The notes under the pieces are model-generated. The model saw only the letters and a program-made list of their open reading frames with translations. It did no database searches and was not told the DNA's origin. Made by a program: the position numbers and the translations under genes. From Clostridia bacterium (lineage in GTDB: Bacteria; Bacillota; Clostridia; Christensenellales; CAG-138), in the NCBI GenBank assembly GCA_017451295.1, contig JAFSPW010000110.1, positions 1-40,212 of the forward strand: 40,212 nucleotides of DNA, given 5' to 3'. This document shows, in pieces, positions 1 through 40,212 of this stretch (positions are counted from its first letter, which is position 1; the number at the start of each line of letters is the position of its first letter).

Positions 1-2
1 AT

Positions 3-500
3 CATATGGTGCTCAACGCCCTGGCCGCCATCGCTGTGGGAATTGAGCTTGGGGTGCCGTTAGAGAACATGCAGCGGGGCTTGGCTGCCTTCTCCCCCCT
101 CTCTGGGCGCATGACCGTGGAAAAGCTGCCTCGCTTCACCCTGCTCAACGATGTATACAATGCCAACCCCACCTCCATGGCCGCCTCTTTGCAGGTTCTT
201 TCCCGAGCGAAGGGACGCAAAGTCTGCATTTTGGGGGATATGCTGGAGTTGGGTGACCAGGCTCCCGCCCTCCATCATCGAGTGCTGCAAGAGGCAAAGG
301 ACCTGGGAGTGGATATGATTGTGGGCGTTGGCGCCCTCTTTGCCCCCATCGCAAAAGAAGCAGGCTGCAGGGGCTACCTACAGCAGCAGGAGCTGCTTTG
401 CGCCCTGCCCGCCCTCCTTTCCGATGAAGATACCATCCTCGTAAAGGGGTCCCGCGGCATGCACCTGGAGGACACCGTAAACCTGATTCGCAGTCTATAA
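3..500 (+). CDS. murF: UDP-N-acetylmuramoyl-tripeptide--D-Ala-D-Ala ligase, C-terminal part
   Basis: This is the C-terminal ~165 residues of MurF, cut by the left window edge. MurF is the cytoplasmic ATP-dependent ligase that adds D-Ala-D-Ala to the UDP-MurNAc tripeptide, the last soluble step of peptidoglycan precursor synthesis. The fragment opens with HMVLNALAA, the family's (H)NxxNALAA motif. It then shows DVYNANPTSMAASL, the substrate-binding start of the C-terminal Rossmann-like domain, followed by GDMLELG and VKGSRGMHLE, all typical of Mur ligase C-domains. In most Firmicutes mraY follows murF. Here a hairpin terminator and an oppositely oriented LCP gene follow, so the cell-wall cluster is interrupted at this point. 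The identification is secure; only the N-terminal ATP-binding half is missing. Confidence 0.95.
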   Translation, partial: HMVLNALAAIAVGIELGVPLENMQRGLAAFSPLSGRMTVEKLPRFTLLNDVYNANPTSMAASLQVLSRAKGRKVCILGDMLELGDQAPALHHRVLQEAKDLGVDMIVGVGALFAPIAKEAGCRGYLQQQELLCALPALLSDEDTILVKGSRGMHLEDTVNLIRSL

Positions 501-511
501 GTCAGCATCGC

Positions 512-546
512 AAACGGCCTGCCGGAATGGTTCCGACAGGCCGTTT
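512..546. terminator. Hairpin terminator after murF
   Basis: Two 16-nt arms (AAACGGCCTGCCGGAA and TTCCGACAGGCCGTTT) pair with one mismatch around a 3-nt loop, 11 nt after the murF stop. The 3' side continues with a short T-containing stretch. The arms start with AAA and end with TTT, so it could also stop leftward transcripts from the LCP gene. Confidence 0.75.
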
Positions 547-560
547 CGTTTGTGTGCTTA

Positions 561-721
561 TACTAATCCGCGTCTAAAACATGTTCAGTCGGCGAGCAAA
601 TTCTGCGTTGGTTCCATGAGGAGAATCGCAGATTGACTGGGGACCGTCAATCAAGATTTGACGAAGCAGAACCGGCACAGAAGGTGACGCCCAATGTGCA
701 TGGGTTAGGCGTGGATTAGTA
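561..721. repeat. MITE-like ~161-bp inverted-repeat element
   Basis: The ends are inverted copies of each other: ATACTAATCCGCGTCTAA at 560-577 and TTAGGCGTGGATTAGTAT at 705-722 match at 16 of 18 positions. Similarity between the arms continues inward with gaps to GGTTC (610-614) and its complement GAACC (669-673), giving arms of about 55 bp. The centre has its own perfect 7-bp stem, GATTGAC/GTCAATC (631-652). TTA flanks both sides (558-560 and 722-724) and could be a 3-bp target duplication; the right-hand TTA is also the stop codon of the LCP gene. There is no open reading frame. It could be a non-autonomous mobile element, a REP-like repeat, or a structured 3' UTR for the LCP mRNA. No second copy was seen in this window. 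Confidence 0.6.
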
Positions 722-2530
722 TTAGTTGAAGTTCACATCTATGGCATTTATCTTTTTGTTGTCCCAGAAGTTCAATCCCCAGGGGGACTTGCTGTGATAG
801 GTCTCGTTGGGGTAATTGGTGATGGCGATGTTGGGCACCTTGTCATAGCCAAAGGTCTTGGCCACGGACACCGCCAAATCCTGGACCTCAATCATCTGGG
901 CCAGAAGGCTGGTGGACACGCTCTTTAGAGAGTTGCTCTTGCGGCTGGCCGCTTTCTTGGCCTCCTTGTCGGCGGTGGAATACTGGCTCTTTAATTCCGA
1001 CAAGGCAGCCTTGTATTTTTCGAACAGGTCCCGTTCCTCCTTGGAATACTGGCGGGTGCCCTCCACCCCCTTTAGATACCGGATGGTCCGGCCGGGTACC
1101 GCCCCCTCCTGCTCCTGGGGAGCGGGCGTAGGCGTGGCTGGTAGTTCCGTGGGAGCTGCGGTGGGCGCCGGGGTGCTTTCCGGCGTACTCTGCGGGGTGG
1201 TCTCCGGCGTATTGGGGGCCGGGGTTTCCTCGGCAGGGGGCGTATCCGTGGGGGCAGGGCTCTCCTCCAAGGTCTCCGGCAGCTTATCGTCCTCGTCGAT
1301 AAGCTTTTGCACATAGGTCTTCAACGGGTCGCAGATCTCCATGTACTGGTCCTGGAGCATCTTGCACCACTCATAGCGGCCATAGGCTTCGGAATACTTG
1401 GGATAGGTGCTCACATCCACCCCGTAAATCTTTTTGATGATGTTCACCCGGTTGCTCTGGTCCGTGAACAGGAAGTTCCAATGGAACAGGGTAGCCCCGC
1501 TGCCGGACATGGAATAGGCGCCGATGTTGTCCGGGTTCAGCTTAGAACCAAAGAGGGCCAGAGCGGCGGTTTGGGACATGTTGCAGTTGGTGAACAGGGA
1601 CCCGTCGAAGGCGGCCAGCAGTTCCGGCACCTTGAGCACCAGGTTCTCCTCCTGCATCTTCTTGAAGATAGCCACCATCATCCGCTTCTGCCGGTTGACC
1701 CTGTCGTCATCCCCCGTGGGAAGCTGACCGTGACCGGCCTTTCGCACCCGCATGTAGTCCAGGCAAGCCTGACCGTTCATAAACTGATAGCCCGCCTTAT
1801 AGTAGCGGCCGCCGTTATCAAAGTCCCCCTCCAGGTTGTACCAGACCCCGCCTACGATGTCCACAATCTGTTTTACGGACTCCATGGTAACGGCATAGTA
1901 ATAGTCCACATCGATGCCGCCCAGCATCCATTCGGCGGCCTCGCACACCTTTTCAAAACCCTGACCGTCCTCGCAGTATATGCCGTAGTTCTTGCCGTCG
2001 GTACCGCAGTTCAGGGAGGCGTTGAGCTTATAGATGCCCTTCACGCCGGGAATGCTGGCATAGGTGTCCCGGGGCAGAGAGATGAGGTCCACCCGGTTCT
2101 CGTTGAAATTGACGGCGCACACGAGCATCACATCGGAGTGGAAGGCGTTGCCGCCTTTGCCGGACCAGCCCTTTTCCACCCGGGCCTGCTCATAGTCCAC
2201 GCCGATGAACAGGATGTTCACGATGCCCTTCATCATGTCCTTGTCCGCCACCTTCTCCACGGCGGCATAGGGGTCTTCCGTGGGGGCAGGGGTGACAGGC
2301 TCCTCCCCAGTCGGCACGGGAGTTGCCTCCTCCTCGCCGGGGGCAGCGGAAACATCCAGCGGCAGGGGCGTCATGGTGGGCTCCGTTACCTCTGTAAACA
2401 AATCCTCCCCGGAGAAAAGCACTCCGGAAATCTTGCCGCCCAGCAGTACGCCCAGGGCGATGGCCAGCACTGCCGCGACCCCGATGGCCGCATACAGCCA
2501 GGTTCGTTTTTTAGTATCAGTACCTTTCAT
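722..2530 (-). CDS. LCP (LytR-CpsA-Psr) family cell-wall polymer ligase
   Basis: LCP enzymes transfer undecaprenyl-linked anionic glycopolymers onto peptidoglycan on the outer face of the membrane. The 602-residue protein has a short basic N-terminus, one membrane helix (about 11-31) and a first acidic Pro/Thr linker (50-90). The LCP domain spans about 104-295, with NILFIGVD, the catalytic-site SLPRDTY (Arg154), YMRVRK and DDDRVNRQ. A second Pro/Thr linker (about 430-485) leads to a helical, charged C-terminal region of ~115 residues that I do not recognise; it is absent from minimal LCP proteins and may bind the wall. The ATG is preceded by AGAAGGAG. The gene diverges from a glycosyltransferase operon that may make or modify the glycan it attaches. 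Its stop codon lies at the edge of the inverted-repeat element. Confidence 0.92.
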   Translation of the reverse strand: MKGTDTKKRTWLYAAIGVAAVLAIALGVLLGGKISGVLFSGEDLFTEVTEPTMTPLPLDVSAAPGEEEATPVPTGEEPVTPAPTEDPYAAVEKVADKDMMKGIVNILFIGVDYEQARVEKGWSGKGGNAFHSDVMLVCAVNFNENRVDLISLPRDTYASIPGVKGIYKLNASLNCGTDGKNYGIYCEDGQGFEKVCEAAEWMLGGIDVDYYYAVTMESVKQIVDIVGGVWYNLEGDFDNGGRYYKAGYQFMNGQACLDYMRVRKAGHGQLPTGDDDRVNRQKRMMVAIFKKMQEENLVLKVPELLAAFDGSLFTNCNMSQTAALALFGSKLNPDNIGAYSMSGSGATLFHWNFLFTDQSNRVNIIKKIYGVDVSTYPKYSEAYGRYEWCKMLQDQYMEICDPLKTYVQKLIDEDDKLPETLEESPAPTDTPPAEETPAPNTPETTPQSTPESTPAPTAAPTELPATPTPAPQEQEGAVPGRTIRYLKGVEGTRQYSKEERDLFEKYKAALSELKSQYSTADKEAKKAASRKSNSLKSVSTSLLAQMIEVQDLAVSVAKTFGYDKVPNIAITNYPNETYHSKSPWGLNFWDNKKINAIDVNFN

Positions 2531-2559
2531 GTGTTACCCACTCCTTCTCAATTGCTCTA

Positions 2560-2588
2560 ATCATATACTGGAAATGTGGCACTTTCCA
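2560..2588 (-). promoter_or_regulatory. Possible sigma-A promoter of the LCP gene
   Basis: On the minus strand a TATGAT -10 box follows a weak TGGAAA -35 box by 17 nt and lies about 30 nt upstream of the LCP start codon. The -35 match is poor, so this is tentative. Confidence 0.4.
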
Positions 2589-2670
2589 CCCCGGACTATT
2601 CAAAATTACAAACAGTTTACAAATCCGGGACCAGATAGATTTGTTTCACTCTTCCCTTTTGAAAAAGCTG

Positions 2671-2679
2671 TGGTATAAT
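2671..2679 (+). promoter_or_regulatory. Extended -10 promoter of the GT2 operon
   Basis: TGGTATAAT is a consensus extended -10 element about 36 nt before the chosen start codon. No convincing -35 box is seen at normal spacing. It sits back to back with the LCP promoter in a 184-bp divergent intergenic region. Confidence 0.6.
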
Positions 2680-2714
2680 AGGAAAAGTTTTTGCAGAAAA
2701 GGGATTTGAAATAT

Positions 2715-3752
2715 ATGATGATTGTCATTCCCGCATACCAGCCGGACGAGAAGCTGGCAGGTGTTGTGGAGGAACTGCTTGAGAAAACCGACTTTTCCAT
2801 GGTCATAGTAGACGATGGAAGCCGAGCAGAGTGCCTGCCCTTGTTTGAGGCGCTGGCCAAGAAGGAACGGGTGACGGTGCTGCACCACGAGGTGAACAAG
2901 GGCAAGGGCGCCGCCATGAAGACAGCCTTCCGCTATGTGTACGACCACTTTCCCGAGGAGGAAGGGGTCATCACCGTGGATGCGGACGGGCAGCACCTGC
3001 CCTCGGATGTAATTCGGGTGGTGGAGACCTTCCGCAGGAACAAAGACGCTCTGGTCACCGGCTCCCGCCGCTTCACCGGGAACGTGCCCTTTAAGAGCCA
3101 GGCCGGCAACGCCATCACCCGGCTGGTGTTCGCCGCCTCCACGGGAGTGAAGGTATACGATACCCAGACGGGGCTGAGAGCCTTCTCCCGAAACAACATT
3201 CCCAAGATGCTCTCCCTCAGCGGGGATAGATACGAGTACGAAATCAGCCAGCTCCTCTTCTGCTGCCGAGAACAGATTCGCATTGTGGAGGTGCCCATCG
3301 AGACGGTGTACATCGAGGACAACGCCTCTTCGCACTTTAGAGCCCTGCGGGACGGCTGGCGCATCTATAAGATGATTCTCATGTTCGTCAGCTCCTCCCT
3401 CATCAGCTTTTTGTTCGAGTATGTGCTGTTCCTGGTGCTGAGCCTGGTGACCAGGAGTTGGGGACAGTCATTGCTCATCTCCACCGCCGCTTCCCGGGTC
3501 CTTAGCTCCGTGCTGAACTATTATCTCAACAAGCGGATGGTCTTTGAGACGGACAACAAGACCAGCTTCTTCCGGTATGCGGTGCTGGCGCTGCTCATCT
3601 TCGGTATGCACTATGGGCTGCTGCACCTGTTCGTGGTTATCTGCGGCATCCCCAAGTGGCTTGCCTACATCATCGTTCAGTTGATTGCCTATCCGATGAG
3701 CTTTGTGCTCCAACGGAAATTTGTGTTTGCAAAGGATAAAACCAATGACTAA
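2715..3752 (+). CDS. GT2 glycosyltransferase fused to a GtrA-like membrane domain
   Basis: The first ~215 residues form a family 2 glycosyltransferase of the dolichyl-phosphate-mannose-synthase type: VIPAYQP at the start, VDDGS (32-36), NKGKGAAM, the metal-binding DADGQH (89-94), and TGLRAFS. The remaining ~130 residues contain about four membrane helices and end in RKFVFAK, typical of GtrA proteins. Such fusions are thought to load a sugar onto undecaprenyl phosphate and help present it outside the cell for wall or polymer decoration. The sugar cannot be deduced. A TTG start 24 nt further upstream is possible, but the ATG pair at 2715/2718 follows an AAAAGGG site and begins directly with the conserved strand. 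The end overlaps the next gene by 8 nt, so the two are probably co-translated. Confidence 0.88.
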   Translation: MMIVIPAYQPDEKLAGVVEELLEKTDFSMVIVDDGSRAECLPLFEALAKKERVTVLHHEVNKGKGAAMKTAFRYVYDHFPEEEGVITVDADGQHLPSDVIRVVETFRRNKDALVTGSRRFTGNVPFKSQAGNAITRLVFAASTGVKVYDTQTGLRAFSRNNIPKMLSLSGDRYEYEISQLLFCCREQIRIVEVPIETVYIEDNASSHFRALRDGWRIYKMILMFVSSSLISFLFEYVLFLVLSLVTRSWGQSLLISTAASRVLSSVLNYYLNKRMVFETDNKTSFFRYAVLALLIFGMHYGLLHLFVVICGIPKWLAYIIVQLIAYPMSFVLQRKFVFAKDKTND

Positions 3753-4917
3753 GAGAGATAAGAAACGCATTCTGCGTATGGTTCTGGCGGACCTGGCCGC
3801 CTTTGGTGTGCTGTCCTATTTGGTGTGCGCTCAGGTGTTCCGCTTCTTCCCCTGGAGGCCGGTGGAAATTGTCATCCCCTCCCAGGAAGCCAGCGTGCCG
3901 GAGGCCACCGCCGTGCCGGAAGAGACGGCGGAACCTACTGCCGCCCCTACACACACTCCTGCCCCCAGTGCATCCGGTGAAGAAAACACTCCCAGCACTA
4001 CCGAGCAGACCCCTGCCCCCACCGCCACCCCCGAGCCCACGGACACTCCTGCGCCGGAACCCGAAGGGTTGTTGAAGGGGAAGTTTGCCGAAAAGTTCTC
4101 AGCCGAAGTCGTCTCCACAGATACGGCCTATCGCAGTGAGAATGTTGCCATCGAGCTCGAAGAGCGGACGGGCTATGTTTGCGCTACATGCGGTCACACT
4201 GCCGATGCCGCCGGTGCCTGCCCCTTCTGCGGGTTCGAGATTGCCAACAACAAGAACACCCGCATGAACTACACCTTTGCGGACATCTATCTGCAGGACA
4301 TCTCCAGTCTTCGCACCGCATACGCCGCCAAGGCAACGGAGACCGACCGGGTCAAGCCCATGAGCGAAGCCAACAACGGCATTCTGGCGGTGAACACGGA
4401 CTACTTCCTCAACGCCTACAGCAACAACCACGGCTGGTTCTATCGCAACGGCGTTGAAATTCAGCGGTATAACAAGATCACCGCAGATTTGTGCGTGCTG
4501 TATGCCGATGGCACCATGGAGACCATCGAAACAAAGAACAAGACCGTGGACTTTGACGGCATTGCTGCCAAAACGCCGCTGCATATGTGGTACTTCGGTC
4601 CCGCCCTGCTGGATGAAGCCGGAGCATCTAAGACCAAGTTCAACTCCTCTCTGGGCAAAGCCAATCCCCGCACGGTAATCGGCTACTACGAACCGGGCCA
4701 CTATTGCTTCTTCGTGGTCAACGGCCGCAACGGGGAGCGGGGGCTGACCTTTGAGGAACTGTCCCTGCTGTGTGCCGACCTGGGGCTCAAAGCCGCCTAC
4801 AACATGGACGGCGGCGCCTCCTCTGCCCTCTATTTCAATGGAAAGGTTTACGGACCCAACGGACGAGATACCAGCGATATCGTGTATATTGCCGAACCAA
4901 TAAAGGAGAATGAATGA
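3745..4917 (+). CDS. Membrane-anchored phosphodiester glycosidase (NAGPA-type) with a Cys4 knuckle
   Basis: This is a 390-residue surface protein. A basic N-terminus and one membrane helix (about 12-33) are followed by a Pro/Thr/Glu linker (about 50-108). The rest is a NAGPA-family domain, a family that cleaves sugar-phosphodiester bonds; family signatures are FADIYLQDISSLR, GILAVNTDYF, VVNGRNGERGLTFEEL and NMDGGASSALY (353-363). A short insert at 146-162 carries VCATCG and CPFCG, two CxxC pairs nine residues apart that look like a zinc ribbon. That is unusual for an extracytoplasmic domain. AAAGGA precedes the ATG, which overlaps the glycosyltransferase gene. The substrate may be the glycopolymer handled by its neighbours; this is inference from position. 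Confidence 0.85.
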   Translation: MTKRDKKRILRMVLADLAAFGVLSYLVCAQVFRFFPWRPVEIVIPSQEASVPEATAVPEETAEPTAAPTHTPAPSASGEENTPSTTEQTPAPTATPEPTDTPAPEPEGLLKGKFAEKFSAEVVSTDTAYRSENVAIELEERTGYVCATCGHTADAAGACPFCGFEIANNKNTRMNYTFADIYLQDISSLRTAYAAKATETDRVKPMSEANNGILAVNTDYFLNAYSNNHGWFYRNGVEIQRYNKITADLCVLYADGTMETIETKNKTVDFDGIAAKTPLHMWYFGPALLDEAGASKTKFNSSLGKANPRTVIGYYEPGHYCFFVVNGRNGERGLTFEELSLLCADLGLKAAYNMDGGASSALYFNGKVYGPNGRDTSDIVYIAEPIKENE

Positions 4918-5216
4918 TTATGAAAAAGAAGACTTCCATCCCCCGCTGGCTGCAGATTGCATCCACCGTCATTGCCAACGCCGCCATCGTGCTGTCCATC
5001 ATCTATATTGTGTTCTATATTCTGGACGGGTTTAACCCCATGCTCCACTTCCTGGACGAGCAGGTTTTCGTCACCCGCTATCTCGATGTGATTCTGGCCG
5101 GGCTTTCCCTCGTGCTGGGCGTGGTGTTCCTTGTCTGCACCTGGAAGCTTTTTTACCGGAAACAGGGCAAAAAAGCCAAGCATGCCCACAACGAGGCAGA
5201 GCAGGATTACGAATAA
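4914..5216 (+). CDS. Small two-helix membrane protein
   Basis: I do not recognise this 100-residue protein. It has a short basic start, two clear membrane helices (about 13-36 and 58-82) and a charged Lys/His/Glu tail, so both ends are probably cytoplasmic. Its ATG overlaps the preceding stop codon (ATGA) and AAAGGAGA lies just upstream, so it is translated with the glycosidase. A second in-frame ATG at 4920 would remove two residues. The tight coupling suggests a helper or anchor for the GT2/glycosidase pair. Confidence 0.75.
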   Translation: MIMKKKTSIPRWLQIASTVIANAAIVLSIIYIVFYILDGFNPMLHFLDEQVFVTRYLDVILAGLSLVLGVVFLVCTWKLFYRKQGKKAKHAHNEAEQDYE

Positions 5217-5239
5217 TTCAAATAACTTAAAAAAAAGAC

Positions 5240-5277
5240 TTGCAAAATGAATCACAATACTGTATAATTCATTTTGC
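5240..5277 (+). promoter_or_regulatory. tRNA-Val promoter with an overlapping 11-bp inverted repeat
   Basis: TTGCAA (5240-5245) and TATAAT (5263-5268) are separated by 17 nt, a near-perfect sigma-A promoter ending 13 nt before the tRNA. A perfect 11-bp inverted repeat, GCAAAATGAAT (5242-5252) and ATTCATTTTGC (5267-5277), overlaps both boxes, with its centre in the spacer. It could be an operator, a weak terminator for the upstream operon, or chance. Confidence 0.8.
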
Positions 5278-5281
5278 GCCT

Positions 5282-5358
5282 GGGGATGTAGCTCAGCTGG
5301 TTAGAGCGCTGTGTTCACATCGCAGAGGTCTAGGGTTCGAGTCCCTACATCCCCACCA
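5282..5358 (+). tRNA. tRNA-Val (anticodon CAC), CCA encoded
   Basis: All arms fold: acceptor GGGGATG/CATCCCC, D stem GCTC/GAGC, anticodon stem CTGTG/CGCAG with loop TTCACAT, and T arm TAGGG-TTCGAGT-CCCTA. The anticodon is CAC, reading valine GTG codons. Discriminator A5355 is followed by an encoded CCA. It has its own promoter and terminator, so it is a single-gene unit. Confidence 0.96.
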
Positions 5359-5395
5359 AAAGAAATGCCACCCGCTGGGTGGTATTTCTTTTGGT
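5355..5395 (+). terminator. Terminator of tRNA-Val
   Basis: A 19-bp stem with a GCT loop and one G/T position starts at the discriminator base of the tRNA itself. The 3' arm contains TTTCTTTT. The tRNA CCA end is therefore part of the terminator stem, so processing and termination compete for the same bases. Confidence 0.8.
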
Positions 5396-5508
5396 CTATA
5401 CCAATGGGACTCGAACGGGTGCGGTAGTGAATGAAGCCCCCGTGGGGCTTCAGATCCGCACCCCGACCAAGCCCGCAGGCGAGAATTCAAATCCCTACAT
5501 CCCCACCA
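5396..5508 (+). repeat. Structured spacer ending in a second, degenerate tRNA-Val 3' end
   Basis: Positions 5486-5508 repeat the last 23 nt of tRNA-Val (5336-5358) with 21 matches, including CCA, but the T stem no longer pairs, so this is not a working tRNA. The spacer before it contains a two-part hairpin: GGGTGCGG (5417-5424) with CCGCACCC (5456-5463), enclosing TGAAGCCCC (5432-5440) with GGGGCTTCA (5444-5452). GGGACTCGAAC (5406-5416) is the reverse complement of part of the tRNA T arm. A duplicated tRNA 3' end is the usual trace of integrase-mediated insertion; a decayed second tRNA is the alternative. Confidence 0.6.
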
Positions 5509-5512
5509 AACA

Positions 5513-5546
5513 AATAACCACCTCGTATGGGTGGTTATTGTTTTTA
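5513..5546 (+). terminator. Second terminator after the tRNA remnant
   Basis: AATAACCACC and GGTGGTTATT form a perfect 10-bp stem followed by GTTTTTA, a classical rho-independent terminator reading rightward. It stands 4 nt after the duplicated tRNA end, much as the first terminator follows the real tRNA. Confidence 0.85.
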
Positions 5547-5574
5547 TCTGAGCGTCTGTAATAAGGAAAACCAA

Positions 5575-5592
5575 GGGCCGCAAACGCGGCCC
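5575..5592 (-). terminator. Hairpin after the transketolase operon
   Basis: GGGCCGC and GCGGCCC form a perfect 7-bp stem with a 4-nt loop, 27 nt beyond the transketolase stop. The following T-rich stretch on the minus strand is weak (TTGGTTTTCC). Confidence 0.6.
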
Positions 5593-5618
5593 TTTACTAT
5601 TAGTATGTATGAGCGCTG

Positions 5619-6584
5619 TTACGCCTTTTTCCGGGCGATGACGGCCTTGACCTGCTGCTCGATATGCTCGGCGGTGAGGCCAAAGCGCTTTTGCAGATAG
5701 CTCTGAGAGCCCACCTCGCCGAACTCGTCCTCCACAGACACGTTGGCAGCGGGAACGGGTGCCTGTTCGTCCAGCACTTCCAGCACGGCGGAATAGAGGC
5801 CACCATGACGGTTGGCGTTCTCGGCTACCACCACAGCGCCGGTCTTCTTTGCATAAGCAGCCACAGTTTCCACATCGAGGGGCTTGATGGAATAGCAATC
5901 CACAACAGCCACAGAGATGCCCTCCATCTCCAGGGAAAGGGCGGCCTGCATGGCTTCATGGACCATGATACCGGCGGCGAAGATGACCGCATCGGTGCCC
6001 TCCCGCAGAACGGGAGCCTTGCCGATGGGCAGCTCTGCCCCATCCTCATATACCTTGGCCAACTGCTTACCGCCCACCCGGATGTACTTGACACCGGGGC
6101 GATTGACGCACTGCTTCATAAGGCTGATAAGGCAGGTGGGGTCGGAGGGCTCCAGCACCGTGGAACCGGGAAGGACCCGATACAGAGCCACATCCTCAAA
6201 GGGCATATGGGTGCCGCCGTTCAGTGCGGCGGTGACACCGGGATCCGTGCCCAGGACGGTAATGTCATTCTTAGCATAGCCGCCGCTCAGGAAAATCTGG
6301 TCATAGATACGGCGGGAGGCGAAGATGCCGAAGGAATGAATCAGGGGCTTAAAGCCGGCCATGGCAAGACCAGCCGCCACACCGGCCATATTGGCCTCAG
6401 CGATGCCGCAGTCAATCGCCCGGTCGGGATGGGCCTTGGCATACTTTAAGGTGCCGATGCAGCTCATCAAGTCCGCATCCAGATAGATAGTATCCGGGTC
6501 GCTTTCCAGAATGGCGGGAATGGTTTCACCCAATACGGACTTGCACAGCCGCTCGTCCATTTCACCGTTATACACAATCTTCAT
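5619..6584 (-). CDS. Transketolase, C-terminal subunit
   Basis: This 321-residue protein carries the pyrimidine-binding and C-terminal domains of transketolase. With the N-terminal subunit it moves two-carbon units between sugar phosphates in the non-oxidative pentose phosphate pathway. CGIAEANMAGVAAGLA contains the Glu that activates thiamine diphosphate. The C-terminal domain (from about 190) is also complete. The start MKIVYNGEMDE follows GGAGGG located in the end of the partner gene, only 4 nt away, which suggests coupled 1:1 synthesis. Two-subunit transketolase is normal in many Clostridia and archaea, so this is not a frameshift. Confidence 0.92.
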   Translation of the reverse strand: MKIVYNGEMDERLCKSVLGETIPAILESDPDTIYLDADLMSCIGTLKYAKAHPDRAIDCGIAEANMAGVAAGLAMAGFKPLIHSFGIFASRRIYDQIFLSGGYAKNDITVLGTDPGVTAALNGGTHMPFEDVALYRVLPGSTVLEPSDPTCLISLMKQCVNRPGVKYIRVGGKQLAKVYEDGAELPIGKAPVLREGTDAVIFAAGIMVHEAMQAALSLEMEGISVAVVDCYSIKPLDVETVAAYAKKTGAVVVAENANRHGGLYSAVLEVLDEQAPVPAANVSVEDEFGEVGSQSYLQKRFGLTAEHIEQQVKAVIARKKA

Positions 6585-6588
6585 AGTC

Positions 6589-7431
6589 TTAGCCCTCCAA
6601 CGCCGCCAGCTCGGCCTTGAGTTCGCTGGTCCACTTTTCAAACTTCTCGTCGTTCACCGGCACGCTGTGGTTCATCTCGGTGTTCACCACATCCTCCACG
6701 CCGGCACCCTTCACTGTGTCAAGCACGATGGCATAGGGCTTGTCGCCGCCGTTACGGGTCCGTTCCAGGGCCTCTGCCACGGCTTTTACATCGTTGCCGG
6801 GAACCTGAACGGTATCGAACCCGAAGGCGGTCATCTTATCCACAAAGCTGCCCATAGGCAGGACCTGGTCGCAGTAGCCGTCCAGCTGCCGCTTGTTCCA
6901 GTCGATAAGGACCACCAGGTTGCTGAGCTTGTGAGCGGCGGCAAAGGCGAAAGCCTCCCAGCACTGCCCCTCCCCCATCTCGCCGTCACCGACGATGAGG
7001 AACACCCGGTTGCTGCGGCCCTTGAGCCTATCGCCCAAAGCGAGGCCCACGGCCTGAGAAGTGCCCTGGCCCAGGGAGCCGGTGGTCACATCGATGCCGG
7101 GGGTCTTGTTTCTATCGCAATGGCTGGGGAGTCTGGTGCCGCCCTTGTTCAGGGTCAACAGCTCCTCATAGGGGAAGAACCCCTTGACAGCCAAGGTGCC
7201 ATAGACACCGGGGCCGGCATGGCCCTTGGAGCAGACCAGCTTGTCCCGATCCGCCCACTTGGGGTCCTCCACCCGCACGTTCATCTCCCGACCATAGAGC
7301 ACGGCCATAACATCGGCAATGCTCAACGCACCGCCTACATGACCGGAGCCAATGGAATGGATGGCATCCAGCGCCGCCAGACGAATGCGGGTGGCTAGCG
7401 CTTTGAGCTCCCTTACTTCCTGCTTATCCAT
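6589..7431 (-). CDS. Transketolase, N-terminal subunit
   Basis: This 280-residue protein is the diphosphate-binding half of transketolase. GHVGGALSIADVMAVLY lies near the N-terminus. The thiamine diphosphate motif begins GDGEMGEGQCWEA and ends with the metal-binding Asn of DWNKRQLDG. GTLAVKGFF and TTGSLGQGTSQAVGLALG are also typical. The start at MDKQEVREL is chosen because AGGAGGAAAG lies at the right distance; an upstream extension would place the ribosome site inside the gene. It is first in a two-gene operon with its own consensus promoter. Confidence 0.93.
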   Translation of the reverse strand: MDKQEVRELKALATRIRLAALDAIHSIGSGHVGGALSIADVMAVLYGREMNVRVEDPKWADRDKLVCSKGHAGPGVYGTLAVKGFFPYEELLTLNKGGTRLPSHCDRNKTPGIDVTTGSLGQGTSQAVGLALGDRLKGRSNRVFLIVGDGEMGEGQCWEAFAFAAAHKLSNLVVLIDWNKRQLDGYCDQVLPMGSFVDKMTAFGFDTVQVPGNDVKAVAEALERTRNGGDKPYAIVLDTVKGAGVEDVVNTEMNHSVPVNDEKFEKWTSELKAELAALEG

Positions 7432-7488
7432 GATATTCTTTCCTCCTCTGGCGGCATTCGCCACCTAATACTGTGTATCCTAACCTTT

Positions 7489-7517
7489 AGTATAGCGGAA
7501 TTGTTTTCCGCTGGCAA
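7489..7517 (-). promoter_or_regulatory. Sigma-A promoter of the transketolase operon
   Basis: On the minus strand TTGCCA is followed after exactly 17 nt by TATACT, about 58 nt before the start codon. It lies between the rph stop and the transketolase gene. The spacer contains an inverted repeat GCGGAA/TTCCGC. Confidence 0.8.
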
Positions 7518-7542
7518 TAGTGCAATGCTGTCTTTTTCCAAA

Positions 7543-8250
7543 TTAGCCGATGGCTTGCCGCTGTTTATCCATCAGAACGCTGATTCCGCTTTGTGCCAGG
7601 TCCAGGAGCTTTTCCATCTCGCCTCGAGAGAAGGCTCGACCCTCCCCTGTGCCCTGGACTTCGATGAAGGCGCCCTCCTCGTTCATGACAAGGTTCATAT
7701 CCACCTGGGCGGCGGAGTCTTCCACATAGCATAGATCCAGCAGCGGCGTATCCTCTAAAATGCCTACGGACACAGCGGCGATTTGATGAATCAGCGGATT
7801 CTGCTCCAATCGCCCCTCATCGAGCCATCTCTTTACCCCAAGGGCCAGGGCTGCATAGGCGCCGGTGATGGAGGCAGTCCGAGTGCCGCCATCGGCCTGA
7901 AGCACATCACAGTCGATATAGATGACCCTCTCTCCCAGCTTCTCCATGTCCACGGCAGCCCGCAGGCTTCGCCCGATGAGCCGCTGAATCTCCGTGGAGC
8001 GGCCGTCCACCTTTATGTGGTCCCGCTTCTTCCGAGAACCGGTGCTGGAGGGAAGCATGGCATACTCCGCCGTGAGCCACCCCTTCCCCGTCCCCTTCAA
8101 GAAAGGCATGGTCCCCTCCTCCAGCAAGGCGGTACAAAGCACCCGGGTGTTCCCCCAGTTGATGAGCACGGAACCGCCCTGGGTTTTCGTGAAGTTGGGC
8201 ACCAGTTCCACGGGCCGCAATTGATTTTCCATTCTGCCGTCGCTGCGCAT
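7543..8250 (-). CDS. rph: Ribonuclease PH
   Basis: RNase PH is a phosphate-dependent 3'-exoribonuclease that trims the 3' ends of tRNA precursors. At 235 residues it has the usual length. It shows the RNase PH start ([11 protein letters not shown]), [47 protein letters not shown] and the phosphate-site stretch [24 protein letters not shown] precedes the ATG by 6 nt. It is transcribed alone, with an upstream clpX terminator and its own -10 element, although readthrough into transketolase is possible. Confidence 0.95.
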
Positions 8251-8278
8251 ATCTGCCTCCTACGAATTATCTATCCGA

Positions 8279-8287
8279 ATTGTACCA
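8279..8287 (-). promoter_or_regulatory. Extended -10 promoter of rph
   Basis: TGGTACAAT on the minus strand is an extended -10 element about 28 nt before the rph start and just after the clpX terminator. The same 9-mer is used before malQ. Confidence 0.5.
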
Positions 8288-8300
8288 CAACCCAATGCAA

Positions 8301-8327
8301 AAAAGAAGCGGGGATTCCGCTTCTTTT
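8301..8327 (-). terminator. Terminator of the tig-clpP-clpX operon
   Basis: AAAAGAAGCGG and CCGCTTCTTTT pair perfectly over 11 bp around a 5-nt loop. On the minus strand the run continues to six T residues. It lies 13 nt after the clpX stop. Confidence 0.9.
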
Positions 8328-8339
8328 GCTGTCTTTGCG

Positions 8340-9689
8340 TTATTCTGCTTTGGGGGTGGCCTTGGGCTCCACCGCCTTGCGACGGGGGCGGGCGGCCTTG
8401 GGTGCATCCAGAAGCAAGCCTTCCTCCCGATGGATGATGGTGGGCTTCTTCAGCTTGCGAATGACGTCGCCGTTGATTTCGCAAGCCTTAATATCCGGCT
8501 CGGAGGGGATGTCGTACATCACATCCAGCATCACATCCTCCATGATGGCCCTTAGGCCACGGGCGCCGGTTTTGCGCTCGATGGCTTCCTTGGCTACGGC
8601 CCGAAGCGCATCCTCCGTCAGCACCAGCTCCACGCCGTCCATTTCAAAGAGGCGGGCATACTGCTTGGCAAGAGCGTTCTTAGGCTCGGTGAGGATGTGC
8701 ATCAGGGCATCCTCGTCGAGGCTGTCGAGAGTGACGATGACGGGGACACGGCCCACAAACTCGGGAATCAGGCCGAACTTCAGCAAATCCTCTGGAAGAA
8801 TGGCTTTTAGCACCTGGCCGATGTCCTTCTCTTCCTTGGACTTGATGGGAGCGCCGAAGCCCAGCATCTTTTGGCCCGTACGCCGCTCGATAATCTTCTC
8901 GATGCCGGTGAAGGCACCGCCGCAGATGAACAGGATGTTGGTGGTATCGATCTGCAGGCACTCCTGCTGGGGGTGCTTGCGGCCGCCCTGCGGCGGCACA
9001 TTGGCAACGGTGCCCTCCAGAATCTTCAGCAGAGCCTGCTGCACGCCTTCGCCGGACACATCCCGGGTGATGGACACATTCTCCCCCTTGCGGGCAATCT
9101 TGTCTATTTCGTCGATATAGATGATGCCGCACTGGGCCCGGGCAATGTCAAAGTCCGCAGCCTGGATGAGCTTGAGCAGAATGTTCTCCACATCGTCCCC
9201 CACATAGCCGGCCTCCGTCAAAGACGTGGCATCGGCCACGGCAAAGGGAACATCCAGAATCCGGGCCAGGGTTTGGGCCAACAGGGTTTTGCCGCTCCCA
9301 GTGGGCCCCAGCATAACGATGTTGCTCTTTTGCAGCTCCACCCCGTCCTTCTCCATGTCCTCGCCGGAGCGAATGCGCTTGTAATGGTTATAGACCGCAA
9401 CTGCCAGGGCTCGCTTGGCGTCCTGCTGACCGATGACATATTCGTCCAAAGCGGCCACAATCTCCCGGGGCTTGGGAATCTCCTGGATGAAGTCCCCGGC
9501 GCTGGCCCGCTGGCTCTCCATATCCTCCCGCACGATCTCCTGGCACAGCTCCACACACTCGTTGCAGATGTACACGTTGGGACCGGCAATCAGCTTTTTC
9601 ACATCGCTGCGGGGCTTGCCGCAGAAACTGCAGCGAACCTTTTCATAGCCTTCCTTGTCCCGTGTGCCATTGGAACCGTATTTACTCAT
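8340..9689 (-). CDS. clpX: ATP-dependent Clp protease, ATP-binding subunit ClpX
   Basis: ClpX is a hexameric AAA+ unfoldase that feeds tagged proteins into ClpP. The 449-residue protein has the C4 zinc finger (Cys20, 23, 42, 45), Walker A GPTGSGKT (128-135), the pore-loop GYVGDD, Walker [10 protein letters not shown], the ClpP-docking loop LGFGA, and the sensor-2 region [16 protein letters not shown] basic Lys/Pro/Ala tail of ~20 residues is extra relative to E. coli ClpX. GGATAATAGG precedes the start, 23 nt after clpP. It is the last gene of tig-clpP-clpX, and lon, which often follows, is absent here. Confidence 0.97.
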
Positions 9690-9712
9690 GTATTCCTATT
9701 ATCCTTTCTTGC

Positions 9713-10297
9713 TTATCGCCGGGGAGCAATCACTTCGTCCACGATGCCATAGGCCATGGCCTCGTTGGCATCCATGTAGTTGTCCAGCTCCGTATCCCGG
9801 GTGACCTTTTCCACCGGCTGACCGGTCCGCTGGGCCAGAATCTCATTTAGCCGTTTCTTGATTTTGAGAATCTGCTCAGCCACGATGGAGATATCCGTTG
9901 CCTTGCCCTGGGCGCCGCCGGAGGGCTGGTGAATCATAATCTCCGCATTCTCCAGGCACTTGCGCTTGCCTTTGGCACCGGCCGCCAGCAAAAAGGCGCC
10001 CATGCTGGCCGCCAGGCCCACGCAGATGGTGCTCACTTGGCAGCGAAGATACTGCATGGTGTCATAGATGGCGAGGCCTGCGGTAACGGAGCCACCGGGG
10101 CTGTTGATATACAGATAGATGTCCTTATCCGGATCGTCCGCCTCCAGGAAAAGCATTTGGGCAATGATACTGTTGGCCACGTCATCGTTGACCTCGCCGC
10201 CCAAGAAGATGATTCTGTCCTTCAGCAGCCGGGAATAGATGTCATAGGACCGCTCGCCCCGGTTGGTTTGTTCCACTACATAGGGAATCAGATTCAT
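9713..10297 (-). CDS. clpP: ATP-dependent Clp protease, proteolytic subunit ClpP
   Basis: ClpP is a serine protease that assembles as two heptameric rings and degrades proteins delivered by ClpX and other unfoldases. The 194-residue sequence has the catalytic triad: Ser98 in GLAASMGAF, His123 in MIHQPSGG and Asp172 in [23 protein letters not shown] forms the oxyanion region. AAGGAGG lies just upstream of the ATG. It sits between tig and clpX, the standard arrangement coupling chaperone, protease and unfoldase. Confidence 0.97.
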
Positions 10298-10342
10298 GTT
10301 GTTTCCTCCTTACCAAGGGAATATAGACCGTCTAAGCGGAAG

Positions 10343-11638
10343 TTATTCCGCCGCCTCCTCCGTTTCTACTGCGGTGCTGACCAGCAGGTCCACAATCTTG
10401 TCGGCGCAGGCTCTGTCAGCAAAGTATTCCCGGTCGGAGTCGGTCAAATTCTCCTTCAGTTTCTCCACGGTCATGCCGTTGTTCTGGGCATAGGAAGCGA
10501 TGGCCTTTTCGATGTCCTCATCGGAAGCGGTGATGTTCTCCGCCTTCTTGATGGCTTCCACCACGAGCTGCACCCGGACCTGCTGCTCGGCATCGGGGCG
10601 ATACATGGCGGCCATCTTCTCCTGGTCGGTGCCCATGTACTTGAAGTAGTCCTCCATCTTCAGGCCGGAAGCCGCCAGCTGATAGGCCATGTTCTGCATC
10701 ATGTACTGGACTTCCCGGTCGATCATGCAGGCGGGAATGTCCACCTGGGCGTTTTCGGCGGCCTTGGTAAGCAGCTCGTTCTCCCGGGCGTTCTTGGCCT
10801 GCTTTTCACGAATGTCCATAAGCTCCTGGCGCTTGGCCTGCTTCCACTCCGCCACGGTGTCCTGCTCGGAGATGTCCTTGATGAACTCGTCGTCGATTTC
10901 GGGCAGCTCCTTCTGCTGGACGGTCTTCACCTTGCAGGTGAACACGGCGGCCTTGCCCTTCAAGTCCTCAGCATGATACTCCTCGGGGAAGGTGACATTG
11001 ATGTCCTTCTCCTCGCCGGGCTTCATGCCCACCAGCTGCTCTTCAAAGCCGGGGATGAAGGTATGGGAACCGATGTCCAGGGACTGATCCTCAGCGGTGC
11101 CGCCGGGGAACGCCACGCCGTCCACCTTGCCGCAGTAGTCGAGGATGATTCGATCTCCGTCCTCAACGGCGCGGTCCACATCGGTATAGACCACCTGCTT
11201 CTGCCGCTCGGCTTCGAGCTCCGCATCCAGCTCTTCCTCAGTGACAGTATATGCCTGCTTCTGCACGGCAATGCCCTTGTATTGGCCCAAAGTGACCTCG
11301 GGCTTGAGCTGGACCTCAGCCACATACTCGATACCCTTGTCCTCGCTGATGGCGGTAATCTCCACAGAGGGACGGTCCACGGGGGTCAGATTATGCTCGG
11401 CAATGGCGGCATCGTAGGGCTCTGCCCAGCACAGGTCGAAAGCCTCATCATAGAAGACCATGGCGCCATAGTTGGCTTCGATGACCTTGCGAGGGGCCTT
11501 GCCCTTGCGAAAGCCCGGCACGGGATACCGGCTGGCGGTTTTATGATAGGCCTCGGTAAGGGCCTTCAAAAAGGCGTCCTTATCCACGGTGATGGTGAGC
11601 TTGGCGATGTTGCCTTCCTTCATTTCCAACGCTGACAT
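10343..11638 (-). CDS. tig: Trigger factor, ribosome-associated chaperone
   Basis: Trigger factor binds the ribosome near the exit tunnel and shields nascent chains; it also has prolyl isomerase activity. The 431-residue protein has the ribosome-binding signature GFRKGKAPRKVI near residue 45. The central FKBP-type isomerase domain includes GDRIILDYCGKVDG and FIPGFEEQLVGMKPGEE. A long helical C-terminal domain follows. The start MSALEMKEG is preceded by GAAGGAG; eleven upstream codons are probably untranslated. A GCGGAA/TTCCGC hairpin overlaps the stop codon and may tune readthrough into clpP. Confidence 0.95.
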   Translation of the reverse strand: MSALEMKEGNIAKLTITVDKDAFLKALTEAYHKTASRYPVPGFRKGKAPRKVIEANYGAMVFYDEAFDLCWAEPYDAAIAEHNLTPVDRPSVEITAISEDKGIEYVAEVQLKPEVTLGQYKGIAVQKQAYTVTEEELDAELEAERQKQVVYTDVDRAVEDGDRIILDYCGKVDGVAFPGGTAEDQSLDIGSHTFIPGFEEQLVGMKPGEEKDINVTFPEEYHAEDLKGKAAVFTCKVKTVQQKELPEIDDEFIKDISEQDTVAEWKQAKRQELMDIREKQAKNARENELLTKAAENAQVDIPACMIDREVQYMMQNMAYQLAASGLKMEDYFKYMGTDQEKMAAMYRPDAEQQVRVQLVVEAIKKAENITASDEDIEKAIASYAQNNGMTVEKLKENLTDSDREYFADRACADKIVDLLVSTAVETEEAAE

Positions 11639-11698
11639 GAGTTGTTTCTCCTTCTTTTTGCTGTATTGCATACTTTGTACATTGTATTATAGCGTGTT

Positions 11699-11727
11699 AT
11701 TCTACCATAGCCCCCTTTTAATTGCAA
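11699..11727 (-). promoter_or_regulatory. Sigma-A promoter of tig-clpP-clpX
   Basis: On the minus strand TTGCAA and TAGAAT are separated by 17 nt, about 60 nt before the tig start. A second perfect TATAAT lies at 11686-11691 but has no -35 box at normal distance. No CtsR-like heptad repeat was seen. Confidence 0.65.
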
Positions 11728-11863
11728 GCGGTAATCCCTCATAAAAACCCTATGTTTCCTTAAATTCACAGCAACGCCCCAATTGGAGAAAGGGAAAATC
11801 AATTGGAAACTTTAAGCCCAGCATATTGACCGGGCAGAGCCAACAGTGATAAAGTATGTGGGT

Positions 11864-12967
11864 ATGAAACCACGAATCAACATAGCTCGATTGCTTTTAT
11901 TCGGCGCCGTCGCCTTGATCCTCTTTGGCGGCGTGTTTGCCTTGTTTTATTTCATGTTCCGCCAGCGGGATACCAGTTTGGAGTATGAGCGGGCGGCCAT
12001 CGAAGCCAACATGGATTATACCGTGTCCGGGGACTATCTTTCCTATGCCTCCGACCAGGCGCTGATTCAGTTTCATGTGAACGATGTGAAAAAGAGCACC
12101 GCCATCGAGCTCAAAGCCCCCATAGACGGCTATGGGGTATCCAACAGCATTACGGCGGTGTATTCCGGCTCCACCCTGCAGCTTCGGAACTTTGACCCCC
12201 TGCCCCTCAACGGCACCATTCGGGGCGTGGCCTGCGGCAGGAACTACTGCGCCGCATTGCGGACCAACGAGGTGAGCGGCCTTGACTCCATTGTGGTGTT
12301 CACCGCCGCCGCCCAGCCACTGGAAAGCACCATCGACTTTTCCGAAAGCAAGGTGGTGAACTTCGGCTTTGAAACCAGTTTCAATCGGGAGCTGCTGTGG
12401 GTCATCTGTGTCAACACCCAGGCTTCCCTGCCGGTGACCACGGTCCGCCTGTACGACTTTAACAACGGCGGCGCCATGAGCTACTACCCCTCCTTCTACG
12501 ACCAGAGCATTGAGAAGGTGTTCTTCACAGAGGAATCCGTGTTTCTCATCGGCACCGAGGATATCATCCGCTATTCCCTGGACAGCAGTCGGGAGCGGTA
12601 TCGGGTGGGCATCTACGGCAAGGAGGTTTTGGACATGGCTACCAGCGCCACCGCCGTCCGCTTCCTGCTAAAGCCCCGCAGCTCCGGCAACGAGCACACG
12701 GTGTATATGCTGTCCCTGGCGGAAGCGGACTCCCCCAGCACCACCATGCTGTCCCTCTACAGTGGGGAGAACATCGTCAACGCCTTTTTGCAGGACGACG
12801 GCATCCGCATCGTCACCCGCACCCGCCTGATTAGCTATACCTATGCGGGGCGTAACTCCTCGGATTTGGAGCTGCTGTATCCGGCGGACCAGGCCATTGA
12901 GCTGAGCGAGAAAACCTTCTTGCTGGTCAGCGGTGAAGACTGCTATCTGGCCGAGCGCAAGTCATAA
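11864..12967 (+). CDS. Membrane-anchored beta-propeller-like protein (DUF5711-like)
   Basis: The 367-residue protein starts with a basic residue cluster and one membrane helix (about 9-32). The rest is a large external domain rich in beta-strand-like repeats such as SVFLIGTEDIIRYSL and DGIRIVTRTRLISYTY, as in propeller proteins. It resembles the DUF5711 family of Clostridia, whose function is unknown; I recognise it only by layout. The start is uncertain: the ATG at 11864 gives a clean signal-anchor, while a GTG at 11846 in the same frame adds six residues, and neither has a strong ribosome site. It is followed after 10 nt by a CvpA-type gene, so the two probably act together in the membrane. 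Confidence 0.7.
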   Translation: MKPRINIARLLLFGAVALILFGGVFALFYFMFRQRDTSLEYERAAIEANMDYTVSGDYLSYASDQALIQFHVNDVKKSTAIELKAPIDGYGVSNSITAVYSGSTLQLRNFDPLPLNGTIRGVACGRNYCAALRTNEVSGLDSIVVFTAAAQPLESTIDFSESKVVNFGFETSFNRELLWVICVNTQASLPVTTVRLYDFNNGGAMSYYPSFYDQSIEKVFFTEESVFLIGTEDIIRYSLDSSRERYRVGIYGKEVLDMATSATAVRFLLKPRSSGNEHTVYMLSLAEADSPSTTMLSLYSGENIVNAFLQDDGIRIVTRTRLISYTYAGRNSSDLELLYPADQAIELSEKTFLLVSGEDCYLAERKS

Positions 12968-12977
12968 GGAGCAAGCC

Positions 12978-13679
12978 ATGGTAGATATCGTCATTTTGCT
13001 GCTGCTGGCTATCGCCATCCTGGCCGGGTTTTATCGGGGGGTGGTCTATTCGGCCATCAGCCTTGGCTTATCCGTCCTGTCCTTTATTCTGGCGCTGGTG
13101 CTGTGCTCGAGCCTGTCCGGTGCCTTTCAGAAGCAGGAAAGCCTGTATGAGATGATGCTCTATTACTTTGAGGGCTATGAATACATCAACGAGACCAGCG
13201 TGGAGCTGGTCCATGTGCCCGCCGCACAGATTGGCGATACGGACCTGGAAGCGGTGATTCTCAACGCCGATATGCCCGTGCCTCTCGATCGGGCGGTGAA
13301 AAAGAACATCAAAGGCCAGGTATACAGCAGCCAGGGCATCTACACCCTGGGGGACTATTTCAACCAAACCATTGTGGATACGGTGCTGAACATCCTTTCC
13401 CTGCTGGTCCTTTTTGCCGTGATACGGCTGCTGCTGGGCTTTGGGCTGCGGCTTATAGACTTCGGCGCCTCGGGCCTCCCCCGCCTGGCCAGGTATGATG
13501 CCCCCATCTCCTGCGGCATCGGGCTCCTGCACGGCATACTGCTGGTGTTCATCCTTTGGATGCTGGTGCCCATATTGCTGGTGGTAGTCCCCCGGCTCAG
13601 CGAGTTTATCCAAAGCTCCCCCCTGGGCCGTTTCTTCTACCAATCCAACCTGCTGCTGCGGCTCGTGCCCACTCATTAA
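12978..13679 (+). CDS. CvpA-family membrane protein
   Basis: The 233-residue protein has four predicted membrane helices: two at the N-terminus (about 2-20 and 25-43) and two after a hydrophilic loop, one near LNILSLLVLFAVIRLLLGF and one near GILLVFILWMLVPILL. The start MVDIVILLLLAIAILAGFYRG matches the opening of CvpA (colicin V production) proteins, where a Gly-rich first helix pair is conserved. The molecular role of CvpA is not settled. AAGGAG precedes the ATG, with only 10 nt from the upstream gene. The loop between helices 2 and 3 is longer than in E. coli CvpA. Confidence 0.75.
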   Translation: MVDIVILLLLAIAILAGFYRGVVYSAISLGLSVLSFILALVLCSSLSGAFQKQESLYEMMLYYFEGYEYINETSVELVHVPAAQIGDTDLEAVILNADMPVPLDRAVKKNIKGQVYSSQGIYTLGDYFNQTIVDTVLNILSLLVLFAVIRLLLGFGLRLIDFGASGLPRLARYDAPISCGIGLLHGILLVFILWMLVPILLVVVPRLSEFIQSSPLGRFFYQSNLLLRLVPTH

Positions 13680-13688
13680 AACACAAAA

Positions 13689-13726
13689 GAGCCCTTACGA
13701 AACTCGAATGAGAATCCTATGGGCTC
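13689..13726. terminator. Weak hairpin between convergent genes
   Basis: GAGCCC and GGGCTC pair over 6 bp around a long imperfect loop containing CTC/GAG. It lies between the ends of the CvpA gene and the opposing gene, so a two-way terminator is expected, but the T-run is poor. Confidence 0.4.
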
Positions 13727-13780
13727 CCTATTCTTTATCAGGCGAAGGACGGCAGAAGAACGCCTCCTAATGTTCACAGG

Positions 13781-14614
13781 CTAATCATTTGCTTTTTTGC
13801 TTTCTTCAACCAGCCAAGAATACCAGCTCAGAAAACAGAGTTCGAATATTTTCCATGCTCTACCTTCATAGCCCAGAAATCCTGGTTCTGGCTCCTCTCG
13901 TTCGAATAGTTGATCATCCTGTATATTACCCAAGTATGTCAAATAATCCAGGGGTATTGATCGCTTGGATGATTCTGCAAACGAAAACAAGTATCGTTCT
14001 CTATCATTCTGTGCTCGTATGCTGGTCACAAGAACAGGAAAATGACGAATCTCTTCTAAAGACGGCAACTCCTTTCCTATCCATTGATACAAATGTACAG
14101 CAGGTACAATATGTCCTGGCCAGCACTCATCTTCCGTAATCTTCCGGAAGACGATATACTGTCCCTTTACGCCATATTTTTCGCTTTCCTCCGTGTGGAA
14201 CTGGTATGCAAACACATCCCCCAATTTCCAGGGACAGTGAAAATAGTTGTATTTGCGGACTTTCTTTTCCGGCGGCTGAGGCGAAAGCAACTTCTCCCTG
14301 AGCTTTTCCAGCACCTTACGACGCTTCTGCATCAGCTCCGGCGTCTCCCAGCGGTCGTCATCTTGTTCCGCATCCAGAAAAGCCAGCGCCTTTGCCTTTA
14401 CTTCTGGCAGCAGACGGCCATATTCCCATTGGGTATCTGCCAAAGCGTACCACAGCACCGGCTCGTCATCCGTGCCTATGGTAGCCTGGTTATGCGCTAA
14501 GATATCCTCCACCGCTTCCTCATTGGTCATGCCCCGACGAAGCCTGTCCTTGTAGTCCGCTCGGATATCGCAAGCATAATCATCGGAAAATAAATCTGTT
14601 CCCCATGCACCCAT
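13781..14614 (-). CDS. DUF4259-like protein
   Basis: The N-terminus MGAWGTDLFSDDYACDIR matches the opening of DUF4259 proteins, small cytoplasmic proteins of unknown function often near toxin-immunity or accessory genes. The family part covers about 1-100. The remaining ~175 residues, with many aromatic and acidic residues (WKLGDVFAYQFHTEE, GQYIVFRKI), form a second domain I do not recognise. The start is set at the conserved MGAWG, with AGGAGG 11 nt upstream. Codon use is more AT-rich than in neighbouring genes, which suggests acquisition by transfer. Confidence 0.65.
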   Translation of the reverse strand: MGAWGTDLFSDDYACDIRADYKDRLRRGMTNEEAVEDILAHNQATIGTDDEPVLWYALADTQWEYGRLLPEVKAKALAFLDAEQDDDRWETPELMQKRRKVLEKLREKLLSPQPPEKKVRKYNYFHCPWKLGDVFAYQFHTEESEKYGVKGQYIVFRKITEDECWPGHIVPAVHLYQWIGKELPSLEEIRHFPVLVTSIRAQNDRERYLFSFAESSKRSIPLDYLTYLGNIQDDQLFEREEPEPGFLGYEGRAWKIFELCFLSWYSWLVEESKKAND

Positions 14615-14658
14615 ATTGTAAGACGCCTCCTTTAAATCGCACAATCATTCCCTTGGCG

Positions 14659-15261
14659 TTAGCGCCGCCAAGCAAACTTCATCCCTATCCCTGCTTGCTT
14701 CAAAACGCAAACGGTGCTATAGAAAAAGACAGCAAAGCAGACAAGGAAAATCTGAAAACTCGTTATACTCAACCGCCTATAGATACAGTTCTTTTCCTGC
14801 TGCGTTATCTGCCATACTTCCTGAAACAATATGTAATCTTTGACGGTATATAGTGCATGACCTGAATGGGCGACTTTGCTGTTTTGAACCGATTCTTTGT
14901 TTTCCTCGCGACGAAGAAGCCTTCCAGCTGCAGTATATACTTCCCGGGTTGTGTAGGTGATGAAATGCAGCTCGTCGCCTATTACGCAGAAAACAGTTTC
15001 ATCCCCTCTTTCAATATCCTGATAAAAATACGTTTTTTCTCCTGAAGCCGAATCCATCTTTATCAGGGAATGGTTACTATTCCAGATATATAGCATCCCG
15101 TCGGTTCCTGTTTGGATACTTAGGATTTTTCCGGGTCGCATGGGGTTGTGATACGTTTCTGCAATCGAATCGCTCTTTTCCTGCGCCTTAAATGACGTCA
15201 GCAAAAAAACAGCTACGAAAACTGGGGCTAAAATGGCCGTTACTATAATATGCTTGTTCAT
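14659..15261 (-). CDS. Hypothetical protein with two membrane helices
   Basis: I do not recognise this 200-residue protein. An N-terminal hydrophobic segment (about 5-24) is a signal or anchor, and a second helix (about 168-187, FQIFLVCFAVFFYSTVCVL) lies near the C-terminus. The region between has strand-like blocks (GMLYIWNSNHSLIKMD, DELHFITYTTREVY) reminiscent of one or two propeller blades. GGAGG lies 5 nt before the ATG. A 7-bp stem (CTTGGCG/CGCCAAG, 14653-14673) holds the stop codon in its loop. It is 45 nt upstream of the DUF4259-like gene and shares its lower G+C, so they may form one acquired pair. Confidence 0.65.
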   Translation of the reverse strand: MNKHIIVTAILAPVFVAVFLLTSFKAQEKSDSIAETYHNPMRPGKILSIQTGTDGMLYIWNSNHSLIKMDSASGEKTYFYQDIERGDETVFCVIGDELHFITYTTREVYTAAGRLLRREENKESVQNSKVAHSGHALYTVKDYILFQEVWQITQQEKNCIYRRLSITSFQIFLVCFAVFFYSTVCVLKQAGIGMKFAWRR

Positions 15262-15418
15262 TTTTCCTCCAGTGATACCTATCTTTTACGCAAGATATAA
15301 CCACTCAAATTCGTATTGGCATCCAGGCTGTGGGGCTTGCACCATAGAGTTCATCTATAGTGACAATTCTGGGAGAGAAAAATCCTCTGCAAAAAATAAT
15401 ATATTATTATGAGTGTTG

Positions 15419-15494
15419 AAAAGGGCCGAAAGGAAGGGTTGGCCATGCCGCCTCATGGGGTTGGGGGATGGTATGGCAGCCCTCGTTCCGGCCC
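15419..15494 (-). terminator. Long imperfect hairpin after malQ
   Basis: GGGCCG/CGGCCC ends enclose a long imperfect stem that includes GCCAT/ATGGC, followed by TTTT on the minus strand, 8 nt after the malQ stop. The adjoining 15262-15418 holds only the AT-rich upstream region of the hypothetical membrane gene. Confidence 0.5.
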
Positions 15495-15502
15495 CGGGAA
15501 GG

Positions 15503-16984
15503 TTATCTCTTTTTGGGGTTGGGGGCTCGGCCGGTCATGCGGGTGTAATAGGCCAGGCGGTCGGCCAGCTGCTCGGTGATTTCACCGGGCAGGGAGCGCC
15601 AGGTCCACCAGCCGGTGGTGCCGGGCAGGTTCATGCGATGCTCGGTGCCAAGGCCCAGCAAATCCTGAAGCTGGACCACGGTAAGGTTGGCAACGGAGGT
15701 CATGAGCCCACGGATGAAGCCGAAGGGGAAGCCCTCCTGCTGGTTCAGACCCAGATAGTCCACGGCAAAGGCCGCATCCTGAGGGGGGCAGTTATGGAAC
15801 CAGCCCATGATGGTGTCGTTATCGTGGGTGCCCAGATAGGCCACCGAGTTCTGTACATAGTTATGGGGCAGCTCCCGAGAGTCCCCCATGGGTTCGAAGC
15901 CAAACTGCATCACCCGCATGCCGGGGCAGCCGGAGTCGCTCAACAGCTTCTTCACCTCCGGGGTCAAGAAGCCCAAATCCTCGGCAATGATGCTGTCCCC
16001 CAGGCCCTCCGATTGCAGGGCGCGAATCAGCTTCATGCCAGGGCCGGGATACCATTGACCGTTGCGGGCATCGGGAGCGCCAAAGGCTACGGCCCAATAG
16101 CTTTCCAGACCCCTGAAATGGTCGATACGAATGACATCGCACCGCTGGGAGGCGGCCAGGACCCGGCTGCGCCACCAGGCGAAGTCCTCCGCTTCGTTGG
16201 CCTGCCAATCATAGACCGGGTTCCCCCACAGCTGGCCGAGCTCGGAGAAATAATCCGGGGGCACGCCGGCCACCAGGCTGGGATTCCCCGCCTCATCCAA
16301 CTGGAACAGGTGCTGGTGAGCCCAGACATCGGCGCTGTCAAAGGGAACATAGATAGGAATATCGCCGATGAAGGAGACGCCCTGGCTGCGGGCGTAGTCG
16401 TGAAGCTGCTGCCACTGGACATCGAAGCAGAACTGGACGAAGCTGTGATAGGCGATGCCCTCGCTCAGCTCCTGTCGATAGCGTTCCATGGCGTCCGGCT
16501 CCCGGTTGCGGATATCCTCGGGCCACTGATTCCAGGGTTGACCGTCAAAACGGTCCTTTAAGGCCGAGAACAGAGCCCAATCGGAAAGATACCAGGCTTT
16601 CTCCCGACAATAGTCCTTCATCTCCTCCCGGTGGAAACGGGAAAAAGCCTTTTCCAGGACCTGGCGGCGGCGACGATAGAGCAGGTCAAAGTCCACCTTG
16701 CGGGGGTCATCCCCCCAGTCGGTGCCGATGTCCTCATCCGTGATGAGGCCCCACTCCTTCAGTATATCCAAATCAATCAAATACGGGTTGCCGGCGAAGG
16801 TGGAGGAGCTTTGATAGGGGGAATCGCCGAATCCGGTGGGGTTCAGGGGCAGCATCTGCCAATACTTCTGCCGGGCGCGGTGAAGGAAATCCACGAAGGC
16901 ATAGGCTTCCTTGCCCAAAGTACCCACCCCATAGGGGGACGGCAAACTGGTGACATGCAGCAAAACGCCGCTGGCTCGTTTCAT
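15503..16984 (-). CDS. malQ: 4-alpha-glucanotransferase (amylomaltase, GH77)
   Basis: MalQ transfers alpha-1,4-glucan segments between maltodextrins and releases glucose; products feed glycogen phosphorylase, whose gene is also in this window. The 493-residue length is normal. Diagnostic blocks are SLPSPYGVGTLG, LPLNPTGFGDSPYQ, GDIPIYVPFDSADVW, the nucleophile Asp in VIRIDHFRG, the acid/base Glu in IIAEDLG, the third Asp in GTHDND, and NLPGTTGWWTWR. The start MKRASGVLLH follows AAGGAG by 11 nt. It is a single gene, divergent from psuG. Confidence 0.95.
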   Translation of the reverse strand: MKRASGVLLHVTSLPSPYGVGTLGKEAYAFVDFLHRARQKYWQMLPLNPTGFGDSPYQSSSTFAGNPYLIDLDILKEWGLITDEDIGTDWGDDPRKVDFDLLYRRRRQVLEKAFSRFHREEMKDYCREKAWYLSDWALFSALKDRFDGQPWNQWPEDIRNREPDAMERYRQELSEGIAYHSFVQFCFDVQWQQLHDYARSQGVSFIGDIPIYVPFDSADVWAHQHLFQLDEAGNPSLVAGVPPDYFSELGQLWGNPVYDWQANEAEDFAWWRSRVLAASQRCDVIRIDHFRGLESYWAVAFGAPDARNGQWYPGPGMKLIRALQSEGLGDSIIAEDLGFLTPEVKKLLSDSGCPGMRVMQFGFEPMGDSRELPHNYVQNSVAYLGTHDNDTIMGWFHNCPPQDAAFAVDYLGLNQQEGFPFGFIRGLMTSVANLTVVQLQDLLGLGTEHRMNLPGTTGWWTWRSLPGEITEQLADRLAYYTRMTGRAPNPKKR

Positions 16985-17010
16985 ATACCATAAATCTCCT
17001 TGATTTGTTC

Positions 17011-17040
17011 TTGTGTATTGTACCACAAAAGCAGTATAAT
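17011..17040 (+). promoter_or_regulatory. Sigma-A promoter of psuG
   Basis: TTGTGT is followed after 18 nt by a consensus TATAAT, 42 nt before the psuG start codon. Confidence 0.7.
17017..17025 (-). promoter_or_regulatory. Extended -10 promoter of malQ
   Basis: TGGTACAAT on the minus strand lies about 33 nt before the malQ start. It overlaps the divergent psuG promoter, so the two polymerases cannot bind together. Confidence 0.5.
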
Positions 17041-17082
17041 AGAAAGAGCCAAAACGAATTTTGCCAAAAGAAAGGAGCACAT

Positions 17083-17994
17083 ATGGAACTGAATCCCTAT
17101 TTGAAGCTGAGCCCGGAGGTGGAGAAAGCCCTACAGGAGGGGAAGCCGGTGGTGGCCCTGGAGAGCACCATCATCTCCCACGGCATGCCCTATCCCCAGA
17201 ATGTGGAGACCGCCTTCGCTTGCGAGAAGGTGTGCCGGGACAACGGCGCCGTGCCCGCCACCTGCGCCATTATCGGCGGGAAGCTGTGTGCGGGGCTGAC
17301 GGCGGAGGAGATTGATTATCTGGGCCGGGAGGGCACCAAGGTGACCAAGGCCAGCCGCCGGGATATTCCCATGCTGCTGAGCAAGAAGATGGACGGAGCC
17401 ACCACCGTGGCCGCCACCATGATCATTGCCCATATGGCCGGCATAAAGGTTTTCGCCACCGGCGGCATCGGCGGCGTACACCGCAAGGGCCAGGACACCA
17501 TGGACATCAGCGCAGACTTGGACGAACTGGGCCGGACCCCGGTTTGCGTGGTCTGTGCCGGCGCCAAGGCCATTTTGGATCTGCCCCGGACCATGGAGTA
17601 TTTGGAGACCAAGGGCGTGCCCGTGGTGGGCTACGGCACGGACGAGCTGCCCGCCTTCTATACCGCCAAGAGCGGCATTCCCCTCACCTGCCGGGCGGAC
17701 ACGCCTAAGGAGGTGGCGGGTGCCATTCACGCCGCTGAAGCCCTGGGCTATCCCGGCGGCATGCTGGTGACGGTGCCCATCCCCCAGGAGTGGTCCATGG
17801 ACCCTGATTATATCAACGGTGCCATCGACAAGGCCCTTGCCATGGCGGACGAGCAGGGCATTGTGGGCAAGGCCATTACCCCCTTCCTCCTGTCCCAGAT
17901 CAAGCAGATTACCGACGGCAACAGCCTCAAATCCAACATCCAGCTGGTCTACAACAATGTGAAGACCGCCGCCCAAATTGCCGCCGCCCTATAA
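17083..17994 (+). CDS. psuG: Pseudouridine-5'-phosphate glycosidase
   Basis: PsuG splits pseudouridine 5'-phosphate into uracil and ribose 5-phosphate, salvaging pseudouridine from RNA turnover. The 303-residue protein carries ALESTIISHGMPYPQN, VTKASRRDI with the Schiff-base Lys region, TVAATMIIAHMAGIKVF, the Gly-rich ATGGIGGVHR, and DISADLDELGRTPV. AAAGGAG precedes the ATG. The partner kinase gene psuK, often adjacent or fused, is not next to it. The gene stands alone between a consensus promoter and a hairpin. Confidence 0.95.
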   Translation: MELNPYLKLSPEVEKALQEGKPVVALESTIISHGMPYPQNVETAFACEKVCRDNGAVPATCAIIGGKLCAGLTAEEIDYLGREGTKVTKASRRDIPMLLSKKMDGATTVAATMIIAHMAGIKVFATGGIGGVHRKGQDTMDISADLDELGRTPVCVVCAGAKAILDLPRTMEYLETKGVPVVGYGTDELPAFYTAKSGIPLTCRADTPKEVAGAIHAAEALGYPGGMLVTVPIPQEWSMDPDYINGAIDKALAMADEQGIVGKAITPFLLSQIKQITDGNSLKSNIQLVYNNVKTAAQIAAAL

Positions 17995-18030
17995 GAAAAC
18001 CCATTATCTACGGAGCAGTCTGCACGAATG

Positions 18031-18067
18031 AAAAAGCGGAGAAAGCATTTGGCTTTCCCCGCTTTTA
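18031..18067. terminator. Two-way terminator between psuG and the NlpC/P60 gene
   Basis: AAAAGCGG and CCGCTTTT enclose a second stem GAAAGC/GCTTTC with an ATTTG loop. A and T runs on each side suit termination in both directions, and both flanking genes end here. Confidence 0.75.
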
Positions 18068-18074
18068 TATTGTG

Positions 18075-19442
18075 TCAGTTGTTCCACGGGCGGCGGGCAC
18101 AGACGAAGTTCCGTTTCCAGTAGGCGGAGAGGGAACGCTTGACCACCTTTCCGTTGCCGGAGGAGGCATCGATCATGGTGCCGCTGCCGATATAGATGCC
18201 CGTGTGGTTTACAGAGCTGTTGGTATCGGACCGGAAGAACAGGATGTCTCCCTTCTTCAAATCGCTGATGCTTTCTATCTTCTTCCAGGAGCTCTTCCGG
18301 GAGTATCCGGCGGCATTGAGACGGGTTACGCTGACCCCGGCCTGCCGCAGGCACCAGTACACGAAGCCAGAACAGTCGAAGGTGTTGGGGCCCTTGTCCC
18401 CCAGGACATATTCACAACCGAGCTTGCTCTTGGCGGCGCTGATAAACTTGTCGATACGGGTATCGGTCTTGGGGGTGGCGGTGGCCTTCTTGGTGGTTTT
18501 GGGAGTGGCGGTAGCCTTCTTCCGGGCGGCGGCGGCCTCCTCCTCCAGCTGCTTTTGCAACTCCCGGGATATCTTGGCATCGTCGCTGTAGAGCAGGGCC
18601 AGGGTCTTTTCCCCGGCCAGACCGTCCACATGGAGACCGTTTCGTTTCTGGAAAGCCTCCACCGCCGCCAGGGTGATGGCGCCGTAGATGTGGTCCACCT
18701 GCTTATCGTCCAGATAACCTAAGTCCACCAGCTGCTCCTGGAGGGCTTTGACATCCTTGCCCTCTGCCCCTTCCTTCAGGCAATAATGCTCCGCATCCTT
18801 GGAATAGAGTATGGTTTGGGTCTCGTTTCCGGCGATACCGTCCTGCTCTAAATCGTGCTGGCGCTGAAAGAGCATGACCCCATATTCCGTGCTGGAGCCG
18901 AAGTAGTCGGTGGGTTCGTCGATATCGAGGTAACCTAAATCCATCAGCCGATACTGAAGCTGCAGCACGGCATCGCTCTTATCATGCTTTTTGAGCATGT
19001 CATACTGGGGTTCCGCCTCCTGGGCTTCCGGCTCCTCCTGTTGGGGAGCGGGGGTATCCGCAGCCTGGGCGGTCTGCTGCTCCGGTTCCTGTGGCGGTGG
19101 AGTCTCTTGTGAAGTCTCCGGGTCGACAGTTTCCTCCGGGGGCCAGGTGACCTGGATTGACTCAGTCTCCAGAGGCTGAACGTCCCCCGTCAACACGATG
19201 GGCTGGGAATAGGTGGGCTCCGGCTCCACGGTCCCCTCCCAGGGGGATTCCACGGCGGAGGCGGTGTCTTTTCCATGGCAGCTGCTGACAAAAACAAGAA
19301 TCAGCAGCACCACCAGCAGCAAAAAGGCGGACACAAGCAACAGCAGCCGACGCTTCCCCTTTTTGGGCAGACGCCGGACGGTGTGCCTCACTTGGTCCAA
19401 GGACAGCAGTATTTGGTTAAAAATTGCTTTTATCGTATCCAT
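18075..19442 (-). CDS. Membrane-anchored NlpC/P60 endopeptidase with two peptidoglycan-binding repeats
   Basis: This 455-residue wall hydrolase probably cuts stem peptides of peptidoglycan. After a basic 31-residue start comes a membrane helix (32-53) ending in VSSC, which could also be a lipobox. A Pro/Glu/Thr linker follows (about 57-150), then two PG_binding_1 repeats, each with LGYLD and an FQ(R/K) core (about 152-222 and 230-300). A Lys/Ala/Thr linker leads to the NlpC/P60 domain, with catalytic Cys357 in FDCSGFVYWC and His413 in VNHTGIYIG. Asp425 stands where many relatives have His as third residue. No Shine-Dalgarno precedes the ATG. It follows the mreC-mreD-mrdA operon on the same strand, consistent with wall growth. 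Confidence 0.9.
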   Translation of the reverse strand: MDTIKAIFNQILLSLDQVRHTVRRLPKKGKRRLLLLVSAFLLLVVLLILVFVSSCHGKDTASAVESPWEGTVEPEPTYSQPIVLTGDVQPLETESIQVTWPPEETVDPETSQETPPPQEPEQQTAQAADTPAPQQEEPEAQEAEPQYDMLKKHDKSDAVLQLQYRLMDLGYLDIDEPTDYFGSSTEYGVMLFQRQHDLEQDGIAGNETQTILYSKDAEHYCLKEGAEGKDVKALQEQLVDLGYLDDKQVDHIYGAITLAAVEAFQKRNGLHVDGLAGEKTLALLYSDDAKISRELQKQLEEEAAAARKKATATPKTTKKATATPKTDTRIDKFISAAKSKLGCEYVLGDKGPNTFDCSGFVYWCLRQAGVSVTRLNAAGYSRKSSWKKIESISDLKKGDILFFRSDTNSSVNHTGIYIGSGTMIDASSGNGKVVKRSLSAYWKRNFVCARRPWNN

Positions 19443-19450
19443 TTGACAAG

Positions 19451-19479
19451 ACTTTATCTAAAATCGAGCGGATAGGCAA
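19451..19479 (-). promoter_or_regulatory. Possible promoter giving a near-leaderless NlpC/P60 mRNA
   Basis: On the minus strand TTGCCT and TAAAGT are 17 nt apart, and TAAAGT ends only 8 nt before the ATG. Transcription would then begin at or next to the start codon, matching the missing ribosome-binding site. The -10 match is modest. Confidence 0.35.
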
Positions 19480-19508
19480 TAGTGGAAAAGAAAATGTCAA
19501 CAAAAGTT

Positions 19509-22160
19509 TTAATTCTCCTCCCCCGGCTCCTCCTCCATTAGGTACAGCGGCGTATCGTCCTCATCGTCCTCGGGCACTTCCTCCGGCGTCAGCAAGGCCG
19601 CAATCTCCGGGTCAAGGCCCGACACCGCTTCTTGCTCCAAGGCTTGTGCCGCCCGGTTCTCGTACCACCAGGTAATGATGTCCTCCACCGCCACGTGGCT
19701 GGAACTGCCGGAAAGGCCGTTGGGAATCAGCACCACCACCACAATCTGGGGGTTCTCCCGAGGGGTTACCGCCACGAACCAGCTGGTGTTCTCAATGTCC
19801 ACGTTGTTGACGGCGGCGGTCTGGGCCGTGCCGGTTTTGCCGATGATGCGGTTCAGGTATGTTTTGGTGAAGTCCTTGGAGAACACGCTGGAAGCGGTAC
19901 CCCCATCCTCCGGGGACACCACGCCGGCCATGCCGTCAATAAGGGCATCCCAATACTCCTGGGGGGCAGACACGTGGCTGGTAATCTCTGCCGCTCGCTT
20001 CTCGTACAGGTCCCCGTTGGGATAATAGATGCTGTCAATCAGGGTGGCCTTATGCACATCCCCACGAGTGGCGATGGTGGCCACATACCGGGCCACGGAG
20101 ATGGGGGTCAGCAGGGAGACACCCTGACCGATGCCGCTTTGGATGGTATAGGTGGGCTTCCAGCGAAGCTCCTCCAGCCAGGTGGAGATGGACACCACCC
20201 AGTTGGTGTGCAGGAGGCTGATGCCCATGGGGATATTCAGCTCCTCATAGAGGATGCGGCGAATCTCCTCGCCGTGCTCCTTCTGCTCCCCGTCCTGCAG
20301 CTGCAGAAGCCTGGTGGCGCATTTTGACAGCGTCTGCTCGTCCACGGGGCGATCCACCTCTTTGACGATGGTTTTGAGCAGGCCGTAAATCTGGTTGTAG
20401 ATGAGCCTTGGAATGGAGGAGGACTGCTGGGACAGGGTCTTGCTGTTGTCATACCGGGCTGCCTGCCCTCCTACCTGGACCGCCAGCTCTCCGGGAAGCT
20501 CCACCCCTGTGGTGCCTTCCAGGCCCAAACGGCCCGCCCAGCGGCACAAGTTCTTGATGCCGACCCTATCCGCCACGGTGAAGAAGAAATAGTTGCAGCT
20601 GACGGCCAGGGCCTTGCTCACATTCAGGTTGGCGTGACGGCCGGTGTTGCCAATCCAGCAGGAGGGGGCATTGGCCGTGACCTTGGTGAACGGATCGTCC
20701 ACGAAATAGTAATAGGGGGATCTGTCGGAAATGGTGCTGGTGGTGGTGATGGCCCCCTCCATAAGCCCAGCAAAGCCCGTGGCCATTTTAAAGACGGAGC
20801 CGGGGGCCGTGCGGATGGCGATGCTTCTATTCAGGGTGGGCTGGTTGGTACCCTCTCCAAACAAGGCTGCAAACTCGGCATCGTTGATGCCATCGGTGAA
20901 AACGTTGGGATCATAGGTGGGATAGGAAGCCATGGCCAGCACCTGGCCGTTGTTTACATCCATAACCACGATGGCTCCGGTTTCGGCGGTGGCAATGGAG
21001 CTTAGGTCGTCCCGCAGCCGCAAGTATTTTTTGCTGCTCTTTTCCATCTTCTGTTCCTGGGCAGCCTTGGTGGTTTCGATGTTGTGAATCAAAGCCTGCT
21101 CCACCACCTGCTGCAATTCAATGTCGATGGAGGTACGGACCGTCAGTCCCCCCTGGGGCACGGTTTTACCCAGAATATCCACAATGGAGCCGGTGCGGGT
21201 CTTCTCGATGGTGGTGGTGCCCTGGCGGGAAATCAAGTGGCTGGACAGATACGCTTCACAGCTTTTTTCCAGACCCGCCACGCCGATTAAATCGGAATAA
21301 GAATAGCCGAGTTTGAGCAGGTTGTCCGTGGGTTCCCCCTCCACAAAGGGGGCAAAGCTGTCGAAGCTGAAGCCCAGGTTGGTCATATCCGTGGTGACCT
21401 GCTTGCTCATATACCCCACCAGGTGGCAGGCCGTGGTGCCATAGGGATAGATGCGGCGACCGGACATCTCCGTCTGCACCCCCACCAGCTCGCTCTGAAG
21501 CATATCCAATTCCGTCACCACGGAAAGGGGCACATCATAGGCCACCACCACGCCCTCATAGGCGTGCCAGCTGTTGAGAACCGCATCCTGCCGGATGGAC
21601 ATAATCTTTTTGGCCTCGTCATAGGGCATATCGTCGGGAATCTGCCAGCTTTCCCGCAGGATGAGATAGGCTCGTTCGGGGGTGATATCCGGGTCGGAGA
21701 AACGGCAGGCATCCACAAAGTTCTTCTTCCGGGCGGCAATGGCGCTTTCGCTGGTGACGCCGAAGTCATAGGTATAGGTGCCGTCGTTGTTCAGGCGGAT
21801 GTAGAAGTGCTCCTCGATGGTGCCCCCGGCGGCCTCGATGATGGCGATGGTATCCATGAGGGATTGGGTGTAGCGGGCGGAGTCCACGGGGGTGGTTTTG
21901 TCCGGGTCACGGTAAAACTTCACGTTATAGGTGGTTTCGTCATAGGCCAGCACATGACCGTATCTATCCTCGATGGTGCCCCGGGTGCCGGACTGATAGG
22001 TGGTGACCACGCTGGTGGAACGGACCGCCGCCTGATAGCTTTCGGTCTCCTCCACAGACAGCTTCATCAGTCCCCAGCATAGATACCCACCCATGACGAG
22101 CAGCAGCACAGCCATGAGGAAAAGACGCATATTCAGTTTCCAAACCGGTTGCCGGGTCAT
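19509..22160 (-). CDS. mrdA: Penicillin-binding protein 2, elongation transpeptidase
   Basis: This class B penicillin-binding protein crosslinks peptidoglycan during side-wall growth and works with RodA and MreBCD. The 883-residue protein has a short cytoplasmic tail and one membrane helix (12-33). A pedestal domain follows, with GTRGTIEDRYG and LVGYMS motifs. The transpeptidase has its three motifs in order: Ser455-Val-Phe-Lys, Ser521-Cys-Asn and Lys775-Thr-Gly. Between the second and third motifs a helical insert (about 566-670) makes this stretch roughly 70-80 residues longer than usual. The C-terminus is a very acidic tail. Its ATG overlaps the mreD stop (ATGA). Confidence 0.93.
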   Translation of the reverse strand: MTRQPVWKLNMRLFLMAVLLLVMGGYLCWGLMKLSVEETESYQAAVRSTSVVTTYQSGTRGTIEDRYGHVLAYDETTYNVKFYRDPDKTTPVDSARYTQSLMDTIAIIEAAGGTIEEHFYIRLNNDGTYTYDFGVTSESAIAARKKNFVDACRFSDPDITPERAYLILRESWQIPDDMPYDEAKKIMSIRQDAVLNSWHAYEGVVVAYDVPLSVVTELDMLQSELVGVQTEMSGRRIYPYGTTACHLVGYMSKQVTTDMTNLGFSFDSFAPFVEGEPTDNLLKLGYSYSDLIGVAGLEKSCEAYLSSHLISRQGTTTIEKTRTGSIVDILGKTVPQGGLTVRTSIDIELQQVVEQALIHNIETTKAAQEQKMEKSSKKYLRLRDDLSSIATAETGAIVVMDVNNGQVLAMASYPTYDPNVFTDGINDAEFAALFGEGTNQPTLNRSIAIRTAPGSVFKMATGFAGLMEGAITTTSTISDRSPYYYFVDDPFTKVTANAPSCWIGNTGRHANLNVSKALAVSCNYFFFTVADRVGIKNLCRWAGRLGLEGTTGVELPGELAVQVGGQAARYDNSKTLSQQSSSIPRLIYNQIYGLLKTIVKEVDRPVDEQTLSKCATRLLQLQDGEQKEHGEEIRRILYEELNIPMGISLLHTNWVVSISTWLEELRWKPTYTIQSGIGQGVSLLTPISVARYVATIATRGDVHKATLIDSIYYPNGDLYEKRAAEITSHVSAPQEYWDALIDGMAGVVSPEDGGTASSVFSKDFTKTYLNRIIGKTGTAQTAAVNNVDIENTSWFVAVTPRENPQIVVVVLIPNGLSGSSSHVAVEDIITWWYENRAAQALEQEAVSGLDPEIAALLTPEEVPEDDEDDTPLYLMEEEPGEEN

Positions 22161-22651
22161 CTATCCACCTGTCCTTTGCGTACACGTTTAAACAGCCACA
22201 TAAAGGCCATGGTCCACAGCCCCGTCAGTATGGCCCTTGGCAAGGCCCCATACACCATGGCGGCGCCAAAGGCAAAGCGCATGCCGATGAGCCAGGATAG
22301 GCTCGCCAAAAGCAGCTCCACCAAAAAGGCGAGCGCAGTAAAAAGCAAAAACAGAAGCAAGGGTTTGGGCTGATTCTCCATCAAAACACGATGCAGCGCC
22401 GCCGCCGCCAGCAGGCAAAGAGCCGGCGTAAGCCCCACCATGCTTTCGCACAGCAAATCCTCCATCAGCCCCCCCAGGGCCCCAATCACCAGGCCGCTTT
22501 GCAGGGAGAACATGGCCGTCACCGAAAGAGAAAGGGCCAGCATCACAAAGGGAACCAGGCCAAAGGCGTTCCACCGGGGCAGCACCGCCGTATCGAGAAA
22601 CAGGCTGACAACAAACCATATGCCAAGGGTGATTCGTTTCCTGGCCGTCAC
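22157..22651 (-). CDS. mreD: Rod-shape-determining protein MreD
   Basis: MreD is an integral membrane partner of MreC in the elongation complex. The 164-residue protein has about five hydrophobic helices with the Gly-rich family pattern GLVIGALGGLMEDLL in the middle. It starts with GTG two nucleotides after the mreC stop, and its end overlaps mrdA by 4 nt. Sequence conservation in MreD is low, so position between mreC and mrdA is the main support. Confidence 0.88.
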   Translation of the reverse strand: MTARKRITLGIWFVVSLFLDTAVLPRWNAFGLVPFVMLALSLSVTAMFSLQSGLVIGALGGLMEDLLCESMVGLTPALCLLAAAALHRVLMENQPKPLLLFLLFTALAFLVELLLASLSWLIGMRFAFGAAMVYGALPRAILTGLWTMAFMWLFKRVRKGQVDR

Positions 22652-22653
22652 GC

Positions 22654-23484
22654 TTAGCCCTCGCTTTCCAGAATGACCAGGACCTCTTCCAGATGGGCAA
22701 AGTCCACTTCACTCTTGACACAGGCATCGTAGACCCCGTTGTCCTCTGCCGCCAACTCGAAGACCTTCCCCACATCCAGTCCCTTGGGGAAGATGCCCCC
22801 CAGGCCGGAGGTGACGATGGTGTCCCCCACCTGGATGTCCGCATCCTTGGGCAGGTAGTACAGCTTCAAGCCCACCACGGTGTCGCCGCTGAGCACCAGA
22901 CCGCCCAGCATCCCTTCGTCCCGGGTGCGCTCCACCATGACGGAGATACGCATATCCTCGTTCTGCATGGTGCGAACCTTAGAATAGGTGGCGCCCACTT
23001 CGATGACACGGCCCACAATGCCCTGACCGTTCACCACCGCCATCTGCTCCTTGACCCCGTTCCGGGACCCGGCGCCGATGGTCAGGGTGTCCACATAGGG
23101 GTTCAGGTTCTTGGCGGTAACGGGGGCAGCCAGGAAGTAAAACCGATCGTTGGCGGAGGTGTAGTCCAGCAGTTCCGTAAGGCGAGCGTTCTCCTGCTCC
23201 ATGGCCTCATAGAGAATCAGGCGCCGTTCATAGGCGGCCACCGTCTTTTTCAGGCGTTCGTTCTCCGCCTGCACCTGGCTGGGGAAAAAGACCCGGGTGA
23301 AGAAATCCGTCACTTCATCCGTCAGCTCCCCTACCCCGCTTTGGATGGGCAGCAGGGCAGAAGAAAACAAATCCTCTCCCCTGCCGGCCGTGCGGCGACC
23401 CACCGTCAAGGCGGCCAGCAGCAAAAAGAGAAGGGATGCCACCAGGGCAATCAGAATCGGTCGGTTTTTCCAAAGGTTCTTCAT
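22654..23484 (-). CDS. mreC: Rod-shape-determining protein MreC
   Basis: MreC is a membrane-anchored, mostly extracytoplasmic protein that activates PBP2 in rod-shaped growth. The 276-residue protein has one membrane helix (about 10-28) and a coiled coil (about 70-108, with AENERLKKTVAAYERRL). The two beta-barrel lobes include GSRNGVKEQMAVVNGQGIVG and GDTIVTSGLGGIFPKGLDVG, both characteristic. The ATG at 23484 has GGAAGTG upstream; a GTG two codons earlier is possible. mreB is not upstream as it is in many bacteria, so it must lie elsewhere if present. Confidence 0.93.
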   Translation of the reverse strand: MKNLWKNRPILIALVASLLFLLLAALTVGRRTAGRGEDLFSSALLPIQSGVGELTDEVTDFFTRVFFPSQVQAENERLKKTVAAYERRLILYEAMEQENARLTELLDYTSANDRFYFLAAPVTAKNLNPYVDTLTIGAGSRNGVKEQMAVVNGQGIVGRVIEVGATYSKVRTMQNEDMRISVMVERTRDEGMLGGLVLSGDTVVGLKLYYLPKDADIQVGDTIVTSGLGGIFPKGLDVGKVFELAAEDNGVYDACVKSEVDFAHLEEVLVILESEG

Positions 23485-23515
23485 GGACACTTCCGTTGCA
23501 AAATTCTACGAGTAT

Positions 23516-23544
23516 ATTTTACATCCCCGTAAAATCGCAATCAA
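23516..23544 (-). promoter_or_regulatory. Sigma-A promoter of mreC-mreD-mrdA
   Basis: On the minus strand TTGATT is followed after 17 nt by TAAAAT, about 32 nt before the mreC ATG. It separates the mre operon from the upstream MFS gene on the same strand. Confidence 0.65.
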
Positions 23545-23566
23545 CCGCCCAGGCGTGAACAAAGCG

Positions 23567-24787
23567 TTAACACCGCCGGTCCATGCGGCGGTACACAATC
23601 TGTACAAGCCCCACCAGAATCAGGGCGAAGGCGGCAAACATAAGATAGGCAGGTACATAGGATCCATTCGCCCTGTCTGCCAGGATTCCGGGCAAGGTGG
23701 AAAACAGCATGCCCCCGGCGGCATAGCCCACATTGAAGCGGCGAATGACGGTGTCATACGTATCACCGGTGCTCAAATCCCCGGCCCAGGCCGTAAGGCC
23801 CACGGTGGTCACCGACAGGCTGATGCCATAGAGAGCCAAGCCTATGAACAGAGGCAGATGGTTTCCCCCGGACAGGGCGCAGAGGCCGAAGCCCAGGGCC
23901 ATGAGACCTGCAAAGAGCCAGTTGCTTTTCCGTGCGGGCAAAACTTCAGAGAGACCGCCGTAGAGGAGCTTGCCCACGATGAGAAACACGCCGGTGATGG
24001 TGATGCCGGTGGCCGCGGCTAAGGGGTCCACCCCCTGCCCACGCATGAGCACGGTCAAATGGCTGTAGCCCGGGTTGGTGACGGCCCCCGTCAGCAGCAT
24101 AGCAAGGAGCATCAGGCACCAGTCCATGGCGTTCATGTTCTTGCTGCCGGTTTTGCGCTCCTGCAAAAGGGCAGCCTCGGCCCCATAGGGGGATAGGCCC
24201 TTGTCCTTTGGATAATCCCGGACGAGAAGAAAGGTGACCAGTCCCAGGAGCATGAGTCCGGCGGCGTTTACAAAGAAGGTGAAGGCCAGGCCACGGCTTT
24301 CAATCAGGTTGGTTAAAACGGTGGGGATGCCCAGCGTGGCAAAGCCGGTGACGGCATAGCACAGGCTCACGGCCAGGGTTCGCTTCTGCCGGAACCAATG
24401 CTCCAGCAGGATGGAAACGGGAATCATGTTCCCCAAGCCATAGGCGATGCCCACCACCGCTGCCGAAGCGCAGTAGGCGGCAAAGGACTTGGAGAGGCCA
24501 AAGCAGACAAAGCCCAGGCCGTTCAAAAGCCCGGCGATGCCTAAGCCCCGGCGCAGGGAGATATGGCCGTAGTAGACCCCGGCCAGCAGCATGGCGAGGA
24601 AGATGAACAGGCTCCGTACCGTGAGGATTGCGGAGGACTGGGCGTTGGTCAGGTTGTTTTGAGACATAATATACGGCTGGTACACGGTGAAGGCGTTGAC
24701 GGTGATGCCGCTGGTACAAAACAGCATCAGGGCGCAGCCTACACACACGAACCAGCCATAGTGAATGGGTTTCTTATGGAATTTCAT
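23567..24787 (-). CDS. MFS transporter, OFA (oxalate/formate antiporter)-like
   Basis: This 406-residue protein has twelve hydrophobic segments with a cytoplasmic loop in the middle (about 190-225). The start, HYGWFVCVGCALMLF, is characteristic of the OFA group of monocarboxylate carriers, and AGVYYGHISLRRGLGIAG fits the loop 2-3 motif of MFS proteins. The substrate could be an organic acid but cannot be fixed from sequence. The ATG is 2 nt from the MraY-like stop, with only a weak AGG upstream, so translation is probably coupled. It is last in the glgP - MraY-like - MFS series. Confidence 0.8.
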   Translation of the reverse strand: MKFHKKPIHYGWFVCVGCALMLFCTSGITVNAFTVYQPYIMSQNNLTNAQSSAILTVRSLFIFLAMLLAGVYYGHISLRRGLGIAGLLNGLGFVCFGLSKSFAAYCASAAVVGIAYGLGNMIPVSILLEHWFRQKRTLAVSLCYAVTGFATLGIPTVLTNLIESRGLAFTFFVNAAGLMLLGLVTFLLVRDYPKDKGLSPYGAEAALLQERKTGSKNMNAMDWCLMLLAMLLTGAVTNPGYSHLTVLMRGQGVDPLAAATGITITGVFLIVGKLLYGGLSEVLPARKSNWLFAGLMALGFGLCALSGGNHLPLFIGLALYGISLSVTTVGLTAWAGDLSTGDTYDTVIRRFNVGYAAGGMLFSTLPGILADRANGSYVPAYLMFAAFALILVGLVQIVYRRMDRRC

Positions 24788-24789
24788 TT

Positions 24790-25749
24790 TCAGCGAAGAC
24801 CTGCCATCATCAGCAAGCCCAATGCACAGCACAGCAGCTGCACGATAGCAAAGCGGAACACGGTTTGGGTATCGGACCAATGGCGGTTCTTGCGTGCTTC
24901 ATCGTGAAGGGGCGTGCGGAGCTTAGCCATAAAGGTTTTGCTCTTGAAGACCCGCATCACCGCCAGCTTCAATAGTCCCAGGCCGCCATCCAACAGAATC
25001 ACCAGAGCAAAGGGCAGGCACAGCAGCAGATTCCCCGTTTGCAGCACCAGCACGCCCATAAACAGGCCGATGGCCCGACTGCCTGCATCCCCCATCATTA
25101 TAAGGCTGGGAGAGGCGTTGAACAGCAAATAGGCCAGCAGGCAGCCTATGAGCACCAGGGCACTCAAGGGGAAAGTGGAGTTCTCGCCAAACAGGTAGAT
25201 GGCCAAGCCTAAGCCACCCAAAGAGATGGAAGCAAGGGTGCCAAAGAGCCCATCCACTCCATCGGTGCAGTTGCAGCAGTTGATGAAGGCCCACAGCACG
25301 AACAAGGCTATGGGGGCAAAAAGCCACCAGGGGAGCCGTATGCCAAGGCCGAAGAGGGAGATGGCATACTCGTCATGGGTGTTCATATAGGTGATGAGGG
25401 CCAAGAGGCAGATAGCCAAATCCAGCAAGCCCTTTTTCAGTTCCCCCCAAGGCAACTCCGACCTATCATCCAGATACCCGGTGAGCATGGCCGCCAGGGA
25501 CAAGAATAGATAGGCCACCAACTCCCAGGAGAAGGGGCACACCAGCAGGGTCACCGCCGCAAACACGGGAATGAACACCACACCTGCCCCCCGGGCCTTT
25601 CCCCGGGACAGCTGGCCATTGACGGCAAAGGCCCGGCCATGGTCCTGGGGGAGCTTGTCCCGAAGCAGAACCAACAGGCCAACGCTGATGCAAAAGGCCA
25701 ACAACAACCCAACTAACACAAAAAAGGACAGCTCAGCTTCCGCAATCAT
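24790..25749 (-). CDS. MraY-like phospho-sugar transferase with altered HHH motif
   Basis: This 319-residue polyprenyl-phosphate sugar-1-phosphate transferase belongs to the MraY/WecA superfamily. It has about ten membrane helices and the catalytic motifs Asp94-Asp95 in GYLDDRSELPWG, NCTDGVDGL (160-168) and MGDAGSRAIG (219-228). The last MraY motif is normally PLHHHFE followed by W-S-E/D-T; here it reads PLHDEARKNRHW-SDT (280-294), so two of the three histidines are replaced while the flanks are kept. It could be a divergent true MraY (none follows murF in this window) or a paralogue using another nucleotide sugar. It starts 15 nt after glgP ends and abuts the MFS gene. The ribosome site is weak (GGGGTGA). 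Confidence 0.78.
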   Translation of the reverse strand: MIAEAELSFFVLVGLLLAFCISVGLLVLLRDKLPQDHGRAFAVNGQLSRGKARGAGVVFIPVFAAVTLLVCPFSWELVAYLFLSLAAMLTGYLDDRSELPWGELKKGLLDLAICLLALITYMNTHDEYAISLFGLGIRLPWWLFAPIALFVLWAFINCCNCTDGVDGLFGTLASISLGGLGLAIYLFGENSTFPLSALVLIGCLLAYLLFNASPSLIMMGDAGSRAIGLFMGVLVLQTGNLLLCLPFALVILLDGGLGLLKLAVMRVFKSKTFMAKLRTPLHDEARKNRHWSDTQTVFRFAIVQLLCCALGLLMMAGLR

Positions 25750-25764
25750 GAACGGGTCACCCCA

Positions 25765-28128
25765 TTAGAACAGCTTGAGCTCATGCCGATGGGGCAAGGG
25801 CTGCAGTTTCCAGATGTTCTGGGCATAGTCCAGGATGGTCCGGTCGGAGGAGAAGCGACCGGCGCTGGCCGTGTTCATCAGGGCCTTGCGGCCGAAGGTC
25901 AGCACATCCCGGGTGTCATAGATGGCATCCAGCTTGCGATCGATGTAGGGCAGAAGCTCATAGAGGACGAAGTAGTAGTCCGGACGGGACCAGCTGCTGC
26001 CATAGATCAGAGAGTTGTACAGATCCCGGAACAGATTGGTATGCCCATCGTCGAAGGTGCCGTTGACGAGGGTATCCACCACACGCTTGACCCGAGGCTC
26101 ATGGTCATAGATGCTCTTGGGATCATAGTGGGGCCGAAGCTCGTTCAAATCCTCCACCCGGTAGCCGAAGAGATAGTTGTTCTCCTCCCCTGCCGCCTCC
26201 AGAATCTCGATGTTGGCACCGTCGAAGGTGCAAAGACTCACGGCGCCGTTGAGCATCAGCTTCATGTTGCCGGTGCCGGAGGCTTCCGTGCCCGCAGGAG
26301 AAATCTGCTCGGAGATGTCCGCGGCGGGGATGATGTGCTCCGCATAGGAGCAGTTATAGTTCTGCACGAAGACCACCCGCATCTTGTCGTTGACGGAATC
26401 GTCGTTATTGATCAGGTTGGCAATCTCGTTGATGAACTTGATGACGGTCTTGGCGATGATATAGCCGGGGGCGGACTTGGCGCCAAAGAGGAAGGCCGTG
26501 GGCGGGAAGTCCTTGATGCGGCCGTCTTTGATGCCATAGTAGATATCCAAAATGGCGAAGGCGTTCATCAGCTGCCGCTTATACTCGTGCATCCGCTTAA
26601 TCTGCACATCGAAAACGAAGTTCTCCGGCAGGCGGACCCCTTCACGGGCAAAGACATAGTCGGACAGGACCTTCTTGTTCTGCCGCTTCACCTCCATAAA
26701 CTCGCGGATGTCGGAGGAGGAGGTAAAGTTCTTCAGCTTCTCCAGCTCGGATAAATCCAGCAGCCACTTATCGCCGATGCGCTTGGTGATATAGTCCGCC
26801 AGACCCGGGTTGCACAGACCCAGCCAGCGACGCTGGGTGATGCCGTTGGTCTTGTTCTGGAAGCGCTCCGGATACAGCTCATACCAGCTGTGGAGCACAT
26901 CGTTCTTGAGAATTTCGGTGTGCAGGGCTGCCACGCCGTTGACCGCATGGCTGGCGTACACAGCGAGGTTGGCCATGTGGATACGGTTCCCCTGGATGAT
27001 GGCGTTGGTGGCGCAATCCATGCCCCTGCTCATCAGCTCGCCGCAGAGCTTGGCGTTGATGCGATAGATGATATCAAAGATTTCCGGCAGAATCTCCTTG
27101 AACAGGTCTGCATCCCACTTCTCCAAGGCTTCCTGCATGACGGTGTGGTTGGTATAGGCAAAGGTCTTTTGGGCCACATCGAAGGCTTTTTCAAAGTCCA
27201 ACCCCTCCAGCATGAGCAAGCGGATAAGCTCAGGAATGCTGACGGTGGGGTGGGTATCGTTGAGCTGGATGACGGTCAAATCGCAGAACTCTTCGATAGG
27301 CCGGTTCTCCCGCTTGAAGCGCATGAGCATATCCTGCAGGGAGGCGGAAGAAAGGAAGTACTGCTGCTTGAGCCGCAGCTTCTTGCCTGCCCGGGTGCTG
27401 TCGTTGGGATAGAGAACTCGGGTGATATCCTCCACGGCGTTCTTCTCCTTCACAGCCTGAGCATACTCCTGCTCGTTGAACAGGTGGAAGTTAAAGTCCT
27501 CCACGGCCTCGCTCTGCCACAGGCGCAGGGTGCCGATGTTATCGGTCTGATAGCCCAGAACCGGCATATCGTAGGGCACGGCACGGACGGTCTGATCGGC
27601 AAACTTCACCAGCACTTCGTGGCTGGAACGGCGGCGGCTCCAGGGGTCCCCAAAGCGCTGCCAGTCATCGGCAGACTCATGCTGGAAACCATCCCGCCAG
27701 CTCTGCTTGAACAGGCCGTATTTATAGCGGATGCCATAGCCGTCCAGGGGAATATCGTGGGTGGCGGCAGAATCCAGGAAGCAGGCAGCCAGACGGCCCA
27801 AGCCGCCGTTGCCCAGGGCGCAATCCTCAATCTCCTCGAACATGTTGATGTCGAGGCCCTTTTCGGCGAAGGCTTTCTTCACCTCGTCCAGAATGCCCAG
27901 GTTGTACAGATTGTTGTACACCATGCGACCGATAAGGTACTCCGCAGAGAAGTAATAGGCACTGCGGCTGCGCTCGTGCTCATGACGACTGTTGTACCAG
28001 GTGTCGGCAATGCCGTCCATGACGATTTTGCTCAGCGCATCATGAATCTGATAAACGGTCGCCTCACCGAGGGCAACCTGATGATCCTGCTTCAATCGGG
28101 TTTCGATTTTATCCATAATCTCGTTCAT
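25765..28128 (-). CDS. glgP: Glycogen/maltodextrin phosphorylase
   Basis: GlgP releases glucose 1-phosphate from alpha-1,4-glucan ends using phosphate and pyridoxal phosphate. The 787-residue protein is of family length and has SAEYLIGRMVYNNLYNLG, LGNGGLGRLAACFLDSAAT, GYGIRYKYGLFKQ, VIQLNDTHPTVSIPEL, NGITQRRWLGLCNP and the cofactor Lys in EASGTGNMKLMLNGA. The start MNEIMDKIETR is set by AAAGAAAGG; the 22 upstream codons overlap the promoter region. It is first in an unusual series with a MraY-like gene and an MFS carrier. Function pairs with MalQ, encoded about 9 kb away. Confidence 0.96.
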   Translation of the reverse strand: MNEIMDKIETRLKQDHQVALGEATVYQIHDALSKIVMDGIADTWYNSRHEHERSRSAYYFSAEYLIGRMVYNNLYNLGILDEVKKAFAEKGLDINMFEEIEDCALGNGGLGRLAACFLDSAATHDIPLDGYGIRYKYGLFKQSWRDGFQHESADDWQRFGDPWSRRRSSHEVLVKFADQTVRAVPYDMPVLGYQTDNIGTLRLWQSEAVEDFNFHLFNEQEYAQAVKEKNAVEDITRVLYPNDSTRAGKKLRLKQQYFLSSASLQDMLMRFKRENRPIEEFCDLTVIQLNDTHPTVSIPELIRLLMLEGLDFEKAFDVAQKTFAYTNHTVMQEALEKWDADLFKEILPEIFDIIYRINAKLCGELMSRGMDCATNAIIQGNRIHMANLAVYASHAVNGVAALHTEILKNDVLHSWYELYPERFQNKTNGITQRRWLGLCNPGLADYITKRIGDKWLLDLSELEKLKNFTSSSDIREFMEVKRQNKKVLSDYVFAREGVRLPENFVFDVQIKRMHEYKRQLMNAFAILDIYYGIKDGRIKDFPPTAFLFGAKSAPGYIIAKTVIKFINEIANLINNDDSVNDKMRVVFVQNYNCSYAEHIIPAADISEQISPAGTEASGTGNMKLMLNGAVSLCTFDGANIEILEAAGEENNYLFGYRVEDLNELRPHYDPKSIYDHEPRVKRVVDTLVNGTFDDGHTNLFRDLYNSLIYGSSWSRPDYYFVLYELLPYIDRKLDAIYDTRDVLTFGRKALMNTASAGRFSSDRTILDYAQNIWKLQPLPHRHELKLF

Positions 28129-28174
28129 GGGGTGATACCTTTCTTTGTGGAAACTCTGACCCAAAGTCAGGCGA

Positions 28175-28203
28175 ATTATATCACAGGAAGGCACCTATTG
28201 CAA
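28175..28203 (-). promoter_or_regulatory. Strong sigma-A promoter of glgP
   Basis: On the minus strand TTGCAA, a 17-nt spacer and TGATATAAT (extended, consensus -10) lie about 47 nt before the start. A small stem CTGAC/GTCAG (28156-28170) lies in the 5' UTR. Confidence 0.85.
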
Positions 28204-28208
28204 TAGAA

Positions 28209-28247
28209 AAGGGTTACAAAATCCCTCTGATGGCGTTCAAAACCCTT
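28209..28247 (-). terminator. Possible terminator of the ABC operon
   Basis: AAGGGTT and AACCCTT form a 7-bp stem with a long loop, followed by TTTTC on the minus strand, just after the permease stop. It is weak. Confidence 0.35.
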
Positions 28248-28250
28248 GAT

Positions 28251-29042
28251 TTATGGAGAAATTTTCCTTTCGAGCAGGGCAACCGCCCCATACATCAGGG
28301 CCGCAAGAACGCTCAAAATCACCACGGCAGCCATGACCAGGTCCAGCTTAAACACCTGGCCGCCATACACGATGAGATAGCCAAGACCCGCTCGGCTCAC
28401 CAGATACTCCCCCACGATGACCCCTACCCAACTCATGCCCACGGAGATTTTCAAGGCGCTCATCATGTGGGGCACGCCCGCAGGGAGTACCACTTTTATG
28501 AAGGTCTGCGCCTTGCTGGCCCCCAGGGTTCGCATCAGCAGCCGCTTCTCCTCCTCCGCCGCCGTGAAGCCTCCCAGGACCGTCACGGTAGTCACCACCA
28601 GGGACACAAGCACCGCCATAACGATGATGGAGCTCATGCCTGCCCCCAGCCACACGATAAGCACCGGGCCCAGGGCAATCTTGGGCAGGGCGTTGAGAAT
28701 CACCAGGTAGGGGTCCATGACCTCGTTGACAAAGGGCAGCCACCACAGCAGCACCGCCAGGGCAACCCCGAGTCCCGTCCCCAGCAAAAAGCCCATGACG
28801 GTTTCATACAGGGTGGTGAACACATGGATCCACAGGCTCCCGTCCGTATAGAGCCTCCCGATGGCGGCCAAGACCCGACTGGGGCTCGATAGGATAAAAG
28901 CATCAAACCAGCCCAGCGCTGCCCCCAGTTCCCAAAGGGCAAAGAAGACCACCAGCACCAGAAGGCGGGTGATGCTGACGGCATGGCGTCGGCGGGCGAT
29001 GCGCTTTAGATACTGCAAATGCTCCTGTGAAACGGCTATCAT
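28251..29042 (-). CDS. ABC transporter permease, SsuC/TauC type
   Basis: The 263-residue protein has six membrane helices of the BPD_transp_1 fold and belongs to the nitrate/sulfonate/taurine/thiamine-precursor importer group. The coupling-loop motif that contacts the ATPase is visible as RTLGASKAQTFIKVVLPAG, in the EAA-loop position, and NALPKIALGPVLIVWLG is typical of the group. Its ATG overlaps the ATPase stop (ATGA), with GGAGCTGG upstream. No periplasmic-type binding protein gene is adjacent, so the substrate cannot be assigned. Confidence 0.88.
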   Translation of the reverse strand: MIAVSQEHLQYLKRIARRRHAVSITRLLVLVVFFALWELGAALGWFDAFILSSPSRVLAAIGRLYTDGSLWIHVFTTLYETVMGFLLGTGLGVALAVLLWWLPFVNEVMDPYLVILNALPKIALGPVLIVWLGAGMSSIIVMAVLVSLVVTTVTVLGGFTAAEEEKRLLMRTLGASKAQTFIKVVLPAGVPHMMSALKISVGMSWVGVIVGEYLVSRAGLGYLIVYGGQVFKLDLVMAAVVILSVLAALMYGAVALLERKISP

Positions 29043-29785
29043 CTGTCCAGCTCCTTCCAAATCTCTGCAAAGTATTCCTGAAACGAGGGATCCGCCCGGC
29101 GGTCCAAGGGACTCATGTCCTTGGGAAAGGCGAAGGTTACCTGTCGCTTGACCCGGGCCGGTCGCCGGGAGAAGATGAGCACCCTATCCGCCATGGAGAT
29201 GGCCTCCCCGATATCGTGGGTTACCAACAGGGCGGTCTTCCCCTCCTCTTTGATGATGGTGTGAACCTCGTCAGCCAGGGACAGCCGGGTCTGGTAGTCC
29301 AAGGCGGAGAAGGGCTCATCCAGCAGCAGCAGCTCGGGGCTCAGGGCCAGGGTGCGAATGAGGGCTGCCTTTTGCCGCATACCGCCGGAGAGCTGGCCGG
29401 GTTTATGATTGAGGAAATCCCCCAGCCCGTACTTTTGCAGCAGAGCTAAGGCTCGTTCCCTGGATTCTTTTGTCAGCCGGTGCTGGACCTCCAGACCCAG
29501 CAAAGCGTTTTTCTCCACGGTGCGCCAGGGCAGCAGCTGGTCCCGCTGCAGCATATAGCCCATGGGACAGGGCCCCAGAGGGAAGCGGACCTGACCGGAG
29601 GAGGGCGGATTCAAGTCCATAATCAAGGAGAGCATGGTCGTTTTCCCGCAGCCGGAGGGACCTACAACGGCCACAAATTCCCCTTTATCCACGGTAAAAT
29701 TCAAGTCCTCCAAGGCGTGCGTCTCGCCCTGGGGGGTGTGATAGTTTAGGTATATATGCTCCACTGAGAGCAACGGTTCACCCAT
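29039..29785 (-). CDS. ABC transporter ATP-binding protein, SsuB/TauB type
   Basis: The 248-residue ATPase has Walker A GPSGCGKTT, the Q-loop region MLQRDQLLPWRTVEKN, the signature LSGGMRQKAALIR, Walker B LLLLDEPFSALD and the switch His in VTHD. The LLPWRT segment is typical of nitrate/sulfonate/taurine importers. The start MGEPLLSVEHIYL follows AGGAGC; the ten upstream codons are probably leader. Transcription must pass the hairpin leader just upstream, which looks like an attenuator. Confidence 0.9.
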   Translation of the reverse strand: MGEPLLSVEHIYLNYHTPQGETHALEDLNFTVDKGEFVAVVGPSGCGKTTMLSLIMDLNPPSSGQVRFPLGPCPMGYMLQRDQLLPWRTVEKNALLGLEVQHRLTKESRERALALLQKYGLGDFLNHKPGQLSGGMRQKAALIRTLALSPELLLLDEPFSALDYQTRLSLADEVHTIIKEEGKTALLVTHDIGEAISMADRVLIFSRRPARVKRQVTFAFPKDMSPLDRRADPSFQEYFAEIWKELDR

Positions 29786-29832
29786 AGAAAGCTCCTTTCC
29801 AAACAGAATAGCCATGCCTCTATCCTATGCAC

Positions 29833-29939
29833 AAAACAAAAAGCAGGGAACCTTTGTGGGTTCTCTGCTGTAAGTGGTCTGCCGCGCTTTTTGGCAGTCT
29901 GAAAGGGAACCTTTTGGAGGTTCCCTGCGTATCATAGCA
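29833..29939 (-). promoter_or_regulatory. Promoter plus attenuator-like leader of the ABC operon
   Basis: Reading the minus strand: an extended -10 TGCTATGAT (29931-29939) is followed at once by hairpin 1 (AGGGAACC/GGTTCCCT, 29904-29926). Next comes a small stem CTGCC/GGCAG (29879-29897), then hairpin 2 (GCAGAGAACC/GGTTCCCTGC, 29843-29868) followed by TTTTTGTTTT, a terminator placed before the coding start at 29785. Hairpin 2 has an A-C mismatch. Its 3' arm would pair perfectly over 10 bp with GCAGGGAACC at the 5' side of hairpin 1. The two states exclude each other, as in a termination switch. The ligand or factor is unknown; no TPP-riboswitch core was found. Confidence 0.6.
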
Positions 29940-29956
29940 CATAGGGGGTGAAGGAT

Positions 29957-30130
29957 ATGGGCAAAGGCTGCGGTTGCAAACGCTGTATCAACTGGGGAAA
30001 GATAGCGCTGCTGGCGGGCGCAGTGGCGGCGCTGGTGCTGCTGCTGTGTCTGCTGCCCCGTTGGGTGCTGTGCTTTGCCATCTTGGTCTTGGGGTGTCTG
30101 GCCGCTTTCCTATGGATGCAGAAACAATAA
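29957..30130 (+). CDS. Tiny Cys-rich membrane protein
   Basis: The 57-residue protein begins MGKGCGCKRCINWGK, with three Cys in a CxCxxC cluster, followed by two hydrophobic segments with a short turn (about 16-35 and 38-54) and a basic end. The CxCxxC could bind a metal or be acylated. GGGGGTGAAGG lies 4-8 nt before the ATG, a good ribosome site; a GTG at 29948 is a less likely start. It runs opposite to its neighbours, back to back with the ABC leader. No family is recognised. Confidence 0.55.
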   Translation: MGKGCGCKRCINWGKIALLAGAVAALVLLLCLLPRWVLCFAILVLGCLAAFLWMQKQ

Positions 30131-30134
30131 GCGG

Positions 30135-30309
30135 TTATTTCAGGGTATCGTAGTATGCCTTGTCCACCGGCTCCAGCCACTGGGCACGGCAGTTTTTGCC
30201 CGGAATCTCCTGGGCGATATGTTGGAACCAACTGTCCCGAGCAGCGCCGTGCCAATGCTCCACACCGGCGGTTTTTTCATTGGTAATGCTCCTATGGATA
30301 AACTGTGAC
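30135..30309 (-). pseudogene. Cupin-domain protein, C-terminal remnant
   Basis: The minus strand encodes, in one open frame of about 58 codons up to a TAA stop, GVEHWHGAARDSWFQHIA, then QEIPGK and WLEPVDKAYYDTLK. This is the C-terminal signature of small cupin proteins often fused to carboxymuconolactone decarboxylase, where HWHGA carries metal-binding His. The N-terminal half of the barrel is missing: the frame runs upstream directly into the nifJ terminator, and no start codon with a ribosome site is seen. It is therefore a 5'-truncated relic. Confidence 0.7.
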
Positions 30310-30312
30310 CAC

Positions 30313-30342
30313 AAGAAAAGGCGCCCCGAACGGAGCGCCTTT
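30313..30342 (-). terminator. Terminator of nifJ
   Basis: On the minus strand AAAGGCGCTCC pairs with GGGGCGCCTTT around GTTC, with one G-T pair, followed by TTTTCTTG, 20 nt after the nifJ stop. Confidence 0.85.
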
Positions 30343-30361
30343 GTTGGGAGTTACAGTAGGG

Positions 30362-33895
<3,534 letters not shown>

Positions 33896-33916
33896 CTATT
33901 GCTTGTGTATTAAATT

Positions 33917-33931
33917 AGGGTAAAATACCCT
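33917..33931. promoter_or_regulatory. Palindrome in the nifJ 5' UTR
   Basis: AGGGTA-AAA-TACCCT is a perfect 6-bp inverted repeat about 20 nt downstream of the nifJ -10 box, where a repressor could block the polymerase. It does not resemble the Rex site TTGTTAAnnnnTTAACAA. Confidence 0.4.
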
Positions 33932-33945
33932 CCTATACCGCTCCT

Positions 33946-33975
33946 ATTATAGGCCGTTTACGGTGCCCCTGTCAA
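33946..33975 (-). promoter_or_regulatory. Consensus sigma-A promoter of nifJ
   Basis: On the minus strand a perfect TTGACA and a perfect TATAAT are separated by 18 nt, about 63 nt before the start codon. This is the best promoter in the window and predicts high expression. Confidence 0.9.
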
Positions 33976-34017
33976 GGAAAACCGGGTACAATCCGCAGAT
34001 TGTGCATATTTTCTTGC

Positions 34018-34048
34018 AGAAAAAAACAGGCATCCGAAGATGCCTGTT
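34018..34048 (-). terminator. Terminator of the cmk-plsC-ispH/S1 operon
   Basis: On the minus strand AACAGGCATC and GATGCCTGTT pair perfectly around a TTCG tetraloop and run into TTTTTTT, a textbook rho-independent terminator 14 nt after the S1 stop. Confidence 0.95.
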
Positions 34049-34061
34049 GGTATGGATTGGC

Positions 34062-35579
34062 TTATTCCTCCACCTTGAAGCCGGCAAACAGGTCGGCCAG
34101 GCTGGTGCTGGTGCTGGTCACCGGGGGCAGATCATAGTCGCCATCTTCGCTGTTGCGGCGGCGACGATCCGGCCGGGACTCCCGACGCTCGTCGTTCTGG
34201 GGACGCTCGCTCTGGGCGGGGCGCTCGCTGCGGGGCCGACGCTCGCCGTTGCCGGACTGGTTGGCATTCTCCCGCTGGGCTTTGCGCTCCTGATACAGGC
34301 GCTCCCGCTCGGCACGCTCGGCAGCCAGCTGCTCGGCGATTTCGGGATGCTCCTCGAGGGTGGCTTCCTTCCGGGACAGGGAGATGCGCTTGGCTTCGGG
34401 GTTGACCTCCAGAACCTTGCAGCGGACGATGTCGCCAACCTTCAGCTCATCCTCCACCTTCTCGATGCGGCGAGTGGCCACCTGAGAGATGTGGATAAGG
34501 CCGTCGATGGTGGGCTCCAGCGCCACGAAGGCACCGAAGGGAACGATGCGGACCACCTTGCCCTCCACGATGGAACCGACGGGGTACTTTTCGCCGGCCA
34601 TGGTCCAGGGCTTGGGCTGCAGCTGCTTGTAGCCCAGGGAGATGCGCTTCTTTTCCTTATCGACATTCAGAATGAGAACATCCACTTCCTGATTGACGCT
34701 GAGCACGTCGGAGGGGTGCTTCACCCGGCCCCAGGCGGCGTCGGTCACATGGACCAGACCATCGAGGCCCCCGATGTCCACAAAGGCGCCAAAGTCGGTG
34801 ATGCGGCGGACGATACCATGAATCTTGCTGCCCACCACCAGGGACTCCCACTTTTCCTCTTCGCGAGCAGCGGCCTCCTCCAGAAGCACCTGCTTGATGG
34901 AGGCCACGATGCGCTTGCGCTGCTTGTCAATCTCCAGAACCTTGACCTTGACGGTTTTGCCCACGTACTCGCCCAGGTTCTCCACATATTTGGTGGAAAC
35001 GTGCGAAGCGGGGATGAAGGTGCGAACGCCGCCCTCCATCTCGGCGATCAAGCCGCCCTTGACGACTTCCTTGACCACTGCCTCGAAGGTCTTGCCTTCG
35101 GTGTCCTCTGCCACCAGATCGTCCCAGAACTTCTTGCTCTGCACGTTCTTGCGAGACAGGAGCACGTTGCCCTCACCATCGTTGACCTTGACGACTTCCA
35201 CGTCAATCTGTTCGCCTTCCTGCACGTCCAGCTCACCGTCAGCGGGGAACTCGGCGCGGGGAATATAACCGTCAGACTTATAGCCCACGTTCACCAGAAC
35301 TTCGTTTTCGGTGATGCCGATGACGGTGCCGGTGACGATTTGGCCGGGACGGATGCGGCGGATGGAGCTGTCGATAGCCTGCTGGAAATCTTCTTCCGCG
35401 GACTTGGGGGCAGCCTCTTCAACAACGGGTTCTGCAACTTCCACTGCCTCTTCAGTGACAGCGACAACGGGTTCGGCCGCTACTTCAGCTTCTACGGCCG
35501 GTTCAGTGGTTTCGGCGACAACCTCGGCGGGAGCTACCGCTTCATTGGTTTCAATCGTCGTCTGCTCGAGTTCGCTCAT
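34062..35579 (-). other. Likely separate S1 product from an internal in-frame start
   Basis: The internal ATG (35577-35579, residue 273, MSELEQTT) lies exactly where the IspH domain ends and would yield a 505-residue free S1 with all four RNA-binding domains. GGGAGG stands 11 nt upstream, and an internal promoter lies about 60-85 nt upstream. This is a prediction from signals only. Confidence 0.5.
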
Positions 35580-36395
35580 TCCTAATATAACCTCCCTAAT
35601 CATGGGGTCTGGCGTCGATGCACCAGTTACCAAACCTATTATAGCATCGGAATGGAATATTTCAAGAGGTATTTTTTCGATATCCTCTAACATTTTGGTA
35701 TTGTTGCAATAATTTTTGCATATTTGAAACAGGGCCCGGGTGTTGGCGCTGCGGCCCGAACCCAGTACCAGCATGGCTGTACAGCGCCGGGCGAGGTCCG
35801 CCGCCTCCTGCTGACGGGTGCTGGTGGTGTGGCAGATGGTGTTATGAATGTCAAGGTGGGAAATCCGCTGCTGCAGCACGGCGGCAATCTCATTAAAAAC
35901 CTGCTCGGAGAGGGTGGTTTGCGCCACCAGGCAGCCCCTTTCCCCCAAGGGGACGAACTCGGCCTCCCGGGCATTTTCCAGCACCACGGCCTGGCCCTTA
36001 GCCCAGCCGGCGGTGCCGATGACCTCAGGATGAGCGCGCTGTCCGGCGATGAACACAACAATCCCCTCCCTCGCCGCCTTTTGGACGATGGGATGGATTC
36101 GGTGTACAAAGGGACAGGTGGCATCCACCGCACGAATGCCCCGTTTTGCACAGGCGGCGAACAGCTCCGGCGGTGCTCCGTGGGCACGGATAATGAGGGT
36201 ATCCCCTGCCAAAAGGCCATCGAGGCTCTCCACCGGCACGATGCCCTTTGCCGCCAGGTCGCTGACCACCGTCTCATTATGGATGAGGCGGCCCCAGGTA
36301 TACACCTTTCCCCGAGCGGCTTCCTTTTGAGCCATTTCCACCGCCCGGCGCACGCCGAAGCAAAAGCCGGCGTTTTTGGCTACGATCAGCTTCAT
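34062..36395 (-). CDS. ispH: Bifunctional IspH (HMB-PP reductase) - ribosomal protein S1
   Basis: Residues 1-275 form IspH, the [4Fe-4S] enzyme of the last MEP-pathway step to IPP/DMAPP, with cluster cysteines Cys12 (AGFCFGV), Cys94 (DATCPFV) and Cys188 (NTICHTT). An Ala/Val/Glu linker (280-340) leads to four S1 RNA-binding domains (about 350-416, 434-503, 521-591, 606-677) and an Arg/Glu/Ser-rich tail. The two halves act in separate processes, isoprenoid supply and translation initiation. Such fusions occur in other Clostridia. The ATG overlaps the plsC stop (ATGA). Codons near the end of the IspH part (35600-35740) are strikingly AT-rich and hold a promoter and a start signal for S1 alone. 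The frame is intact throughout. Confidence 0.95.
35591..35596 (-). promoter_or_regulatory. Internal Shine-Dalgarno inside ispH/S1
   Basis: GGGAGG on the minus strand lies 11 nt before the in-frame ATG of residue 273. The intervening codons (GTT ATA TTA GGA) are rare types in this GC-rich gene, as expected if the RNA is kept unfolded for ribosome entry. Confidence 0.5.
35638..35665 (-). promoter_or_regulatory. Internal sigma-A promoter inside ispH/S1
   Basis: TTGAAA (35660-35665), a 16-nt spacer and TGCTATAAT (extended consensus -10, TATAAT at 35638-35643) lie within the coding sequence for [11 protein letters not shown], on the coding strand. The surrounding ~140 bp is AT-rich in an otherwise GC-rich gene. 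Predicted transcription starts about 50 nt before the internal S1 ATG. Confidence 0.6.
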
Positions 36396-37015
36396 ACTTT
36401 CTTTTTTAGGCGAGGGGGTACGGTGTCTTCCACCTCCTGCCGCAGGGTCATCAAGGCATCCTCGATGGCATCGAGCACCGCATCCACGGGACGCTGCCCC
36501 GGACAGTTCTTTGCCACCTGATCGGGATAAATCCATTCCCCGATGCTCATGCGAATCCGCATCCGCTTCCAGCACAGGGGGTCCACATAGATGGGGATGA
36601 TGGGGGCATTTGTCCGCACGGCGATGAAGGCGGCGCCCTTCTCGGGAGTGTCCTGGTCCGTATAGTCAACGGAGCGATGGCCTTCCGGGAAGATGCCAAA
36701 GGCCATGCCCTTTTGCAGCATGGCGATGGCACGTTTCACCGGGCCTAAGTGAGACCCCTCCTCCCCTGCGGGTATCATGAGAAGGCTTCTGAAAAACAGG
36801 TTGCCGATGGGGGTGGAAAACAGGCTTTCCTTCCCCATGAAGTGGACGGTGCGGGGGTTCACGGCGGTGATGGCCACCGCATCCGCCAGGGAGAAATGAT
36901 TGCACAGGTACATGACCCCGCCCTTGGAGCGAAGCCGTTTCCAATGGAGCACCTTCGGCCGGTAAATGAGCCACACGAAGGGGCCAATAAAGATTTTCCC
37001 AAACCAATACAGCAT
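36392..37015 (-). CDS. plsC: 1-acyl-sn-glycerol-3-phosphate acyltransferase
   Basis: PlsC acylates lysophosphatidic acid to phosphatidic acid at the inner membrane face. The 207-residue protein has the catalytic NHFSLADAV (an HX4D motif), the glycerophosphate-binding GIFPEGHRS, and APIIPIYV; an N-terminal hydrophobic stretch (about 5-18) anchors it. The start overlaps the cmk stop by one base (TAATG), so translation is coupled. The cmk - plsC - ispH/S1 order recurs in Clostridia, as far as I know. Confidence 0.92.
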   Translation of the reverse strand: MLYWFGKIFIGPFVWLIYRPKVLHWKRLRSKGGVMYLCNHFSLADAVAITAVNPRTVHFMGKESLFSTPIGNLFFRSLLMIPAGEEGSHLGPVKRAIAMLQKGMAFGIFPEGHRSVDYTDQDTPEKGAAFIAVRTNAPIIPIYVDPLCWKRMRIRMSIGEWIYPDQVAKNCPGQRPVDAVLDAIEDALMTLRQEVEDTVPPRLKKKV

Positions 37016-37683
37016 TATCTTGCACCAAGGGCCCTAAGCACGGTGTTGACAGCTTCCTCGATGGTCATGTGCGTGGTGTCGATAAGCAGCGCATCCTCTG
37101 CCTGCTTCAGCGGCGCATAGTCCCGGTGGCTGTCCTGGTAGTCCCGGGCTTCGATGTCCTTCAGGATGGTATCATAATCCGGGTTCTCCCCCTTCTCCCT
37201 GAGCTGGCGAACCCGGCGCATGGCCCGCTCCTGGGCGGTGGCGGTGATGAAAAACTTATAGGGGGTTTCGGGGATGACGAAGGTGCCAATCTCCCGGCCG
37301 TCCAGAACCGCATGGGTCTCGTGGGCGATGTCCCGCTGCATAGCCGCCAGCTTGTCCCGCACGCAGCGGAGCTTGCTGATAAGGGAGGCGCCCTTGCCAA
37401 TCTCCTCCTGCCGCAGCTGCCCGGTTACATCCTGACCGTTGATGAGCACATGCTGGCCGTCCGCTTCATAGACCACCTTGATGTCTGTCCTTTGCAGCAG
37501 GTCGTCCACCCCCTCTGCATCCGTCAGAGATATGCCGGCGGAGATAGCGCAAAGGGCCATGGCCCGATACATGGCGCCGGTATCCAGATAGGGCAGATTC
37601 AGTTCTTTGGCGATAATCTTGGCGATGGTGCTTTTGCCCGCTCCGGCGGGGCCGTCCAATGCGATACCGTTGACAAAGTTCAT
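37015..37683 (-). CDS. cmk: Cytidylate kinase
   Basis: Cmk phosphorylates CMP and dCMP to the diphosphates. The 222-residue protein has the P-loop GPAGAGKST (11-19), LDTGAMYRAMAL, the CMP-binding insert with GQLRQEEIGKGASLISK, DGREIGTFVIP and RDYQDSHRDYAPLKQAEDA. The start overlaps the flavoprotein stop by 4 nt (ATGA). It is the third gene of the overlapping operon headed by the RpiR regulator. Confidence 0.95.
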   Translation of the reverse strand: MNFVNGIALDGPAGAGKSTIAKIIAKELNLPYLDTGAMYRAMALCAISAGISLTDAEGVDDLLQRTDIKVVYEADGQHVLINGQDVTGQLRQEEIGKGASLISKLRCVRDKLAAMQRDIAHETHAVLDGREIGTFVIPETPYKFFITATAQERAMRRVRQLREKGENPDYDTILKDIEARDYQDSHRDYAPLKQAEDALLIDTTHMTIEEAVNTVLRALGAR

Positions 37684-38903
37684 ACATTTCCTCCTGCCAA
37701 TACGCCTGTGGACCAGGCAATTTGAAGATTGAAGCCGCCGGTGAAGGCGTCCACATCCAATACCTCCCCGGCCAGGAACAGGCCGGACACCAATTTGGAT
37801 TCCATGGTGGAGGGATTCACCTCCTGCACCTTCACCCCGCCCCGGGTCACCACGGCTTCAGAGAAGGGTCGAGTCCCCTTAACCGTAAGGGGCATGCCTT
37901 TGAGGGCGTTGACCAGGGCCTGCCGCTGCTCCTTTGTGAAGGTAGCGGCGGTCTGCCAGGGGGCGATATCGGCCTGCTCCAGCACCGCATCCAGAAGTCT
38001 GGTAGGCAGAATGCCGGAAAAGGCACCGCCCACGGCCTTTTTGGGATTCTCCTCCACCAGGCGGCGCAGGCGAGCGTGAAGCTCCTCCTCTAAGATGGCG
38101 GGCTTCAGGTCGATAAACAAGCGAACCCCCTTGGGATTATCCGCAATATAGGCCGAAGCGGTCAACACCAGGGGGCCGGAGACCCCAAAGTGGGTGAGCA
38201 GCATCTCTCCCTGCTGGGAGTAGATGGTCTTGTTCCCCCGCTTGGCGGTGAGGCAAACATTTTTCAGCGTAAGCCCGGAGAGGGCAAAGGGCCAGGCTTC
38301 CTCCGTTTCCAGGGGCACCAAAGAGGGATGGAGTTCCGTTATGGTGTGGCCCAGGGTGGCAAGCATGCCAAAGCCTTCGCCGGTGGAGCCGGTGGAAGGA
38401 TAGCTGACGCCGCCGGTGGTGAGGATGACCCGGTCAAAGGGCAGAAAGCCTTCCGAAGTTTGAAGGCCGTTGACAGACCCATTGGCAACAGCGATAGATT
38501 TGACGACGGTGTTCAAGCGCACCTGGACCCCGGCATTATGCAGGGCTCTGTCCAGCGCCCGCTGCACGTCGCTGGATTTATCGGAAACGGGAAACACCCG
38601 CTGCCCCCGCTCCACCTTGACCGGGCAGCCGTTTTCCTCCAGGAAGGACATCATGTCCCGCTGAGAGAAGGCGGCGTAGGCGCTGTAGAGGAAGCGGGGA
38701 TTGTGAATGACATTGGCAAAGAAGCCGTCTCGACCGGAATCGTTGGTTATGTTGCAGCGGCCTTTGCCGGTGATGTACAGTTTTTTACCCAATTTTTCAT
38801 TCTTTTCAAGAAGCGTGACCCGGTGCCCTGCCCGGGCCGCCGTAATCGCCGCCATCTGCCCGGCGGGACCGCCGCCGATGATGCCGATATGCAAAGGGTT
38901 CAT
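37680..38903 (-). CDS. HI0933/YhiN-family FAD-dependent oxidoreductase (BaiN-like)
   Basis: The 407-residue flavoprotein opens with the FAD-binding GIIGGGPAGQMAA (8-20) and LLEKNEKLGKKLYITGKGRCN, a family hallmark. It continues with TTGGVSYPSTGSTGEGFGMA-like sequence (here ending GFGML) and ends with FLAGEVLDVDAFTGGFNLQ. The family includes BaiN, reported to act on bile-acid intermediates in Clostridium scindens, but most members have no known substrate and no bile-acid genes are nearby. GGAGGATAGGG precedes the ATG, which overlaps the RpiR stop by 4 nt. Confidence 0.88.
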   Translation of the reverse strand: MNPLHIGIIGGGPAGQMAAITAARAGHRVTLLEKNEKLGKKLYITGKGRCNITNDSGRDGFFANVIHNPRFLYSAYAAFSQRDMMSFLEENGCPVKVERGQRVFPVSDKSSDVQRALDRALHNAGVQVRLNTVVKSIAVANGSVNGLQTSEGFLPFDRVILTTGGVSYPSTGSTGEGFGMLATLGHTITELHPSLVPLETEEAWPFALSGLTLKNVCLTAKRGNKTIYSQQGEMLLTHFGVSGPLVLTASAYIADNPKGVRLFIDLKPAILEEELHARLRRLVEENPKKAVGGAFSGILPTRLLDAVLEQADIAPWQTAATFTKEQRQALVNALKGMPLTVKGTRPFSEAVVTRGGVKVQEVNPSTMESKLVSGLFLAGEVLDVDAFTGGFNLQIAWSTGVLAGGNV

Positions 38904-39760
38904 ACCCTATCCTCCTCCGTAAAATACACCTGTTCCCGGTTCCACACCTTTTCCAATTCGTCCAAATGCTCCTGCACCTTCTTTTGACTGCGAAGGCCCG
39001 CCGCCACAATGAGGGCATTGATGACGGACATGGGCGCGGTGAGGGAATCGGCAAAGGAGGCCATATCGGATTTTGCCAGCAGCACCACATCCGCCATGGC
39101 GCCGATGGGCGAATCGGTTTTATCCGTCAGAGCGATGGTGGTGGCCCCCTTCTGCCGGGCATAGGCCATGGCCTCGGCGGTTCGGGAGCTGTAGCGCGGG
39201 AAGCTGATGCAGATGATGGCATCCCGGCTGTCCATACGCAGCATGGCCTCTCGCACATCCTGAAGGTTGGCGGAGAAGGTGATGACGCTGTTGCAGATGT
39301 ATTCTAAATAGTAGGCAAGAAACATGGCCAGCGGCATGGCAGAGCGAAGCCCCAGCACATAGACCCGTCTGGCCTTTATGATGGTCTCCACCGCCTGCTG
39401 GAACTGGCCCTCATCGGCCATGTCCATGGTGATGCGGATGGCGTTGATGTCCGTGTTCAAAACGGTAGAAAAGACCTGGTCCCTGGGGATACGGTCCGCC
39501 AGGCGCGCCCGCTGGACGGAGGTCAGGTGTCCGAGGACCAGCTCCTGAAGCCTGTCCTGCAGGGCGGGATACCCTTCTAATCCCAGCGCATAGGCAAAGC
39601 GAACCACGGTGGATTCAGAAACACCCACCGTCTCCCCCAGCCGGGCGGCAGTCATAAAGGCGGCCTGCTCATAGCTCTCCAGGATATAGCGGGCGATGCG
39701 CTGCTGCCCCTTGGAAAAGCTGTTCAGCTGGTTCTGTATGGTTCTGAGAAGATTGTCCAT
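38900..39760 (-). CDS. MurR/RpiR-family transcriptional regulator
   Basis: The 286-residue protein has an N-terminal helix-turn-helix domain (about 1-77; AARLGETVGVSESTVVRF is the HTH core) and a C-terminal SIS sugar-phosphate-binding domain (about 120-260; VYVLGLRSAMPLA, IICISFPRYSSRTAEAM, GATTIALTDKTDSPI). RpiR proteins sense phosphosugars. The start MDNLLRTIQNQ has a weak GAGTGAG upstream; a 29-codon extension upstream is not convincing. It overlaps the flavoprotein gene by 4 nt, so it heads an operon of housekeeping genes that lacks any sugar-use gene. Confidence 0.9.
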   Translation of the reverse strand: MDNLLRTIQNQLNSFSKGQQRIARYILESYEQAAFMTAARLGETVGVSESTVVRFAYALGLEGYPALQDRLQELVLGHLTSVQRARLADRIPRDQVFSTVLNTDINAIRITMDMADEGQFQQAVETIIKARRVYVLGLRSAMPLAMFLAYYLEYICNSVITFSANLQDVREAMLRMDSRDAIICISFPRYSSRTAEAMAYARQKGATTIALTDKTDSPIGAMADVVLLAKSDMASFADSLTAPMSVINALIVAAGLRSQKKVQEHLDELEKVWNREQVYFTEEDRV

Positions 39761-39804
39761 GCGCTCACTCTTTGGGACGGCTTGCGGTACGCCCCGACCT
39801 TGGC

Positions 39805-39810
39805 AGTATA
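39805..39810 (-). promoter_or_regulatory. Possible -10 box of the RpiR operon
   Basis: TATACT on the minus strand lies about 45 nt before the start codon. The region 16-18 nt upstream is T-rich (CTTTTG) but not a good -35 box. Confidence 0.4.
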
Positions 39811-39853
39811 ATGGTTGTATGTTACCGCAAAAGCGCCCAAAAGGCAAGGGGAA

Positions 39854-39870
39854 AAGGGGCTGCTCCCCTT
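39854..39870 (-). terminator. Terminator of the PQQ-like gene
   Basis: AAGGGG and CCCCTT form a 6-bp stem with a 5-nt loop that begins inside the stop codon; on the minus strand TTTTCCCC follows. Confidence 0.6.
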
Positions 39871-40212
39871 ACTCTACCTTGATGCAGTAGATGCGGGGCG
39901 TGGCTTCTGAGCCGTCCGCCCCCTTGCCGGTGGTGCCCACCACCAGATAGTTGCCGTAGGCAGCGGGGGTGGAGTCGATGCGAGAACCCAAATCCAAGGA
40001 GGAGCACAGGGCCATGCCGCCGGTGGAGGCATCGTACAGGTTTACCTTGCCGGAGCGATCGCAGACGACCAGGTAGGCATCCCCCCGCTCCGTATATAGC
40101 ACCAGGGGCGAGGACACATAGTCGGCGCTGCCTTCGGTTTCGATGGACCAGACGACGGTGCCGTCCTCCTTATCAAAGGCCACCAGCCGTCCGCCGTAGG
40201 TATAGGAACTGA
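39869..40212 (-). CDS. PQQ-like beta-propeller protein, C-terminal part
   Basis: Cut by the right window edge, this is the last ~114 residues of a propeller protein. GGRLVAFDKEDGTVVWSIET is a typical PQQ-type blade motif (AxD...G...W), followed by two blade-like repeats, YLVVCDRSGKVNLYDASTGG and NYLVVGTTGKGADG, and a final strand RIYCIKVE. Such proteins are often secreted or membrane-anchored, but the N-terminus is not visible, so location and role are unknown. The frame is open to the edge. Confidence 0.75.
   Translation of the reverse strand, partial: SSYTYGGRLVAFDKEDGTVVWSIETEGSADYVSSPLVLYTERGDAYLVVCDRSGKVNLYDASTGGMALCSSLDLGSRIDSTPAAYGNYLVVGTTGKGADGSEATPRIYCIKVE

Follow-up and report, generated by a model that had tools for sequence, protein, structure and literature searches.

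Introduction

Ribosomal protein S1 is needed in larger amounts than IspH, and the locus considered here encodes both in a single uninterrupted reading frame. The question it raises is whether such a gene delivers S1 only as part of a fused protein, or whether it also directs the synthesis of free S1 from signals that lie within the IspH coding part, as the initial annotation of this DNA had proposed. We address this question in the window, by which we mean the whole analyzed stretch of 40,212 nucleotides, and in the corresponding loci of related genomes.

Fusions of this kind have been described before: Rao et al. (2015, PMC4746011) collected 447 IspH-RPS1 sequences, mostly from Firmicutes, and the fusion is the same as that of the window's gene. 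In the available part of that account, neither a further ispH nor a further rps1 was found in the organisms holding the fusion, why it exists is left open, and it is treated as one Rosetta-stone protein, unlike the two-product reading developed here. On the basis of sequence comparison, we consider it likely, with a probability of roughly 0.87, that a nested S1 gene lies within a conserved fusion gene that gives rise to two products, and that in one lineage this nested gene has acquired a promoter of its own.

Genome and Locus Sampling

The first search covered 101 genomes, namely the window's own, 60 further family members, and 40 genomes from its order. It provided 56 family junctions (54 distinct sequences; none from G033, G034, G038, G043, and G053) and 34 junctions from other families of the order, with 6 of the 40 order genomes giving none. 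A search of the class, with 148 genomes of which 133 have an IspH match, led to 60 fetched loci, mostly one per family, comprising 50 fused loci and 10 with a complete short IspH frame; partial matches and matches at contig edges (e.g., G102) were left out. The named loci are the best 80 of 585, and the near relatives among these best 80 are uncultured Clostridia, with RUG472 as the best match, together with Christensenella sp. UBA7703 and OttesenSCG-928-K08. Finally, 118 of the 119 genomes in the phylum search have a match, and the 30 best loci comprise the window's own, 27 fused loci, and two unfused ones. The total is 244 fused and 12 unfused loci, and as seven of the 244 are repeats (e.g., L134 is the same as L168), 237 distinct fused loci remain. 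Promoters and ribosome sites were counted at junctions located with the IspH profile. We note that the family/order, named, and phylum samples lean toward near relatives and that, because the loci are related, the counts given below are not independent.

Layout of the Fusion Locus

The main features of the locus, all on the minus strand, are the following:

34062..36395, minus strand: entire ispH-S1 fusion gene (777 codons and a stop), with LYTB and S1 domains
35580..36395, minus strand: IspH (LytB) part, residues 1-272 (Pfam PF02401, E = 3.8e-84)
34062..35579, minus strand: putative nested gene encoding ribosomal protein S1 on its own (505 codons and a stop), open to 34062
34025..34048, minus strand: terminator-like hairpin 3' of S1 (from a consensus scan only)

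The LYTB match (PF02401) spans residues 4-271 and is followed, in the same open frame, by PF00575 S1 matches in four stretches, such that by Pfam the window's gene has a LYTB domain and then S1 repeats in one frame. It holds the only PF02401 match in the window's genome, the source assembly of which is fragmented (1.67 Mb in 114 contigs) and 75% complete, and a second copy could thus lie in the missing part. The computed masses of the two possible products, from 776/777 residues, are ~85 kDa for the fusion and ~56 kDa for free S1. Terminator-like sites in the region number 8 against 7.7 expected in the consensus scan.

Reading names other than ispH and S1 from the translations, we take the order of genes on the minus strand to be cmk, a PlsC-like acyltransferase gene, ispH-S1, the hairpin, and a pyruvate:ferredoxin oxidoreductase-like gene. 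The stop codon of the acyltransferase gene is shared with the ispH start in an ATGA at 36395-36392 (minus strand), which suggests that translation of ispH is coupled to the acyltransferase frame; ispH may therefore rely on coupled translation, with S1 having a strong site of its own. Directly past the terminator-like hairpin, and ahead of the oxidoreductase-like gene, lies a perfect TTGACA-N18-TATAAT (33946-33975, minus strand). A 1202-codon open frame runs antisense to the oxidoreductase-like gene (30305-33913, plus strand), and is probably a shadow of GC-rich coding sequence.

Predicted Transcription and Translation Signals at the End of the IspH Coding Part

The end of the IspH part carries, on the coding strand, the following signals:

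35660..35665, minus strand: -35 hexamer TTGAAA, in the last IspH codons
35638..35646, minus strand: extended -10 element TGC-TATAAT (TGC at 35646-35644, TATAAT at 35643-35638)
35631, minus strand: predicted transcription start, ~7 nt past the -10 element, from which its position is inferred; leader of ~52 nt
35591..35596, minus strand: ribosome-binding site GGGAGG, 11 nt ahead of the ATG and within IspH codons R267-E268-V269
35577..35579, minus strand: internal in-frame start ATG (Met273) of S1, read from the sequence

An internal promoter, a GGGAGG, and an in-frame ATG at residue 273 had all been proposed in the initial annotation, and each is present where it had been placed. Only the spacing quoted for the promoter requires adjustment: 16 nt do separate TTGAAA from TATAAT, but the distance from TTGAAA to TGCTATAAT, the string that had been given as the downstream element, is 13 nt rather than 16. 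With hexamers at a spacing within 16-18 nt, 11 of 12 consensus letters, and a TGn extension, the element has the form of a sigma-A type promoter. As the LYTB match covers residues 4-271, ATG273 stands at the domain boundary, in line with what had been claimed. The spacing of 11 nt between GGAGG and ATG is on the long side; that of groES in the same genome is about 10 nt.

The description of the end of the IspH part as an AT-rich island also holds, with a GC content of 0.41 in 35550-35749 compared to about 0.6 in the flanks, and a third-position GC of 0.37 in the island against 0.74 in the IspH body and 0.73 in the S1 body of the window's gene. When the protein is held fixed and codons are redrawn from the gene's own usage (300 draws), a promoter score as high as that observed has P = 0.007, and the same test on the other promoter-bearing loci gives P from 0.003 to 0.17; for three loci, this per-locus scan used a Met lying further upstream (distance 40 vs 58). 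On the evidence of the window alone, the case against a chance origin is therefore moderate (P = 0.007); a chance origin is untenable because the signals are conserved among relatives, as described below. Both a structured leader and a known RNA family were considered and rejected as further elements of this region, since the leader shows no unusual folding (z of -0.4 to -0.7) and Rfam gives no match up to E = 1 within 33900-36500.

The Ribosome Site and Start Codon Are Kept across the Phylum

The ribosome site is present in 236 of the 237 distinct fused loci, as GGAGG in 234 and GGGGG in 2, on three codons that end at Val269 or its counterpart. The single exception, the Desulfotomaculum sp. 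MAG locus (L089), has GAGGAAG in place of GGAGG. Just past this site, every one of the 237 has an in-frame start, which is ATG in 234 and GTG in 3; in the latter (L243, L245, and L259), Val takes the place of the internal Met and is encoded as GTG, itself a start codon. Conservation of the word is not matched by conservation of the residue ahead of its Glu, which may be K, R, E, M, L, T, Q, W, or G. Elsewhere in the fused genes, x-Glu-[Val/Ala/Gly] triplets spell the word in 413 of 4237 cases, as counted before the phylum loci were included.

Among the 82 loci from outside the family, the two codons of the ribosome site are identical in 1.00 of same-residue pairs, where about 0.5 is expected, while over the gene as a whole identity exceeds expectation by a mean of 0.06. 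Taken over 241 ribosome sites, the synonymous choices have a joint log10 P of -199.8, a value that assumes independence and serves only as a yardstick. A second peak of synonymous conservation in the same set, at trimmed codons 159-172, was judged to reflect identity by descent and set aside, because this stretch is variable and its residues are shared mainly by close relatives. The ribosome site and in-frame start are, then, kept beyond the needs of the protein (in 236 and 237 of the 237 loci, respectively). Across the 244 fused loci, the three codons between ribosome site and start offer 301 one-step routes to a stop codon, yet most class genomes keep the long frame, and the fusion itself therefore also seems to be kept.

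The Predicted Promoter Is a Lineage-Specific Layer

The promoter is distributed far more narrowly. TTG-N16-TGnTATAAT occurs at 56 of 56 family junctions, at 9 of 34 junctions from other families of the order, and at none of the 60 class loci; among distinct fused loci, it is found in 0/50 of the class, 0/27 of the phylum, and 1/72 of the named loci, the sole bearer there (L074) belonging to the family or standing near it. Its absence from 25 of the 34 other-family loci of the order indicates that S1 has no general need for it, and the promoter is, on this distribution, a lineage-specific layer on a wider ribosome site and start. The initial annotation had suggested aligning related genes to see whether they retain promoter, GGGAGG site, ATG, and synonymous AT bias: all 56 family junctions retain the three signals, and the bias is borne out by third-position GC, which drops from the IspH body to the island in 61 of the 64 distinct promoter-bearing loci, compared to 78 of the 173 loci without the promoter. 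Over the 244 loci, those with the promoter average a third-position GC of 0.36 in the island against 0.65 in the IspH body, and both averages are 0.43 for loci without the promoter.

Codon choice within the promoter is nearly invariant. In a set of 56 rows, which includes six named loci (five of them repeats of a family genome), the same-residue codon identity at the -35 element is 1.00 for Leu (expected 0.23) and 0.99 for Glu, and at the four -10 codons it is 1.00, 1.00, 1.00, and 0.96, with values expected from codon use of 0.23-0.51 over the six codons. Excess identity at synonymous sites peaks at the -35 element, the -10 element, and the ribosome site. Likewise, Leu-Glu is written as CTTGAA in 35/36 cases at the site against 35/324 elsewhere in the family's genes, and Ile-Ile as ATAATA in 53/57 against 14/141. 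L044 and L050 have Ile-Met in place of Ile-Ile with TATAAT still intact. Loci without the promoter mostly have other residues at this site, and five encode Ile-Ile without a TATAAT promoter. In seven promoter-bearing loci, the distance from the -10 element to the ribosome site is 45 rather than 42 nt because IspH gained a codon there, and the 16-nt spacer is intact; a further three gave 10 rather than 42 nt, which we take to reflect an earlier GGRGG word matching first.

In a quick tree of 72 proteins (28 from the family, 34 from the order, and 10 from the class), the promoter trait needs at least 7 changes, of which the well supported branches force only one. A single gain of the promoter with later losses is possible, but not shown, on this tree. 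The clustering of the promoter in one part of the tree indicates that it was gained, or selectively kept, there.

The same promoter string occurs at 12 sites in the window's genome, and its reversed control at none. Eleven of these lie outside long sense ORFs, the S1 site being the one inside a sense frame; among the 11, two share sequence with long antisense frames, and one is not followed by an ORF of 70 codons within 400 nt. With gene names assigned by reading, one site lies ahead of groES-groEL and another ahead of a threonyl-tRNA synthetase-like gene.

Unfused and Exceptional Loci

In three loci of the class sample (L153, L154, and L156), ispH and S1 are unfused and overlap out of frame, and S1 begins as MSE... 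at the conserved site, with S1 profile matches at this out-of-frame start. The three belong to one family (f58); the only further member fetched from it, L203, is fused. There is no ispH/S1 overlap in the remaining nine unfused loci: eight have no S1 within 0.9-1.5 kb downstream, and L236 has a separate S1. GGAGG is kept in one of these nine, L157, which is without S1 in the fetched stretch. In a 0.9-Mb genome with no IspH match (L276, G087), S1 follows an acyltransferase-like gene and starts MSEFN. Within the family, the frame of one locus (L056, G055) is broken in the S1 linker, about 74 codons past the junction and downstream of the internal ATG; this break would disrupt both products, and may be either an assembly fault or a real lesion.

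Proposed Mechanism and Alternative Explanations

In the arrangement that we propose, ribosomes starting at the ispH ATG would produce the full IspH-S1 fusion, and those starting at the internal GGGAGG and ATG273 would produce free S1 (505 residues, about 56 kDa) without a change of frame. Where the sigma-A type promoter TTGAAA-N16-TGnTATAAT lies in the last IspH codons, as in the window's family and in some families related to it, it would add a short S1-only transcript, an mRNA of about 1.6 kb ending at the hairpin at 34048-34025, and this extra transcript would supply S1 in excess of IspH. The alignments show selection on the DNA, beyond that on the protein, at the start region and, in the window's lineage, at the promoter, and the bacterium probably makes free S1 beside the fusion. 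We infer from these patterns that the promoter fires, that both proteins accumulate, that S1 exceeds IspH, and that uncoupling of dosage is the purpose. At the level of sequence, then, the interpretation given in the initial annotation is supported.

The internal signals could in principle be explained in other ways. A translation pause that lets IspH fold before S1, with no initiation, would fit the position of GGAGG at the domain boundary and its retention in promoter-less loci; a pause, however, needs no start codon, yet all 237 distinct fused loci have ATG or GTG just past the word, and S1 starts there out of frame in three genomes. A pause would also leave the promoter unexplained, and we regard this explanation as improbable. 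It is harder still to credit that only the internal translation start is real and that the promoter has no function, having arisen because the IspH protein is conserved where the sequence happens to be AT-rich. Asp-Ile-Ile codons can indeed yield TATAAT, and the synonymous-shuffle P values, while low for the window, reach 0.17 at other promoter-bearing loci, but conservation of the protein does not account for a codon identity of 0.96-1.00 at six -35 and -10 codons where 0.23-0.51 is expected, for promoter-less loci that mostly have other residues or, in five cases, encode Ile-Ile without the promoter, or for third-position AT richness in promoter-bearing loci and not in others.

We give slightly less weight again to the suggestion that S1 matters only in its fused form and that the internal signals are fossils from an ancestor with two separate genes. 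Most genomes by far do have an open fused frame, and the published fusion, when made in E. coli, was active as IspH according to the available part of PMC4746011. Fossils would nevertheless decay, and in the 82 non-family loci the ribosome-site codons stand at an identity of 1.00 although synonymous sites elsewhere are close to saturation, with a mean excess identity of 0.06; the promoter, being clustered in one part of the tree, was gained or selectively kept there. A nested S1 gene within a conserved fusion gene thus remains our preferred reading. A bolder extension of it, which we consider unlikely although clearly less so than any of these alternatives, is that the fusion is a two-product gene phylum-wide, with the bulk of S1 free and made from the nested gene, and with the fusion a minor product that selection retains, perhaps because it equips a small number of ribosomes with an oxygen-sensitive iron-sulfur enzyme for sensing. 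The promoter would then, in one lineage, have been written into the codons of the enzyme, changing residues (Ile-Ile) to suit RNA polymerase.

Relationship to Known Systems

In the available part of PMC4746011, a 46-kDa protein accompanied the fusion when this was made in E. coli and was identified as the Rho of that host, and free S1 is not mentioned in the account of this experiment; the terms 'promoter', 'internal', 'linker', and 'start codon' each occur 0 times in the text of the paper. Among the open-licence matches listed, as far as their available text goes, there is no report of an internal promoter or an internal S1 start in ispH-S1 fusions.

Related designs are described elsewhere, to the extent covered by the available portions of each source. 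In mycobacteriophage Ms6, lysA contains a second, embedded endolysin gene that is read in frame from an internal start (PMC3111421), as we propose for S1, but lysA is a phage lysis gene, whereas here a ribosomal protein would be nested in a metabolic-enzyme fusion, with a start that is kept across the phylum and that has its own putative promoter in one lineage. In Clostridium ljungdahlii, a promoter at the 3' end of rnfG drives the downstream rnfEAB genes (PMC6203783), much as the promoter at the end of the IspH part would drive S1; those genes are separate, however, whereas in the present case the promoter, ribosome site, and start would all lie within one uninterrupted frame.

Conclusions

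Hundreds of fusion proteins are now taken to indicate a joint function of IspH and S1. Should most S1 be free and made from the nested gene, this interpretation would have to be revised, as would the S1 annotation in most Clostridia. The role of the fusion would then become a sharp question, namely why so few genomes break the frame. In the window's lineage, a promoter and a ribosome site would be held inside the codons of an enzyme, at a cost in codon choice and, apparently, in residues.
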